Assembly (NCBI RefSeq): GCF_026625045.1
Contig: NZ_CP113089.1
Span: forward strand, 1,860,001 to 1,924,000
Direction: 5' to 3'
Length of the DNA: 64,000 nt
Origin: Microcella daejeonensis
Lineage (GTDB): Bacteria; Actinomycetota; Actinomycetes; Actinomycetales; Microbacteriaceae
Notes under the pieces: model-generated
The model's database searches: none
Told to the model about the DNA's origin: nothing
The model's input: the letters and a program-made list of their open reading frames with translations, nothing else
Shown here: piece by piece, positions 1 through 64,000 of the stretch
Layout of the letters: every line of letters begins with the position of its first letter
Position numbering within the stretch: the first letter of the stretch is position 1
Program-made: the position numbers and the translations under genes

Positions 1-1
1 G

Positions 2-79
2 CGGCTCGGCGGCTACGACGAGGCCCAGGTCGACCACGTCCTCGACGCCGTCGTGAGGGTCATGCTGGCCGTCCGCTGA
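2..79 (+). CDS. C-terminal end of an unidentified protein (partial)
   Basis: An open frame enters from the left edge and ends at a TGA at 77-79. It gives about 25 residues (RLGGYDEAQ... to ...MLAVR). The fragment is too short to name. A helical C-terminus of this kind would fit a PLP-dependent aminotransferase or cysteine desulfurase, but that is only a guess. Confidence 0.5.
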   Translation, partial: RLGGYDEAQVDHVLDAVVRVMLAVR

Positions 80-109
80 GCGCGCGGCCCGGGCATCCGT
101 TACGCTGTT

Positions 110-805
110 GTGATCGTGGGTAGGCATCAGGTGAATCAGACAGCCCCCGCTGCGCGGAATCCGCGTGGTCAGGGGAGCAGCTCCCGACCCGTCCCCCGGC
201 ACGGCCGGGCGGTCGAGCGCCACGTCCGCAACCGCTGGTCGCTGCCGGCGTTCTCGTTCGTCGCGACGATGTCGATCGTGCTGGTGAGCATCGCCGACAC
301 CTCGGCGCCGGCCGTCGCCGTCGAGCTCGCGGCCCCGGGCGCGACGACCGTCGACAGCCAGGAGTTCACCGCGAGCGGGGCGCACTCCGTGACCGCGCAA
401 CTGGCCGCGTACGACATCACCGAGCCCGCACCGCCCCCGCCTCCGCCACCTGCAGCCGCCCCGGCGGCGCGCGCGGGCGCTCCCGCCGCCGGCACGCCCG
501 ACCCCGGCTCGGCCAAGGCGATCGCCGCCGAGATGGTCGCCGCCCGCGGCTGGGGCACCGAGCAGTACGACTGCCTGGTCGCCCTGTGGCAGAAGGAGTC
601 GAGCTGGAACGTGTACGCGTACAACGCCAGCTCGGGCGCGTACGGCATTCCGCAGTCCCTGCCCGGCAGCAAGATGGCCTCCGTCGGCGCCGACTGGCAG
701 ACCAACCCGGCCACGCAGATCACCTGGGGCCTCAACTACATCCAGGGCCGCTACGGCGACCCCTGCGGCGCCTACGCCTCCAGCCAGAGCCGCGGCTGGT
801 ACTAG
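110..805 (+). CDS. Secreted lysozyme-like / lytic transglycosylase domain protein
   Basis: This 231-residue protein probably cleaves peptidoglycan outside the cell. A basic N-terminus (residues 1-43) is followed by a hydrophobic segment around residues 44-70, read as a signal or anchor. Next come an Ala/Pro-rich linker with a run of prolines (about 105-125) and a C-terminal domain of about 95 residues. That domain holds the lysozyme-fold signature: a Glu in LWQKESSWN and the downstream NASSGAYGIPQ motif, as in actinobacterial Rpf/SLT-like proteins. The start is GTG. A -10-like TACGCT lies at 101-106, so an in-frame GTG at 116 is an alternative start. The family call is firm, but the exact bond cleaved is unknown. 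Confidence 0.8.
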   Translation: MIVGRHQVNQTAPAARNPRGQGSSSRPVPRHGRAVERHVRNRWSLPAFSFVATMSIVLVSIADTSAPAVAVELAAPGATTVDSQEFTASGAHSVTAQLAAYDITEPAPPPPPPPAAAPAARAGAPAAGTPDPGSAKAIAAEMVAARGWGTEQYDCLVALWQKESSWNVYAYNASSGAYGIPQSLPGSKMASVGADWQTNPATQITWGLNYIQGRYGDPCGAYASSQSRGWY

Positions 806-819
806 GCGCTTCCCGCACG

Positions 820-1122
820 ATGCCCCGCAGCAACCGCCCGCGCGGTCGACGCTCGACGCCCGCCGAGGAGGAGGCGCTCGATGTCGCGCGCATCCGGCTC
901 GGCATGAAGTCGACCGCCGTCAAGCGATCCGGCACCTGGAACGTGCAGCCGGTGAGCGCGGCCTCCGCGCAGAAGGCGTACGTCTGCCCCGGGTGCGGGG
1001 GAGAGGTGCCGCCGGGCACGGCGCACGTCGTCGCCTGGCGCGCCGACGGGTTGATGGGCGAGGCGGCTGATCTCGCCGACCGTCGTCACTGGCATCAACG
1101 GTGCTGGAGCATCCAGCCATGA
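820..1122 (+). CDS. Small zinc-ribbon-like protein of unknown function
   Basis: The gene encodes 100 residues with a basic N-terminus (MPRSNRPRGRR). The C-terminal half has a CPGCGG knuckle and a later HWHQRC motif, which could bind one zinc ion. Proteins of this layout are common in Actinobacteria and are often labelled ATP/GTP-binding, but I see no Walker motif here. The start at 820 is chosen because the protein begins there in its familiar form. The stop codon overlaps the next gene's ATG as ATGA, so the two are probably translated together. Function unknown. Confidence 0.75.
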   Translation: MPRSNRPRGRRSTPAEEEALDVARIRLGMKSTAVKRSGTWNVQPVSAASAQKAYVCPGCGGEVPPGTAHVVAWRADGLMGEAADLADRRHWHQRCWSIQP

Positions 1123-1865
1123 CCATCGAGTCGGAACGGGGCGCCATGAGCGAGGAGATCCGGGGCAGCACGGTGCTGCCGGCCCGCCGCGAGGCGATCG
1201 AGCTGCAGACGGATGACGGGCTCACGCTCGTCGGCGAGCTGAGCCTGCCCGAGCACGGGGAGCCCCTCGCGACCCTCATCTGCCTGCACCCCCTGCCGAC
1301 CGCGGGCGGGTTCATGGATTCGCACGTGATCCGCAAGGCCGCGGCCCGGCTGCCGGCCCTGGCGCAGATCGCCGTGCTGCGTTTCAACTTCCGCGGCGTC
1401 TCGAGCCCGCGGGGCACCTCGCAGGGGGAGTTCGGCCACGGCGACCTGGAGCGCTTCGACCTCGCGGCCGCCGTGCGGTTCGCCGCCGACCGCGGGCTTC
1501 CGCAGCGCTGGCTGCTCGGCTGGTCGTTCGGCACGGAGGTCGCTCTGAAGCACGGACTGCCGCACGACGTCGTCGGCGCCATCCTGCTCTCGCCGCCGCT
1601 GCACCGGACGAGCGAGGACGAGGTCGCGGCGTGGGCGCACAGCGGCAAGCGCCTCGTGGTCGTCGTGCCCGAGCTCGACGACTACCTGCGGCCGGAGGAG
1701 GCCGCGGTGCGCTTCTCCGCGGTTCCGACGAAGGAGTTCGTCGCCGTCGAGGGAGGCAAGCACCTCTGGGTCGGCGAGAGCCAGACCTACCGGGTGCTGT
1801 CGGAGATCGTGGCGCGGCTCAACCCGGCCGCGCTGCCGCTGCCGACGCAGTGGCCGCCCGCCTGA
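1119..1865 (+). CDS. Alpha/beta hydrolase (dienelactone hydrolase-like)
   Basis: This cytoplasmic alpha/beta hydrolase of 248 residues has no signal peptide. The nucleophile elbow is GWSFGTE, an acidic candidate lies in PELDDYLRP, and the histidine lies in GGKHLWVG near the C-terminus. An ICLHPLP segment supplies the usual loop after strand 3. The start at 1119 is preferred over an ATG at 1146 because it overlaps the stop of the zinc-ribbon gene by 4 nt (ATGA). The substrate cannot be deduced. Families of this build include small esterases and the alpha/beta hydrolases related to YdeN/YfcG-type proteins. Confidence 0.75.
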   Translation: MTIESERGAMSEEIRGSTVLPARREAIELQTDDGLTLVGELSLPEHGEPLATLICLHPLPTAGGFMDSHVIRKAAARLPALAQIAVLRFNFRGVSSPRGTSQGEFGHGDLERFDLAAAVRFAADRGLPQRWLLGWSFGTEVALKHGLPHDVVGAILLSPPLHRTSEDEVAAWAHSGKRLVVVVPELDDYLRPEEAAVRFSAVPTKEFVAVEGGKHLWVGESQTYRVLSEIVARLNPAALPLPTQWPPA

Positions 1866-1905
1866 TCGGGCGCATCCCGCCGAGAGCGCTCGCGCGCGGC
1901 CCGCG

Positions 1906-2967
1906 CTACAGCTTCTGCTGCCGCGGGACGAAGACCTGGTCGATGATGATCAGGACGGATGCTGCCACGGGGATGGCGATGAGCGCGCCGAGCACCCCGA
2001 GCAGGGTTCCGCCGATGAGCGCGGCGATGACGACGACCGAGCCCGGCACCTTGACCGCCCGGTTCATGATGTTGGGGCTCAGCAGGTACGCCTCCACCTG
2101 CATGTAGACCAGGTAGTAGATCGCCGCGGCGATGACGGTCGACATCGACTCGGGGTTCACGACGAGCTGGGTCAGCACGATGAGGATCGAGCCGGAGATC
2201 GTGCCGACGAGGGGGACGAGCGAGAACAGGAACGCGACGAAGGCGAACAGGGCCGGGTACGCGGCGCCGATGATGCTGAGGAAGACGAAGCTCAGCACGC
2301 CGTTGACGAGGGCGAGGCTCACCTGCCCGACGACGTAGCGGCCGACGGCCGAGGCGACCTGCTCGGAGATGTGCACGAACTTCTCGCGCCGCGAGGCCGG
2401 CACCAGGCGGTACATGGCCTGCTTCATCGAGTTGAGCGAGGCCGTGAAGTACAGGGTCAGGATGAGGATGATGATGCCGCCGAAGAAGCCCGTGGCGACG
2501 CCGACGGCGACCCCGAGCACGCCGCCGCCGATCTCGGCGAGGTTCGCGGGGTCGCTGAGGAACTCGATGCCGGCGTCGACGGCGTCCTGCACGTTGAGCA
2601 GCTCGACGGGCACGAAGGTCTGCACCGTCGCGATGAACGACTCGAGCGACTCGATCTCGCTGACGAAGTCGACGATCTGCCGGATGAGGCGGGTGACCTG
2701 CTCGACGATGACGGGCACGAGCGCGAAGACGAGCCCGGCGAACAGGCCCAGCACGCCGAGCAGCACGGTGAGGATGGCGAGCCAGCGCGGCCAGCCGCGC
2801 TTCTCGAGCCCCGAGATGAGCGGATCGAGGCCGAGCGCGATGAAGAGGGCGGCCCCGATGTAGGTGATGATCGAGGCGAGCGAGCCGATGGCGCTGCCGA
2901 TCACGAGCGCGACGAGGACTCCGAGTCCGCCGAAGAGGCCGAAGCGGAACGCGTTGGTGATCTTCAC
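1906..2967 (-). CDS. AI-2E family transporter (membrane protein)
   Basis: The protein has 353 residues and about seven to eight hydrophobic segments: two near the N-terminus (8-60), a pair at about 62-95, a soluble stretch at about 95-150, then four or five C-terminal helices. This matches the AI-2E/PerM family of permeases, whose substrates are mostly undefined. The C-terminus has the characteristic GSVVVIAALIGGTLLGVLGA stretch. The start is GTG. It lies 39 nt downstream of the coiled-coil gene on the same strand, so the two could share a transcript. Whether it exports a signal molecule, an ion or a solute is not visible. Confidence 0.85.
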   Translation of the reverse strand: MKITNAFRFGLFGGLGVLVALVIGSAIGSLASIITYIGAALFIALGLDPLISGLEKRGWPRWLAILTVLLGVLGLFAGLVFALVPVIVEQVTRLIRQIVDFVSEIESLESFIATVQTFVPVELLNVQDAVDAGIEFLSDPANLAEIGGGVLGVAVGVATGFFGGIIILILTLYFTASLNSMKQAMYRLVPASRREKFVHISEQVASAVGRYVVGQVSLALVNGVLSFVFLSIIGAAYPALFAFVAFLFSLVPLVGTISGSILIVLTQLVVNPESMSTVIAAAIYYLVYMQVEAYLLSPNIMNRAVKVPGSVVVIAALIGGTLLGVLGALIAIPVAASVLIIIDQVFVPRQQKL

Positions 2968-3006
2968 GGGGCGGGGCTCCTCGGGGATGCGCGGGGGTGC
3001 GGACCC

Positions 3007-5595
3007 CTACTCGTCGCTGATCGAGCCGGAGATCCTCTCTGCCTGCGACAGTACTCCGCGCAGGCCCTCGAGATATCCCGCCACGGCGTCGCGCTCCACC
3101 CGGATGCGCGCGAGGCGCTCCTCGGCCTCCGAGACGAGCTGGCGCGTGCGCTCCTCCGCCTCCTCGACGATGGCGGATGCGCGCTGCTCGGCGTTCTGCA
3201 GCACCTCCCGCGCGCGGCCGTCGGCATCGGCGCGCAGCGCTTCGGCGTCGCCGCGCGCGCTGCGCGCGAGGCTCTCGGCCTCGGCCCTCGCCTCGGCGGC
3301 CCGCTTCTGAGCGTCGGTGAGCTGCGCCGTCGCCTCGTCGAGGTACTTCTGGGTCTGCGCGACCGCCTCCTGCTGGCGGGCGAGGTGCTCGCGCTCGGCC
3401 TCGTCGCGGCGGGCGGTGAGCTCGACCTCGAGATCGATGCGCGCCTCCTCGGCGGTGCGCGCGAGACGGGCCGCCTGGGCATCGGCATCGTGCTGGGCGG
3501 CGGCGGCCGCCGCGGCGGCCGCGTCGGCCAGGGCGCGCTCCTGGGTCTCGCGGTCGCGGGCGAGAGCCGCTCGCTGGGAATCCGCCTCGGCCTGGAGCGC
3601 GCGGCGCTGCTCGGCGCGCTCGGCATCGGCGGCGGCGCGCGCTCGGGCGTCCTCCGCCGCGGCGGCGGCCTGCCGATCGGTGATCTCGGCGGCGAGCGCG
3701 TCCCGACGCGCGGTCGCCTCGCGCTCCTGCTCCGTCCGCGCCGCGTCCAGCTCGTGCTGCAGATCGGCGCGGGCACGGGCGATCTCCTGCTCGAGGTCGC
3801 TGCGACGCTGCGCGACCTCGGCGTCGAGCGTCGCCCGCGTGTCGGCGAGGTGGGCGGCCCATTCGGCGCGCGCCGCCGCGATCTCGGCGTCGGCGGCGCC
3901 GCGCTCCTGCTCGGCGTACGCGGTGGCGCCCGCGCGCACGTCGGCCGCGTGGGCGTCGGCCGTCGAGTGCTTCTCCCGGGCGTAGGCGTCGGCGTCGGTG
4001 CGCGTGCGGTGAGCGTAGGCGTCGGCGCTCGAGCGGGCCTCGTGGGCGTGGGCGTCGGCGGCGCTCGTGACCTCGACCGCGCGGGCCTCCGCTGCCGCCG
4101 TCACCTCGGCCGCGCGGGTCTCGGCCTCGGCGGTCACGGCGGCGGCCCGGGCGTCGGCCTCTGCCGTGCGGGCGGCGGCGCGCGACTCCGCCTCGGCGAC
4201 GACCTTCGCGGCCCGCGCCTCGGCGGCGCTGACGACGTCGGCCGCGCGGGCCTCGGCGGTCGTGGTGGTCTCGTTCGCCCGGGCCTCGGCCTGAGAGACG
4301 AGCTCCGCCGCCCGCGACTCCGCCTCGGCGACGACCTCGCGTCCGCGGGCATCGGCGGCCTCGGTGACCTCGAGTGCGCGGGCGTCGGCGGCGGCGGTGA
4401 CGTCGTGCGCGTGGGCGTCGGCCGTCGTCGTCACCTCGAGGGCGTGCGCATCGGCGCCGCCCCGCGTCTCGGCGGCGTAGGCGTCGATCTCGCTGCGGGT
4501 CGCCAGGGCGTAGGCGTCGGCGGCGCTGCGGGTGTCGGCGGCGTAGGCATCGACCTCGGCGCGCGTCTCTCGCACGTAGCGCTCCGCCTCGGTGCGCTGC
4601 TCGGTCGTCGCGCGGTCGGCGTCGGCCCTGGCCGCCTCGATCTCGCGCTCGAGCTCCGAGCGGCGGGTGGCGAGCTCCTGCTCGAGCGCGGCCCGCACCG
4701 CGGTCTCCTGCTCGTCGAGGGCAGCGCGTCGACGCTCCTCCTCGGCCTCGAGCGCGTCGCGGCGGCGGTCCTCCTCGGCGTTCCACTCGTCGGTGCGGCG
4801 GGCGAGCTCCGCGTCGGCCGCGGCGCGCGCCGCACCGAGCTCGGCGTCGAGAGCCGCCCGATCGCCGGCCAGGTCTGCCTCGAGCTGAGCACGGCGGGTC
4901 GCGCTCTCGCTCTCGAAGACCGCGCGCTCGCGCTCCGTCTCCCGTGCGAGGGCGCCGGCGCTCTCGCGCGCCTCGGAGACCTCGCGATCGGCCACGACGC
5001 GCAGCTCGGCGAGCTCGCGCTCGGCCTCCGCCCGCAGTGCCGCGGCCTCGCGCTTCGCCGTCGCCCGGGCCTCCGCGGCCTCCGTGGCGACCGCGCCGCG
5101 GATCGCGGCGGCCTCGCGGGAGGCCTCCTGCACGAGCTGATCGGCGTCGTCGCGCGCCCTCTCGAGAAGCTCCTCCGCGGTGCGCTGGGCGGTCTCCGCC
5201 GCGGCCGCCGCGCGCTCGCCCGCCTCGGCGACGAGACGCTCGACCCGCTCGTGCGCGTCGGCCATCGCCCGCTCGGCGTCGTCCTGGGCGCGGGAGCGCA
5301 CCCGCTCGGCGTCGATGTCGGCCTGGCTGATGACGCGGGTCGACTGCTCCTCGGCGAGCCGCAGGGTCTGCTCGAGCTTGGTGCCGAGGCCGGCGTAGGT
5401 GGGGCGGCCGACCTCGTCGAGCTCGGCCTGAAGGTCGTCCACGACGGCCTGCAGCCGCTTCAGCTCCCTCGCGGTCTCCGCCCGGTCGCCGTTCGCCTTG
5501 ATGACGTCGCGGCGCAGCTCCTGCAGCGCCTTGTCGACCTCGTCGCGCTTGTACCCGCGCATCTCGGTGCCGAACTCGTTGTCGATCGATGCCAC
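3007..5595 (-). CDS. DivIVA-domain giant coiled-coil protein with hendecad repeats (Scy/FilP-like)
   Basis: This 862-residue protein is almost entirely predicted coiled coil. The N-terminus (MASIDNEFGTEMRGYKRDEV) has the DivIVA-type GYKRDEVDKAL motif that targets membrane curvature or the wall-growth machinery. Residues 347-577 form about 21 consecutive 11-residue repeats of the pattern xA(D/E)ARAxEVTx. The C-terminal 280 residues are ordinary Ala/Glu/Arg coiled coil. I infer a cytoskeletal or polar-growth scaffold like Streptomyces Scy/FilP, although their repeats are 51 residues long. The start is GTG at 5595, chosen because the DivIVA motif begins right there and residues upstream are arginine-rich shadow sequence. 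A -10-like TACACT lies at 5635-5630. Confidence 0.85.
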   Translation of the reverse strand: MASIDNEFGTEMRGYKRDEVDKALQELRRDVIKANGDRAETARELKRLQAVVDDLQAELDEVGRPTYAGLGTKLEQTLRLAEEQSTRVISQADIDAERVRSRAQDDAERAMADAHERVERLVAEAGERAAAAAETAQRTAEELLERARDDADQLVQEASREAAAIRGAVATEAAEARATAKREAAALRAEAERELAELRVVADREVSEARESAGALARETERERAVFESESATRRAQLEADLAGDRAALDAELGAARAAADAELARRTDEWNAEEDRRRDALEAEEERRRAALDEQETAVRAALEQELATRRSELEREIEAARADADRATTEQRTEAERYVRETRAEVDAYAADTRSAADAYALATRSEIDAYAAETRGGADAHALEVTTTADAHAHDVTAAADARALEVTEAADARGREVVAEAESRAAELVSQAEARANETTTTAEARAADVVSAAEARAAKVVAEAESRAAARTAEADARAAAVTAEAETRAAEVTAAAEARAVEVTSAADAHAHEARSSADAYAHRTRTDADAYAREKHSTADAHAADVRAGATAYAEQERGAADAEIAAARAEWAAHLADTRATLDAEVAQRRSDLEQEIARARADLQHELDAARTEQEREATARRDALAAEITDRQAAAAAEDARARAAADAERAEQRRALQAEADSQRAALARDRETQERALADAAAAAAAAAQHDADAQAARLARTAEEARIDLEVELTARRDEAEREHLARQQEAVAQTQKYLDEATAQLTDAQKRAAEARAEAESLARSARGDAEALRADADGRAREVLQNAEQRASAIVEEAEERTRQLVSEAEERLARIRVERDAVAGYLEGLRGVLSQAERISGSISDE
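3865..4557 (-). repeat. Degenerate 33-bp tandem repeat encoding hendecads
   Basis: About 21 head-to-tail units of 33 bp encode the 11-residue repeats of the DivIVA-like protein. The phase never slips, with no insertion or deletion across roughly 690 bp, while the codons differ from unit to unit. The pattern is therefore maintained at protein level. Confidence 0.85.
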
Positions 5596-5629
5596 GTGCT
5601 GTCTCCAGGGTCTGAGGCGGACGCTGTCG

Positions 5630-5635
5630 AGTGTA
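5630..5635 (-). promoter_or_regulatory. Candidate -10 element of the coiled-coil gene
   Basis: TACACT on the minus strand lies 34 nt before the GTG start in an otherwise very GC-rich 260-bp gap (5596-5855). The same gap carries TAGGCT at 5703-5708 on the plus strand, a possible -10 for the divergent membrane-protein operon. No convincing -35 boxes are visible. Confidence 0.35.
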
Positions 5636-5855
5636 GCCCGGGGGAGCGGGCCCTCGAAGGGCCGACGGAGGCGTCCCCGGGGCGGTCCGAGCGGGCATCC
5701 GCTAGGCTGGAACGTCTTTGTCCTGCTGGCCGGCGCCTCGTCCACGATGGGGTTCCGCTCGACGACACAGGGTCGCGGGTGCGTCATACCCCGCGCGTCC
5801 GCGCTCTCGCGGCCGCCCGCGCCCCTCACGAGCCGGCACGAAAGGAGTTGCCCCC

Positions 5856-7670
5856 GTGCGTTTCATCGTCGCGATCGTGCTCTTCGTCGTCGCGTTCGCC
5901 TCCATCGGCCTCGGCGTCGCCCAGCGCACCATCTTCGCGGAGCCCGACCGGCTCACCTCGTCCGTCGAGTACGAGAGCAGCGCTCCCGTGACCGTCATCG
6001 ACGGGTCGGCGCTCAACGCCCTCGACGGCCGGCAGACGATCGCCGTCCTCGGCGGCGTGACCGCCGAGCCCGGGGGGGACGACGCGCTGGACCCCGCGGC
6101 CACGGCACCCGCATCCAGCGATGCGATCTCGGCCGCCTACGGGGCGAGCACCGACGTCATCGCCTGGGTCGGGGACGCCCCGTACACGCTCATCACCTGG
6201 GACGAGACCGAGCAGCAGCTCGTCGCGGAGCCCGTTCGCGGCACGGCCACCGAGGTGCCCGATCTCGTGGGCAGCGACCTCTGGTACCAGGACTACCGGG
6301 GCGAGGGCGAGCTCGGCATCACGCTCAACGTGCCCGAGGACGTCTCGCTGCTCGTGGCGACCGACGGCGTGCTGCCCGCGCCGCAGGCCATCTCGGTCAC
6401 CTGGCCGCTGGAGAGCGACTCCCCGTACAGCACCCCGCTCCTGCTCGGCGGCTTCGCCGCGCTGCTGCTCGGACTCATCGCCCTCATCTGGGCGCTGCTC
6501 CATCTGCGCAAGCAGCGCGGGCCGCGCCGCAAGAACCCCAGCCAGCCGAAGATGCCCCGCGTGCCGCGCCCCTCGCGCTACCGCGCCGTCTCCTCGAGCT
6601 CGCTCGTCGGTCGCCCCAAGGGCCGCCGTGCCGTGCGCAGCATCGCGCTGCTGCCCGTCGCTCTCGCCGGGACGCTCGTGCTCGGCGCCTGCACCGCACC
6701 GGGTGCCGGCCCCGCCCCCTCGCCCGAGCCCTCGGCGTCGGCCGCGGAGGCGGTCGAGGAGCTGCCGCCCGTCGCCGTGACGGCGAGCCAGGGCGAGCGC
6801 ATCGTCTCGCGCGTGCTCACGGCCGTCGCCGACGCCGATGAGGCGCGCGACGGCGAGCTCGCGGCGACGCGCCTGGCGGGCCCCGCCCTGCTGCTGCGCC
6901 AGACCAACTACGCCGCGGTGGCCGCGAACGCCGAGCTGCCGCTCATCGCCGCGATCCCCTCCGGCTCGGTCGACGTGCTGCTGCCCCAGCAGACCGACAC
7001 CTGGCCGCGGCGCATCCTCGCGGTGGTGTCGAACCCGGAGGACACGGCGGTGCCGCCGACCGCGCTCGTCCTCATCCAGGAGAGCCCGCGCGAGGACTAC
7101 AAGGCGAACTACGTGCTGACGCTCGAGCCGCAGGCTCAGGTGCCCGAGGTCGCGCCCGCGAGCCTCGGCACCCCGGCCCTGCAGCCCGACACGCCCTTCC
7201 TGCCCGTCACCCCCGCGACGGTGCTGCAGGCCTACACCGACAGCCTGCTCACCGGGGAGGCGGCCGAGGGGTACGACCTCTTCGCCATCGAGGGCGACAG
7301 CCTGCGCGCGCAGATCGGAGCGGCGGTCAAGCAGGAGCGCAGCGACGCCCTGCCCGACACCGCCTCCATCGAGTTCACCAACGCGGTGGGCGACGCCGAG
7401 ATCGTGACGCTCGGCACGCTCGACTCCGGCGGCATCGTCGTCGGCTACCTCACCGAGACCGAGACCGTGCGTCCGACGCAGGACGGCGCCTCGGTCAACG
7501 CGAGCGGCGCCGTCGCCGCGCTCTCGGGGGTCGAGTCGAGCGAGGCCGGGCTCGTCGCCACCTACGGCACGCAGGTCATCTTCTCGGTGCCCTCGCTCGC
7601 CGACCCTGACGCTCCCATCGTGCTCCTGGGGTACTCCCAGGGCCTCATCGCCGCCTCGGAGGTCTCCTGA
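5856..7670 (+). CDS. Membrane protein with internal lipobox-like segment, function unknown
   Basis: The protein has 604 residues. An N-terminal membrane segment (3-22) precedes an extracytoplasmic stretch, a second helix lies at about 194-215 before a long basic loop, and a third hydrophobic segment at about 262-281 ends in LVLGACTA with Cys279. The remaining 320 residues look secreted and are rich in Ala/Pro/Thr. The third segment resembles a lipoprotein signal, so the gene may be a fusion of a two-helix membrane protein with a lipoprotein. An internal ATG at 6552 could also start the second half. A clear AAAGGAG at 5841-5847 supports the GTG start. Its last base overlaps the ATG of the next gene (TGATG). 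Confidence 0.7.
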   Translation: MRFIVAIVLFVVAFASIGLGVAQRTIFAEPDRLTSSVEYESSAPVTVIDGSALNALDGRQTIAVLGGVTAEPGGDDALDPAATAPASSDAISAAYGASTDVIAWVGDAPYTLITWDETEQQLVAEPVRGTATEVPDLVGSDLWYQDYRGEGELGITLNVPEDVSLLVATDGVLPAPQAISVTWPLESDSPYSTPLLLGGFAALLLGLIALIWALLHLRKQRGPRRKNPSQPKMPRVPRPSRYRAVSSSSLVGRPKGRRAVRSIALLPVALAGTLVLGACTAPGAGPAPSPEPSASAAEAVEELPPVAVTASQGERIVSRVLTAVADADEARDGELAATRLAGPALLLRQTNYAAVAANAELPLIAAIPSGSVDVLLPQQTDTWPRRILAVVSNPEDTAVPPTALVLIQESPREDYKANYVLTLEPQAQVPEVAPASLGTPALQPDTPFLPVTPATVLQAYTDSLLTGEAAEGYDLFAIEGDSLRAQIGAAVKQERSDALPDTASIEFTNAVGDAEIVTLGTLDSGGIVVGYLTETETVRPTQDGASVNASGAVAALSGVESSEAGLVATYGTQVIFSVPSLADPDAPIVLLGYSQGLIAASEVS

Positions 7671-8617
7671 TGACTGATGCGCCCTTCTCGCCCGCCGCCA
7701 TGCGCGGTGCGGTCGACCTCACCTCACTCGTGCGCGCCGCCGCCGCGCCGCCGGCGTCCGCCGCGCCGCCCGCCCCCGGCGGCGGGGGGCCGGCCGCGTC
7801 CGGCGCCGCTCCGACGGGCGGGCTCGTGCGCGACGTCGACGACGTGAGCTTCGGCGAGATGCTCGAGCTCTCGTCCCAGGTGCCGGTCATCGTCGAGTTC
7901 TACGCGCAGGGCCTCGCGCCCTCGCTCGGGGCGATCATCGCCTCCTACGGCGGGCGCCTCGCTCTCGCCACGGTCGACGGCAACCGCGCCCCCCAGCTCG
8001 CCCAGGCGTTCCAGGTGCAGCAGGTGCCCGCCGTCGCCGCCGTCATCGGCGGCCGTCCGATGCAGCTCTTCGTCGGGATGCCCGCCGAGGCCGAGCTGCG
8101 CTCGGTGCTCGAGGAGGTGCTGCAGGTCGCGGCGCAGAACGGCGTCACCGGCGTGCTGGACGTCGCCTCCGGGGAGGACGCGGCGGCCCCGGTCGAGGAG
8201 CCGCTCGCCCCGCTGCACCAGGAGGCCTACGACGCGATCAGCCGCGGCGACTACGCGGCCGCCGTCGAGGCGTACCGCCAGCAGCTCGCCCAGGCCCCCC
8301 GCGACCAGGAGGCCGTCGCCGGGCTCGCGCAGGCGAGCCTGCTGCTGCGCCTCGACGGCGCGACCGCCGCCGGACTGCGCGACGCCGCGGCCGCCGGTCC
8401 GCACGACGCGGATGCCCAGCTCGCCGTCGCCGACCTCGACCTCTCCGGGGGTCACGTGGAGGACGCGTACGGGCGCCTGCTCGACGTGTTCCCGCACCTC
8501 GACGCCGAGGGGCGCACCGCGGTGCGGACGCGCCTGCTCGACTACTTCGAGATCGTCGGCGCGGAGGATCCGCGCACGATCGCCGCGCGGCGTCGGCTCA
8601 CCGCGCTGCTCTACTAG
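7670..8617 (+). CDS. CnoX/YbbN-like thioredoxin-fold and TPR co-chaperone
   Basis: This 315-residue cytoplasmic protein has three parts. A low-complexity Ala/Pro N-terminus (1-50) leads into a thioredoxin fold (about 55-155, with VPVIVEFYAQ and the cis-proline region QVQQVPAVAAVIGG). A C-terminal TPR-like helical region (about 180-315) follows. At the thioredoxin active site AQGLAP stands where a WCxPC motif would be, so no redox cysteine pair exists. This fits CnoX-type holdases, which use the fold and TPRs to hold unfolded proteins. It is translationally coupled to the upstream membrane protein by TGATG. Confidence 0.8.
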   Translation: MTDAPFSPAAMRGAVDLTSLVRAAAAPPASAAPPAPGGGGPAASGAAPTGGLVRDVDDVSFGEMLELSSQVPVIVEFYAQGLAPSLGAIIASYGGRLALATVDGNRAPQLAQAFQVQQVPAVAAVIGGRPMQLFVGMPAEAELRSVLEEVLQVAAQNGVTGVLDVASGEDAAAPVEEPLAPLHQEAYDAISRGDYAAAVEAYRQQLAQAPRDQEAVAGLAQASLLLRLDGATAAGLRDAAAAGPHDADAQLAVADLDLSGGHVEDAYGRLLDVFPHLDAEGRTAVRTRLLDYFEIVGAEDPRTIAARRRLTALLY

Positions 8618-8640
8618 GGCATCCCGCACCGACGCCGTCG

Positions 8641-8686
8641 ACGACGAACGGGCCGCACCCTTTCAGGGATGCGGCCCGTTCGTCGT
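8641..8686. terminator. Bidirectional intrinsic terminator
   Basis: A perfect 17-bp inverted repeat (ACGACGAACGGGCCGCA at 8641-8657, its complement at 8670-8686) encloses a 12-nt loop. It lies between the convergent CnoX-like gene and glgB, 23 nt after the one stop and 18 nt after the other, so it can serve both. Confidence 0.85.
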
Positions 8687-8704
8687 TCTCGGGGGGAGGG
8701 GGGG

Positions 8705-10908
<2,204 letters not shown>

Positions 10909-10909
<1 letters not shown>

Positions 10910-13080
10910 CAGATGCCCTTCGGGTACTCGATGCGGAGGATGTGCACGGGCTCGGTGAACGCGTCGAGGCGCACGTAGTTGTGCTCGCCCCAGCGGTAGT
11001 GTTCCCCGGTGATGAGGTCCTTCACGTCGAAGGTCGCTCCCTCGGGCAGGCCGAGCGCGGCGAGGTCGAGGTGCACCGTCGTCTCGCGCACCGAGTGCGG
11101 GTCGACGTTGGCGACGACGATGATGCCGTCGGTGCGACCCGAGCGCACGAAGCGCCCGGGGGTCACCTTCGAGTAGACGAGCACGGCGTCGTCGTCGCTC
11201 CAGTGCACCCGCAGGTTGCGCAGCTGGCGCAGCGCCGGGTGCTGCGAGCGGATGGTGTTGAGCGTCGTCAGGTACGGCGCGATCGAGCGGGCCTGGGTCG
11301 CGGCCGAGGCCCAGTCGCGCGCCTTGTACTCGTACTTCTCGTTGTCGATGTTCTCCTCGCTGCCGGGGCGCGCGACGTTCTCGATGAGCTCGTAGCCGGC
11401 GTACACCCCCCAGGTCGGGCTCGCCGTCGCGGCGATCGCGGCGCGCACCTTGTAGGCGGGAACGCCGCCGAACTGCAGGTACTCGGTGAGGATGTCGGGG
11501 GTGTTGACGAACAGGTTCGGTCGGAACCAGGCGCTCGTCTCCTGCGACAGCTCGGTGAGGTACTCCTCGAGCTCGACCTTCGTGTTGCGCCAGGTGAAGT
11601 ACGTGTACGACTGCTGGAACCCGGCACCGGCCAGCGACTGCATCATCGCGGGGCGGGTGAAGGCCTCGGCGAGGAACACGACGTCGGGCCGCTCGAGCGC
11701 GATCTCGTGCAGCAGCCACTCCCAGAAGTCGAGCGGCTTGGTGTGCGGGTTGTCGACGCGGAAGATCGTCACGCCCTGCGCGATCCAGTGCCGCACGATG
11801 CGCAGCACCTCGGCGCGGATCCCCTGCGGGTCGTTGTCGAAGTTCACCGGGTAGATGTCCTGGTACTTCTTCGGCGGGTTCTCCGCGTAGGCGATCGAGC
11901 CGTCGGGCAGCGTCGTGAACCATTCGGGATGCTCGCTCACCCACGGGTGATCGGGCGCGCACTGCAGCGCGAGGTCGATGGCCACCTCGATGCCGAGCTT
12001 CTTCGCCGCGCCGACGAAGGTGCGGAAGTCGTCGAGCGTGCCGAGGTCGGGGTGGATCGCGTCGTGCCCGCCCTCGCTCGAGCCGATCGCCCAGGGGCTG
12101 CCGGGATCGTTCGGGCCCGGGGTGAGGGTGTTGTTCGGCCCCTTGCGGTTCACGCGCCCGATCGGGTGGATGGGCGGCAGGTAGAGCACGTCGAAGCCCA
12201 TCTGCGCGACCGCCGGCAGGCGCCGGGCCGCGGTCGTGAAGGTGCCGCTGGCCCACGAGCCGTCCTTGCGCTGCACGGCGCCCTCGCTGCGGGGGAAGAA
12301 CTCGTACCAGCTGCCGACGCCGGCCCGGGCGCGCTCGACCCGGATGGCGAGCTGCTCGCTCTCGGTCTCCAGGCTGGTGAGGCGGTGCCGCGAGAGCGCG
12401 GCGGTCACCCGGGGGTCGTTCGCCGCGCCGAGGCGGGCCGCGGGGGTGCTCTTCGCCTTCATGATGGCGGTGCGGGCATCCCGCAGCACCTTCTGGTCGG
12501 GCGTGCCCTTCGCGAGCGCGGCGGCGCGCTCGAGCAGCTGCGCGCCGGCGAGGAGCATGACCTCGACGTCGACGTCGGCCTCGATCTTGACGGTCGCGTT
12601 GTGGTGCCAGGTCGCCCAGTCGTCGGTGTACGCGAGCACGTGCCAGTGCCAGGTGCCCTCGGCGTCGAGCTGCGCCTGGGCGTGCCAGCGGTCGCTGCCC
12701 TTCGCGCCGGGGGAGAGGGGGATGCTCTGCCGCGCGCCGTCCGGAGCGACGAGCACGAGGTCGGCCCCGAGCTTGTCGTGGCCCTCGCGGAACACCGTCG
12801 CGGCGAAGGGGACGACCTCGCCGACGACGGCCTTGCTCGGCCAGCGGTCCTCCGGCTGACGGGGGGAGAGGTGGCGGATCGGGATGCGGCCGATGCGCGC
12901 GGTGTAGGGCGCGGGCTCGGCCGCCGGGGCGGGGGTCGGAGCGGGGGCCGGGGCCGGGGCCGCGGGCGCTGCGGCGGGCGGAGCCGCTGGCGCGGCTGCG
13001 GCCGGCGGTGCTGCCGCGGGGGTCGCGCGCGGGGTGGTCGTCGACGTCGGACGGGGCGAGGGCTTCGGTTTCTGTGCCAC
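10909..13080 (-). CDS. glgE: Alpha-1,4-glucan:maltose-1-phosphate maltosyltransferase
   Basis: The 723-residue enzyme extends linear alpha-glucan using maltose-1-phosphate, in the pathway that turns trehalose into glycogen or capsular glucan. Residues 1-58 are an Ala/Pro-rich tail unlike the rest. The family domains follow: a beta-sandwich N domain, then a GH13_3 barrel with [10 protein letters not shown] (nucleophile Asp443) and [12 protein letters not shown]. The start is GTG. The branching enzyme follows immediately, so the pair builds and branches glucan. treS and the maltokinase gene are not in the window. Transcription starts in the divergent region shared with glgP. Confidence 0.96.
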
Positions 13081-13158
13081 GTCTCGACCGTACTCCCCGG
13101 CCCGGTCGAGTTGGCGCCCGACATTGCGCCGGTTCCCAGCGGACGCCGCGCGGCGGGG

Positions 13159-13171
13159 TGAATCGATTTCA
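13159..13171. promoter_or_regulatory. LacI-type operator-like sequence upstream of glgE
   Basis: TGAATCGATTTCA has TGAA/TTCA arms around a central CG, as in many LacI-family operators. It sits 79 nt before the glgE start. It is one base off perfect symmetry and no regulator gene is adjacent, so this is a weak call. Confidence 0.3.
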
Positions 13172-13210
13172 GGAAAACGGAATGTCTGTCGGCATTAGGG
13201 GGGACAAAAT

Positions 13211-13228
13211 GTACCCCGGCCGGGGTAC
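13211..13228. promoter_or_regulatory. Perfect 18-bp palindrome, operator candidate
   Basis: GTACCCCGGCCGGGGTAC is identical to its reverse complement. It lies in the 555-bp gap between glgE and glgP (13081-13635), nearer glgE. A dimeric regulator of the alpha-glucan genes could bind here, though this is inferred from symmetry and position only. Confidence 0.45.
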
Positions 13229-13270
13229 GCGAATAGGGGTCATCTCCGTGCGGGCGGGGTTGCGAGGTCG

Positions 13271-13276
13271 TACAGT
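13271..13276 (+). promoter_or_regulatory. Candidate -10 element for an intergenic RNA
   Basis: TACAGT matches the TAnnnT pattern and precedes a run of four hairpins. No good -35 hexamer is seen 17 nt upstream. Transcription would begin near 13283. Confidence 0.3.
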
Positions 13277-13282
13277 CGTAGA

Positions 13283-13472
13283 CGAGGGAGCACGAATCGC
13301 CCGGAACACCCGGTCCCGGCGGATTCTCCCCCCGAACGAGCACGACACCACCCGAAGGTGTTCGTGAATCAGGATCGAGCCCCGTGTCCCCCGCACGGCG
13401 TGCTCGATCCTGCTCGTCGTTAACGAGGCGATCGACCGGTCGGGGCCGTCCGAGCGGCCCCGACCGCGATCG
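13283..13472 (+). ncRNA. Candidate structured RNA in the glgE-glgP divergent region
   Basis: Four hairpins follow each other without a gene. The first is 13294-13326 (GAATC/GATTC outer stem plus GCC/GGC). The second is 13341-13366 (CACGACACC with GGTGTTCGTG, one bulge). The third is 13370-13412 (a perfect 11-bp stem CAGGATCGAGC/GCTCGATCCTG with an inner CCGTG/CACGG). The fourth is 13429-13472 (a 12-bp perfect CGGTCGGGGCCG stem extended by CGATCG across a 2-nt bulge). The last could end a transcript, but no T-run follows. It may be a small RNA, a leader of glgP, or only secondary structure of GC-rich DNA. Ends are approximate. Confidence 0.4.
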
Positions 13473-13565
13473 ACCTCCCCGCCCCGCCGGAGCACCCGCG
13501 GAGGCGTCGTTCTGGAACCGTTCTCCGGCCCCGATGTGGAACCTCGGGAACGGGGAGCGGTCGCC

Positions 13566-13571
13566 TAGGCT
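13566..13571 (+). promoter_or_regulatory. Candidate -10 element of glgP
   Basis: TAGGCT lies 65 nt before the glgP start, after the hairpin series. A 9-bp palindrome GAACCGTTC (13516-13524 region) lies just upstream. The -35 box is not obvious. Confidence 0.4.
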
Positions 13572-13635
13572 GTCTCCTCGTGGGCGTAGCCCGACCCGAT
13601 CCGCGCGACCCGGTCCGCATGAGGAGTGATGAGCT

Positions 13636-16188
13636 GTGAAGGCGATCCGCCGATTCACCGTCCGAACCGTTCTGCCCGAGCGCCTCGCCGCTGTCGGCGA
13701 CCTGGCCGCGAACCTGCGCTGGTCGTGGCACGAGCCGACCCGTCGACTCTTCGAGCGCGTCGACCCCGTGCGGTGGGAGGCCCTCGGCCACGACCCCATC
13801 GCCCTCCTCGGCGAGGTCGACCCCGCCCGCCTCGAGCAGCTCGCCGCCGATGAGCACTTCGTCGCCGACGCCGAGGCACTGCGCGCCGATCTGCACGCCT
13901 ACCTCGCCGAGCCCCGGTGGTACCAGGGGCTCGAGAACGCTCCGGCGCGCATCGCCTACTTCTCGCCCGAGTTCGGCATCGCGAGCGCGATCCCGCAGTA
14001 CTCGGGCGGTCTGGGCATCCTCGCCGGCGACCACCTGAAGAGCGCATCCGATCTCGGCGTGCCCCTCATCGGCGTCGGCCTCTTCTACCGGGCCGGCTAC
14101 TTCCGCCAGGCGATCGACCGCGACGGCTGGCAGAAGGAGACCTACCCCCTCATCGACCCCGACGGCCTGCCCATGCAGATGCTGCGCGAGCACGACGGCA
14201 CCGCCGTGCGCATCACCCTCGCGCTGCCGGGCGGCGACGCCATGCACGCCCGGGTCTGGCAGATGGCCGTCGGCCGGGTCGTGCTGCTGCTGCTCGACAC
14301 CGACATCCCCGAGAACTCCGACGCCCTGCGCGGCGTCACCGATCGCCTCTACGGCGGCGGCGGCGAGCACCGCCTGCTGCAGGAGCTGCTGCTCGGCATC
14401 GGCGGAGTGCGCGCCATCAAGAGCTACCTCGAGGTCTCGGGAACGCCCGCGCCCGAGGTCTTCCACACCAACGAGGGCCACGCCGGATTCCTCGGGCTCG
14501 AGCGCATCAGCGACCTCATCGCCGAGGGCCTGAGCTTCGACGAGGCGCTGCAGGTCGTGCGCGCCGGAACCCTCTTCACCACGCACACCCCTGTTCCCGC
14601 CGGCATCGACCGCTTCGAGAACGGGCTCATCGAGCGCTACTTCTCCACCGGTCTGCTGCCCGGCGTCGACGTGCACGACGTGCTCGGGCTCGGCCGCGAG
14701 GACTACGACGGCGGCGACCCGGGCGTCTTCAACATGGCGGTCATGGGCCTGCGCCTCGCGCAGCGCGCCAACGGCGTCTCGCAGCTGCACGGCGACGTCT
14801 CGCGGGGCATGTTCGGCCAGCTGTGGCCGGGCTTCGACCAGGCCGACGTGCCGATCACCTCCGTCACGAACGGCGTGCACGCCCCCACCTGGACCGACCC
14901 GCTCATGGTGCGCCTCGTGCACGAGAAGCTCGGCACCTACGAGACGAGCACCGCCGACTGGGCGAGCGACGCGATCAGCGACGAGGAGCTGTGGTTCGTG
15001 CGCCGCTCGATGCGCGAGCAGCTCGTCACCGACGCGCGGGCCCGCGTAGCGGCCGCCTGGAGCGAGGAGAACGGCTCCGTCGCCCCGCCGAGCTGGATGA
15101 ACGAGCTGCTCGACCCCGACGTGCTCACCATCGGCTTCGCGCGGCGCGTGCCGACCTACAAGCGGCTCACCCTCATGCTGCACGACGAGGCCCGCCTGCG
15201 CGCCCTGCTCACCGACCCCGAGCGCCCCGTGCAGCTCGTGATCGCCGGCAAGTCGCACCCCGCCGACGACGGCGGCAAGGCCCTCATCCAGAAGCTCGTG
15301 CAGTTCTCGCAGGACCCGGAGCTGCGCCGCCGCATCGTGTTCCTGCCGAACTACGACATCGCCATGGCGCGCCTGCTCTACCCGGGCACCGACATCTGGC
15401 TGAACAACCCGCTGCGCCCGCTCGAGGCCTGCGGCACCTCCGGCATGAAGGCGGCCCTCAACGGCTCGCTCAACCTCTCCATCCTCGACGGCTGGTGGAA
15501 CGAGTACTACGACGCCGAGAACGGCTGGGCCATCCCCACTGCCGACTCCGCGGGCGACGACGCCGAGCGCGACATGCTCGAGGCGAACGCCATGTACGAC
15601 CTCATCGAGCACCAGATCGCGCCGCGCTTCTACGACCGCGACGCCGACGGCCTGCCGCGCCGCTGGCTGCAGAACATCCGCCACACGCTGTCGACGCTCT
15701 CGCCCGAGCTCTCGGCCGACCGCATGGTCGCCGAGTACGTGCAGCGGCTCTACATGCCGGCGGCGGATGCCCAGCGCACGATCATCGCCGACCACCACGC
15801 CCCCGCCCGCGAGCTCTCGGCCTGGAAGTCGCGCGTGCGCGCCGGCTGGTCGTCGCTCTCCGTCGCGCACGTGGAGTCGGGCGGCGTCGAGTCGCCGCAG
15901 CTCGGCGACGCGCTGCACGTGCGGGCGCACATCGACCTCGGCTCGCTCGAGCCCGACGACGTGAGCGTCGACGTGGTCTTCGGCCGCGCCGACGAGGGCG
16001 ACGACCTCGCCGACGTGCGCACGCAGGCCCTGCAGCTCGTGAGCCACGAGATCGGGCAGCCGGCGACCTTCGCGGGCACCGTGCCGCTGGAGCGCTCCGG
16101 CTCGTTCGGGTACAACGTGCGGGTGACCCCGCGGCACGCCCTGCTCGCGAACCCGGCCGAGCTCGGACTCGTCGCGGTCGCCCACTAG
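13636..16188 (+). CDS. glgP: Alpha-glucan phosphorylase
   Basis: The 850-residue GT35 enzyme releases glucose-1-phosphate from the non-reducing ends of alpha-glucan. The N-terminal 110 residues (LRWSWHEPTRRLFERVDP) are the DUF3417 module found in the actinobacterial phosphorylase branch. The catalytic core carries SPEFGIASAIPQYSGGLGIL, GFARRVPTYKR and GTSGMKAALNG, where Lys605 should hold pyridoxal phosphate. The C-terminal 100 residues are a beta-rich extension. The start is GTG after a purine-rich GAGGAG at about 13620. It faces away from glgE-glgB, so synthesis and breakdown genes share one control region. Confidence 0.95.
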   Translation: MKAIRRFTVRTVLPERLAAVGDLAANLRWSWHEPTRRLFERVDPVRWEALGHDPIALLGEVDPARLEQLAADEHFVADAEALRADLHAYLAEPRWYQGLENAPARIAYFSPEFGIASAIPQYSGGLGILAGDHLKSASDLGVPLIGVGLFYRAGYFRQAIDRDGWQKETYPLIDPDGLPMQMLREHDGTAVRITLALPGGDAMHARVWQMAVGRVVLLLLDTDIPENSDALRGVTDRLYGGGGEHRLLQELLLGIGGVRAIKSYLEVSGTPAPEVFHTNEGHAGFLGLERISDLIAEGLSFDEALQVVRAGTLFTTHTPVPAGIDRFENGLIERYFSTGLLPGVDVHDVLGLGREDYDGGDPGVFNMAVMGLRLAQRANGVSQLHGDVSRGMFGQLWPGFDQADVPITSVTNGVHAPTWTDPLMVRLVHEKLGTYETSTADWASDAISDEELWFVRRSMREQLVTDARARVAAAWSEENGSVAPPSWMNELLDPDVLTIGFARRVPTYKRLTLMLHDEARLRALLTDPERPVQLVIAGKSHPADDGGKALIQKLVQFSQDPELRRRIVFLPNYDIAMARLLYPGTDIWLNNPLRPLEACGTSGMKAALNGSLNLSILDGWWNEYYDAENGWAIPTADSAGDDAERDMLEANAMYDLIEHQIAPRFYDRDADGLPRRWLQNIRHTLSTLSPELSADRMVAEYVQRLYMPAADAQRTIIADHHAPARELSAWKSRVRAGWSSLSVAHVESGGVESPQLGDALHVRAHIDLGSLEPDDVSVDVVFGRADEGDDLADVRTQALQLVSHEIGQPATFAGTVPLERSGSFGYNVRVTPRHALLANPAELGLVAVAH

Positions 16189-16265
16189 CGCCGGGCATCC
16201 CGCCGGGGCGTGCCGGGCCCGGTCTGCCCGCGCGGCCGCCGGATCGCGGGTCCGCTGGCAGAGTC

Positions 16266-16352
16266 GGCACGAATTCAGGCCGTGCTCGGCGCGCCGTCGA
16301 CGCGCGGTGCTCGACGCGCCTGTCCGCGGGCAGCGATGCCTGAATTCGTGCC
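16266..16352. repeat. 87-bp palindromic element, copy A
   Basis: Terminal inverted repeats GGCACGAATTCAGGC (16266-16280) and GCCTGAATTCGTGCC (16338-16352) pair perfectly over 15 bp. The 57-bp interior carries its own stem (GGCGCG at 16288-16293 with CGCGCC at 16315-16320, plus TCGA/TCGA). The element lies in the convergent gap between glgP and the DUF559 gene, 77 nt after the glgP stop and 53 nt after the nuclease stop. The rest of this 217-bp gap shows nothing notable. It may act as a terminator, but its fixed length and sequence shared with copies B and C point to a repeated element. Confidence 0.85.
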
Positions 16353-16405
16353 AACTGCACGGGCCGGATCGTCGATCGTGAGGGCTCGCGAACCCGGCGG
16401 TCCTG

Positions 16406-17254
16406 TTACCGGAGGTGGTCGCCGCGGGAGACCGCGGCCAGCACGGCGGCGACGACCCGGTCGAGGTGGTTCACGATCTGGTCGTAGTCGAAGCGCAGGC
16501 AGCGGTAGCCGGCGAGGCTGAGGTCGAGGTCGCGACGCCGGTCGGCTGCGCGGCCCGAGGCGATGTCGTGGAACTCGCGGCTGTCGATCTCGACGACGAG
16601 CCGCTCACCGATGAGGAAGTCGACGCGACCGACCCCCGGGATCAGCTTCTGCCGGGAGACCGACGGCAGCAGCTGCCGGATCGCGAGCCAGAACATCGTC
16701 TCGGTGCCGCTCTCGCAGACCCCGTCGATGCCGGCGGTTCCGGCGGGATGCCCGGCGCGGCGCAGTGCGTCCCGCTCGAGCGGCGCATGGTGCAGCGCCG
16801 AGTCGAGCGAGGCCAGGTACCAGGGCTCCGGCACGCACCGCCGGTAGTCGGAGAGGGCGTCGCTCACCGTCGCCACGAGTCGCTCGTGCTCATCGGGTCG
16901 GCGCGTCCAATGCACGATGGCGGTGCTGCCCGCCGACCGCCGACGACGGCTGTCGCGCTCGTCGCGCAACCGCGAGCCCGGATGCACCACACGCGCATGG
17001 ATCTCCGGGTGGTCGAGGGCCCACACCCCGTGCTGCCGGAGCGCATGACCGCACGTCAGGGACCCCCCGACCCTGACGGCCATGAGGATCACGGGGTCGA
17101 GGTCCGGGCGCACGAACCACCCCTGACGAGCACGTCGAAGAACGCCCCCCTCGATGAGGCGCTCGCGTGCGCGGCGCCCGAACCCCTCGTCGATCAGCTC
17201 GTGCGTGGCGATCGCCCCGCCCCGGGCATCCAGGAGTCGGTGGACATGGTGCAT
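16406..17254 (-). CDS. DUF559/Vsr-like endonuclease with AbiEi-type N-terminal domain
   Basis: The protein has 282 residues. The N-terminal part (MHHVHRLLDARGGAIATHEL) is the winged-helix module found in AbiEi-like antitoxins, ending in LRRARQGWFVRPD. The C-terminal part (about the last 100 residues) is a Vsr/DUF559 PD-(D/E)XK-type domain with GRVDFLIGERLVVEIDSREF, RRRDLDLSLAGYRCLRFDYD and a final helix. The Asp and the ExD pair are the likely metal ligands. I chose ATG 17254, since the family begins there. An upstream in-frame GTG at 17365 would fall inside copy B of the 87-bp element. The gene is bracketed by copies A and B, and no partner toxin gene is next to it. Confidence 0.75.
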   Translation of the reverse strand: MHHVHRLLDARGGAIATHELIDEGFGRRARERLIEGGVLRRARQGWFVRPDLDPVILMAVRVGGSLTCGHALRQHGVWALDHPEIHARVVHPGSRLRDERDSRRRRSAGSTAIVHWTRRPDEHERLVATVSDALSDYRRCVPEPWYLASLDSALHHAPLERDALRRAGHPAGTAGIDGVCESGTETMFWLAIRQLLPSVSRQKLIPGVGRVDFLIGERLVVEIDSREFHDIASGRAADRRRDLDLSLAGYRCLRFDYDQIVNHLDRVVAAVLAAVSRGDHLR

Positions 17255-17360
17255 GGGCGCAGGGTCGCGGACGACGCGAGCCGGGTACCGAGCACCCCGG
17301 CTTCCGGGGGATACCTCCGCTTCGATCACCACTGGGGAGGAGGGTTCGGGTCGCCTGTCC

Positions 17361-17447
17361 GACACAAATTCAGGCGAGCCCCGGCGTGGCGGGACCGATG
17401 AGTGGGCAACACGCCGGATGCGGCCCGCGCATGCCTGAATTTGTGCC
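17361..17447. repeat. 87-bp palindromic element, copy B
   Basis: Terminal repeats GACACAAATTCAGGC (17361-17375) and GCCTGAATTTGTGCC (17433-17447) pair with one mismatch. Relative to copy A both arms changed together (C-G to A-T at the sixth base), a compensatory change. The inner stem is CGGCGTG (17382-17388) with CACGCCG (17410-17416). It lies between the ybaK stop and the nuclease gene. Confidence 0.85.
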
Positions 17448-17518
17448 AGAGCGCGGTCGCCGGTGCCGGGCGGAGCCGGGTGGTGCCGTGCGCCCGGAGC
17501 GCGGCCCCGCAGCGCGGC

Positions 17519-18013
17519 TCAGCGGGCGATGTCGGCGAGCCGCGCGCCCGTGACGGCGACGAGGTCGGCGGGCGCGAGCTCGAGGTCGAAGCCGCGCCGG
17601 CCGCCCGAGACGAGCACGGTGGGCCAGAGCAGGGCCGACTCGTCGAGCCAGGTGGGCAGCGCCGTGCGCTGGCCGATGGGCGAGATGCCGCCGACGACGT
17701 ATCCGGTGCGGCGCTCGGCGAGGGCCGGGTCGGCCATGGCGGCGCGGCGACCGCCGGCGGCCGCGGCCAGCGACTTGAGGTCGAGCAGGCACGAGACGGG
17801 CACGATGCCGACCACGAGCGAGCCGTCGACGTCGGCGAGGAGGGTCTTGAAGACGCGATCCGGCTCGACGCCGAGGGCGGCGGCGGCCTCGAGGCCGTAG
17901 CTCGCCGCGCCCGGCTCGTGCGTGTAGGGGCGGGGCGTGTACGGGATGCCCGCCGACGCCAGCGCGACGGTCGCCGGGGTCGCGGGGCCGGCCGAGGGGC
18001 GCGGCTTAGGCAT
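17519..18013 (-). CDS. ybaK: YbaK/EbsC-family Cys-tRNA(Pro) deacylase
   Basis: The 164-residue cytoplasmic editing enzyme would hydrolyse cysteine mis-attached to tRNA-Pro. It contains the family pattern VFKTLLADVDGSLVVGIVPV with a conserved Lys, and GYVVGGISPIGQR, the Gly-rich loop that binds the tRNA 3' end. The start ATG at 18013 overlaps the last 8 nt of glgX, so it is probably translated from the glgX transcript. An upstream ATG at 18037 is less likely. Coupling of a tRNA-editing gene with a debranching enzyme is probably incidental. Confidence 0.88.
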   Translation of the reverse strand: MPKPRPSAGPATPATVALASAGIPYTPRPYTHEPGAASYGLEAAAALGVEPDRVFKTLLADVDGSLVVGIVPVSCLLDLKSLAAAAGGRRAAMADPALAERRTGYVVGGISPIGQRTALPTWLDESALLWPTVLVSGGRRGFDLELAPADLVAVTGARLADIAR

Positions 18014-20204
18014 TCCGGTCGGGCTCGGGCCGGGCATCCATCGCCGGGTCGTCGGAGGGCGCGGCGACCCCCTCGTCCGAATCGTCAGGCGACGGAGCGG
18101 ACGTAGCCGACGACGCGGCCGGCGCCGAGGGCGGTGAGGCCGGCGACGGCACCTGGTCGCCGTGCGCGCGGAACAGCAGCATCGACGTCGGCCCGACGGT
18201 GAGCATCTCGCCGGGCTCGTGCTCGAGCGCGAGCTGCGAGATGTCGTCGTGCGAGCTGTCCCACAGCAGGGTGTAGCCGGTGACGCCGACGTGGGCGGGC
18301 AGGCGCACCGAGGTCGGCTCCTCGAGCCCGTGCACGACGAGCAGGATGCGGTTGAAGTGCTCGAACTCGGGGGTGGAGGCGGCGAGGTACTGCAGGGTGC
18401 GCTCGGCGGGCGAGTCCCAGTCGTCCATCGTCATGGCCCGGCCGTCCTTGTTGTACCAGTCCATCTGGGTGGCGCTCGGGATGGTCTCGCCCCAGCGCCC
18501 GTACCGCACGGGTCGCAGCGCCGGGTTGTCGCACCGCAGCTGCAGCAGGCGCCGGGTGACCCGCAACAGGTCCTCCTGCCAGCCGGAGCGGTCCCACGAC
18601 AGCCACGTGAGCTCGCTGTCGTGGCAGTACGCGTTGTTGTTGCCGCGCTGGCTGCGGCCGAACTCGTCGCCCGCGGTGATCATGGGCATGCCGGCGCTGA
18701 GCAGCAGGGTGCCGAGCAGGTTGCGCATGGCCCGGCGGCGGTCGGCGGTGATGACGGGGTCGTCGGTGGGGCCCTCGAGGCCGAAGTTGTACGAGCGGTT
18801 GTTGTCGGTGCCGTCGCGGTTGTCCTCGCCGTTGCCGATGTTGTGCTTCGAGTCGTAGGCGGTGAGGTCGGCGAGGGTGAAGCCGTCGTGGGCGGTGACG
18901 AAGTTGACGCTCGCGAGGGGCCCGCGGTCGGCGGCGAAGACGTGCGCGCTGCCGGTCATGCGGCGGGCGAGCGAGCCGATGCCCTCGGCGGCGGCGCCGT
19001 GGCGGCGCGAGGCGGCGGTGTCGCTGAGCCAGAAGGTGCGCGCGCGGTCGCGGAATCCGTCGTTCCACTCCCGGTAGCCGTCGGGGAAGTTGCCGACCTG
19101 CCAGCCGCCCAGCCCGACGTCCCACGGCTCGGCGATCATGAGCGAGTCGGCGAGCACGGGGTCGGCGAGGATGGCGGCGAGGAGCGGGTGCTCCGGGTCG
19201 AAGTGGGCGCGGGCATCCCGACCGATCGTCGCCATGAGGTCGAAGCGGAACCCGTCGATCTGCACCTCCTCGGCCCAGTAGCGCAGCGAGTCGAGCAGCA
19301 GGCGCTGGGCGGCGGAAAGCGAGAAGTCGACGGTGTTGCCGCACCCGGTGGTGTCGATGTACTCGCCCTCGCGGGTCTGGCGGTAGTACGAGGCGGCGTC
19401 GATGCCGCGCAGGCTCGAGGTCGGCCCGGTCGGCCCCTCCTCGGCGGTGTGGTTGTAGACGACGTCCATGACGACCTGGATGCCCGCCTCATGCAGCAGG
19501 CGCACCATGCCCTTGACCTCCCGCAGCACGGCCCCGGTTCCGCCGTTCTGGGCGCCGCGCGTGGCGTACTGCGCGTGCGGCGTGAAGAAGTTGAGGGTGT
19601 TGTAGCCCCAGTAATTGGTGAGGCCCTGCTTGAGCAGCCGCTGCTCGCTGATGCTCTGGTGGATGGGCAGCAGCTCGACGGTCGTGACCCCGAGATCCTT
19701 CAGGTAGGCGATCGTCGTGGGGTGCGCGAGGCCCGCGTAGGTGCCCCTCAGCTCGTCGGGCATGTCGGGGGCGAGCTTGGTGAGGCCCTTGACGTGCGCC
19801 TCGTAGAGCACGACGTGGTCGAGCGGGATGCGCGGCTTCTGCACCCCGCCCCAGTCGAAGTCGTCGTGCTGCACGTAGCCGCGCCAGTCGCCTCCGGTGG
19901 TGCGGGCGAGCCCGCGGGCGTAGGGGTCGATGAGGTGCCGCTCGGGATCGAAGGCGTGCGTCGGCCCGCTCGGCCCGTCGACCCGCACGGAGTAGCGGGT
20001 TCCCGGCACGAGGGCGGCGTGCTCGACCTGCCAGACGCCGTGCTCGTCGCGGGCCATGGGCACGCGCTCGGCCATCCACGCCGGGTCGTCGGGGCTGAAC
20101 AGGCACAGCTCCATGGCGGTCGCGTGCTCGCTCCACACCCGCAGCCGCCCGCCCCGCGCAGTCGCGGTCACTCCGAGGTGACCCAGCGGGTCGGTCGTCG
20201 CCAT
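18006..20204 (-). CDS. glgX: Glycogen debranching enzyme (GlgX/TreX type)
   Basis: The 732-residue enzyme hydrolyses alpha-1,6 branches, usually in glucan trimmed by the phosphorylase. The order is a CBM48-like N-terminal domain (1-130, with LRVWSEHATAMELCLF), the GH13_11 barrel with VVMDVVYNHTAEEGP, IDGFRFDLMATIG (nucleophile Asp), MIAEPWDVG (acid Glu) and FVTAHDGFTLADL, and a C-terminal beta domain. The tail after residue 700 is Ser/Pro/Asp-rich. The ATG is at 20204 with a -10-like TACTCT only 6 nt upstream, which suggests a leaderless mRNA. Together with glgP this gives breakdown of stored glucan. Confidence 0.94.
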   Translation of the reverse strand: MATTDPLGHLGVTATARGGRLRVWSEHATAMELCLFSPDDPAWMAERVPMARDEHGVWQVEHAALVPGTRYSVRVDGPSGPTHAFDPERHLIDPYARGLARTTGGDWRGYVQHDDFDWGGVQKPRIPLDHVVLYEAHVKGLTKLAPDMPDELRGTYAGLAHPTTIAYLKDLGVTTVELLPIHQSISEQRLLKQGLTNYWGYNTLNFFTPHAQYATRGAQNGGTGAVLREVKGMVRLLHEAGIQVVMDVVYNHTAEEGPTGPTSSLRGIDAASYYRQTREGEYIDTTGCGNTVDFSLSAAQRLLLDSLRYWAEEVQIDGFRFDLMATIGRDARAHFDPEHPLLAAILADPVLADSLMIAEPWDVGLGGWQVGNFPDGYREWNDGFRDRARTFWLSDTAASRRHGAAAEGIGSLARRMTGSAHVFAADRGPLASVNFVTAHDGFTLADLTAYDSKHNIGNGEDNRDGTDNNRSYNFGLEGPTDDPVITADRRRAMRNLLGTLLLSAGMPMITAGDEFGRSQRGNNNAYCHDSELTWLSWDRSGWQEDLLRVTRRLLQLRCDNPALRPVRYGRWGETIPSATQMDWYNKDGRAMTMDDWDSPAERTLQYLAASTPEFEHFNRILLVVHGLEEPTSVRLPAHVGVTGYTLLWDSSHDDISQLALEHEPGEMLTVGPTSMLLFRAHGDQVPSPASPPSAPAASSATSAPSPDDSDEGVAAPSDDPAMDARPEPDRNA

Positions 20205-20210
20205 GGATTT

Positions 20211-20216
20211 AGAGTA
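20211..20216 (-). promoter_or_regulatory. Candidate -10 element of glgX (leaderless)
   Basis: TACTCT on the minus strand is separated from the ATG by 6 nt, so RNA would begin at or next to the start codon. No ribosome binding site fits in that space. Confidence 0.5.
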
Positions 20217-20272
20217 GGTCAGCGCGACCGTGCGTCCGCCGCGCCTCGCGTCGCGTCGTTCGAAGGGGGTGG

Positions 20273-21490
20273 ATGCCGATGCCGGTGTACCTCGACCACG
20301 CCGCCACGTCGCCCATGCCCGCCTCGGTGCGCGCGGCGTACCTGCACGCTCTCGAGACCGCGGGCAACCCGAGCTCGATCCATTCCGCGGGCCAGTCCGC
20401 CCGGGCCATGCTCGATGACGCGCGCAGCCGCATCGCGGCGACCCTCGGCGTCGATGCCGTCGAGCTGACCTTCACGGGCGGCGGCACCGAGGCCGTGAAC
20501 CTCGCCGTCAAGGGACTCTTCTGGCGGGCCCGGCAGGCCGACCCGCGCCGCACCCGCCTGCTCGTGCCGCGTGCCGAGCACCACGCCACCCTCGACGCGG
20601 TCGAGTGGCTCGTCGCGCACGAGGGCGCCTCGGTGACGTGGCTCGAGGTCGACGCGGAGGGGGTGCTGCTGATCGACGGCCTGGGCGGGGTGGCGGCGGC
20701 GCTCGCCGGTGCGGGAGACGAGCCCGCCGATGACGTCGCCCTCATCACCATGCTCGCCGCCAACAACGAGGTCGGCTCGGTGCAGCCCGTCGCCGAGGTC
20801 GCGGCGCTCGCCGCGGCCGCCGGGGTGCCGCTGCACGTCGACGCGATCGCCGCCTACGGGCAGATCGACCTCGCGCCCCTGCCGCCGGGGGTCGGGGCCC
20901 TCTCGATCTCCGCCCACAAGGTGGGCGGCCCGGTGGGCGTGGGCGCGCTCGTGCTGCGGCGAGGAACCGAGGTCGTGCCGCTGCTGCACGGGGGAGCGCA
21001 GCAGCGCGGGCGGTCGGGAACGATGGATGCTCCCGGCGCGTGGGCCTTCGCCGTGGCGGCCGAGGCGGCGCACGCCGAGCTCGCGGCGAGGGCGGCGCAC
21101 AAGCGCGCGCTGCGCGATCGGCTCGAGGCGGGCATCCGCGCCCACGTGCCGCAGGCCGTGCTGCACGGCACCGGCGCCGCGCACCGCCTGCCCGGAACCG
21201 TGCATCTCACCGTGCCAGGCTGCGAGGGCGATTCGCTGCTGTTCCTGCTCGATCAGGCGGGCTTCGCCGTCTCGACCGGATCGGCCTGCCAGGCGGGGGT
21301 TCCCGAGCCCTCCCACGTGCTGCTCGCCATGGGGCTGAGCGCGGCGGATGCCCGAGGCGCGCTGCGCGTCACCCTCGGCCCCGACACCACGGCCGACGAG
21401 ATCGACGCGCTGCTGGACGCTCTGCCGGCCGCGGTCGCCCGTGCCGAGGCCGCGGGGCTCGCGGCGCGTACGCCGATGCTCGGGCGGTAG
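20273..21490 (+). CDS. iscS: Cysteine desulfurase (NifS/IscS family)
   Basis: The 405-residue PLP enzyme takes sulfur from cysteine as a persulfide. The sequence opens with VYLDHAATSPMP. The PLP lysine is Lys216 in SISAHKVGG and the sulfur-carrying cysteine is Cys339 in STGSACQAG. The start at 20273 follows a purine-rich GAAGGGGG. The next gene, mnmA, begins 30 nt after the stop, so the sulfur donor and its tRNA-thiolating acceptor enzyme sit side by side. Other uses of the persulfide (iron-sulfur clusters) are possible. Confidence 0.93.
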   Translation: MPMPVYLDHAATSPMPASVRAAYLHALETAGNPSSIHSAGQSARAMLDDARSRIAATLGVDAVELTFTGGGTEAVNLAVKGLFWRARQADPRRTRLLVPRAEHHATLDAVEWLVAHEGASVTWLEVDAEGVLLIDGLGGVAAALAGAGDEPADDVALITMLAANNEVGSVQPVAEVAALAAAAGVPLHVDAIAAYGQIDLAPLPPGVGALSISAHKVGGPVGVGALVLRRGTEVVPLLHGGAQQRGRSGTMDAPGAWAFAVAAEAAHAELAARAAHKRALRDRLEAGIRAHVPQAVLHGTGAAHRLPGTVHLTVPGCEGDSLLFLLDQAGFAVSTGSACQAGVPEPSHVLLAMGLSAADARGALRVTLGPDTTADEIDALLDALPAAVARAEAAGLAARTPMLGR

Positions 21491-21508
21491 CAGGGGGACG
21501 GGGCCGCG

Positions 21509-21514
21509 TACCCT
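21509..21514 (+). promoter_or_regulatory. Candidate -10 element of mnmA
   Basis: TACCCT lies 6 nt before the mnmA ATG. The intervening GGAGGC could also serve as a ribosome binding site if transcription comes from iscS, so two modes of expression are possible. Confidence 0.4.
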
Positions 21515-21520
21515 GGAGGC

Positions 21521-22696
21521 ATGCGGGTTCTGGCAGCGATGAGCGGCGGCGTCGACAGCGCCGTCGCGGCGGCGCGCGCGGTCGACGCCGGGCACGACGT
21601 GGTCGGGGTGCACCTCGCGCTGAGCCGCATGCCGGGCACGCTGCGCACCGGCAGCCGCGGCTGCTGCACCATCGAGGACAGCCTCGATGCGCGCCGCGCG
21701 GCCGAGAGGCTGGGCATCCCCTTCTACGTCTGGGACTTCTCGGAGCGCTTCGCCGACGACGTCGTCGGCGACTTCATCGCCGAGTACGCGGCCGGCCGCA
21801 CGCCCAACCCCTGCATGCGCTGCAACGAGCGCATCAAGTTCGCCGCCGTGCTCGAGAAGGCGCTCGCGCTCGGCTTCGACGCCGTCGCGACCGGGCACTA
21901 CGCCCACATCGTCACCGACGCGGCCGGCAACCGCGAGCTGCACCGGGCCTCCGATGAGGCGAAGGATCAGTCGTACGTTCTCGGCGTGCTGACGAGCGAG
22001 CAGCTGGCGCACGCGATGTTCCCGCTCGGCACGACGCCGTCGAAGGCCGTCGTGCGGGCCGAGGCCGCGTCGCGCGGCTTGACCGTGGCGCAGAAGCCCG
22101 ACAGCCACGACATCTGCTTCATCCCCGACGGCGACACCCGTGGCTGGCTGGCCGAGCGCATCGAGCCGCAGCAGGGCGCGATCGTCGACCGCTCCGGCGA
22201 GACGCTCGGCAGCCACGACGGGGCGACGAGCTACACGGTCGGCCAGCGCAAGGGGCTCGGCATCGGCCGGCCCGCCCCCGACGGACGCCCGCGCTTCGTG
22301 CTCGAGGTGCGCCCGCGCACGAACGAGGTCGTCGTCGGCCCGCGCGAGGCGCTCGCGGTGCGCGAGCTCGCGGGGGCCCGCTACAGCTGGGCGGGGCTCG
22401 ACCCGGTGGCGAGCGGCGTCACGACCGCCGAGGTCGATGGCGGCACCTCGTGGTTCGCGTGCGACGTGCAGGTGCGCGCGCACGGCGAGCCGGTGCCGGC
22501 GCGGGCGCGGCTGGCGGCCGGTTCGGCCTCGGCCCCTGAGCTGGTCGTCGAGATGGATGCCCCGCTCCTGGGCGTCGCGCCCGGCCAGACCGCGGTGCTC
22601 TACGTCGGCACCCGCGTGGTGGGCCAGTGCACGATCGACCGCACGACCTCCGCCGTGCCGGTGGATGCTGCGGCCGAGCCCGCTCGGGCATCCTGA
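21521..22696 (+). CDS. mnmA: tRNA 2-thiouridylase
   Basis: The 391-residue enzyme adds sulfur to uridine 34 of tRNAs for Glu, Gln and Lys. The N-terminal PP-loop is SGGVDS (residues 9-14). The two catalytic cysteines are Cys98 in NPCMRCN and Cys199 in [23 protein letters not shown] marks the central domain and the C-terminal beta-barrel completes the usual length. It lies downstream of the cysteine desulfurase that would provide the persulfide. Copy C of the 87-bp element follows 65 nt after the stop. Confidence 0.96.
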
Positions 22697-22698
22697 CC

Positions 22699-22714
22699 CC
22701 TGCGCGCCCGCCGT
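22699..22714 (+). repeat. 16-bp direct repeat left of element C
   Basis: CCTGCGCGCCCGCCGT occurs here and again exactly at 22881-22896, on either side of copy C of the 87-bp element. The distances to the element differ (47 and 32 nt), so it is not a simple target-site duplication. Confidence 0.6.
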
Positions 22715-22761
22715 CGGGGTGTCTCGCCGCCCGCCGTCTGAGTCTCTCCCCGCCCGTGGCC

Positions 22762-22848
22762 GGCACAAATTCAGGCAAAGGCGCACAGGCGGCGGCGTGT
22801 CGCGGCATCGGGTCGTCCGACACGCCGGCCCGTGCCTGAATTCGTGCC
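22762..22848. repeat. 87-bp palindromic element, copy C
   Basis: Terminal repeats GGCACAAATTCAGGC (22762-22776) and GCCTGAATTCGTGCC (22834-22848) pair with a single A/C mismatch. The inner stem is perfect over 10 bp: CGGCGTGTCG (22793-22802) with CGACACGCCG (22818-22827). It lies between mnmA and ligA, both on the plus strand. The remaining sequence of that 242-bp gap is the direct repeat and the ligA promoter. Confidence 0.85.
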
Positions 22849-22880
22849 AGGGGTGCGGGCGAGCGGTGCGGCCGAGCGGC

Positions 22881-22896
22881 CCTGCGCGCCCGCCGT
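22881..22896 (+). repeat. 16-bp direct repeat right of element C
   Basis: This is the second copy of CCTGCGCGCCCGCCGT, identical to 22699-22714. Confidence 0.6.
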
Positions 22897-22926
22897 GAGG
22901 CCCCGGAGACTGTCGGGGGTCGCTCC

Positions 22927-25260
<2,334 letters not shown>

Positions 25261-25336
25261 CGCGCCGCGCACGGATCGTGCTGGGGACAACCAGCAGAGG
25301 GATTGTTAACTCCGGGAGACGATTATCAGTTTCGCC

Positions 25337-25396
25337 CCCCAATCGGGGTGCGCTTTCCCATAGCATGAAACCGCGTCAGTCGACCCCGATACGGGG
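25337..25396. promoter_or_regulatory. Two small palindromes and a -10 candidate before the DUF1023 gene
   Basis: CCCCAATCGGGG (25337-25348) and CCCCGATACGGGG (25384-25396) are similar inverted repeats that straddle TAGCAT (25361-25366), a possible -10. The spacing would suit a repressor. No regulator is encoded next door. Confidence 0.35.
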
Positions 25397-25431
25397 TGAC
25401 CCCTCCCGGCCGACGCGAAAGGCTCCCCACC

Positions 25432-26985
25432 GTGCTCGCAGAGGCAACCGCTCTCCTGCTGGCCTCGCTCACCGTGCTGACGGTCGCGGGGCCGTCCGGT
25501 GCGCCTCAGGGGATCCGGCCCGCCGTCTCGGCCGTGTCGACCGCCGCACCGGCGCAGGCCCCGAGCGTCACGTCGGCGTCGGCCGGCGCGAACCCGGCCG
25601 TCGCCGGGCCGGGAGCGAGCATCCCGACCGCGCACGAACCCCGCGGAACCGCTCTGCTCGACAGCCTCGTCGCCCGGGCGGCGCCCCCCGCGACGGTGAG
25701 CGCGACCGTGACCGGGCAGAACGCCGAGCTGAGCGCCGCCGTCGGCGCGGCCGTCGACAAGGCCGCCCTGCGCCAGTCGATGCGCGCCGTGCTCGCCGAC
25801 CCGCCCGCACCGCGCAGCGTCTCGAACTGGTGGAGCGCCCTCGACGGCGGTGAGCAGCTGCGCGCCGCCCTCGCCGCGCCCGAGCTCGTCGGCAACCTCG
25901 ACGGCGTTCCCTACGCCGTGCGCGACCAGGCCAACCGCACCGTGCTGCGCGAGACCATCCGCGACCTCGAGCTCGGCCTCGTCGGCGGCACCTCCCGTGC
26001 GCTGCAGACCCGCGACGACGGGCAGCTGCAGATGCTCTACTCCATCGCCGACGCGCTCGGCCCGGCCGAGGCGAACCCGCACCGCCAGCTCATCACCCTC
26101 GACGTCGAGGGGGCGGGCAAGGCCTCGATCGTGCTCGGCGACCTCATGACCGCCGACTACGTCAGCTACCTCGTGCCCGGCATGTTCATCTCGGTCGGCG
26201 GCAACGTCGTCGAATGGGTCGACACGGCCGCACGCATCTACGACGAGCAGGTCTCGTGGCTCGCGCTGCTCGACGACTCGTCGGCTCCGGCCCCGCGCGA
26301 CGACGCGATCGCCGCGAGCGCCGTGGGCACCACACCGGCCGCCCTCGCCGCCGCCATGCGCGCCGCGGACAGGCTCGCGCCCGAGGAGGCGGTCGAGGAC
26401 GAGCGGCCGACCGTCGCCACCGTCGCCTGGATCGGCTACCAGACCCCCCACCTGCTCAACGTCGGCAGCCTCGACCTGGCCTACGAGGGCCGCGACGCGA
26501 TCGCCTCGACCCTCCTCGGCCTCGACGCGCTGCGCGGCGCGGACCAGCCGCACGTCTCGCTGCTCGCCCACTCCTACGGCACGACCGCCTCGATGCTCGC
26601 GCTGAGCGAGACGCCCGCCCGCGTCGACGCGCTCGCCATGATCGGCTCCCCGGGCTCGCCCGCCGCGACGGTCGACGACCTCAAGGTCACCGGCGCCGTC
26701 TTCGTCGGCGAGGCCGCGTGGGATCCGATCAGCAACAGCAGCTTCTTCGGCGCCGACCCCGGCGAGAGCACGTTCGGCGCGCGGGTCATGAGCGTCGCCG
26801 GCAGCGTCGACCTCATCACCGAGAAGGTGCTCGCCGGCTCGACCGGGCACAACGAGTACTTCAGCCCCGGCACCGAGTCGATGCGCAACCTCGCGCTCAT
26901 CGGCATCGGCCAGGCCGAGCTCGTCACCGACGGCACCGAGCGCGATGCGCTCCGAACCCTCGCACTGGCCCGCCCCGGAGCCTGA
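25432..26985 (+). CDS. DUF1023-type alpha/beta hydrolase, secreted or membrane anchored
   Basis: The 517-residue protein has an N-terminal hydrophobic segment (ALLLASLTVLTVAG, about 5-20) read as a signal or anchor. A Ser/Ala/Pro-rich region and a large helical section follow. The C-terminal 180 residues match the actinobacterial DUF1023 esterase-like family: VAWIGYQTP, the nucleophile elbow LLAHSYGTTA and a C-terminal GSTGHNEYF with the presumed His. The GTG start is chosen for its fit to the signal segment and a GAAAGG about 12 nt upstream. The substrate is unknown. Confidence 0.75.
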   Translation: MLAEATALLLASLTVLTVAGPSGAPQGIRPAVSAVSTAAPAQAPSVTSASAGANPAVAGPGASIPTAHEPRGTALLDSLVARAAPPATVSATVTGQNAELSAAVGAAVDKAALRQSMRAVLADPPAPRSVSNWWSALDGGEQLRAALAAPELVGNLDGVPYAVRDQANRTVLRETIRDLELGLVGGTSRALQTRDDGQLQMLYSIADALGPAEANPHRQLITLDVEGAGKASIVLGDLMTADYVSYLVPGMFISVGGNVVEWVDTAARIYDEQVSWLALLDDSSAPAPRDDAIAASAVGTTPAALAAAMRAADRLAPEEAVEDERPTVATVAWIGYQTPHLLNVGSLDLAYEGRDAIASTLLGLDALRGADQPHVSLLAHSYGTTASMLALSETPARVDALAMIGSPGSPAATVDDLKVTGAVFVGEAAWDPISNSSFFGADPGESTFGARVMSVAGSVDLITEKVLAGSTGHNEYFSPGTESMRNLALIGIGQAELVTDGTERDALRTLALARPGA

Positions 26986-27075
26986 GCGTCCGCCCGAAGA
27001 GGGGGTCTGCGGCGGGGCGGAGCCCGAGCCGGCCGGTGGTACCGTGCATCAGCATCCCGCGCGAAATGGACGGTC

Positions 27076-27516
27076 ATGACCACCCGCAGCTCGCTTCGAA
27101 TGCTCACGATCGCAGCGGTGCTCGTGGGCGTGAGCGGATGCGCCCTGCAGAGCCCCTCGCCGGTCACCGACGCCGAGGCGCGCGACCGATTCCTGGCGGT
27201 CATCGACGAGACGCAGCAGCTCGTGGGCGGCGTCTGGCAGGTGGATGACGACCCCACTCCGCGCGGCTGCACCCTGCCCGTCTGGGTGGCGGGGGAGCGG
27301 TACCCGGCGCTGCGGGTGAGCGAGGATCCGCGGGGCGAGGGCCACGCCGACCGCGTGCAGCAGGCGTGGGAGGGCAACGGCCTCGAGGTCGAGCGCTCGC
27401 TCGTCGGCGACGTCGTCGAGCTCAAGGCCGAGAGCGAGTTCGGCGAGGTCTACCTGTTCCGCGTGAGCGAGCAGGCGATGACCCTGCAGGGCGAGAGCGA
27501 GTGCCGCCCGGCGTAG
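27076..27516 (+). CDS. Small lipoprotein, function unknown
   Basis: The protein has 146 residues. The N-terminus (MTTRSSLRMLTIAAVLVGVS followed by GCAL) is a lipoprotein signal, with the lipid-bearing Cys at residue 22. The mature part is a compact alpha/beta domain of about 120 residues with two further cysteines (in RGCTLP and in SECRP) that could form a disulfide. TACCGT at 27040-27045 is a plausible -10, about 31 nt before the ATG. I do not recognise the family. Confidence 0.7.
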   Translation: MTTRSSLRMLTIAAVLVGVSGCALQSPSPVTDAEARDRFLAVIDETQQLVGGVWQVDDDPTPRGCTLPVWVAGERYPALRVSEDPRGEGHADRVQQAWEGNGLEVERSLVGDVVELKAESEFGEVYLFRVSEQAMTLQGESECRPA

Positions 27517-27606
27517 GGAGCCCGCCCGCCGCCCGCGCGAGCCCGCATCCCGCCGCTCAGTAGACTGGCGGTATCCCACCCGTTCGATCCATGCCGAGGG
27601 AGCTCC

Positions 27607-27906
27607 ATGTCGGAAATCACGCCCGAGACCGTCGCCCATCTGGCGATGCTCGCGCGCATCGCCCTGACCGATGACGAGATCCAGAAGCTCACCGGTGAGC
27701 TCGGGGCGATCGTCGACTCGGTCGAGAAGGTGCAGCAGGTCGCGACGCCCGACGTGGTCGCGACGAGCCACCCGATCCCCTTGAGCGGCGGGATGCGCGT
27801 GGACGAGCCGGGCGTGACGCTCACCCCCGAGCAGGCCCTCGCCGGCGCGCCCGACCACGACGGCAGCCGCTTCCGCGTCACCGCGATCCTGGGGGAGGAG
27901 CAGTGA
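27607..27906 (+). CDS. gatC: Asp-tRNA(Asn)/Glu-tRNA(Gln) amidotransferase subunit C
   Basis: The 99-residue subunit stabilises GatA-GatB in the complex that converts Glu-tRNA(Gln) to Gln-tRNA(Gln). It shows the family start ([20 protein letters not shown]) and the [15 protein letters not shown] segment. It has a GGGAG site before ATG 27607 and a -10-like TAGACT some 40 nt upstream. It overlaps gatA by 4 nt (GTGA). Confidence 0.96.
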
Positions 27907-29420
27907 GCGGCACGCAGAACGACCTGACCCGCACGAGCGCCGCCGACCTCGCCGCCGCCCTGCAGTCGGGCGAGGTCTCGAGCGTGGAGGTCACGAAGGC
28001 GCACCTCGACCGCATCGCCGCCGTCGACGGCGACGTGCACGCTTTCCTCCACGTGTCGCAGAACGCCCTCGAGACGGCCGCGCAGGTCGACGCCGACCGT
28101 GCCGCCGGGCAGATCCTGCCCGATCTCGCCGGCGTGCCGATCGCCATCAAGGACGTCCTCTGCACGCTCGACATGCCGTCGACCTCGGGCTCGAAGATCC
28201 TGGAGGGCTGGGTGCCGCCGTACGACGCGACCGTCGTCGCCCGCCTGCGGGCCGCCCGCCTGGTGCCGCTCGGCAAGACGAACATGGACGAGTTCGCGAT
28301 GGGCTCCTCCACCGAGTTCTCCGCGTACGGCCCGACGCGCAACCCCTGGGATCTCGACCGCATCCCCGGCGGCTCGGGCGGCGGCTCGGCCGCGGCCGTC
28401 GCCGCCTTCGAGGCGCCCATCGCCCTCGGCTCCGACACCGGCGGCTCCATCCGCCAGCCCGGCGCCGTCACCGGCACGGTCGGCGTGAAGCCCACCTACG
28501 GCGGCGTCAGCCGCTACGGCGCGATCGCCCTCGCGAGCTCGCTCGACCAGGTCGGCCCCGTGTCGCGCTCCGTGCTGGATGCCGCGCTCGTGCACGACGT
28601 CATCGGCGGGCACGACCCCCGCGACGCCACGAGCATCCCCGATGCCTGGCCCTCGATGGCCGAGGCCGCGCGGCGCGGCATGACGAGCGACGCGCTGAAG
28701 GGCATCCGCGTCGGCGTCGTCAAAGAGCTGGAGGGCGAGGGCTTCCAGGCCGGCGTCAAGCAGCGGTACCACGAGACCCTCGACCTGCTGGCCGCGGCCG
28801 GCGCCGAGATCGTCGAGGTGAGCGCCCCGCACTTCGAGTACGCGGTCGCCGCCTACTACCTGATCCTCCCGGCGGAGGCCTCGAGCAACCTCGCGAAGTT
28901 CGACTCGGTGCGCTTCGGCATGCGCGCCGGCGTCACCGGAACCGTCGAGGACGTCATGGCCGCCACCCGCGAGGCCGGCTTCGGCCCCGAGGTGAAGCGC
29001 CGCATCATCCTCGGCACCTACGCCCTCAGCGCCGGCTACTACGACGCCTACTACGGCAGCGCGCAGAAGGTGCGCACGCTCATCCAGCAGGACTTCGCTG
29101 CCGCCTTCGAGAAGGCCGACATCCTCGTCTCGCCGAGCGCGCCGACGACGGCGTTCCGCTTCGGCGAGAAGCTGGAGGACCCGCTGGCGATGTACCTCAA
29201 CGACGTGACGACCATCCCGGCGAACCTGGCCGGCGTGCCCGGCATGGGCCTGCCGATGGGCCTCGCACCGGAAGACGGCCTGCCGACGGGCCTGCAGCTC
29301 ATGGCCCCCGCCCGCCACGACGCGCGCCTCTACGAGGCCGGCGCCGCGATCGAGCAGCTGCTCGAGGCGCACTGGGGCCGCACGCTGTGGAGCCAGGCTC
29401 CCGAGCTCGCGACGCGCTGA
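27903..29420 (+). CDS. gatA: Glutamyl-tRNA(Gln) amidotransferase subunit A
   Basis: The 505-residue amidase subunit releases ammonia from glutamine. It carries the amidase signature around [20 protein letters not shown], the catalytic lysine region in [10 protein letters not shown], and the [10 protein letters not shown] nucleophile loop (Ser-cis-Ser-Lys triad). The GTG start overlaps the gatC stop by 4 nt. The gatB subunit follows after one intervening membrane-protein gene. Confidence 0.97.
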
Positions 29421-29458
29421 CGGCTCGATTCCACGGGTGACGGCGGGGCGGTGACGGG

Positions 29459-30052
29459 ATGCTCAGCCGCCTGATCGCCGTCGCCGCCTACACGATCCTG
29501 CCGCTCGTGGGCGTGCTCGCGCTCGGCTGGGACTGGCGCGAGATCGTGCTGCTGTACTGGTTGGAGAACGTGGCGCTCGGCGTCGCCATGGTCATCCGCA
29601 TCCTGCGGCTCATCCCGCGCGAGGGCACGGGCGCGCTCGGCACGGCCGGCTTCTTCAGCGCGCACTACGGCCTGTTCACCGTCGTGCACGGAGTGTTCGT
29701 CGGCCTGCTGGTCAGCGGGCTGTTCCAGTTCGGCGTACCCGAGGTCGGCAGTCCGCTCGCGCCCGAGCAGCCCGCGGCCGGGCCGATCGCATGGGGGAGC
29801 ATCCTCATCGTCTTCGCGATCGGCGGCGCGGTGCAGATCATCGCCGCGATCGTGCAGCCGGTCTCGCCGCTGACGCCGCAGCAGCTCATGTTCACCGCCT
29901 ACCCGCGCATCGTCGTGCTGCACGTCGCGGTGCTCGGGGCCGCATTCCTCATCGCCGAATTCGACCTTCCGGCGGCGGCCGCGATCATCCTCATCGTGCT
30001 GCACGGCATCGTCGACGGGGTGGCGGCGCTCATCGCGCACCGCCGCGGGTAG
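29459..30052 (+). CDS. DUF6498-like membrane protein
   Basis: The 197-residue integral membrane protein has five to six hydrophobic segments, at about 5-25, 32-50, 65-95, 115-140 and 150-190. A conserved-looking YWLENVALG motif lies in the second helix, which fits the DUF6498 family of unknown function. It sits between gatA and gatB, 38 nt after the gatA stop, and probably shares their transcript. The role is unknown. Confidence 0.7.
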   Translation: MLSRLIAVAAYTILPLVGVLALGWDWREIVLLYWLENVALGVAMVIRILRLIPREGTGALGTAGFFSAHYGLFTVVHGVFVGLLVSGLFQFGVPEVGSPLAPEQPAAGPIAWGSILIVFAIGGAVQIIAAIVQPVSPLTPQQLMFTAYPRIVVLHVAVLGAAFLIAEFDLPAAAAIILIVLHGIVDGVAALIAHRRG

Positions 30053-30112
30053 CGGGCGCCGGTCGCGCCGGCGGCGACGCCCGGCACCGTCGAGCAGCCC
30101 CCGCCGCGCCCG

Positions 30113-30118
30113 TAGGAT
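30113..30118 (+). promoter_or_regulatory. Candidate -10 element of gatB (leaderless)
   Basis: TAGGAT is followed by 6 nt and the ATG of gatB. This suggests that gatB has its own promoter besides read-through from gatCA. Confidence 0.5.
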
Positions 30119-30124
30119 TGAGGC

Positions 30125-31639
30125 ATGGCGCGCGCTGAACTCATGGACTTCGACCAGGCTCTCGAGATGTTCGAGCCGGTGCTCGGCTTCGAGGTGCACG
30201 TCGAGTTGTCGACGAAGACGAAGATGTTCTCGGATGCTCCGAACCCGGCCTTCGGCGGCAACGAGATCACCGAGCCGAACACGGCGATCACGCCGGTCTG
30301 CCTCGGTCTGCCGGGCTCGCTGCCCGTCGTCAACGAGACGGCCGTGCGCTACTCGATCTCGCTGGGCCTCGCGCTCGGCTGCCAGATCGCGCCCTCGTCG
30401 CGCTTCGCCCGCAAAAACTACTTCTACCCGGATCTGGCGAAGAACTACCAGATCAGCCAGTACGACGAGCCGATCGCCTTCGAGGGCACGCTCGACATCG
30501 AGCTGGAGGACGGCTCGATCGTCACCGTGCCGATCGAGCGCGCGCACATGGAGGAGGACGCCGGCAAGCTGACCCACGTGGGCGGCTCGACCGGCCGCAT
30601 CCAGGGCGCCGAGTACTCGCTCGTCGACTACAACCGCGCCGGTGTGCCGCTCGTCGAGATCGTGACGAAGCCGATCTACGGCGCCGAGCACCGCGCCCCC
30701 GAGATCGCGAAGGCCTACGTCTCGACGATCCGCGACATCGTGCGCGCCCTCGGCATCTCGGAGGCCCGCATGGAGCGCGGCAACCTGCGCTGCGACGCGA
30801 ACGTCTCGCTGCGCCCGCGCGGCCAGAAGGAGCTGGGCACGCGCACCGAGACGAAGAACGTCAACTCGCTGCGCAGCGTCGAGCGCGCCGTGCGGTACGA
30901 GATCCAGCGCCAGGCGGCCATCCTCGCCAAGGGCGGCACCATCAGGCAGGAGACCCGGCACTGGCACGAGGACACCGGCGCGACCTCGCCCGGCCGTCCG
31001 AAGAGCGACGCCGACGACTACCGCTACTTCCCCGAGCCCGACCTGCTGCCCGTCACGCCGACCCCGCAGCTGATCGCCGAGCTCACCGCCGCCCTGCCCG
31101 AGGCCCCGGCCGCGCGCCGCCGCCGCCTCAAGCAGGAGTGGGGCTTCAGCGACCTCGAGTTCCGCGACGTCGTCAACTCAGGGCTCTTGGTCGAGGTCGA
31201 CGAGACGGTCGCCGCCGGCGCCGCCCCCCAGCAGGCTCGCAAGTGGTGGACGGGCGAGATCGCCCGCATCGCCAACGCGCAGAACGCCGAGCCCGCCGCC
31301 CTCATCACCCCCGCCGACGTGGCCGCGATCGTCGGCCTGGTCGACTCCGGCGCGCTCACCGACCGCCTGGCCCGCCAGGTCGTCGAGGGCGTCATCGCCG
31401 GCGAGGGCACGCCGCAGCAGGTGGTGGATGCCCGGGGCCTCGCCGTCGTCAGCGACGACGGCGCCCTCATCGAGGCCATCGACACTGCGCTCGCCCAGCA
31501 GCCCGACGTGCTCGAGAAGATCCGCGACGGCAAGGTGCAGGCCGCCGGCGCGGTCATCGGCGCGGTCATGAAGGCTATGGGCGGCAAGGCCGACGCGGCC
31601 CGCGTGCGCGAGCTGGTGCTGGAGCGCGCGCAGGCGTAG
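30125..31639 (+). CDS. gatB: Aspartyl/glutamyl-tRNA amidotransferase subunit B
   Basis: The 504-residue subunit phosphorylates and transamidates the mischarged tRNA. It shows the signature [16 protein letters not shown], the [17 protein letters not shown] motif, the Glu/Asp-rich kinase region, [16 protein letters not shown], and the C-terminal YqeY/GatB tail domain from about residue 400. The length is normal. The stop TAG overlaps the GTG of the next gene (TAGTG), although that gene differs in base composition. Confidence 0.97.
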
Positions 31640-31995
31640 TGGTTTCGTACACCGATTCGTTCGCGGTCCTCGCGGCGGTCCTACTCTTCGCAGGGTCACT
31701 GTTGCAGACCTTCGCATCCCTCCGATCGATGAGCAAAGCAGATGTGGATCTGTTCCTTGCGCACTCCTCACTTGAGAGAGAGCAAGCGGAGCTCCGACGG
31801 TCCGAGGTGTATCGGTCGCGTTGGTTGAAGAGAAATCGGCTCGCGCGAAAGGCTCGCAAAGAGGTGAAGGCTTCCCTCACCGATGAGGATCGCGAACGCC
31901 TCAGGATCATCAATGTGGGTCTTTGGGGCTGGACGCTGATCGTCGTGGGTTCTGGCTCGGCGGTAATTGGCGTCATTTGGTCGCTTTGGACCTGA
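31639..31995 (+). CDS. Small two-helix membrane protein with charged coiled middle, unknown function
   Basis: The 118 residues comprise a first membrane helix (about 7-25), a long, strongly charged helical stretch (about 30-88, with EREQAELRRSEVYRSRWLKR) facing the cytoplasm, and a second helix (about 94-116). The DNA is visibly AT-richer than its surroundings, with codons such as ATT, GTA, AAA and TTG that neighbours avoid. The GTG overlaps the gatB stop, so the gene may be expressed from that operon. Acquired DNA is likely. I do not recognise a family. Confidence 0.65.
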   Translation: MVSYTDSFAVLAAVLLFAGSLLQTFASLRSMSKADVDLFLAHSSLEREQAELRRSEVYRSRWLKRNRLARKARKEVKASLTDEDRERLRIINVGLWGWTLIVVGSGSAVIGVIWSLWT

Positions 31996-32061
31996 CGTTA
32001 GAGGTGTACGTTCGAACCAGCAGGGCCAGCCGCTGATTTTGAGATCCTTCGGGCCAAGACG

Positions 32062-33411
32062 TTAGTCATTGTCCTGCGAAGAAAGCGCGGCCGACGGCAG
32101 TGAACTGTCGATGCCCGGCTCGGTCTCGACGACCTGCGACGGTCGCAGCTTCGGGGGAGTGGCGGACCACGCCTTGAGCGACTGCCCGATCTCCGAGTAC
32201 GCGCAGTCGATCGCGGTCAGCATCGAGTCGATGAAGGTGCCACGACCGGAGCCGCGCTTGGCGCCGAGCGGCACCGACCGGGTGACGACGAACGTCTTGA
32301 TGTCGCGGCCGGACGGGGGCACGAGCACAGCCGAGTCCTCGCGAACGCGACCGAGAAGTTCGGCAGGGCCGGTGCTCGAGCGCACGGGGACGGCCTCGAC
32401 GCGAACGCCGTCGGGCGCCTCCTTCAGCTGACGCACGAGCCAGTTGATGCGCGTCGTCGGGCGACCCTCCTTCGGAGCATCCACGGTGAAGGACGCGGTG
32501 ATCGTGTTGGCGCGCAGGTCGGCGATGACCTCGAGATCGGAGACGACACCGGGGATGCGGAGCCCGCCGCGCAGATGACCGTCCTTGACCAGTTCGGAGA
32601 CCAGGCGGGCGCTTCGCGCGGCGGGATCCGCCGCCTCCGCACGGTTCAGGGCGGGCAGCACCTCCGAACCCAGCTGCCGACCGAGTCGCAGGCCCGCGAA
32701 GCGCAGCAGCGCGTCGAACCGGCTCGCCACCTCCGCGACGCCCTTGTCGGATGCGCGGAGCGTCCCGGCCGACAGCGCGTCGCGGACAGGAACCCAGCTG
32801 GCCCCCATGTCCTCGAACGACATGGCGCCGGACTTTGGGTGCTCCAGGTACCGGATCAGCTCGCCGAGGATCCAGGCCTGGTCGGGATCGGCGACCCCGC
32901 GGTGCTCCTTCTGCACGACGGCGGTGGTGAGGATCTCGGACCACGAGAAGTGGTGCAGCGCGACCTTCTTGAGCTTGCGCTTGTCCACCGCGGTGGGGTG
33001 CGCGCCGATCATCCCTGGGATCTCGTTCGAGATCGTGATGAGCGCATTGAAGCCGTGCTCGCGGGCGACGTCGAGATAGTCCTCGAGCTGGGATGCCTCG
33101 AGGGCGTTCGTGCCGGTCTTCACCTCGACGAGCGCCGTCCACGAGCGACTGCCGCGTGTGGCCCGGATGAGTCCGTCAGGGAAGACCCTCCGCTCCCCGA
33201 TCATGAACGGCACCTCGATGAAGGTCTCGAGGGCGGCGGCTGGCGCGCCGAACGGCTGAGTGAGCGCCTTGCCGAACTCTCGCACGGAAGCCATGACGGC
33301 GAGGAGAGCTGACGTCGCACGCCGTTCCTGCTCTTCCGCTCCGTTGATGCCCGACGTGGGAATGAGGCGGGCTGCATTCCAGACGGGCTCTGGGGACGTC
33401 TTCGTAACCAT
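32062..33411 (-). CDS. PD-(D/E)XK nuclease-like protein, unknown role
   Basis: The 449-residue soluble protein has an N-terminal 110-residue section containing FPDGLI and, about 20 residues on, TALVEVKTG. The order Asp then Glu-x-Lys is the core of the PD-(D/E)XK nuclease fold. A helical middle part and a C-terminal beta-rich section (about 290-400) follow. The start is ATG after GGAGG (33413-33420 region). It is convergent with the small membrane gene and in the same composition-shifted segment, so it may be acquired. DNA repair or defence are possible roles, but neither is shown. Confidence 0.65.
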   Translation of the reverse strand: MVTKTSPEPVWNAARLIPTSGINGAEEQERRATSALLAVMASVREFGKALTQPFGAPAAALETFIEVPFMIGERRVFPDGLIRATRGSRSWTALVEVKTGTNALEASQLEDYLDVAREHGFNALITISNEIPGMIGAHPTAVDKRKLKKVALHHFSWSEILTTAVVQKEHRGVADPDQAWILGELIRYLEHPKSGAMSFEDMGASWVPVRDALSAGTLRASDKGVAEVASRFDALLRFAGLRLGRQLGSEVLPALNRAEAADPAARSARLVSELVKDGHLRGGLRIPGVVSDLEVIADLRANTITASFTVDAPKEGRPTTRINWLVRQLKEAPDGVRVEAVPVRSSTGPAELLGRVREDSAVLVPPSGRDIKTFVVTRSVPLGAKRGSGRGTFIDSMLTAIDCAYSEIGQSLKAWSATPPKLRPSQVVETEPGIDSSLPSAALSSQDND

Positions 33412-33587
33412 GGAACCTCCAGCGAGTCGGTCTCACGTTACTTCGCCGATTCGCAATCTCGGAGGAAGTCGCCCACGGGCGCGTCGCGCGCTCGTTATGT
33501 GCCTTCGGGGGTCCGGAGCCTTGAGCGCACATAGCCAGCGGAGAAAGTCCCATCCCCGGGGTCGACGCGAGACACCCCGCCGGGGTT

Positions 33588-33601
33588 GCGGAAGCTTCCG
33601 C
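33588..33601. repeat. 14-bp perfect palindrome in a 251-bp gap
   Basis: GCGGAAGCTTCCGC lies between the PD-(D/E)XK gene and the ATPase gene. The gap (33412-33662) also contains the inverted pair TATGTGC/GCACATA (about 33499 and 33529). Operator, terminator or island-boundary roles are all possible, and I see no coding sequence. Confidence 0.4.
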
Positions 33602-33662
33602 TTACAGAGCCGCACAAGAAACCCCGGCCCTCCGCGTCCGCGCCCTGCGGCATCATGACCCC

Positions 33663-34142
33663 ATGACCGCGATCCTCCTCACCGGCATGTCGGGCATGGG
33701 CAAGTCGACCGCCCTCGCCGCGCTCGCCGACCGCGGGCACGACTGCGTCGACACCGACGAGGGCGACTGGATCGAGCAGGTCGACGGCGAGCCGCTGTGG
33801 CGCATCGAGGCGGTTGATGCCCTGCTCGGGCATCCCCGCACCGGCACCCTCTTCGTGCAGGGCGCCGTCGCAAACCAGGGCGAGCTCTACGACCGCTTCG
33901 CCGCCGTCGTGCTGCTCGCCGCCCCGACGAGCGTCATCCTGCACCGCCTCGCGACGCGCACCACCAACGACTTCGGCAAGACCGCCGAGGAGCGTGCCCG
34001 CATCCTCGACGACCTCGAGCACGTCGAACCGCTGCTGCGGCGAGGCGCCACTCACGTCATCGACACCGACCGGCCGCTGGCCGACGTGGTCGCCGAGCTC
34101 GAGCGCATCGCCCGCGCGGCGGCGGCCGCCGCGAGCGCCTGA
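33663..34142 (+). CDS. Small P-loop kinase/ATPase (shikimate-kinase-like fold)
   Basis: The 159-residue cytoplasmic protein has a Walker A motif GMSGMGKST (residues 8-16), a Walker-B-like strand (VVLLAAP) and a lid-like Arg-rich segment (LHRLATRTTNDFGKT). The build matches small nucleoside or metabolite kinases related to shikimate or adenylylsulfate kinases, but no substrate motif is recognisable. The -10-like CATCAT lies 6 nt before the ATG, so it may be leaderless. Confidence 0.7.
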   Translation: MTAILLTGMSGMGKSTALAALADRGHDCVDTDEGDWIEQVDGEPLWRIEAVDALLGHPRTGTLFVQGAVANQGELYDRFAAVVLLAAPTSVILHRLATRTTNDFGKTAEERARILDDLEHVEPLLRRGATHVIDTDRPLADVVAELERIARAAAAAASA

Positions 34143-34161
34143 CCCGAGCCGACGAGAGCCC

Positions 34162-34809
34162 TCAACGCCGGGGGCGCTCCAGCGCGCTCGGCCCCACGTG
34201 CTCGGCGAGCCAGCGGCAGACCTCGGCGCCGGCATCCCACGTCGACCGGATCGCCGCCGCCGCATCCGGCGCGTCCGCCGCATGCCGGCCGTAGACCTCG
34301 ACGCCCTTCCAGCGCAGCCAGACGATGCGGGGATGCTCGGGGTCGACCCCGCGTGGCGCCCGCACCAGCGGCTCGGGGTAGCCGCTCTTCAGTGTGCCGC
34401 CCGCGGCCGTCGCGCGCTCCACGGCAGACGCGAATGCCGAGCCCGGAGTATCGAGCAGCGCAGCCCGCCACCGCGGCAGCTGATCCGGCGCGAGAAACGG
34501 CATGCCGCTGGAGGCCAGCAGGCCGCGCGCATCGAGCTGCAGGTAGCGGCCGGTGCCGTCCGGCTCGACGCGCAGCGCACCGATGAACGTCTTCAGCGGG
34601 CCGCGATCCGACCCGAAGCGGGTGTCGTTGTGCGGCCGGTAGACCTTCCACGCGGAAGCATCCCGATCCACCTCGGCGAGCAGCGCGGCGAAAGGGCCGG
34701 AGACATCCGACCGGTACGCCGACCTCTCGCGCTGCCAGAACTCGCGGGTGTTGTCGGCAGCCACCCGCTCGAACCACGCCACCGCCGGCGCTAGATTGTG
34801 ACTCGACAT
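34162..34809 (-). CDS. DUF2461 family protein
   Basis: The 215 residues match the DUF2461/TIGR02453 pattern: an N-terminal FERVAADNTREFWQRERSAY (the family's typical start, a Phe-Leu-Leu-Asn-rich helix in others), then RPHNDTRFGSDRGPLKTFIGA and a C-terminal SGYPEPLVRAPRG segment. Function is unknown across the family. The ATG at 34809 is chosen because upstream in-frame sequence runs into the regulatory region. The gene is divergent from the TetR gene and its -10-like TACACT overlaps the probable operator, so it is the likely target of that repressor. Confidence 0.8.
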   Translation of the reverse strand: MSSHNLAPAVAWFERVAADNTREFWQRERSAYRSDVSGPFAALLAEVDRDASAWKVYRPHNDTRFGSDRGPLKTFIGALRVEPDGTGRYLQLDARGLLASSGMPFLAPDQLPRWRAALLDTPGSAFASAVERATAAGGTLKSGYPEPLVRAPRGVDPEHPRIVWLRWKGVEVYGRHAADAPDAAAAIRSTWDAGAEVCRWLAEHVGPSALERPRR

Positions 34810-34813
34810 GTGC

Positions 34814-34837
34814 CAGAGTGTAACTCTGACGCAGAGT
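34814..34837. promoter_or_regulatory. Probable TetR operator with three alternating half-sites
   Basis: CAGAGT (34814-34819), its complement ACTCTG (34823-34828) and CAGAGT again (34832-34837) occur at 9-bp spacing, giving two overlapping palindromes with 3-bp spacers. The array covers the minus-strand -10 TACACT (34822-34817) of the DUF2461 gene and lies 22 nt before the TetR start, so it can control both directions. Confidence 0.65.
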
Positions 34838-34858
34838 GAGTCACAAGAGGGGGATGCG

Positions 34859-35416
34859 ATGGATCCGCGAGCAGAGCGCACGCGCGCGACCGTGCTCCAG
34901 GCGGCCGGCGGTCTGCTCATCGACGAAGGCCTCACCGCCGTCACGCACTCCCGCGTCGCCGAGGTGAGCGGCATCGCCCGCCGCACCCTCTATCGCCACT
35001 GGCCGACGAGCGCCCAGCTGCTGCACGACGTCATGGCGACCGCGAGCTACCCGACCTACGCGCTGACCGGCGACCTCGCCACCGACGTCGAGCAGCACCT
35101 GCGGCAGCTGCGCGAGGCGCTCGACAACGGCCCGCTCGCCTACATCCTGCTCGCGCTCGGCGAACGCGCCGCGAGCGACCCGGCCATGCACGAGCTGCGA
35201 GCGGCGCTCGTCGCCGAGGGCTGCCGACCGCTGCGCCAGCTGCTGCGCGCGCACGGCATACGCGAGGCGCAGCTCGACGACGCCGTCGACGAGCTCGAAG
35301 GTCCGCTGCTCTCGAGCGCGCTGCTGCACGGGCGGCCCGTGGGGGGGAGCGTGCTCCAGCGGATGGTCACGCGTGCCGTGGAGCTCGCAGAACCGGGTGC
35401 GGCGCGTACGCCCTGA
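34859..35416 (+). CDS. TetR/AcrR-family transcriptional regulator
   Basis: The 185-residue repressor has an N-terminal helix-turn-helix (about 8-55, with GLTAVTHSRVAEVSGIARRTLYRHW, recognition helix in RRTLYRHW) and a C-terminal ligand-binding helical domain. ATG 34859 is chosen because the HTH begins at the expected distance and GAGGGGG precedes it. It is divergent from the DUF2461 gene, with a shared palindromic array between them. The ligand is unknown. Confidence 0.88.
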   Translation: MDPRAERTRATVLQAAGGLLIDEGLTAVTHSRVAEVSGIARRTLYRHWPTSAQLLHDVMATASYPTYALTGDLATDVEQHLRQLREALDNGPLAYILLALGERAASDPAMHELRAALVAEGCRPLRQLLRAHGIREAQLDDAVDELEGPLLSSALLHGRPVGGSVLQRMVTRAVELAEPGAARTP

Positions 35417-35441
35417 CCGAAGGCGCTGCGAGGCACTCGGA

Positions 35442-36413
35442 TCACCCTCGCTGTGACCCGGGCTCGGGCGCGAGATGCTCCGCGACGTACTCAGCGGCAT
35501 CGCGAAGGATCCGCTCACGGACGGGCGCTCCGGTGAATCCGAGCGTGCCATGCAGCGTGCCGGCATAGTGACGCAGGTCGACCGCGACGTCGTCGTCGAT
35601 CATGCGGCGCGCGAGCGCGAGCCCCTCATCACGGAGCGGATCGAGATCGCGGGTCGAGACGAACGTCGGAGGAAAGCCGATGAAGTCGGTGAGCCGTGCG
35701 GGCGCGGCCTCTGGCGGCGGCGCGGCACGATGCCCACCGAGGTAGATGCTCCAACTCCACTCCGCGAGCGATCGGTTCCAGACGGGTGTCGCCGTGAAGC
35801 GTCGACTCGAGTGGAGGTCGAGCCGATCGTCGGCCACGGGCTCCTGCAGCACGAGGATGGCCGGCACCCGATCACCAGTCGACCGCAGCCGGTCGCACAC
35901 GCCGATCGCCAGAGCGGCGCCAGCGCTCTCCCCGTACAGTCCGAGTCGATGTCGGTCAATGCCGAGCGACTCCGCCAGGTCGATCGCCTGGTACCACGCC
36001 GCGGTGCAGTCGTCCAGACCGGCAGGGTAGGGGTGTTCCGGCGCCAGCCGATAGTCCACGGCAAGGACGGCGCATCCTGTCGCCGATGCCAGCTCGCGGC
36101 ACACATCGTCGTAGAGCTCCGCGGACCCCATGAAGAAGCCGCCCCCGTGGATGTGGACGATCGCGCCACCGTGATCGGCCCCGGGCGGCCGGTGGAGGCG
36201 TATGCCCCCCGCGGTCGAAGAGGTGCCGCTCAGAGGGATCACCTGCGTCGTGCCCTGGAGGGCGGAACTCATGGCGCGCGCCATGAGCCCGCGGGCCTCA
36301 TGCGCGTCCCCGGGTCGATAGTCCGGCACCTCCCGCAGACGAGGGACCAAGTCGGGGTGAAGCCCCCTCAGCTGGGTGGCGGCGTCACCGCCGACGCCGT
36401 CAGGCCTCGGCAT
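35442..36413 (-). CDS. Alpha/beta hydrolase, hormone-sensitive lipase family esterase
   Basis: The 323-residue cytoplasmic esterase has the oxyanion motif HIHGGGFFMGSA (about 87-98), the VDYRLAPEHPYPAGLDD signature and the nucleophile elbow YGESAGA. A conserved Asp lies in TRDLDPLRDEG and the His in YAGTLHGTLGF. The start ATG overlaps the transporter gene stop by 14 nt, so it is the last gene of the transporter operon. The second esterase (39592-40602) is a recognisable relative, for example in RLAPEHP and the WxxYLGG motif. A short-chain ester carried in by the transporter is the likely substrate. Confidence 0.87.
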   Translation of the reverse strand: MPRPDGVGGDAATQLRGLHPDLVPRLREVPDYRPGDAHEARGLMARAMSSALQGTTQVIPLSGTSSTAGGIRLHRPPGADHGGAIVHIHGGGFFMGSAELYDDVCRELASATGCAVLAVDYRLAPEHPYPAGLDDCTAAWYQAIDLAESLGIDRHRLGLYGESAGAALAIGVCDRLRSTGDRVPAILVLQEPVADDRLDLHSSRRFTATPVWNRSLAEWSWSIYLGGHRAAPPPEAAPARLTDFIGFPPTFVSTRDLDPLRDEGLALARRMIDDDVAVDLRHYAGTLHGTLGFTGAPVRERILRDAAEYVAEHLAPEPGSQRG

Positions 36414-38250
36414 TGCGGGCCTTCGCGGTCGACTCTAGCTCGAGCCCGGCCATCAGGTGGATGAGATCGCGCGACGTCACCTGGTCGGCGTCGTCGTCGA
36501 ACGACACTCTGCCCAGATTCAGCACGATGACCCTGTCCGCGATGAGCCCGACGGACTCGACATCGTGGGTGATCATGAGCACGGCCGCCCCCCGATCCGC
36601 GAGGGTTCGCGCGAGTCGCAGCACGAGCGCTTTCTGGCGGACCCCGAGCGCCGCGGTCGGCTCATCGAGGATGACCACCTTGACGTCGGCGACATCGGAG
36701 CGCGCGATCGCCACGCACTGCCGCTGACCGCCCGACAGCGAGGCGACGGGCGCGAGGTAGTCGTCGAGGACGATGCCGAGCGATTCGAGGCGTGCGCGCG
36801 CCTGCTCGATCGCGGCCTGACGGTCGAAGACCGCCAAGCTTCCGAACCCGAACCTGCGCGGCTCGCGACCGAGCGTGAGGTTGTACGCGGCGCCCAGATT
36901 CGGGGCGACCGCGAGGTCCTGATAAACCGTCTCGACGCCGAGCTCGCGCAGCTCGAGGGAGTCGAGAGTCTCGATCGATCCATGCCCGTCGAGCTCGATG
37001 CGGCCGCCGTCAGGGCGGACCAGGCCGGAGAGCATCTTGATCACCGTGCTCTTGCCGGCGCCGTTATCGCCCAGGAGGCAGGTGACCTGCCCCGCTCGCA
37101 ACGCCAGCGAGACATCGGACACCGCGGTGACCGCGCCGTACGACTTGCGCAGCTCCGTCGCACGCAGCGCGACGGCACCTGGGTCGACGTGCGCGTGCAG
37201 CGCCGACGGCTCGACGAGGCCGTCCTCACGGGAGCCGTCGACGCGAGCCCGGCCAGCGCGCCGCGACCGGCTACGCCGATACTCGTTGAGCTGGTCGACC
37301 CCGAGAGCGAGGAGCAGGACGCTGCCGCCGATCACCGTCTGCCAGTAATCCGAGATGCCCACGAAGATGAGACCCGCGTTGAGGATGCCGATCGTGATGA
37401 CGCCGAAGAACACTCCGAGCGGGCGGCCCGTGCCCCCGGCGAAGCCGACACCGCCGAGGATGACCGCCGTGATGACGGCGATCTCGAGGCCGACGCCGAG
37501 ATTCGGGCTGGCGCTCCCGAGCCGACCGAACGTGAGCAGGGCGACGAGTCCGACGGAGCCGCCCATGTAGACGTAGAGCCAGGTGAGGTGCCGGGGCACG
37601 TCGATACCGAGCGCGCTCGCGGCACGGGCATCCCCGCCGATCGCGTAGCTGCGCACGCCGCTGACCGTCTTCGTGAGCGCGAGCGCACCCGCGACGAAGA
37701 CGATGAGAGCCACGATCACGACCACGGGAACACCAGCGATGCGCAGCCGGCCGACGAGTTCGATCTCTTGCGGGAGCTCGAAGATCGGCCGGGACTGCGT
37801 GATGACGAAGGCGAGACCGGAGTACACGCCGAGGAGTGCGAGGGTGACGATGATGGGCGAGATCTTCAGCACTCGCACGAGCACGCCGTTGAGGAGGCCG
37901 AGCAGGAGACCGAAGGCGAGAGTGGCGACGGCGCCGATCACGAAGTCGTCGGTCGCTCTCATGACCCACGCGCCGGAGACGGCCACGAGCGCCATCATGC
38001 CGCCGATCGACAGGTCGATCTGCCCGGCGATGAGGAGGCGCGCCATGGCGATGGCCGCGACCAGAGTGCCCGACACGTTGACGAGGGTCGTCGAGATGTT
38101 GCCGGCGCCGATGAAATTGGGGTTCGCGATTGCGAACAGGGCGACGAGAGCTGCGGCAAGCAGGATGAGGCCTGCTCGGCCGGTGGCGCCCCCGATGTGG
38201 TTTCGGGGGCGCCACCGGCGCAGTAGCGGGAGCGCAGAGGTGGGGGACAT
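36400..38250 (-). CDS. Sugar-type ABC transporter: permease fused to ATPase
   Basis: The 616-residue fusion has an N-terminal permease of the RbsC/XylH class (about 1-325) with roughly ten membrane helices and the AGQIDLSIGGMMAL signature. The ATPase part (about 365-610) carries GDNGAGKST (Walker A), LSGGQRQ (signature) and VVILDEPTAAL (Walker B). Ribose-type systems usually have a separate ATPase with two nucleotide-binding domains, whereas here one domain is joined to the permease. ATG 38250 overlaps the upstream stop by one base (TGATG), with GTG 38253 as alternative. It works with the lipoprotein encoded just upstream. Confidence 0.9.
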   Translation of the reverse strand: MSPTSALPLLRRWRPRNHIGGATGRAGLILLAAALVALFAIANPNFIGAGNISTTLVNVSGTLVAAIAMARLLIAGQIDLSIGGMMALVAVSGAWVMRATDDFVIGAVATLAFGLLLGLLNGVLVRVLKISPIIVTLALLGVYSGLAFVITQSRPIFELPQEIELVGRLRIAGVPVVVIVALIVFVAGALALTKTVSGVRSYAIGGDARAASALGIDVPRHLTWLYVYMGGSVGLVALLTFGRLGSASPNLGVGLEIAVITAVILGGVGFAGGTGRPLGVFFGVITIGILNAGLIFVGISDYWQTVIGGSVLLLALGVDQLNEYRRSRSRRAGRARVDGSREDGLVEPSALHAHVDPGAVALRATELRKSYGAVTAVSDVSLALRAGQVTCLLGDNGAGKSTVIKMLSGLVRPDGGRIELDGHGSIETLDSLELRELGVETVYQDLAVAPNLGAAYNLTLGREPRRFGFGSLAVFDRQAAIEQARARLESLGIVLDDYLAPVASLSGGQRQCVAIARSDVADVKVVILDEPTAALGVRQKALVLRLARTLADRGAAVLMITHDVESVGLIADRVIVLNLGRVSFDDDADQVTSRDLIHLMAGLELESTAKARNAEA

Positions 38251-39431
38251 CACTGGGGGTTGTCCTCGTTCCAGTACTCGGTGCGCGTCTCGTAGCTGAT
38301 CGAGCCCAGCGGCTGGAGGTACGTGCTGAGACGCTCCTCGAAGGCCGTCGCCGGGTCCTCCACGTCGGCGTTGTACTGCTCGATCGCCTCCGCGCTGTCG
38401 AGTTGCACCGCCTCGATGATCGTGAGCGAGGGGATCGACCTGCCCTCGAGCCAGTCCGCGCCCCAGCGGCCGGCCGCGTAGCCGACGATCGAGAAGTTGA
38501 AGGCGTAGGTGGCCTTGTACGGTCCGCCCTCAGCGATGAGCTCGAGCGCCTCCGGTTCGCCGTCCGAGCCGAAGAAGGCCATCTCGTTCGGGTCCATGCC
38601 GCTCGCCTCGACAGCCGACAGTGCGCTCAGCACGACCGGGTCCGGGCCGATCACGACGTCGATGTCGGGGTTGGCCTGCAGGATCGTGCTCATCGAGGTG
38701 AAGCCCGAGTCGGGGTCGGCGGTGTCCCACAAAACATCGGAGACGACCGTCACGCCCGGCTGACCGGCGAGAGCGTCACGGATGGCGTCGAAGCGGGGCT
38801 TGATGTTCGGCAGCGCGTCGAGGTTGAAGATGACGACGTTCGCCTCCCCGCCGAGCTCCCCGTCGATGTACTCGGTCACGGCCGCGCCGATGCGCTCGCC
38901 GATCTGCTCCTGGTTGGCCACCATCGGCATCGTCGACGGACCGCTCGAGAGCGTGAAGACGGCGGCACCGGCGTCCATCAGCTCGCGCACGACCGGGCGC
39001 TGGGCGGCGACGTCGACGTCCCAGACGAACGTGGCGCCGACATCCTGATTGAGCAGGGAGCTCAGCTGGTCGACGTTGCGGGCAGGATCGCCGTCGGCGA
39101 CCGTCTCGGTGAAATCGAGCCCGAGCTCGTCGGCAGCGATACCCATCGACCGCGAGGTCGCGGCGAACACCTCGACGTTCACGACGTTCATGGCGGCCGC
39201 GAGCCCGCCACTGCGCGGGGGAAGCTCGCCGACATCGTCCGACGGGGTGTACGGCTCGCTCGGCCGCGTGTCGACGCCCTCACCGACGCCTGCCGCTGCG
39301 CCGGGCTCGTCGGCAGGGCCGCCGTCGATGCTGCACCCTGTCATGACGATGGCCGCCGCGAGGACGACGACCGCCGCCTCGCGGCCCCGACGGAGTCTCC
39401 GTGCTGCTGTTCTCGTGTCAACGCGCCTCAT
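38250..39431 (-). CDS. Substrate-binding lipoprotein of the ABC transporter
   Basis: The 393-residue lipoprotein has a signal ending in AAAIVMTGCSID (Cys about 33) and a low-complexity linker to residue 75. Its periplasmic-binding-protein type 1 fold carries FAATSRSMGIAADELG, NQDVGATFVWDVDV and ILQANPDIDVVIGPDP. This class binds sugars or similar polyols. The ATG is preceded by GGAGG on the minus strand. It is the first gene of a three-gene operon (binding protein, permease-ATPase, esterase), with overlaps at each junction. Confidence 0.9.
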   Translation of the reverse strand: MRRVDTRTAARRLRRGREAAVVVLAAAIVMTGCSIDGGPADEPGAAAGVGEGVDTRPSEPYTPSDDVGELPPRSGGLAAAMNVVNVEVFAATSRSMGIAADELGLDFTETVADGDPARNVDQLSSLLNQDVGATFVWDVDVAAQRPVVRELMDAGAAVFTLSSGPSTMPMVANQEQIGERIGAAVTEYIDGELGGEANVVIFNLDALPNIKPRFDAIRDALAGQPGVTVVSDVLWDTADPDSGFTSMSTILQANPDIDVVIGPDPVVLSALSAVEASGMDPNEMAFFGSDGEPEALELIAEGGPYKATYAFNFSIVGYAAGRWGADWLEGRSIPSLTIIEAVQLDSAEAIEQYNADVEDPATAFEERLSTYLQPLGSISYETRTEYWNEDNPQ

Positions 39432-39591
39432 TGCGCACCTCCTGGAGTCGTGTCCGGTGTCGAATGCGCCGGTACCTGCTCAGGATGACTCCTCCGCCCT
39501 CGTGGTGCATCCGCCACATGTCGCCCATCCGGCCGCCATCACCCGACGAGCGCACTACCCGTATGCCGGTGCGGTCATCCATCCTTGATCC

Positions 39592-40602
39592 ATGGACGAT
39601 GACGACCACCGCGAGACCGAGCCTGCCGAGCGCCATCGGCAATGGCGGCAGTACGCCCTCGACGAGGAGATCGGTGCGGGTGCCGTACTGCTGGCCGACG
39701 CGAGCCTCGACGACGTGCCGCGCTTCCGCGAGGTCTGGCGGCGCATCTCCCAGGCAGGCTCGACGGAGACGCCGCCCGATGTGCGGCACGACGTGCTCGA
39801 CGTACCCTCTGATGACGGACCGGTCGTCGTGCACCGGTACGCACCGGTCGCGCCGCAGTCCGACGCCGCCGCGGTGCTCCTGATCCACTCGGGCGCCTTC
39901 GTCGGCGGGTCCGTCGAATCGGTTCACGGGCAGGCGTGCGACATGGTCCGAGCGCTCGGAGTCCTCGTCGTGGCGGTCGAGTACCGCCTCGCGCCCGAGC
40001 ATCCCTTCCCGGCGGGACTCGACGACTGCTACCGAGTGCTCTGCTGGATGAGCGAGCAGGCGGATGCACTCGGCATCGATCCCCTCCGCGTCGCCGTGCA
40101 CGGCACGAGCGCGGGGGGCGGGCTCGCGATGGCGCTCGCGCTGCGAAGCCTCGACGAGGGCGGACCGAGCATCCGGTTCCTCTTCCTCGTCTCACCGGAG
40201 GTCGACGACCGCCTCGACTCGGAGAGCATGCGCCGGTTCACCGACACGCCGGGTTTCACCCGTCGCGATGCGGAGATCAGCTGGCGCCTCTACCTGGGCG
40301 GTATCGCGCCGGGGTCGCCCGAGGTGAGCGCGTACGCGGCTCCCGCGCGCGCCGAGACGTACCGCGGGCTCCCGCCCACCTACCTCGCTCTCATGGAATT
40401 CGACCCCCTTCGCGACGAGGGGATGGAACTCGGCCGACGACTCCTGCACGATGAGGTGCCCCTGGAGCTGCACATCTTCCCCGGCACGTTCCACGGCTCC
40501 TCCGCCTTGCAGTACGCCGAGGTCTCCCGACGCGAGGCCGATGAGGAGATCGCGGTCATGCGCCGGCGGCTGCTCGATGGTGCAGGGGGGCGCGCATCAT
40601 GA
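39592..40602 (+). CDS. Alpha/beta hydrolase, second HSL-like esterase
   Basis: The 336-residue cytoplasmic protein is related to the esterase at 35442-36413, sharing YRLAPEHPFPAGLDDC, the GTSAGGG nucleophile elbow, FDPLRDEGMELGRRLL (Asp) and FPGTFHGS (His). The oxyanion motif is IHSGAFVGGS instead of HGGG, a change that should alter the oxyanion hole. It is divergent from the transporter operon and 34 nt before the PucR-like regulator. It probably acts on the same ester-type nutrient. Confidence 0.85.
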   Translation: MDDDDHRETEPAERHRQWRQYALDEEIGAGAVLLADASLDDVPRFREVWRRISQAGSTETPPDVRHDVLDVPSDDGPVVVHRYAPVAPQSDAAAVLLIHSGAFVGGSVESVHGQACDMVRALGVLVVAVEYRLAPEHPFPAGLDDCYRVLCWMSEQADALGIDPLRVAVHGTSAGGGLAMALALRSLDEGGPSIRFLFLVSPEVDDRLDSESMRRFTDTPGFTRRDAEISWRLYLGGIAPGSPEVSAYAAPARAETYRGLPPTYLALMEFDPLRDEGMELGRRLLHDEVPLELHIFPGTFHGSSALQYAEVSRREADEEIAVMRRRLLDGAGGRAS

Positions 40603-40636
40603 TCGCCCCTCGCGCGCGGGCCGACGGAGCGCGGCG

Positions 40637-41764
40637 GTGAAGGCTCTTCTGCTCAAGCTGTCGGCGATCGACTCCGAGACGGAGGCAGCGCTGCGAGTGA
40701 TCGCCTACTTCGATGCCCTCGCGATCCGGTCTGCCACGGCTGAAATGGTCGTGCGCGGCGCGGCGGCGATCGCGGAGGCGACCGCCGGGCTGCAGTTCGC
40801 GGACGGATCGGTCGTGCGATTCGATGTGCGAGGCGCTCCTGTGCCGGGTCGTCCGGCCGGATCGCCCGCGCTGGAGGAGGTCGCCGGCGGCGTGCGCGTC
40901 TGGATCGAGCGCGAGGGGCCCCAGCGCCCGTTCGATCGGCTCGTGCTCGAGCGCTTCGCTCTCGTCGCGAAGGGCGCCGCTCCGGAGCGGTCGCCCCGCA
41001 AGCGGACGGCGCTCGCCGATCCTGCGGTGGTCGAACTGGTGCTCTCGGCTCGTGAGCCTATGGCGGAGCGCCGCGTCGCGTTGCGTCGACTGGGCTTCTC
41101 GCCCGACCATCCGGTCATCATGATCGCGGTAGCGAGCGATGAGTCGGTGCCGTTCGACCACGGACGGATCGAGCAGCTCGTGCACGCCGCGGCGGCCCGC
41201 TCGACCGCGACCGGTGCGCGCTGGGGTTCTCTCGGTGCGATCGTGGTGCAGCCCAGCCCGGGGGCCGATGCCGCCGTCGAGCTCGCTGCTCTGCGGTCGG
41301 TGATCGCACGGTCGGGCGAGGAGCGGTCGACGTCGTTCCGCTGCGGGATGAGCGCGCCCGTCGACGCTCTCGACGCTGCGGAGGGGTGGACCTCCGCACG
41401 GGATGCCCTGCGATTCGCACGCCGGCGCTCGGGGGGAGCTTCCATCGTGAGCGCCGCTGAGCTGGGTGCCGTCGCTGCCCTCGCCTCGGTGAGCGCGGAT
41501 GTCTGGGCGCGGGACTGGCGCGTGAGCGCCCTCCGAGAGCTCAGTGGCAGCGAGAGCGGTCTCATCGATCTGGAGGTGCTCGAGGCGTACCTCTCTCACG
41601 GATCCCTGAGGATGGCTGGGCAGGCGCTGCACATGCACCACAGCAGCGTGGCGTCACGGCTGGCGCGGCTGGAGGAGCGGCTCAATCTGAACTTCACCGT
41701 GCAGGTGGACCTGTTCCAAGCCCGTCTCTGCATGTACGCGGCGGCGCTCCTCGATACCGAGTAG
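40637..41764 (+). CDS. PucR/CdaR-type transcriptional regulator
   Basis: The 375-residue protein has a C-terminal helix-turn-helix (about 320-365, LIDLEVLEAYLSHGSLRMAG followed by QALHMHHSSVASRLARLEER) characteristic of PucR-family activators. The middle resembles the GGDEF-like ligand domain of the family but lacks its motif, and the N-terminus (1-110) is an alpha/beta sensor-like region. GTG 40637 is chosen because it follows the esterase stop by 34 nt. It is the natural candidate to control the esterase and transporter genes. Confidence 0.8.
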   Translation: MKALLLKLSAIDSETEAALRVIAYFDALAIRSATAEMVVRGAAAIAEATAGLQFADGSVVRFDVRGAPVPGRPAGSPALEEVAGGVRVWIEREGPQRPFDRLVLERFALVAKGAAPERSPRKRTALADPAVVELVLSAREPMAERRVALRRLGFSPDHPVIMIAVASDESVPFDHGRIEQLVHAAAARSTATGARWGSLGAIVVQPSPGADAAVELAALRSVIARSGEERSTSFRCGMSAPVDALDAAEGWTSARDALRFARRRSGGASIVSAAELGAVAALASVSADVWARDWRVSALRELSGSESGLIDLEVLEAYLSHGSLRMAGQALHMHHSSVASRLARLEERLNLNFTVQVDLFQARLCMYAAALLDTE

Positions 41765-41779
41765 CAGACCGACCGCGCT

Positions 41780-43174
41780 CTACGGTCGCGGATCCTCCGC
41801 GTCGTACTCGCGGAACCCCCGCTGCACCTTCAGGATCACCGCCGCCGCCACCACGATCACGACCCCGCCGAGCAGCGGCGGGAACCACAGCATCGCCAGC
41901 ACGCTCAGCGCGCCGACGTACAGGTCGCCGATGCGCGGCCCGCCCGTCACGACGACCGTGAACAGGCCCTGCAGGCGCCCGCGCATCGCGTCGGGAACCG
42001 AGGCCTGCAGCATCGTGTTGCGGTAGATCATGCTCACCGAGTCGGCCGCTCCGGAGAGCGCGAGCACGATCGTCGCCGCGACCAGGCCCGGCACGAACAC
42101 GTCATCGAGCGCGGGGCCGGCATCAGCATCCACCAGCTGCGCCCACAGCAGCACCGCGCCGAACGCGACGATCGTCGCCCCGTACGCGGCCACGCCGATG
42201 CCCACACCCAGACCCTGCCGGCGCACGGCGCCCAGCCGACCCGAGAGCAGGCCTAGCAGCAGCGCACCCACCGCCGTCGCCGACGTCAGCACGCCCACCG
42301 TCACCGCGCCGCCGCCCAGCAGCACCGCGCCGATCGCCGGCATGAGCACGCGCGGGTTGCCGAACGTCATCGCGAGGATGTCGAGCAGGAACGACGCGCG
42401 GATGTTCGGTGCGTCCTTCAGGAACCGCGCTCCGTCGATCACCGAGCGCAGCCCCGGACGCCCCGGAGTTCCCTCCGGGCGCAGCGCTGGCAGCGTGTAG
42501 AGCCCGATGAACGCCGCGATGAACAGCACCGCGTCGATCGAGTACGTCCACGCGACGCCGACCGAGGCCACCAGCACGCCCGCGAGCGCCGGGCCGACCG
42601 TCGCCATGAGCCCGCCGCTGATGCCGCCCAGCGCGCCCGCCGCCGGCAGCAGCTCGCGCCGCACCAGCCGCGGCACCATCGCCTGCCGCGCGACGCCGAC
42701 CATCGTCGACGCCACCGTGTTGAGCGTGATGAGCAGGTAGAGCGGCCACAACTCCTGGGCACCCAGACCGAGCGCGCTCACCCAGGCGTAGCCGGCGAGC
42801 GCCACCGTCGACACCCACGCGACGATCGCCGACAGCAGCGCCACCTTGCGGCGGTCGAACGAGTCGGCGAGCACGCCGCCGTAGAGGCCGAACACGACCA
42901 TCGGCACGAGCGCGAACGCCGCCACGAGCGAGACCGCGAGCGTCGAGGAGGTGCGCGCGTAGATGTCGAGCCCCACCGCGATGATCGTCATCTGGCTGCC
43001 GATGCCGGTGACCGTCGCGCCGATCCACATGCGCGCGAACGCGGGGCTCTCCGTCAGCGGCCGCAGATCGACGAAGTGCCCGCGACGCGCAGTCGTCTGC
43101 AGGTCGGGCGGGGAGTCGGGCGTGCTCGTGCTGATGAGATCCTCCGGGCGTCGGCGCCCGCGCGGAACGGGCAC
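41780..43174 (-). CDS. MFS transporter, EntS/multidrug exporter type
   Basis: The 464-residue protein has about twelve membrane helices starting at residue 47 (FARMWIGATVTGIGSQMTII). The loop motif LYGGVLADSFDRRKV matches the MFS motif A of the enterobactin exporter/DHA3 group. A 45-residue hydrophilic N-terminus precedes the helices. The GTG start is weakly supported because no good ribosome site is visible. The substrate is unknown, with efflux of a small amphiphile or siderophore the usual role. Confidence 0.85.
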   Translation of the reverse strand: MPVPRGRRRPEDLISTSTPDSPPDLQTTARRGHFVDLRPLTESPAFARMWIGATVTGIGSQMTIIAVGLDIYARTSSTLAVSLVAAFALVPMVVFGLYGGVLADSFDRRKVALLSAIVAWVSTVALAGYAWVSALGLGAQELWPLYLLITLNTVASTMVGVARQAMVPRLVRRELLPAAGALGGISGGLMATVGPALAGVLVASVGVAWTYSIDAVLFIAAFIGLYTLPALRPEGTPGRPGLRSVIDGARFLKDAPNIRASFLLDILAMTFGNPRVLMPAIGAVLLGGGAVTVGVLTSATAVGALLLGLLSGRLGAVRRQGLGVGIGVAAYGATIVAFGAVLLWAQLVDADAGPALDDVFVPGLVAATIVLALSGAADSVSMIYRNTMLQASVPDAMRGRLQGLFTVVVTGGPRIGDLYVGALSVLAMLWFPPLLGGVVIVVAAAVILKVQRGFREYDAEDPRP

Positions 43175-43242
43175 GGCCTTCTATCGAATCACGAAACGCG
43201 CGCTCGCCCCTGCGCGTCGGCGGTGCGCGGCATCATGGCAGC

Positions 43243-43539
43243 GTGACCGAGACGCTCCGATTCAGCGCTCGCCTATTCGAACGGGAAGGGCCGGCGGCCT
43301 GGTGGTTCCTGCGCGTGCCGCTCGAGCACAGCGAGCGCATTCTCGCCGAGCAGGAGCCGGGCGCGCGCGGCTTCGGCAGCGTCCGCGTCGAAGTGACGGT
43401 GGGGGCGACCCGGTGGCGCACCAGCCTGTTCCCTGACTCGGCGAGCGGCTGCTACCTGCTGCCGGTGAAGAAGGCAGTGCGGGCATCCGAATCGCTGGAT
43501 GCCGACGCCGAGGTCGACGTCTCCCTCGCCCTGCTCTGA
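43243..43539 (+). CDS. DUF1905 family protein
   Basis: The 98-residue beta-barrel-like protein contains the family pattern WWFLRVPLEHSERILA, RGFGSVRVEVTVGATRWRTS and the LPVKKAVRASE end. Function is unknown, and in other genomes the domain is sometimes joined to YdeI-type domains. GTG 43243 has the -10-like CATCAT exactly 6 nt before it, the same arrangement as the P-loop gene at 33663. Confidence 0.85.
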   Translation: MTETLRFSARLFEREGPAAWWFLRVPLEHSERILAEQEPGARGFGSVRVEVTVGATRWRTSLFPDSASGCYLLPVKKAVRASESLDADAEVDVSLALL

Positions 43540-43577
43540 CCGCCGCCCATTCACCCGGCCCCGGTAGCGTGTGCCGC

Positions 43578-44186
43578 ATGTGGGCATCCATCCGAGCCGG
43601 ACGACCGGCGCTCCTCGTCATCGACGCCCAGCGCGGATTCGCCGACCCGTCATGGGGCCCGCGCGACAACCCCGACGCCGAAGCCAACATCCTGCGGCTC
43701 GTCGACGCCTGGCGCGCCGCCGGCGACCCCATCGTGCTCGTGCGGCACGACTCGCAGCTGCCCGAGTCGCCGCTGCGCCCCGGTCAGGACGGCAACGACT
43801 TCATCGACGGCATCGACGGCCCGCACGACCTGCTGGTCACCAAGACCGTCAACTCCGCCTTCCTCGGCACCCCCGCGCTCGACGACTGGCTGCGCGCCGC
43901 CGGCATCGACTCGCTCACCATCTGCGGCATCACCACCAACCACTGCTGCGAGACCACCGCGCGCATGGCCGGCAACCTCGGCTACGACACCGACTTCGTC
44001 ATCGACGCGACGCACACCTTCGACCGGGCGGCGGCCGACGGCACCGTCGTCACCGCCTCGGAGCTGAGCCGCATCACCGGCGTCAACCTCGACGGGGAGT
44101 TCGCCCGCGTGACGACCACCGCCGCGGTGCTGGGGGAGCGGGCGGCCGGCGGCGCCGCGGCGGCCGACGGCGCGCCGCGCGACTAG
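43578..44186 (+). CDS. Isochorismatase-family cysteine hydrolase
   Basis: The 202-residue hydrolase has the triad pattern of the family: Asp in VIDAQRGF, Lys in VTKTVNSAF and Cys in GITTNHCCETTARMA. The family includes nicotinamidases and isochorismatases, and the specificity here is unknown. ATG 43578 has TAGCGT 7 nt upstream, so the transcript may be leaderless. The stop TAG is shared with the convergent membrane gene through the palindrome CTAG (44183-44186). Confidence 0.87.
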   Translation: MWASIRAGRPALLVIDAQRGFADPSWGPRDNPDAEANILRLVDAWRAAGDPIVLVRHDSQLPESPLRPGQDGNDFIDGIDGPHDLLVTKTVNSAFLGTPALDDWLRAAGIDSLTICGITTNHCCETTARMAGNLGYDTDFVIDATHTFDRAAADGTVVTASELSRITGVNLDGEFARVTTTAAVLGERAAGGAAAADGAPRD

Positions 44187-44836
44187 GCGGCGGTCTCGGA
44201 CTCGAGGCGGAGCATCCCGCGCACCTCGATGAGCGTCGCCACCAACCCGGCCTCATCGATCGGGTTCAGGGGAGTGCGCAGCACCGCGAGCGGCACCCCC
44301 GTCGTCGTGCCGCGACGGGTCACCGCGAGGTTGAGGCTCGGCACCCGGAACACCGAGTCGACGATCGCGCCCGTGCCGGCGTCGCGGATGACCGAGCGGG
44401 CGATGACGACGACCGGCTCGTCCTTCGGGCGGCGGAACACGCGCACGCCGTCCTCCGAGACCTCGACGATCGCCCAGCCCGAGAACGTGCTCGCCGGATT
44501 GCCGAGGCCGAGCGCTCTGCTCAGCCGCACGGCCGTCGGGCTGAAGCCGTAGGTTGGGAACCGCAGGGCGTCAGGGGCGCGCAGCTCGCGGTCGTCCATG
44601 ACGGCGCTCAGGCGCTGGGCGGCGCGGGCGACCACGAGCGCGGCGATGACGAGCACCACCATGAGCGTCGCGAGCAGGGCGAGCACGCTGGCGACCGCCG
44701 TGTCGGTGGTCGTGAACGTGCCCCCGCTGCGCCACAGGAACGAGGCGACGCCGACGACGAGCGCGGCGAGACTGATGCGCTGCCGCCACGTGCGACGGCC
44801 GCGGGTGATCGCGGGGTCGTCGAGGGCGGGATGCAC
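44183..44836 (-). CDS. Membrane protein with cytoplasmic PH-like or regulatory part, unknown
   Basis: The 217-residue protein has two hydrophobic segments (about 21-40 and 48-75) followed by a soluble beta-rich domain of 130 residues. GTG 44836 is preferred because TACTCT lies 6 nt upstream on the minus strand (44848-44843), the pattern seen at other leaderless genes here. An earlier ATG at 44866 is possible. Function unknown. Upstream sequence to 45102 (about 265 bp) shows no other gene. Confidence 0.65.
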   Translation of the reverse strand: MHPALDDPAITRGRRTWRQRISLAALVVGVASFLWRSGGTFTTTDTAVASVLALLATLMVVLVIAALVVARAAQRLSAVMDDRELRAPDALRFPTYGFSPTAVRLSRALGLGNPASTFSGWAIVEVSEDGVRVFRRPKDEPVVVIARSVIRDAGTGAIVDSVFRVPSLNLAVTRRGTTTGVPLAVLRTPLNPIDEAGLVATLIEVRGMLRLESETAA

Positions 44837-45102
44837 GGCAGAAGAGTAGGCCGGGTGCCTGCGCACCTCATCAGGTTCATCCGACTCTGAAACTCATCCC
44901 ACTGTGCGATGGCTTCGTCCGGCTCCTTCACCGGTCGCACGGGGCTGAACGTCGTTAAGCGAACACCCCGAATCGAGTCCGGCCCGCACTGATGACATGA
45001 TCGCGGGATCAGGGGTGGCGGCGGGTGAGCCCACCATGGCGTTGATCGGGGTGACGATCGAGATCGGGGAAGCGTCGGCCGCGCCGACGCCGGGAGTGGG
45101 CG

Positions 45103-46800
45103 ATGAGCGCAGTGGATGTTCGAGCGCGATTCTGGGACGCACCCGCCGTATCGGGCCGGGCGATCGACCTGAGCGTCAAGGGAGCGCAGGTCTTCCTGCC
45201 GTGGACCCCGGCGTTCTCCGAGAGCGACGCCCTGACCGCCTATGCAGCCCGCAGCTCGCTGCAGATCGGTGCGGAGCTCTCCCTGCCGTGCGTCGTCCGC
45301 TGGGTCTCAGGAGGACGGGACGGCCTCGACTTCGGGGTCGAGTTCGACGAGGTGCCGCCGGACGCCCTCGACGCGCTCACGGCGCTGACCGCGGCCGTCT
45401 CGACCCACGCCCGCGAGAACTCACGGCAGCGCGCCGGCTCCGCTCGGCGCCTGTACCTGCGGGTGCCGCGCGACGAGCCGGCGCGGCTGCGTCGCCTCGG
45501 CAGTCTCGACGCGCCGGCGAGTGCTGCTGCGGAGGAGGTATGGCGGGCCGTCAGGGTCGTCGACCTGAGCGCGAGCGGGTGCCGGCTGCGCGGGCGCCGT
45601 CGTCTGCAGCCGGGGGAGCGGGTCGAGATCGAGCTCGCCTCGAACCCGGGCGTGCCCCTGATCGCCACGGTGCGGTGGAGTCGCCGGTCGGTGCTCCGCG
45701 CCCTCACGGGCCTCGAATTCGCGGATGCGGACTCGCACGAGGTGCTCGATCCGCTCGAGGATGCCGATGAGGGGCGCGCTTCGGCACGCCTCGACGAGGC
45801 GCGCACGACGTCGCCCTCGGATGCGACGAGGCTCCCGGAGCGACCGCCGGTGTCGACCGAGCTGCTGGCTCGGGCCCTGGAGTCCGTCTCGGAGGGCTCG
45901 CTCATCACCGATCGCGATGGCACGACGATCTACGCCAACGCCGCCTTCACCGCCATCACGGGATACGGCGCCGACGACATCGTCGGCTCGGACTGCCGAC
46001 TCCTCCAGGGGCCGGACTCGTCGCCGGAGACCGTGCGGCGCATCGGTGCCGCACTCCGCGCGAAAGAGGTGTTCCAGGGCGAGATCCTCAACTACCGCCA
46101 GGACGGGACTCCGTTCTGGAACCTCCTCACCATCACCCCGATCATCGATGACGCCGGCGAGGTCACGCACTTCGTCAGCGTTCAGCGCGATGTCACCGAG
46201 CTGGTCGAGCAGCGCCGCCGACTCTCCTTCGAAGCGAGCCACGATGCGCTCACCGGGCTCCTCAACCGCGCCGGCCTGCGACGCCGGCTGACGGAGACGC
46301 TGCTGGTCGCGCACGAGCGGGAGACCGCGACGGCCGTGGTCCTCCTCGACCTCGACCAGTTCAAGCCCGTGAACGATCGGCACGGTCACGTGATCGGTGA
46401 CGGGGTGCTGATCGAGGTCGCCGCGCGGATGACGGGCGTGCTGCGCCGCGACGACATGGTCGCCCGGCTGGGCGGGGACGAGTTCGTGCTCGTGCTCGAC
46501 GACCTCGACCCGAGCGATGCTCTCGCCCGGGTCGCCGGGGTGCTCGAGCGGTTGCACGCCGAGATCGCCCGCCCCATCGCGGTGTCGGGCGGCGAGGTCC
46601 GCATCGACGCGAGCGCGGGCATCGCCGTCTACCCCGCGGACGGTCGCGATGCTCGCGCCCTGCTCCACGCGAGCGATCAGGCGCTGTACCGGGCGAAGGC
46701 TCGGCAGACGGAGGGTTCCTGGTGGGTCGCGGCGGACCACGACGCGGTGCCCCCGGAGGTCGCAAGCGTCGCGACGACCCCCGCGGCGGTCGGCCTCTGA
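45103..46800 (+). CDS. PilZ-PilZ-LOV-GGDEF protein, blue-light-responsive diguanylate cyclase
   Basis: The 565-residue cytoplasmic protein has four parts. The first PilZ-like domain (about 1-100) carries DLSVKG (Asp22, Ser24, Gly27). The second (about 115-210) has RLYLR and DLSASG (Asp154, Ser156, Gly159). The PAS/LOV domain (about 255-385) has the GSDCRLLQGPDS motif with flavin-binding Cys298, NYRQDGTPFWN and FVSVQRDVTE. The GGDEF domain (about 390-550) has intact GGDEF at 457-461 and an inhibitory RxxD site (Arg448, Asp451). It should make c-di-GMP from GTP under blue-light control, and may sense the product itself through the PilZ modules. No EAL domain is present. The ATG start follows a GGGAG motif. 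Confidence 0.9.
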   Translation: MSAVDVRARFWDAPAVSGRAIDLSVKGAQVFLPWTPAFSESDALTAYAARSSLQIGAELSLPCVVRWVSGGRDGLDFGVEFDEVPPDALDALTALTAAVSTHARENSRQRAGSARRLYLRVPRDEPARLRRLGSLDAPASAAAEEVWRAVRVVDLSASGCRLRGRRRLQPGERVEIELASNPGVPLIATVRWSRRSVLRALTGLEFADADSHEVLDPLEDADEGRASARLDEARTTSPSDATRLPERPPVSTELLARALESVSEGSLITDRDGTTIYANAAFTAITGYGADDIVGSDCRLLQGPDSSPETVRRIGAALRAKEVFQGEILNYRQDGTPFWNLLTITPIIDDAGEVTHFVSVQRDVTELVEQRRRLSFEASHDALTGLLNRAGLRRRLTETLLVAHERETATAVVLLDLDQFKPVNDRHGHVIGDGVLIEVAARMTGVLRRDDMVARLGGDEFVLVLDDLDPSDALARVAGVLERLHAEIARPIAVSGGEVRIDASAGIAVYPADGRDARALLHASDQALYRAKARQTEGSWWVAADHDAVPPEVASVATTPAAVGL

Positions 46801-46843
46801 GTCGATCCGATCGGTCGGCGGCTCAGGCCGGCCGGCTCAGCAA

Positions 46844-47770
46844 TCAGCCGAACTGCACCCCGGTCAGCAGCTCGCTCTGCTCCCACAGCCGCACCGCGGT
46901 CGCGCGGCGCTTCGCCTGCGGGGGGACCCGGGCGATCGAGGGCTCGCCCTTGATCTCGAGAGGGCCGTTCGGGCCGTAGTAGGCGCCCGGCTGCGCGTGA
47001 GCATCCACCGCCGCGTACAGCGAGGGCAGGATGCCCATCTCGACGGGCTGCATGATGCGGTGCATCCGCTCGGAGGCCTTGGCGTCGAACGGCTCGCCGT
47101 TGCGCGGCCCCGACACCTGCAGGTTCGTCGCGGTGCCGCCGGGGTGCGCGGCGATGCTGCGCAGGTTCCAGCGCTGGGCGTCGCTGCGGCGCTGCAGCTC
47201 GCGCGCGAACAGCAGGTTCGCGAGCTTGGACTGCGAGTAGGCGCCCCACGCCGAGTACGAGCGCTGCCACTGCAGGTCGTCGAAGCGGATGCGGCCGGGC
47301 CACGCGGCGAGGCTCGCGGTCGAGACGACGCGCGGGGCCTCCGCGGCTCTCAGCAGCGGCAGCAGCAGGCCGGTGAGGGCGAAGGGGCCGAGGTGGTTCG
47401 AGCCGAACTGCAGCTCGAAGCCGTCGTCGGTGCTCTTGCGCTCCGGCGGGGCCATGACGCCGGCGTTGTTGATGAGCACGTCGAGCGGGGCTCCGTGCGC
47501 GAGCTGCGCCTCGGCGAAGGCGCGCACGCTGCCGAGGTTCGCGAGGTCGAGGTGCTGCAGCTCGAGCCTCGCATCGGGGTCGTCGGCGAGCAGGCGCTCG
47601 CGAGCATCCCGCCCCTTCTGCTCGTTGCGCACCGCCATGATGACGTGCGCCCCGTCGGCGGCGAGGCGACCGGCCAGGCCGAAGCCGAGGCCGCTGTTGG
47701 CGCCGGTGACGATGATGCGGCGGCCGGTGAGGTCGGGAACGGTCAGGGGGAGTGCGGAGCGAGAGAGCAT
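46844..47770 (-). CDS. Short-chain dehydrogenase/reductase (retinol dehydrogenase-like)
   Basis: The 308-residue NAD(P) oxidoreductase has the cofactor motif [15 protein letters not shown], and the active-site YSQSK (YxxxK) after a Ser in VVSTASLAA. It resembles the larger SDRs annotated as protochlorophyllide/retinol dehydrogenase-like in Actinobacteria. ATG 47770 begins the Rossmann fold at the usual distance. It converges on the LOV gene with 43 nt between their stops. The substrate is unknown. Confidence 0.88.
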
Positions 47771-47858
47771 GGCGCCAGTGCACCATGACCCGCTCGGGTG
47801 CCGCCTGAGAGCGCCGTGAGCGCGCGCTGTACGATGCGCGCGCTCACGGCGAGGCGGA

Positions 47859-48410
47859 TCAGGCGTGCTGCCCGGCGTGCTCGCCCTCGAAGATCTCCTC
47901 GACGAGCTTCGCGCAGAAGGCGGGCAGATCGTCGGGCGTACGGCTCGAGACCAGGCCCTGGTCGGTGACGACCTCCTCGTCAACCCAGTCGGCGCCGGCG
48001 TTGATGAGGTCGGTCTTGAGGCTCGGGTAGCTGGTGAGCTCGCGCCCGCGCACGACCTCGGCCTCGATGAGCGTCCACGCCGCGTGGCAGATCACGCCGA
48101 CGGGCTTTCCGGCGGCGAAGAAGGCCTTCGTGAAGGCGACCGCGTCGGAATCCATGCGCAGGTGGTCGGCGTTGACGACGCCGCCGGGCAGCATGAGCGC
48201 ATCGAAGTCCGCGGCGTCCGCCGTCGAGACCCGCTGGTCGACCGCCTGCGTGTGACCCTTCTTGCCCTCGACGGCGGCCTCGGCGGGCGAGACGAGCACG
48301 GCGGTGCCGCCCGCCTCGGTGACGGCGGCCCAGGGCGCGGTGAGCTCGCTGTCCTCGTAGCCGTCGGTCAGCAGGAAGGCGACGGTCTTGCCGGTGATGT
48401 CGTACGTCAT
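47859..48410 (-). CDS. DJ-1/PfpI family protein
   Basis: The 183-residue protein has the nucleophile Cys in GVICHAAW, an acidic residue in DGYEDSELT and the usual [10 protein letters not shown] segment. This matches the PfpI/YhbO group, which act as glyoxalase-like or protein deglycase/stress enzymes. The ATG is supported by TACGAC and the core starting at once. The activity is not certain because the family is diverse. Confidence 0.85.
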
Positions 48411-48534
48411 GGGGGAGTCCTCTCCTCGTGGGGTGTCCTTCCACGGTAGGAGCGCCGGTCGGGCGCGTCGAGCGCGCGCCCAGCCCGCATCCAGAGACGG
48501 GATGCCCGCCCGCCCGATCCTCGTGCCCGTGCGG

Positions 48535-48540
48535 TACCGT
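48535..48540 (+). promoter_or_regulatory. Candidate -10 element for the small membrane gene (leaderless)
   Basis: TACCGT is followed by 6 nt (GCTCGC) and the GTG start at 48547, so the RNA should start at the codon. Confidence 0.5.
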
Positions 48541-48546
48541 GCTCGC

Positions 48547-48855
48547 GTGACCCATCCCCTGCACCGTGCGATGGCGGCCCTCGGGCTCGCGCTCGTCGCC
48601 GTGGTCGCGGGGCAGCTCATGGCGTCCTCGCTCGGAGCCCCCGTCGCGGCGACCGCCGCGATCGGCGCCGCGATGCTGCTCGGTGCCCTCCTAGCCCGCA
48701 CCCTCGCGCGCGCGGCCACGAGTCGGCAGCTCACCGTCGGGCACCGGGCCCGGGCGCACCGCGAGCCGGTGTCGCGCATCGTCGAGCCGGCGCATCCCCT
48801 CACGGCGGGGCGCCCCCTCTGCCGTGCGCCGGCGGCGGCCCTCCCGGCCGCCTGA
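48547..48855 (+). CDS. Small membrane protein next to YidC-like insertase (DUF6412-like)
   Basis: The 102 residues have two hydrophobic segments (about 8-24 and 32-52) and a basic, Arg/Ala-rich tail of 50 residues. Its place directly before a YidC-type gene matches the DUF6412 family found beside secondary YidC genes in Actinobacteria. The family call rests on position and layout more than on motifs. The function could be to assist insertion or regulate it. Confidence 0.6.
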   Translation: MTHPLHRAMAALGLALVAVVAGQLMASSLGAPVAATAAIGAAMLLGALLARTLARAATSRQLTVGHRARAHREPVSRIVEPAHPLTAGRPLCRAPAAALPAA

Positions 48856-48960
48856 CGCACCCCCTCGTCCGTCCTCCGTCTCGACGGAGCCCTCGCGGCA
48901 CGGGACGCGCACGGCGGCCCTCCGGCCCCCGCCCGCTCCCGACCCCTGCGAGGTCTTCTC

Positions 48961-49719
48961 TTGGACGTCTTCTCCTTCCCCCCGATCGCCTTCCTGCTCA
49001 CCCTGCTCGCCGGCGCGCTCGATGCGCTCTCCGGTCCGCTCGATCCTCTTCTCGGCGCCGCGTCGGCCGCCGGCGGGGTCGTGCTGCTCACGCTCATCGT
49101 GCGCGTCCTCCTCCTGCCCGTCGCCGTCGCCCAGGTGCGCGCCGAGGGCGCCCGACGCCGTCTCGCGCCCGCTCTCGCCGAGATCCGCCGTCGCTGGAAG
49201 GGCGATCCGCAGCGGCTGCAGCAGAAGACGATGGAGCTGTACCGCGAGGCGGGCGTCTCGCCCGTCGCGGGCATCGGCTCGGCACTGCTGCAGGCCCCGA
49301 TCGTCTCGCTCGTCTACGCGCTCTTCATCGCGCAGCGCATCGGCGGCGAGCCGAACGCGCTGCTCGCCGAGGCCCTGCTGGGCGTTCCGCTCGGCCGACC
49401 GCTCGGGGCCGCGGCGCTCGCCGGCGACGGGGGAGGGCTGCTGCTCGCGGGCGCGGTCATCGTGCTTCTCGTCGTCGCCGGCCTCGCGACGCGCGCGATG
49501 ATGCTCCGGATGCAGCTGCCGGCCGCCCCGGATCAGCCGGGCATGCCGCCCGGCGTCCTCCGAGCGCTTGGCTGGCTGCCCCTCATCACGGCGCCGATCG
49601 CGCTCATCGTGCCGCTCGCGGCGGCCCTGTACCTCGTGACGACGACGCTCTGGACCCTCGCCGAACGACCCCTGCTGCGGCGGCTGCTGTGGGGCGAGGC
49701 GGAGAGGAACCCGAGCTAG
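48961..49719 (+). CDS. YidC/Oxa1-family membrane protein insertase (second copy type)
   Basis: The 252-residue insertase has a first helix (about 6-25), then TLIVRVLLLPV with the conserved Arg of the hydrophilic groove. A cytoplasmic hairpin (ALAEIRRRWKGDPQRLQQKT) follows, and helices at about 108-128, 155-180 and 195-220. It lacks the large periplasmic P1 domain of E. coli YidC, as Gram-positive forms do, and differs from a typical housekeeping copy in its short C-terminus. The start is TTG, read from the first hydrophobic helix. The stop overlaps the convergent NYN gene through CTAG (49716-49719). Confidence 0.82.
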   Translation: MDVFSFPPIAFLLTLLAGALDALSGPLDPLLGAASAAGGVVLLTLIVRVLLLPVAVAQVRAEGARRRLAPALAEIRRRWKGDPQRLQQKTMELYREAGVSPVAGIGSALLQAPIVSLVYALFIAQRIGGEPNALLAEALLGVPLGRPLGAAALAGDGGGLLLAGAVIVLLVVAGLATRAMMLRMQLPAAPDQPGMPPGVLRALGWLPLITAPIALIVPLAAALYLVTTTLWTLAERPLLRRLLWGEAERNPS

Positions 49720-50744
49720 ATCGCGAGCCGCATCCGCCTGCTCTGCGAATCCTCGTCGAGCTCGGCGATCGCCCCGCGCGACTTCACGAAGTCGCTGAAC
49801 GAGCGGAACCCGAGCACCTTCTCGTTGAAGGCGGGGTCGAGGCGCACCATCTGCTTCTTGACCTCCGAGTTGTGCAGCCAGTCGGCGTCGTCGTCCTTCT
49901 CGTGGCTGAGACGCAGCGCCCGCAGCAGCAGGGCGGTCGCCGCATCCTGCACGGGGTCGCCGATCGCGCCCGGGATGGCGGGGCCGCCCTTCGAGGAGGC
50001 GCGGCGCTTGACGGTCGGCGGGGCGACGAAGGCGACCTCGATGGAGCGCGACGCGGGCGCGGTCTCGGGCGCGTCGTCGGCGGGCGCGTCGGGCTCGGCG
50101 GTCGTGCGCGCGGCCGCGGCCGGGGCATCCCGCTTCGGCGAGATGGCCGACGCGGGTCGGATGCCCGGCATCGAGTCGTAGTCGGCGAACTCGTTGCACG
50201 CCGCGGCGAGCGACTTGCTCGTGCCGCCGGCCACGCCGACGCCGACGACGTACCGTCCGAGCCGCTTGCTGCGCTGCGCGAGCGGGATGTAGTCGCTGTC
50301 GCCGGCCGCGATGAGCACGTGCGTGAGGTCGGTGAGGCGGAACAGGTCCTCCATGACGTCGACCGCGAGGCGGATGTCGGCGCCGTTCTTCATCTGCTTG
50401 GTCGAGGGGAACAGCTGCGTGAGGTCGACCGCGCGCTCGGTGAGCTGGCCCTGGTAGCTGGCGTTGACGCCCACCGACCAGTCCGCGTAGGCGCGGCTGA
50501 CCACGATCGTGCCGAACGAGCTCGCGTAGTCGAGGATCGCCGAGATGTCGACGGTCGCCGCGCGGATCTTCTCGCGCTGCTCGTCGGTCGCGCCCGTGAG
50601 CCCGGGGCCGAGGCGGTACACGTTGTCGCGGCGCCAGGCGCCGCGGCCGTGCACCTGGTCGTACCGCGAGATGACGATGTTGTCGAAGTCGATGTAGACG
50701 GCGACGCGGTTCTCGTAGCTGCGGCTCTCGCTGCTGTCGGCCAT
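49716..50744 (-). CDS. NYN-domain RNase-like protein with OST-HTH/LOTUS C-terminus
   Basis: The 342-residue protein has an N-terminal NYN (PIN-like) domain with acidic pocket residues in VAVYIDFDNI, GADIRLAVDVMEDL and LIAAGDSDYIPLA. An Ala/Pro/Asp-rich linker (about 195-245) leads to a C-terminal LOTUS/OST-HTH domain (about 260-340, with LHNSEVKKQMVRLDPAFNEKVLGF). The combination points to an RNA-cleaving or RNA-binding protein, as in other bacterial NYN-LOTUS families. The RNA targets are unknown. It is alone on its strand, with 207 bp of plain intergenic DNA upstream. Confidence 0.85.
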   Translation of the reverse strand: MADSSESRSYENRVAVYIDFDNIVISRYDQVHGRGAWRRDNVYRLGPGLTGATDEQREKIRAATVDISAILDYASSFGTIVVSRAYADWSVGVNASYQGQLTERAVDLTQLFPSTKQMKNGADIRLAVDVMEDLFRLTDLTHVLIAAGDSDYIPLAQRSKRLGRYVVGVGVAGGTSKSLAAACNEFADYDSMPGIRPASAISPKRDAPAAAARTTAEPDAPADDAPETAPASRSIEVAFVAPPTVKRRASSKGGPAIPGAIGDPVQDAATALLLRALRLSHEKDDDADWLHNSEVKKQMVRLDPAFNEKVLGFRSFSDFVKSRGAIAELDEDSQSRRMRLAI

Positions 50745-50951
50745 GGGCCACCCCTCTCGGTGCCGGGCGGCGAGCGCCCGTCCCGCTCAGTCTTCCAGCC
50801 ATCGGGGCTCCGTGGCACCGCCCCCCGCGGGGCGCATCACGAACGCGAGCGAAAAGCAAGCCCCTGCCGGGCCGCTCCGCCGCTCCGTACCGTGGGGAAC
50901 GCCGCCGAGGGATCAACCGATCCCGAGCGCCGGCACGGAGGGGCAGAGGCG

Positions 50952-51521
50952 ATGATGCAGACGAGCGCAGCACGATCGACGCACGCGAGCCCGACGACCA
51001 CCACGATGCTCGCGCGGCAGCTGCCGCCGCGGCCGGGCCCCGTGCCGAGCCTCGACGAGCAGGGCCCGCTGTGGCAGCGCGACCAGCGCGCGGCTCCCGC
51101 GCTCTGGGTGGCGGTGTGGGATGCCCTCCGCGGCATCCCCGGCGTCATCATCGGCCCGAGCGCCATGGCCGAGCCCGATGCCCGCGCCGTGCTCGTGCCG
51201 CCCGTGACCAACCCCGTCGACGGAACGTCCTTCGCCCCGCGCGGAACCCCCCTCGAGCCCGCCCACCTGCACGGGCCGCGCGACACGAGCCTGCACCTCG
51301 TGCTGCCCCGCGACCGCGGGGCCGAGGTGATCGACCGCGGGTGGGGCGTGCCCTGCCCCTACGCCCGCTTCGGGACCGAGCTCATCCTGTTCGCCGCGCG
51401 CGACGACGAGGAGCTCGCCGTCGTGGCGTCCCTCGCGCGCGAGGGCGTGCTGTGGGCCCTGCGCGAGAACGCGGTGACGACGTTCCGCCCGAGCGTCCTC
51501 GCGACGCGGTTCGCGATCTGA
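50952..51521 (+). CDS. Luciferase-like (DUF5519-type) protein
   Basis: The 189 residues have a Ser/Thr/Pro-rich N-terminus (1-30). The following alpha/beta domain has HLHGPRDTSLHLVLPRD and RGWGVPCPYARFGTELILFAARDDEEL, which resembles the DUF5519 'luciferase-like' fold of unknown function. No flavin-binding motif is evident. ATG 50952 is chosen as the first Met. The assignment is moderate. Confidence 0.6.
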   Translation: MMQTSAARSTHASPTTTTMLARQLPPRPGPVPSLDEQGPLWQRDQRAAPALWVAVWDALRGIPGVIIGPSAMAEPDARAVLVPPVTNPVDGTSFAPRGTPLEPAHLHGPRDTSLHLVLPRDRGAEVIDRGWGVPCPYARFGTELILFAARDDEELAVVASLAREGVLWALRENAVTTFRPSVLATRFAI

Positions 51522-51650
51522 GACCGGTCGCGGTCGTGCGGGCGTCAGTCCGTCGGCCGTGATCATGCTCCGCGCTGCGCGCGGGGCACCCGCCCCGGCC
51601 CGGCCGGCGGCGGACACGGTGCGACCGTCGCGCCGTGCGAGAGGAGCAGC

Positions 51651-52082
51651 ATGACCAGCACCGTCAACTCCACCATCGACGTCGAGGTTCCCGTCGCCGT
51701 GGCCTACGCGCGATGGACGGACTTCGAGCGCTTCCCCGACTTCCTCAGCGGCATCGACAGCGTCACGCGCACCGGCGAGGGGATGCTCCACTGGAAGGTC
51801 TCCATCGGAGGGGTCGAGCGCGAGTTCGACGCGGCCGTCATCGACGAGCAGCCGAACCGCGTCATCTCGTGGAAGAGCGTCGCGGGCCCCGAGCACTCGG
51901 GCGCCGTCGTCTTCGAGGAGCTCGCCGCCGATCGCACCCGCATCGACGTCACCATGGGCTGGGAGCCCGAGGGATTCGTCGAGAAGGTCGGCGCCGCGAT
52001 CAACGTCGACCAGCGCCAGGTCGACAAGGATCTCACCGAGTTCAAGCGCCTCGTCGAGCACGAGCAGCGCCCGAGCGTCTGA
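51651..52082 (+). CDS. SRPBCC (START-like) family protein
   Basis: The 143-residue protein has the helix-grip fold pattern: a first strand (STVNSTIDVEVPVAVAYARW), FERFPDFLSGIDSVTR, the central beta strands and a long C-terminal helix (QVDKDLTEFKRLVEHEQRP). These proteins carry hydrophobic ligands such as lipids or polyketides. The ATG follows GAGAGGAG. It stands alone and the ligand is not predictable. Confidence 0.85.
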   Translation: MTSTVNSTIDVEVPVAVAYARWTDFERFPDFLSGIDSVTRTGEGMLHWKVSIGGVEREFDAAVIDEQPNRVISWKSVAGPEHSGAVVFEELAADRTRIDVTMGWEPEGFVEKVGAAINVDQRQVDKDLTEFKRLVEHEQRPSV

Positions 52083-52149
52083 TCGGCGTCCGGCCGGGGC
52101 GCATCCGCGCCCGGCCGGACCCGTCGTCCGCACGGGTGCGTCGGGCGGC

Positions 52150-52905
52150 TCAGGCCCCGCGCAGCAGCCGGGTGATTTCCATCGTGAGCACGGTGCGCAC
52201 CTCGTCGTCGGAGGCCGTGACGGGCCCGTCGCCCGCCTGCACCCCGTAGTCGCCGAAGCTCGCGTGGTTGGCGCCGGGGATCTCGACGAGCCGCGCGCCC
52301 GCGGGCAGGGCATCCGCCCGCGTCGCGATGTCCTCGCGCGTGCTCAGGCCGTCGTTCTCGGCGCTGATGCTCAGCGTGGGCAGCGCGGTGGAGGAGAGGT
52401 CGTTGGCGCAGTACGAGCCCAGCAGCAGCAGCCCGGCGAGTCGGTCGTCGCCGTCCCGCTCCGCGCCCGCCGCCACGAGGCAGGCGCGGGTGCCGCCCAG
52501 CGAGTGCCCGGCCACGACCCACCGCTCGGCGGCGTCGACCCCGTCGATGAGGGCGTCGAGGCCGCGCTGGTCGGCGATCGCGAGGTTGATCGCGGGGCGG
52601 ACGATGAGCACGGGAGCGCCGCCGGCGACCACGTCGCGCAGCTTGTCCATGTAGGCGTAGGGGTCGACGCGGGCGCCGGGGATCATGATGACGCCGACCT
52701 CGGCCGCCGCGGTCGCAGGCGTCATGAGGATGCCCTCCGCGACGGTCTCGATACGGATGCGCTCATCGTCGAAGGCCGCGATCGCCGCGGGCCGCTCGCC
52801 CTGCGCCACGGCGTGCGCCCAGGCGAGGAAGACCAGCAGGACGGCGGCGAGAGCGGTGAGCGCGAGGAATCCTGCGGCACGGATGCGCCGCAGCGCCGCC
52901 CTCAT
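52150..52905 (-). CDS. Alpha/beta hydrolase, membrane-anchored
   Basis: The 251-residue protein has an N-terminal membrane segment (about 12-33, GFLALTALAAVLLVFLAWAH) placing the hydrolase outside. The nucleophile is in VVAGHSLGGTRA, Asp in SISAENDGL and His in IPGANHASFG. This is the alpha/beta hydrolase or dienelactone-like type. The start overlaps the upstream small gene by 4 nt (ATGA), so the two are co-translated. The substrate is unknown. Confidence 0.83.
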   Translation of the reverse strand: MRAALRRIRAAGFLALTALAAVLLVFLAWAHAVAQGERPAAIAAFDDERIRIETVAEGILMTPATAAAEVGVIMIPGARVDPYAYMDKLRDVVAGGAPVLIVRPAINLAIADQRGLDALIDGVDAAERWVVAGHSLGGTRACLVAAGAERDGDDRLAGLLLLGSYCANDLSSTALPTLSISAENDGLSTREDIATRADALPAGARLVEIPGANHASFGDYGVQAGDGPVTASDDEVRTVLTMEITRLLRGA

Positions 52906-53234
52906 CGCGGGATGGAGGCGGTGGCCGGCGGCGCCGAGCCCAATCGGGTCTCGTCGGTGAGGTCGAGGCCCTGCGAGCTCGAGGCGAGCACGGCCAGCTG
53001 CTCGAGCCAGTCGCGGTCGATCTCGGGGTGGCGGCTGCCGCTGTACCGGAAGTACAGGGGGATCGAGGAGTCGATCCAGATCGCGTTGCGCCCGACGCCG
53101 CCGCTCTCGCGCCAGCTGAAGAAGAAGTTCTCACCACGGCGGAGCTTGGTCGCCATGACGATCTGCACGTGAGCGAGCACGCGGTCGTCGAAGGCGATCT
53201 CGAGCGAGGGCGAGCCGTAGATGAGCGATCCCAT
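52902..53234 (-). CDS. DUF7882-like small protein (often mislabelled DNA ligase-like)
   Basis: The 110-residue protein begins with MGSLIYGSPSLEIAFDDRVL and carries KLRRGENFFFSW and the IWIDSSIPLYFRYSGSRHP motif. I recognise these as the Microbacteriaceae family often annotated as ATP-dependent DNA ligase-like, although nothing of a ligase is present. ATG 53234 is the family start, preceded by GGGAGG. It is the first gene of a two-gene unit with the membrane hydrolase. Function unknown. Confidence 0.8.
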   Translation of the reverse strand: MGSLIYGSPSLEIAFDDRVLAHVQIVMATKLRRGENFFFSWRESGGVGRNAIWIDSSIPLYFRYSGSRHPEIDRDWLEQLAVLASSSQGLDLTDETRLGSAPPATASIPR

Positions 53235-53416
53235 CGGACGCCTCCCTGACGCTCCGGGGACGGCCCCGCCCCGCCTGACGGGCGGGTCGTGAGCGCAGTG
53301 CGTCGCGCTCAATATAACGGCAACTCACGACCCGGGTACGGGCGGTTCTCGGCGAGGCCGCTCCCGCCTCGGCGGGTGCGCGATTCCCGGCGAGAACCTG
53401 GCACAATGGAGCCACC

Positions 53417-53590
53417 ATGAAGATCCTCGCCGCCGTCGTGTCGCTCGCACTCTTCTTCGCGTCGTTCCCGCTCTTCGCGTACGCCTTCTGGGTGCCCGAG
53501 CAGTGGGCGGCCCTGGTCTTCTTCACCGGCATCATGTCGGTCACGCTGTCGCTGGCGATCCCGTTCAATCTGCTCGGCCGGCGCGACTAG
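53417..53590 (+). CDS. Small membrane protein of 57 residues
   Basis: A short gene encodes MKILAAVVSLALFFASFPLF and onward to LLGRRD, with two hydrophobic segments (about 2-23 and 31-51) separated by a short polar turn (WVPEQWA). The ATG is preceded by GGAGCC. It has the codon bias of its neighbours, which supports a real gene. It sits alone between a divergent gene and a convergent one. Function unknown. Confidence 0.6.
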   Translation: MKILAAVVSLALFFASFPLFAYAFWVPEQWAALVFFTGIMSVTLSLAIPFNLLGRRD

Positions 53591-53700
53591 CGGCCCAGCC
53601 CGGTCCCGCGCCGCCGTAGCCCCTCGCCGCTGCAGCACCTCGCCGGCGCAACGGCGTGCTCCGCGGCTGCGCGCGTGCGGCCCGTCCGCACGGCTCCGCT

Positions 53701-54195
53701 CTAGGCGGTCTCGAGGATCCGCTCGGTGAAGCGGCCCACGCGTATCTGCAGCCCATCGCTGCGGCGCGCGATCAGCTCGTCGCGCATGAGCAGCATCTCG
53801 CTCTGGCCAGGGAAGATCCGGATCATGATCGGGCACGCCAGATCGGCGCAGATGTAGGTACCGATCGAGTTGCCCTCCCGGCCCGACTCGCCCCCGCGGG
53901 CCGCCGAGAACATCAGCACCTGCGTCGCCGGCTGCGGCGTGTGGCACAGGGAGCAGATCGCTCCGATGCCGGGCCGCAGGCTGTTCGACGCCGCTCGCAC
54001 CACGATACCGACGGGGCGGTCGTCCACCCACGCGACGATGTAGCCGCGCTGCGAGCCCTGCGGGTCGCGCCACCCGAGGAACTCGCGCTCCTCCCACACC
54101 ACCTCGTGCAGGCCGGGCAGCTGCATGCGCTCGATCTCGGCGGCGGAGGCGTTGACGATGGAGGAGCGGATCTGCTCGGCGGTCAGCGGTTTCAT
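53701..54195 (-). CDS. FBP-domain protein, FusB/EF-G-binding type
   Basis: The 164-residue protein has an N-terminal helical part (residues 1-60) and a treble-clef zinc finger with the pairs CSLCH and CADLAC, as in FusB/FBP proteins that bind elongation factor G and free stalled ribosomes. The C-terminal part (IRVGRFTERIL) completes the domain. The start ATG overlaps the stop of the Asp23-like gene by 4 nt. It is the last gene of a sigma factor/Asp23 operon, so a stress-linked translation function is plausible. Resistance to fusidic acid is not shown by the sequence. Confidence 0.83.
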   Translation of the reverse strand: MKPLTAEQIRSSIVNASAAEIERMQLPGLHEVVWEEREFLGWRDPQGSQRGYIVAWVDDRPVGIVVRAASNSLRPGIGAICSLCHTPQPATQVLMFSAARGGESGREGNSIGTYICADLACPIMIRIFPGQSEMLLMRDELIARRSDGLQIRVGRFTERILETA

Positions 54196-54590
54196 CCCGA
54201 GAAGGGTACGTCACGCTCCGCGGACTCGACCTGAGTGAGCGCGGGCGCGGCGCTCAGCGCGGCATCGGCGGGCGGCGTGACGCGGCGGATGCGCACGGTG
54301 ATCGAGGCGCTCTCGCCGAGCATCCGGCGAAGGGATGCGGCGACCGCGCGTGCGGTCGCCGGCGCCTGCGCGCTGCTCTCGACGGCGATGGCGACGAGCA
54401 CGGCGAGCGTGCCGTCCGCGCCCGCCTGCACGATGCTGCGCGCGGGCCGCTCCCGCCCGGCCGCGAGCTCGCGGGCCGCGTGGCTCAGGGCCGCCCGGGC
54501 GGGGAACAGGGCGCGCACGCCCTCCACCGCCAGCACCGCCTCGTCGACGAGTCGGGCCCGGTCGACCGGCGCCGGTTCGATGACGCTCAT
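54192..54590 (-). CDS. Asp23/Gls24-like protein, small form
   Basis: The 132-residue protein has the alkaline-shock layout: an N-terminal helix with VEGVRALFPA, a beta segment (TLAVLVAIAVESSAQA) and a helix with an Arg-rich strand (SITVRIRRV). It is weaker than the other Asp23 copies in the locus. It overlaps its neighbours by 4 nt on both sides and belongs to the same transcript. Confidence 0.65.
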   Translation of the reverse strand: MSVIEPAPVDRARLVDEAVLAVEGVRALFPARAALSHAARELAAGRERPARSIVQAGADGTLAVLVAIAVESSAQAPATARAVAASLRRMLGESASITVRIRRVTPPADAALSAAPALTQVESAERDVPFSG

Positions 54591-55249
54591 GATTCCTCCT
54601 CGATGCCGTCGCCCGTGCCGCTCTCGATGCCGGTGACGATGGGGTGCACGTCGTCGACGATGACGTCGATGCCGGTCACCGCGAGCTCGGTGTGCGTGAG
54701 GAGCGCCGTGTTCACGGCGTCGCGCACGCTGTCGGCCAGCTCGGCGAGCGGGCGCACGAGCGCGGCGCTGATGCGCACGGTGACGCCCACCGGCTCGCCC
54801 GCGGTCGCATCGCCGTCGAGCTGCACCCGACCCACGATGACGCCGGGCACGCCGTCGCCGGCCGCGCGCACGAGCTCGCGCACGGCGCCCTCCGAGATCG
54901 TGATCTCGACGGCAGGATCGCTCGCGCTGAGGGGCAGGTCGCGGCCCGCGCGCAGGTCGGTCTCGAGGCCGTCGAGCACGCGCGCGATCCAGTCGGCGGG
55001 CATCGCGAGGCGGCTCGCCTCGTCGTCGACGAGGTCGAGGCTCAGCGCGCGCATGCGGCGCAGGCCGTCGAGAGCGGCCTGGCACTCGGGGCTCTCATCG
55101 ATGATCGGGTTCGGGGGCAGGCAGTCGGCGTCGAGGTACTCGCCGAGCTCGGCCATGCCGAGCCCCGTGCCGCCGATGCCGCCCGGGCCCTGATCGTTTG
55201 GCGCGTCGGGCGGCGGTGCCGCCGGAGCCCCGGGTTCGAGGTCGCTCAT
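54587..55249 (-). CDS. Asp23/Gls24 family protein
   Basis: The 220-residue protein has an acidic, Pro/Gly-rich N-terminus (1-40). The middle region contains a helical DUF-like part (AALDGLRRMRALSLDLVDDE), and the C-terminal half is an Asp23 domain with EITISEGAVRELVRAAGDGV and VGVTVRISAAL. Asp23 proteins sit at the membrane in alkaline or cell-wall stress. It overlaps the sigma factor gene by 4 nt (ATGA). Confidence 0.75.
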   Translation of the reverse strand: MSDLEPGAPAAPPPDAPNDQGPGGIGGTGLGMAELGEYLDADCLPPNPIIDESPECQAALDGLRRMRALSLDLVDDEASRLAMPADWIARVLDGLETDLRAGRDLPLSASDPAVEITISEGAVRELVRAAGDGVPGVIVGRVQLDGDATAGEPVGVTVRISAALVRPLAELADSVRDAVNTALLTHTELAVTGIDVIVDDVHPIVTGIESGTGDGIEEES

Positions 55250-55866
55250 CGCCACTCCTCCATCTTCGCCATGACCGCCGTGCGGGCCCGGGCGAGCGCG
55301 CCTCGAACCGTCGAGGAGCTCACCCCCAGCTGCTCCGCGATCTCGTCGTACGAGTGCCCGCTGATCTCGCGCAGCACCCAGCACTGGCGCTCCGTCGCGG
55401 GCAGGGAATCGAGGGCCCGGCCGAGGGCCGCGAGGCGGGCATCCCGCACCGCGCGCTCGTCGGGGCCGGCCTCGGGGGCCACCGGCTCGACCTCGGTCGG
55501 CTCGGTGCCGATCACGCCGTCCGTCGGGCGGCGCTTGCGCAGCCGGTCGGTGGCCTTGCGGCTCAGGATGCTCGTGAGCCAGCCGCGCACGGCAGCCGGG
55601 TCGCTCAGGGTGTCCAGTCGCTCCCACGCCGCGATGAGGGTCTCCTGCACCGCGTCGTCGGCGTCCGCCGCCGAGCCGGTGAGCCGGATCGCGAACGCGC
55701 GCAGGTACCCGCCGTGCCGTCGCACGAGCTCGCCGAACGCGACGGTGTCGCCGTCGGCGGCGCGTTGCGCGAGGGTCGCGTCGGGGGCGTCGGAGAGCCC
55801 GTTCCGGGGGACGGCTGCGCGCTCCGAACGCGGGGTCTCGGGTGATCGGGGTACCACGTGGCTCAC
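55246..55866 (-). CDS. ECF-type RNA polymerase sigma factor
   Basis: The 206-residue sigma factor has an N-terminal tail (1-30), region 2 (about 32-100, with AFGELVRRHGGYLRAFAIRL and DADDAVQETLIAAWERLD) and region 4 (about 140-200, with LPATERQCWVLREISGHSY and SSTVRGALARARTAV). It is in the SigK/SigE-like group with no anti-sigma factor in view. The start is GTG. It leads an operon of two Asp23-like proteins and the FBP protein and is divergent from a third Asp23 gene, so autoregulation of all of them is likely. Confidence 0.88.
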   Translation of the reverse strand: MSHVVPRSPETPRSERAAVPRNGLSDAPDATLAQRAADGDTVAFGELVRRHGGYLRAFAIRLTGSAADADDAVQETLIAAWERLDTLSDPAAVRGWLTSILSRKATDRLRKRRPTDGVIGTEPTEVEPVAPEAGPDERAVRDARLAALGRALDSLPATERQCWVLREISGHSYDEIAEQLGVSSSTVRGALARARTAVMAKMEEWR

Positions 55867-56027
55867 CGTGTCGGCGGTTCCTGTGAGGGAGGTGTGCGCC
55901 GGGGCATCCTGCCGCGGATCCTGGCAATGGCCTGAGCGTGCGTGACGATCGCGGGGGTCGCCGCGTCTTCCTCTCGACCACCTCAGCGCGGGGAGACGCC
56001 CCGCCTCACCACATGAAGGAGCACCCC

Positions 56028-56444
56028 ATGGCCCAGACCACCACGACCCCCGCCGTCAGCCAGGGCGGCCTGCAGGGCACGACCACGATCGTCGACCCGG
56101 TCGTCGCGAAGATCGCCGGCATCGCCGCGCGCGAGGTGCCCGGCGTGCACGCCCTCGGCGGCGGCGCGGCCCGGGCGCTCGGCGCCATCCGCGACGCCAT
56201 CGGCTCGACCGACCTCGGTCAGGGCGTCAAGGTCGAGGTCGGCGAGAAGCAGGTCGCCGCCGACATCACGATCGTCGTCGAGTACCCGCAGCAGCTGCAG
56301 ACCGTGGCCGGCCAGGTGCGCGCCGCGGTCGCCGAGGCCATCACGACGCTCGTCGGCATGGAGGTCGCCGAGATCAACGTGACCGTGAGCGACGTCTACA
56401 TCGCCGGCGAGGAGCAGGCGCCCGAGGCGCCGCGCGTCGCGTAA
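56028..56444 (+). CDS. Asp23/Gls24 family protein
   Basis: The 138-residue protein has a polar N-terminal tail (1-20), then a complete Asp23 domain (VAKIAGIAAREVPGVHALGG, VAADITIVVEYPQQLQTVAG, VNVTVSDVYI) and an acidic C-terminus. A clear GAAGGAG lies 8-13 nt before the ATG. It is divergent from the sigma factor operon. The roughly 160-bp gap between them has no visible operator. Confidence 0.88.
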   Translation: MAQTTTTPAVSQGGLQGTTTIVDPVVAKIAGIAAREVPGVHALGGGAARALGAIRDAIGSTDLGQGVKVEVGEKQVAADITIVVEYPQQLQTVAGQVRAAVAEAITTLVGMEVAEINVTVSDVYIAGEEQAPEAPRVA

Positions 56445-56572
56445 GCCCCTCCGCGCGAACGATCCCGGCCCTGCCGGAGGCTCACCGGCCTCCCGCAGGG
56501 CCATCGTCGTGCCGGGGGTCACCGCTACAGTTCGAGGGCGGTGCGGCCGAGCGCGCCGCCCGCCCAGGAACG

Positions 56573-57985
56573 GTGCACGACATGCCCCTCACGACGCCGC
56601 GCGCGCTGCGGCCCCTCGTCTCGCCGCAGTACCGGCGGCTGGCAGCCGGCCTCGCCCTGTCGCTCTTCGGCACCGGCGTGTGGCTGGTGGCCGTCGTCTT
56701 CCAGCTGCTCGCGCTCGGGGGCGGACCGAGCGACCTCTCGTTCGTGGCGACGGGCGGCAGCATCGGTCTCATCGCCGCGGTGCTCGTGGGCGGGGTCGTG
56801 GCCGACCGCGTCCCTCAGAAGCGCATCCTCGTCGCGCTCGAGATCATCAAATCGCTCGGCGTCGCGGCCGTCGCCGCCCTCGCGCTCACCGGCCTCGTCG
56901 AGATCTGGCACCTCGCGCTGCTCTCCCTGCTGCTGGGCGCCGCCGACGGCTTCTTCTACCCGGCGTACTCGGCCTGGCTGCCCGCGCTGCTGCCGGCGGA
57001 GGAGCTGCTCGCCGCCAACGGGATCGAGGGCGTGCTCCGGCCCGCGGTCATGCAGGCGGCGGGGCCCGCCGCCGCGGCGGCGGCGATCGGTGCGGCATCG
57101 CCGGGGGTCGCGCTCGTGGTGGTGGCCGTGTCGCAGGCGATCGCCGCGGTCATCCTGCTCTCCATGCGCACCACCCCCGTGCGGCGCGACGCCGACGCGG
57201 AGCCCGTGCACCCGCTGCGCGCGCTCTGGAGGGACCTCGCCGCGGGCGTGCGCTACATGCTGCTCACCCGCTGGCTGCTCGTGACGCTCGTCTACGCCTG
57301 CGCGCTCATCCTCGTCATCATGGGCCCGATCGAGGTGCTGCTGCCCTTCGCCGTGCGCGACCAGACCGGGGGAGGGGAGGGAGCGTTCGCCCTCGCGATC
57401 GCGGCCTTCGGCGTCGGCGGGGCGGCGGGCTCTCTCGCGGTCTCATCGATGCGCCTGCCCCGGCGGTACCTCACTCTCATGATCCTCGCGTGGGGCGTCG
57501 GCTGCGCGCCGCTCGCGGTCATCGGGCTCACCGAGCAGCTCTGGGTCATGGTGATCGCGCTCCTCGTCTGCGGCGCGCTGTTCTCGGGCGCCGGCGTGCT
57601 GTGGGGAACCCTGCTGCAGCGACGCGTGCCTCCGGCGATGCTCGGGCGGGTGTCGAGTCTCGACTTCTTCGTGTCGCTCGCCCTCATGCCCGTCTCGATG
57701 GCGGTCGCCGGCCCGATCGGCGAGGCCATCGGGCTCACCGCGGCCTTCCTCATCGCCGGTCTCGTGCCGCCGGCGCTCGCGGCTCTCGCCCTGCTCATCG
57801 GGCGGCTCGGCGCCGATGAGCTCGCGAACCCGCTCACCGCCCTCGGGCCGGACGGCGGCGACGCCGAGGCGTCGGGCACCGAGGCGCAGACTCCCAGCGC
57901 CCCGCCCGGCATCCCGGTCACCGGCCCGGCCGTCAGCGCGCGCCTGCAGCCTCCCGTCGACGAGCCGAACCCGCCGAGCCCCTAG
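56573..57985 (+). CDS. MFS transporter (DHA3-type exporter)
   Basis: The 470-residue protein has about twelve membrane helices (the first about 25-50) and motif A GGVVADRVPQKR. A 60-residue Pro/Gly-rich hydrophilic tail follows the last helix. The GTG start at 56573 has an in-frame ATG nine bases on. It stands alone, and the substrate is unknown. A -10-like TACAGT lies at 56526-56531. Confidence 0.83.
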   Translation: MHDMPLTTPRALRPLVSPQYRRLAAGLALSLFGTGVWLVAVVFQLLALGGGPSDLSFVATGGSIGLIAAVLVGGVVADRVPQKRILVALEIIKSLGVAAVAALALTGLVEIWHLALLSLLLGAADGFFYPAYSAWLPALLPAEELLAANGIEGVLRPAVMQAAGPAAAAAAIGAASPGVALVVVAVSQAIAAVILLSMRTTPVRRDADAEPVHPLRALWRDLAAGVRYMLLTRWLLVTLVYACALILVIMGPIEVLLPFAVRDQTGGGEGAFALAIAAFGVGGAAGSLAVSSMRLPRRYLTLMILAWGVGCAPLAVIGLTEQLWVMVIALLVCGALFSGAGVLWGTLLQRRVPPAMLGRVSSLDFFVSLALMPVSMAVAGPIGEAIGLTAAFLIAGLVPPALAALALLIGRLGADELANPLTALGPDGGDAEASGTEAQTPSAPPGIPVTGPAVSARLQPPVDEPNPPSP

Positions 57986-58192
57986 CGCACCCGGGTGTCC
58001 ACTCGGGGGTCGATCGGCCTCCGCGCGCTGTGAATGCGTCGGTGCCCGGCGCATGCTCGGCCCGCTGCCGGGCGATGCCCGGGGGCCGTCCAGCGACACG
58101 CCCGTACTGCCCCCCTACCGTCAGGGATGCGCGGTCACTCGACCGCGGGGGCGCCCCCGGCGCCCGACCTCTCACGAGAGAAGAGTCCCATC

Positions 58193-58591
58193 ATGGCCAC
58201 CATCGTCGAAACCGCCGTCTCCGCCGGCTCGTTCACCACCCTCGTCGCCGCCGTCACGGCCGCCGACCTCGTCGACACCCTCAACAGCGACGGCCCCTTC
58301 ACGGTCTTCGCCCCGACCGACGAGGCCTTCGCCGCCCTCCCCGAGGGCACCGTCGAGGCCCTCCTCGCCGACATCCCCAAGCTGACCGAGATCCTCACCT
58401 TCCACGTCGTGGCCGGTGCGGTCCACGCCGGCGACATCACCGACGGCCTCGCCGCGGCGACCGTCAACGGCAAGGAGCTGCACTTCTCGACCGCCGACGG
58501 CGTCACCGTCAACGGCGCGAAGGTCGTCACGGCCGACATCGTGTGCGACAACGGCGTGATCCACGTCATCGACGCGGTGCTGCTGCCGTAG
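58193..58591 (+). CDS. Fasciclin (FAS1) domain protein without signal peptide
   Basis: The 132 residues form a single fasciclin domain ([65 protein letters not shown]). FAS1 proteins are normally exported adhesins, but here the start gives a bare domain with no signal segment. The ATG has GAGAGAAGAG upstream and a -10-like TACCGT at 58116-58121. An export route, if any, would need another mechanism. A terminator follows the stop. Confidence 0.85.
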
Positions 58592-58608
58592 TCGTTCCGA
58601 GAACGCGG

Positions 58609-58641
58609 AAGAGGCGGGCCCCCGGTGGGGGCCCGCCTCTT
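58609..58641. terminator. Bidirectional intrinsic terminator
   Basis: AAGAGGCGGGCCCC (58609-58622) pairs perfectly with GGGGCCCGCCTCTT (58628-58641) around a short loop. It lies between the fasciclin gene and the convergent yceI gene and can stop both. Confidence 0.85.
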
Positions 58642-58674
58642 CTCATGCGCGCGCCGGGAGGCGCGCCATCCTGA

Positions 58675-59232
58675 TCAGGCCTCGAGCGCGAACTGAGCGT
58701 CGATGGTGATGGTGACCTCGTCGCCGAGCAGGAAGCCGCCGGCCTCGAGCGGGGCGTTCCAGCTCACGCCGAAGTCGTGGCGGTTGATGACCGTGGTGCC
58801 GTTGGCGGCGGCCTTGGTGGCGCCCCACGGGTCCTTCGCGATGCCGGCGAACTCGCCCTTCAGGGTGACGGGCTTGGTGACGCCGCGCAGGGTCAGCTCG
58901 CCGTCGAGCAGCATCGCGTCGCCCTCGACGCGGATGCCGGTGGAGCGGAAGGTCATCGTCGGGAACTCGTCCGGCGCGAAGAAGTCGTTGCTGCGCAGGT
59001 GCTGGTCGCGGTCCTTGTTGTTGGTGTTGATCGACTTGACGTCGATGGTGACCTCGACGGAGGAGTCGAGGGGCTTCTCGGCGGCGTGCACCACGCCCTC
59101 GACGGTCTCGAAGGCGCCGCGCACCTTGCTGATGGCGAGGTGGCGCACGGTGAAGCCGACCTCGGTGTGGGTGGGGTCGAGCTTCCAGGTTCCGGCGACG
59201 TACCCGGGGATGCTCTCGGCGGTGATGGTCAT
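58675..59232 (-). CDS. YceI-family lipid-binding protein
   Basis: The 185-residue protein has the YceI lipocalin-like fold: GTWKLDPTHTEVGFTVRHLAIS, FETVEGVVHA, IDVKSINTNNKDRDQHLRSNDFF and the C-terminal LLGDEVTITIDAQF. It probably binds isoprenoid or fatty acid-like ligands. No signal peptide is visible, so it is likely cytoplasmic, as usual in Actinobacteria. The ATG follows AAGGAGTC. An AT-rich palindrome upstream (59290-59307) probably governs it. Confidence 0.9.
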   Translation of the reverse strand: MTITAESIPGYVAGTWKLDPTHTEVGFTVRHLAISKVRGAFETVEGVVHAAEKPLDSSVEVTIDVKSINTNNKDRDQHLRSNDFFAPDEFPTMTFRSTGIRVEGDAMLLDGELTLRGVTKPVTLKGEFAGIAKDPWGATKAAANGTTVINRHDFGVSWNAPLEAGGFLLGDEVTITIDAQFALEA

Positions 59233-59289
59233 GAGTGACTCCTTGCGTGTCGGTGCGATGGTCAGGAGGAGCGCCCGCGGACGCGCCGG

Positions 59290-59307
59290 TCTATACAGTT
59301 GCATAGA
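59290..59307. promoter_or_regulatory. AT-rich imperfect palindrome upstream of yceI
   Basis: TCTAT (59290-59294) and ATAGA (59303-59307) flank an 8-bp spacer (ACAGTTGC) in a region that is otherwise over 70% GC. The sequence resembles MarR-type operators and contains a TATA-like -10 for the minus strand. No regulator gene is next to it. Confidence 0.45.
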
Positions 59308-59369
59308 TAATCCGGGTATTCCCGATCCACAGGTTTTTCCCGTCGTGCCGGGTGCGGTTCACTGGGGGT

Positions 59370-60932
59370 GTGACCATCGCGCCGCTCGACGACTCCGCCC
59401 GCGCCCTCGTCGACCGGTTGCGCGACGACCTGGTCGCGGCCGAGTACACGGTCGACGCGCTGCGCGGTCTGTGGGGCGACGAGGCGGATGCCGCTCTCGC
59501 GCGCGCCGACCGCGTGCCCGCCCGGCGGGCGCTCACGGCCCTCGACCCGGTGCCGCCCGCTGCGGTCCTCGCCGCCCTCCACCTCCTCGGCGATCCGGTC
59601 GACGAGCAGGATCTGGCGCGAGCCCTGCCCGCCCTCGGCGTCGAGGGCGCGGTCGCGCTCGGGCTCGTCGCGGTCGCCGAGGGCCGAGCCGTGCCGCTGC
59701 TCGATCTGCGCCCGTACGCCGCGCTCGACGCGGGCGGCACGGCCTCCTGGTGGATCGTCTCCGACCTCGGCGAGCAGCACCGCAGCGGCGCGCTGCCCGC
59801 CGACCACGTGCTGGGGGTCGGCGGCGCCTCGCTGACCCTCGCCGGTCTCATCCCGACCTCGCCGGCCGAGCGCGTGCTCGACCTCGGTACCGGCTGCGGC
59901 ATCCAGTCGCTGCACGCCGTGCGCCATGCGCGCGCCGTCGTCGCCACCGACGTCTCGGAGCGCGCCCTGCGGCTCGCGGCCATCACGCTGCGCCTGGCCG
60001 GGGCGGAGGCGGTCGCCGAGCGCGTCGAGCTGCGCCACGGCGACCTCTACGCGCCCGTCGCCGGTGAGCGGTTCGACCGCATCGTGTCGAACCCGCCCTT
60101 CGTCATCACCCCGCGCGGGGCCGGGGTCACGCAGTACGAGTACCGCGACGGCGGTCGTATCGGCGACGGCATCGTCGAGGAGGTCGTGCGCGGGGCGGCC
60201 GAGCACCTGGTCGAGGGCGGCACCGCGCACCTGCTCGGCAACTGGGAGTACCGCGACGCCCTCGGCGGCGACGGGCTCGCGCGCGTGCGGCGCTGGGTCG
60301 AGGAGGCGGGGCTCGACGCCTGGATCGTCGAGCGCGAGCGGCAGAGCCCCGCGCAGTACGCCGAGACGTGGATCCGCGACGGCGGCACGCTCGTCGGCAG
60401 CGCCGACTTCGAGCGCCTCGCGGGGGAGTGGCTCGACGACTTCGCCGCCCGCGGGGTCACGGGCGTCGGCTTCGGCTACGTCGTGCTGCGCCGCCCGCGT
60501 GCCGGAGCGCCGGCGCCGCTGCGGCGCACCGAGCGGCTGCCCGACCCGCTGGGCGCCGCGCCCACGGGCATCGGCGACCACCTCATGGCGGGAATCGCCG
60601 CACACGACGCGACCGCGCACCTCGACGACGCGGCGCTCGCCGAGCTGCGGCTGCACGTGGCGGGCGACGTCACCGAGGAGCGGCACCAGTGGCCGGGCGC
60701 CGAGGGGCCCACGGTGATCCGGCTGCGGCAGGGCGGCGGCTTCGGCCGCGTCGTCGAGGCGGATGCCGCTCTCGCCGGCCTCGTCGGCGCCTGCGACGGC
60801 GAGCTCTCGATCGGGCGCATCATCGGCGCGCTCGCCGCGCTGCTCGAGGTCGACGAGCTCGCGCTCAGCGCCGAGCTGCTGCCGACCGTGCGCGAGCTGC
60901 TGCTGACGGGGATGCTGCTGCTCGAGCCCTGA
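59370..60932 (+). CDS. Class I SAM methyltransferase (DUF7059-type N-terminus)
   Basis: The 520-residue protein has an N-terminal winged-helix-like region (1-140), then a Rossmann methyltransferase domain (about 145-330) with RVLDLGTGCGIQSL (SAM binding) and VSNPPFVITPRG (N6-adenine/RsmC-like NPPF). A C-terminal beta-rich region (about 375-520) follows. NPPF points to amino or nitrogen methylation, maybe of a ribosomal or RNA target. GTG 59370 is chosen because the N-terminal family begins there. The target is unknown. Confidence 0.8.
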   Translation: MTIAPLDDSARALVDRLRDDLVAAEYTVDALRGLWGDEADAALARADRVPARRALTALDPVPPAAVLAALHLLGDPVDEQDLARALPALGVEGAVALGLVAVAEGRAVPLLDLRPYAALDAGGTASWWIVSDLGEQHRSGALPADHVLGVGGASLTLAGLIPTSPAERVLDLGTGCGIQSLHAVRHARAVVATDVSERALRLAAITLRLAGAEAVAERVELRHGDLYAPVAGERFDRIVSNPPFVITPRGAGVTQYEYRDGGRIGDGIVEEVVRGAAEHLVEGGTAHLLGNWEYRDALGGDGLARVRRWVEEAGLDAWIVERERQSPAQYAETWIRDGGTLVGSADFERLAGEWLDDFAARGVTGVGFGYVVLRRPRAGAPAPLRRTERLPDPLGAAPTGIGDHLMAGIAAHDATAHLDDAALAELRLHVAGDVTEERHQWPGAEGPTVIRLRQGGGFGRVVEADAALAGLVGACDGELSIGRIIGALAALLEVDELALSAELLPTVRELLLTGMLLLEP

Positions 60933-60977
60933 GCGGATCGGGGCTCACGCGGAGGTGGCCCGCGAGGTCGCGGCGCC

Positions 60978-61847
60978 TCAGACCGTCGCCGCGTCGCCGC
61001 GCGGCCGCGGCCGGTCCCGCCGCCAGCGCGGCACCGCGATGAGGATCGCCGCGGCGCTCAGCGCGATGCCGAGCTGGCCGAAGGCCCAGCCCGCCGCGGT
61101 CGTCGTCGCGCCGCCGAGCGCGAGCACGTCGCCGAGCTCCTGCGCGACGACGAAGGCGGGAGCCCCCGAGGCGACGACGATCACGCTGCCGAGCATGGCG
61201 GCGAGCACCGTCAGCCGTCGGGCGGGCAGCAGCCGATCGAGCGCGGGGCCGGTGCGCAGCCCGGCGACGGCGACGAGCAGGGCGAGCACGACGGCGAGAA
61301 CCGCCCACAGCACGACGCCGACGATGAATCCCGAGCTGCCGACGCCGCCCCAGCGCGCGTAGATCTCGCTGAGCGGGATGCCCGGCGCGAGCTGCTGAGG
61401 AATGCCGGCGAGCAGCACGCCGAGGCCGAGCGCCGCGAGTGCGATGAGGCCCGCGGCGAGCATCCCGCCCACGATGCGCCGGTCGGCCGGAGCGCGCACG
61501 GGCCCCTCGTCGCCGCTGCCGCCGATCTCGTGCCCCTGCGCGTCGAGGATGCGGATGCGCGGCGCGGCGCCCGCGAGCACGCCGGCCTCCGCTCCCGAGG
61601 CGACCCGTTCGAGCCGGCGCACGCCGGCCCCGATGGCGAGCACGTTGAGCACGCCGCCGGCGATGAGCAGCAGGAGGCCGAGGAAGGGCGCCGCGGCACC
61701 CCATCCGACCATCACCGCGGCGATCGGCTCGGGCGTGCCCGGTGCGATCGCGGCCGACCAGGAGGGCGAGCTGAACCACGCGACGAAGAGCAGCGGAGCC
61801 AGCAGCAGGCAGGCGAGTCCTGCGCGGAGGAGGGCGAGCGCGCGCAT
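60978..61847 (-). CDS. Six-helix membrane protein, unknown function
   Basis: The 289-residue protein has an N-terminal membrane segment (about 5-27) and further ones at about 45-65, 125-150, 175-200, 210-230 and 245-270. The loop between helices 2 and 3 is charged. GAAGGAG precedes the ATG. It is divergent from the aldo/keto reductase, with a gap of 79 bp. I do not recognise the family. Confidence 0.7.
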   Translation of the reverse strand: MRALALLRAGLACLLLAPLLFVAWFSSPSWSAAIAPGTPEPIAAVMVGWGAAAPFLGLLLLIAGGVLNVLAIGAGVRRLERVASGAEAGVLAGAAPRIRILDAQGHEIGGSGDEGPVRAPADRRIVGGMLAAGLIALAALGLGVLLAGIPQQLAPGIPLSEIYARWGGVGSSGFIVGVVLWAVLAVVLALLVAVAGLRTGPALDRLLPARRLTVLAAMLGSVIVVASGAPAFVVAQELGDVLALGGATTTAAGWAFGQLGIALSAAAILIAVPRWRRDRPRPRGDAATV

Positions 61848-61926
61848 GGGAGTCTCCTTCGTGCCGATTCGGATCGGGGACCGGCATGCGACACGATAGC
61901 GAGACCGTCTGAACCGAGGAGAGTCC

Positions 61927-62946
61927 ATGAAGAAGCGTTTGCTCGGCCGTACCGGCACCGTCGTCAGCGAGGTCGCCCTCGGCACCATGACCTTCGGCAT
62001 GGAGGCCGACGAGGCCGAGAGCCACGCGATGCTCGACGCCTTCGCCGCCGCGGGCGGCACGCTCATCGACACCGCCGACGTCTACAGCCGCGGCGTGAGC
62101 GAGAGCATCATCGGCCGCTGGCTCGCCGCGAACCCCGATCAGGCCGAGGTCATGGTCATCGCCTCGAAGTCCCGGTTCCCGATGGGGGAGGACGCCAACG
62201 ACCTCGGCAGCTCGCGCCGTCACCTGCGTCGCGCCATCGAGGCCTCGCGGCAGCGGCTAGGGGTGGACTGCCTCGACCTGTTCCAGTTGCACGCCTGGGA
62301 TCCGCTGACGCCACTGGAGGAGACCCTCTCGGCGATCGACGACGAGATCCGCGCCGGCCGCATCGGCTACTGGGGCGTGTCGAACTTCACCGGCTGGCAG
62401 CTCACCAAGGCCGTGCACCTCGCCGCCGCGCGCGGCATGGACGCCCCCGTCACCATCCAGCCGCAGTACTCGCTGCTCTCGCGCGAGATCGAGTTCGAGA
62501 TCGTTCCCGCGGCGCTCGACGCCGGCGTGGGCCTGCTGCCCTGGGGCCCGCTCGCGGGCGGCTGGCTGACGGCCAAGTACCGCCGCGACGCCGCCCCGAC
62601 GGGCGCGACGCGCCTCGGCGAGAACCCCGATCGCGGCATGGAGGCCTACGCGCGCCGTTCGGCCGATGAGCGCACCTGGGCGGTGCTGGATGCCCTGCAG
62701 GCGATCGCCGACGAGCACGCCGCACCGCCCGCCTCGATCGCGCTCGCGTGGCTGCAGGGCCGCCCGGGCATGACCTCGGTGATCCTCGGCGCCCGCACCG
62801 TCGCGCAGCTCGAGCAGAACCTCGCCGCCGGGGCGGTCGAGCTGACCGCCGAGCAGACGGCACGTCTCGACGCGGCGAGCGCGCCGGCCGCCCCCGACTA
62901 CCCCTACGGCGAACTCGGCGTGGAGCAGCGGGCCCGCCGCTTCTAG
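61927..62946 (+). CDS. Aldo/keto reductase
   Basis: The 339-residue NADP(H) oxidoreductase has the TIM barrel motifs: GTMTFG, DTADVYSRGVSE (Asp and Tyr), the catalytic Lys in VIASKSRF, HAWDPLTPLEETL and the cofactor-binding SVILGARTVAQLEQN. This matches the AKR11/AKR12-like group. GGAGAG lies before the ATG. The DUF3097 gene begins 17 nt after the stop. The substrate is not predictable. Confidence 0.9.
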   Translation: MKKRLLGRTGTVVSEVALGTMTFGMEADEAESHAMLDAFAAAGGTLIDTADVYSRGVSESIIGRWLAANPDQAEVMVIASKSRFPMGEDANDLGSSRRHLRRAIEASRQRLGVDCLDLFQLHAWDPLTPLEETLSAIDDEIRAGRIGYWGVSNFTGWQLTKAVHLAAARGMDAPVTIQPQYSLLSREIEFEIVPAALDAGVGLLPWGPLAGGWLTAKYRRDAAPTGATRLGENPDRGMEAYARRSADERTWAVLDALQAIADEHAAPPASIALAWLQGRPGMTSVILGARTVAQLEQNLAAGAVELTAEQTARLDAASAPAAPDYPYGELGVEQRARRF

Positions 62947-62951
62947 TCGAG

Positions 62952-62957
62952 TACGGT
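62952..62957 (+). promoter_or_regulatory. Candidate -10 element of the DUF3097 gene (leaderless)
   Basis: TACGGT is followed by 6 nt (CGCGGG) and the GTG at 62964. It gives this gene its own start even though it closely follows the reductase. Confidence 0.5.
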
Positions 62958-62963
62958 CGCGGG

Positions 62964-63797
62964 GTGGATCGTTACGGCTCGGACGTGCTCGGCGGCGACT
63001 GGCGGGCGGCGGGTCGCCGGGCGGTGCCGCAGGTGCCGGCCGAGCGAGGGCTCGTGGTCGAGCTGCCCGACTCGGGCTTCGTCGGCGCCGTCGTCGGCGT
63101 CGAGGCCGGCAACGTGCACCTCGAGGATCGCGCCGGCCGGGTGCGGGGCTTCCCCCTCGGGGCAGGGTTCCTCGTCGAGGGCGAGCCCGTCGTGCTCGTG
63201 CCTGCGGTCGCCGCCGCGGCGCCCGCGGCCCGCCAGCGCACCGCGAGCGGCTCCTTCGCCGTCGCCGACGCCCGCGCGCGCGTCGCCCGTGGCAGCCGCA
63301 TCTGGGTCGAGGGCCGGCACGACGCCGAGCTCGTCGAGCAGGTCTGGGGCGACGACCTGCGGGTCGAGGGCGTCGTCGTCGAGTACCTCGAGGGCGTCGA
63401 CCACCTCGCCGAGCGGCTGCGCGAGTTCGCGCCGGGCGTCGGGCGCCGGGTCGGCGTGCTCGTCGACCACTGGGTCGCCGGATCGAAGGAGGAGCGGCTC
63501 GCGCGCGAGGCGCTGCGCGGCGTGGATGCCCGCCACGTGCTCGTCGTCGGGCATCCGTTCATCGACGTCTGGCAGGCCGTGAAGCCGTCATCCGTCGGCA
63601 TCGAGGCCTGGCCCGTCGTGCCCAAGGGCGAGGAGTGGAAGACCGGCGTGCTGCGCCGCCTCGGCTGGCCCCACGCCACCCAGGCCGACACCGCGGCGGG
63701 ATGGCGGCGCATCCGTTCCCGCGTGCGGCACTTCGGCGATCTCGAGCCCGAGCTGCTCGGCCGGGTCGAGGAGCTCATCGACTTCGTCACCGCGTAG
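62964..63797 (+). CDS. DUF3097 family protein
   Basis: The 277-residue protein belongs to an Actinobacteria-specific family. The N-terminal part has VPAERGLVVELPDSGFVGAV and the C-terminal part carries VEGRHDAELVEQVWGDDL and VDHWVAGSKEERLA, a Toprim-like acidic layout (Glu in VEGRHD, Asp in VLVDHW) suggestive of nucleic acid processing. No activity is established. GTG 62964 is supported by the -10-like TACGGT 6 nt upstream. A terminator follows. Confidence 0.85.
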   Translation: MDRYGSDVLGGDWRAAGRRAVPQVPAERGLVVELPDSGFVGAVVGVEAGNVHLEDRAGRVRGFPLGAGFLVEGEPVVLVPAVAAAAPAARQRTASGSFAVADARARVARGSRIWVEGRHDAELVEQVWGDDLRVEGVVVEYLEGVDHLAERLREFAPGVGRRVGVLVDHWVAGSKEERLAREALRGVDARHVLVVGHPFIDVWQAVKPSSVGIEAWPVVPKGEEWKTGVLRRLGWPHATQADTAAGWRRIRSRVRHFGDLEPELLGRVEELIDFVTA

Positions 63798-63856
63798 CCC
63801 GTGCGGCGCGCGGCGCGCGCGGAGCATCCCGACGGATCGAACCGGCCCGGACATGA

Positions 63857-63890
63857 CGAAGGCCGCCCCGGCGAACCGGGACGGCCTTCG
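63857..63890. terminator. Bidirectional intrinsic terminator
   Basis: CGAAGGCCGCCCCGG (63857-63871) and CCGGGACGGCCTTCG (63876-63890) form a long stem with a GC-rich neck and the loop CGAA. It lies between the DUF3097 gene and the convergent cold-shock gene. Confidence 0.8.
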
Positions 63891-63939
63891 ATGCTCAGGT
63901 CGCGTGATCGCTCACGCGGGCCTGCTCAGTTCTGACGAA

Positions 63940-64000
63940 CTAGAGCGGGCGGATGTTCTCGGCCTGGAGGCCCTTGGGGCCCTGGGCGACGTCGAACTCG
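63940..64000 (-). CDS. cspA: Cold-shock protein, C-terminal end (partial)
   Basis: The frame entering from the right edge on the minus strand reads EFDVAQGPKGLQAENIRPL before a TAG at 63942-63940. This is the typical end of an actinobacterial CspA (the F-x-V-x-x-G-x-K-G-x-Q-A-x-N pattern). The rest of the gene lies beyond the window. Confidence 0.9.
   Translation of the reverse strand, partial: EFDVAQGPKGLQAENIRPL

Follow-up and report, generated by a model that had tools for sequence, protein, structure and literature searches.

In Microcella daejeonensis, whose genome is a single contig of 2.72 Mb, a nuclease gene lies between two copies of a short palindromic element, forming a unit of 1182 bp (element A, nuclease gene, element B; positions 16266–17447). 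Positions given for this unit and its surroundings refer to the window, the whole 64,000-nucleotide stretch that was analysed. The unit is set between glgP, the alpha-glucan phosphorylase gene (13636–16188, plus strand), and ybaK (17519–18037, minus strand), and NCBIfam assigns the neighbouring genes to alpha-glucan phosphorylase, YbaK, GlgX, cysteine desulfurase, MnmA and LigA. The nuclease gene (16406–17254, minus strand) encodes 282 amino acids from the ATG at 17254; its reading frame is open back to a GTG at 17365, and homologues of about 282 amino acids begin at the same methionine. Element A (87 bp; 16266–16352, minus strand; arms 16266–16280 and 16338–16352) and element B (87 bp; 17361–17447, minus strand; arms 17361–17375 and 17433–17447) score 74.6 and 76.0 bits with the covariance model described below, which places both on the minus strand and hence in direct, not inverted, orientation. 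These coordinates and the 15-bp arms confirm the first-pass annotation, which had described copies A and B on both sides of the nuclease gene in a 1182-bp unit. The third copy in the window, solo element C (22762–22848, plus strand; 84.9 bits), lies between mnmA and ligA, and its place is also filled, with the other arm type, in a second Microcella species (G137; the genome of the window is G000).

The nuclease protein has two parts. Residues 1–177 (16724–17254, minus strand) form an AbiEi-antitoxin-like N-terminal part, probably the one that reads the arms, and residues 179–282 (16409–16720, minus strand) form a DUF559 domain of the I-Bth0305I/Vsr fold. The profile PF04480 (DUF559) matches with an E-value of 2.9e-8, and structure alignments match AbiEi (6y8q) and I-Bth0305I/Vsr, with other PD-(D/E)XK folds, TnsA and Hjc, appearing at lower Z. 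The AbiEi-like part is present both by the 6y8q fold match and by PADLOC (AbiEi, E 8e-4), and the catalytic fold is of the I-Bth0305I type. Glu181, Glu185, Asp212, Glu222, Asp224 and His229 are invariant in an alignment of 25 sequences. The profile matches are of the DUF559, MTES_1575 and AbiEi types, with no Y1 HUH transposase, in line with the earlier proposal of a nuclease with a different fold in place of a Y1 tyrosine enzyme. No AbiEii nucleotidyltransferase toxin adjoins the gene, whose neighbours are glgP and ybaK, and orphan DUF559/AbiEi genes occur in 26/26 Microcella genomes searched. The gene was also considered as mobile cargo. Phage cargo was rejected as the nuclease has no match among 50,697 phage records, and plasmid cargo as it has just two matches, both in Tsukamurella and at 30–32% identity, among 72,556 plasmid records.

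The element is built of 15-bp outer inverted arms, GGCACRAATTCAGGC, that stand 57 bp apart and give a length of 87 bp in all. Its head is GGCAC, and an inner inverted repeat, CGGCGTGTCG/CGACACGCCG, sits off-centre, so that the element has a direction. The strict arm pattern occurs eight times in the 2.72-Mb genome (reversed-pattern control, 0), and a mismatch-tolerant scan of the examined stretches of this genome gave 16 elements of 86–87 bp, from which the covariance model was built. This model finds 27 places in the examined stretches of G000, 24 of them at 42 bits or above, and 25 places in those of G137, 23 of them at 42 bits or above. Surveying other genomes for the element had been proposed at the outset. 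The strict pattern is present in 1 of 199 genomes drawn from the family, namely its own. In each of 26 genus genomes the covariance model was applied to 150 first-look candidates out of several thousand; it gave strong matches in G000 and G137 only, weak matches in five (28.8–36.6 bits) and none in 19. One of the weak matches, in G203, lies 37 bp from a nuclease gene of 45% identity.

The position of the arm that is either purine or pyrimidine (columns 10/87) varies independently on the two sides, and double-stranded sequence reading therefore fits better than pairing. An RNA hairpin as the selected thing was rejected, with two-sided change in only 1 of 23 pairs, as was a known RNA element, since nothing in window positions 16000–23000 reached an Rfam gathering threshold. 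Crude gene calls place 22 of the 27 elements between genes; five are called inside genes, and several of those calls look false. This intergenic placement would suit a repressor-like regulator, with the flanking palindromes as operator and terminator, the solo copies as regulon or decoys, and an AbiEi-like part that binds DNA beside a nuclease domain of secondary importance. In its favour, AbiEi antitoxins bind DNA and regulate their own expression, and the conservation of single arms is what binding sites would show. We nevertheless regard a regulator as unlikely: the spaces between convergent genes, where no operator would be expected, hold 10/27 elements (38 of 146 neighbour pairs are convergent in the background), autoregulation needs no downstream copy with the same arms, and all 25 aligned sequences keep the acidic residues and the histidine of the nuclease fold unchanged.

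Whether the bracket extends beyond this locus was judged from the best 80 of 118 related loci found by alignment search. These are the nearest relatives in named organisms, so the bracketed fraction says nothing on DUF559 genes at large. The bracket score takes the best inverted repeat upstream and downstream of a gene, with four arms agreeing and gaps within 3 bp, and has a maximum of 72; the cut-off of 60 was picked after the scores were seen. The M. daejeonensis locus reaches 68 out of 72, whereas the highest value among 85 randomly chosen window positions is 58. Scores of at least 60 were reached at 54/80 loci and at 0/510 gene-sized control positions in the same loci (control maximum, 58). 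When only loci with whole flanks are counted, 53/74 are bracketed by inverted repeats that match in arms and spacing, which answers favourably the earlier question of whether DUF559 genes of this clade have elements nearby; the other 21 score below 60, four of them at 56–59. Positive loci include Microbacterium, Rhodoglobus, Lacisediminihabitans, Agromyces, Gordonia and Arcanobacterium, and all eight Mycobacterium/Mycolicibacterium loci are negative. Element sizes run from roughly 50 to 110 bp across loci, and the flanking copies look inverted at some of the others (for example L157 and L089). The only one of 263 other predicted genes, in the related loci and the window, to score at least 60 is itself beside such a nuclease. 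At L113, a CAAX-protease-like gene of the Rce1 family (L113:3993–4754) adjoins the nuclease between palindrome copies 2 and 3, as if carried along with nuclease and palindromes.

A genus set, which overlaps in genes with the 80 loci, passes the bracket test on DNA flanks at 21/30 loci. A further control, in which the gap rule was dropped and upstream flanks were paired with downstream flanks from other genus loci in 150 draws, gave a mean of 52.7, a 95th percentile of 63.6 and a maximum of 72; randomly paired genus flanks thus sometimes match real brackets in score, and we take the upper tail to be loci that share an arm family, such as L042, L045 and L046. As the comparison of these loci shows, the bracket is a property common to most of this nuclease clade.

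Empty sites in close relatives, a comparison likewise suggested at the outset, were found. The nuclease adjoins ybaK in 7 of 23 genus genomes (G000, G137, G220, G202, G074, G212 and G199), and in 10 of the 16 genomes without it glgP and ybaK lie about 24–60 bp apart, with no nuclease and no palindrome between them, a gap too short for a palindrome of such kind. Of the remaining six, two carry some 1.3 kb of different DNA at this place (G201 and G207; L255 and L258), without a match to the nuclease, one has 451 bp, two are without glgP in view and one meets a contig end; the two junctions of about 1.3 kb and the one of 451 bp hold short-gap inverted repeats of their own. In a tree of the ybaK–glgX region the seven nuclease-bearing genomes fall in three places. 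Based on this spread and on presence and absence at the site, nuclease and palindromes seem to come and go together. The nuclease itself may have a single origin, with which a tree of 28 nuclease proteins is compatible. In the draft assembly of G199, the ybaK-side copy lies in two pieces (G199:C1:173800–174560; L252) and is therefore either broken or misread.

Movement of the solo elements appears to be rare, since most mapped sites are common to G000 and G137. No clean recent insertion was found among them; the one case of presence and absence is the solo element at 932327, which is missing from the same tRNA-Gly locus in G137 without a sharp boundary. In G224, two elements with identical spacers were considered as a recent copy event and rejected, as they lie in a 5-kb stretch that is identical and inverted on two contigs (C1:811900–816900 and C3:517300–522400); this is an assembly or segmental duplication and thus not a transposition. 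No target-site duplication was seen by eye in the 6 bp on each side of 16 elements, which makes a classical insertion sequence or MITE less likely. The observation also bears on the idea that an unrelated transposon family supplied the palindromes as its MITE-like ends, with the nuclease gene sitting between two of them by chance as a passenger. Terminal inverted repeats, a fixed length of 86–87 bp and dispersed copies are what such ends would look like, and the CAAX protease gene of L113 is likewise bracketed by copies. The arrangement recurs, however, round the nuclease family with different arms in each clade, and a passenger gene would not track arm type; we consider chance bracketing of this kind very improbable.

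The arms and gaps are indeed different between clades, examples being GAAATGACGGAG with a gap of 54, AACTCTCACGTA with a gap of 39 and TTTCGGGCAACC with a gap of 42. Loci with more similar proteins also have more similar arms, with a Spearman coefficient of 0.187 across 69 distinct loci, a value reached in 0/1000 permutations. Arm similarity of at least 0.7 was seen for 62% of 16 pairs at 70–95% protein identity, for 15% of 61 pairs at 60–70%, and for 0–1% of 1868 pairs below 40%. Because N- and C-terminal identity track the arm equally (partial correlations 0.10 and 0.11), the part of the protein that sets the arm is not separable by this correlation. The comparison shows arms that are specific to nuclease lineages. 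Inside the element, the word CGGCGTGTC is enriched 58-fold in spacers, and 8/69 loci combine a shared 8-letter core with arms that differ widely. The common inner word CGGCGTGTC/GACACGCCG with differing outer arms was noted at L093, L108, L147, L155, L165, L029, L038 and L054, which belong to Microcella and Microbacterium. It is as if the inner word were a second, more slowly changing contact.

Dispersed copies follow the nuclease as well. We counted exact arm patterns of other families, flanking copies included. The first family has 8, 3 and 4 exact copies in three cognate genomes, of which 6, 1 and 3 are non-flanking (two of the last three are one stretch present twice in the assembly), and 0 in 13 other genomes. 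The second has 3, 4 and 1 (non-flanking 2, 3 and 1) against 0 in 15 others; one of these 15, G237, was expected to be cognate and yet holds no exact copy of its near relatives' pattern. A third pattern gave 5 copies, 3 of them non-flanking, against 0 in 14 others. The exact Gordonia pattern gave 1 and 2 copies against 0 in 13 others, with one non-flanking copy in total, so that dispersal is hardly shown there. By this comparison, solo copies were found in genomes that have the matching nuclease, and the other genomes searched gave none.

G000 and G137 are 86–96% identical over most aligned stretches round the elements (about 90% DNA identity), and most mappable elements occupy the same places in both. 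Among 12 orthologous pairs, 23/24 G000 arms end in TTCAGGC and 24/24 G137 arms end in TGCAGGA; one G000 element carries one arm of each type. These pairs are all the mappable GGCACRAATTCAGGC-family elements of 16, with L024:10517 mapped by its right flank only. Left out of the count are L018, L023 (absent in G137), L024:10315 and L025, together with L184/L176, whose arm families differ; of the 19 G000 places mapped to G137, L018, L023, L024:10319–10607, L025 and L187 lack two-sided mapping. Orthologous spacers are 0.746 identical, against 0.670 under permuted pairing (p 1e-4) and still below the flanks, which suggests that in several cases the element was kept in place while its arms changed. 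Five further orthologous pairs have the same arm family in both species. A stretch of about 4.2 kb in G000 (G000:C1:1176666–1180927) is unaligned at the matching place in G137 and ends beside the element at 1180818.

The nuclease between elements A and B is 81% identical in the two species, with dS values of 1.02 for residues 1–100, 0.61 for residues 101–175 and 0.27 for residues 176–282, whereas six neighbouring genes have dS values of 0.06–0.18, far under that of the N-terminal part. Exchange of the nuclease gene, mainly its AbiEi-like half, with a diverged allele would explain this best, we infer. The comparison thus shows a concerted difference in the arms, accompanied by exceptional divergence in the N-terminal half of the nuclease. 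A concerted change at 12 sites with partly orthologous spacers would also fit selection at each site, as in an addiction or host-guard system in which a genotoxic nuclease is held back or directed by the palindromes and the loss or mismatch of a site is penalised, so that arms are matched by selection and not by conversion. Addiction has been raised for RAYTs (PMC3116915, in the portion cited here). Because strong selection would be needed on each of 24 arms separately, we think such a system improbable, and favour joint change of nuclease and arms through cutting and repair.

Other arm types persist beside the current one. Three elements of the M. daejeonensis genome have arms of the G137 type (G000:C1:172604, 598345 and 246857; L184, L185 and L186); two of them are decayed, and they look like leftovers of an older specificity. 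A third arm family, TGCCCGCGATCAGGA, is common to both species and is carried by at least six elements in G000 (L019:3881, L021:3930, L024:4060, L025:4135, L027:4236 and L188:3064), frequently no more than about 220 bp from a current-family copy, and by elements at L182:3098, L172:3200 and L173:3058 in G137. Its arm word was not found in the stretches that surround five further DUF559 genes in the two genomes (L202, L203, L204, L207 and L208), and the family looks like a relic of an earlier enzyme.

Taken together, we propose that the nuclease and the palindromes form one two-part system, in which the nuclease would recognise the arms and drive their spread or conversion, in a manner like that of RAYT and REP although unrelated to it; judging from the sequence comparisons, we give this a probability of about 0.7. 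Recognition of the arms by the nuclease is strongly inferred, and the nicking or cutting of the element, with copying or conversion driven by repair, is a putative further step. In the mechanism that we envisage, the AbiEi-like DNA-binding part and the I-Bth0305I/Vsr-type nuclease would together recognise the outer arms, in the simplest form as a dimer whose two subunits would each hold one arm. Dimers on targets of nearly 60 bp are reported for EDxHD enzymes (PMC3943268). The enzyme would act both on the two copies beside its own gene and on the solo copies elsewhere in the genome, nicking or cutting the element, and repair from another copy would then convert or copy it. Such homing-like drive would keep the arms matched to the resident enzyme and may occasionally seed new sites.

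By analogy, the nearest known thing in behaviour would be the RAYT (TnpA_REP) gene with its REPs or REPINs. PMC2817692 and PMC3116915 describe a RAYT gene with REPs at its flanks that evolves jointly with them and faster than the genes around it, and the former describes REPs as 20–40 bp long with a GT(A/G)G head. In both systems the palindromes on either side of the gene have further copies across the genome, enzyme and palindrome co-diverge, and the gene evolves faster than its neighbours. The enzymes are unrelated, however: RAYT is a Y1 HUH transposase, whereas the enzyme here joins an AbiEi-like part to a nuclease of the DUF559/Vsr fold. The palindromes also differ in design, with 87 bp, a GGCAC head and clade-specific arms in place of the short REPs and their GT(A/G)G head, and the flanking copies, inverted in RAYT loci, are direct here. 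The system is thus not a member of the RAYT/REP class. The first-pass annotation had suggested a RAYT-like arrangement served by a different enzyme, with a functional link that it offered as conjecture, and the comparisons mostly support it: the bracket, the dispersal, the empty sites and the co-divergence of arms and nuclease agree with it, whereas the direct flanking copies at this locus and a third arm family found without a nuclease do not.

The catalytic fold is shared with EDxHD homing endonucleases such as I-Bth0305I. Those lie inside an intron, whereas the gene here is free-standing and bracketed by its presumed targets, which are also dispersed, and its product carries an AbiEi-like part. 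AbiEi antitoxins of type IV toxin-antitoxin systems differ in that here there is no adjoining AbiEii toxin, and there is a fusion to a nuclease domain and a palindrome bracket. Vsr and Vsr-like DUF559 proteins, for example Caulobacter VsrA, share the nuclease fold and the DUF559 domain. For VsrA a link to the mismatch repair of methylated cytosine motifs is described, and the part of its description considered here mentions no palindrome bracket. A search of the literature on DUF559 with palindromes or repeats and on EDxHD/Vsr homing found no such system by title and start of abstract, with most subscription journals outside its scope.

A broader possibility, which we put forward tentatively and hold to be distinctly less probable than the partnership itself, is that this locus represents a widespread, undescribed actinobacterial class of nuclease–palindrome systems, convergent with RAYT/REP, in which a fusion of AbiEi-like and EDxHD-type parts rewrites its dispersed arms in place: a change in the recognition half would be followed by cut-and-copy repair that converts the arms genome-wide, while the sites stay put. 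The two Microcella species would then amount to a natural experiment, with joint change of the N-terminal half and of about a dozen sites. If the proposed partnership is correct, the RAYT/REP kind of association between an enzyme gene and a population of small palindromes arose at least twice, with unrelated enzymes. Not only would the so far unexplained orphan DUF559/AbiEi genes gain a role and a directly testable substrate, but the genome would write the recognition sequence of the enzyme beside its gene, and the family would offer nucleases that recognise long sites.
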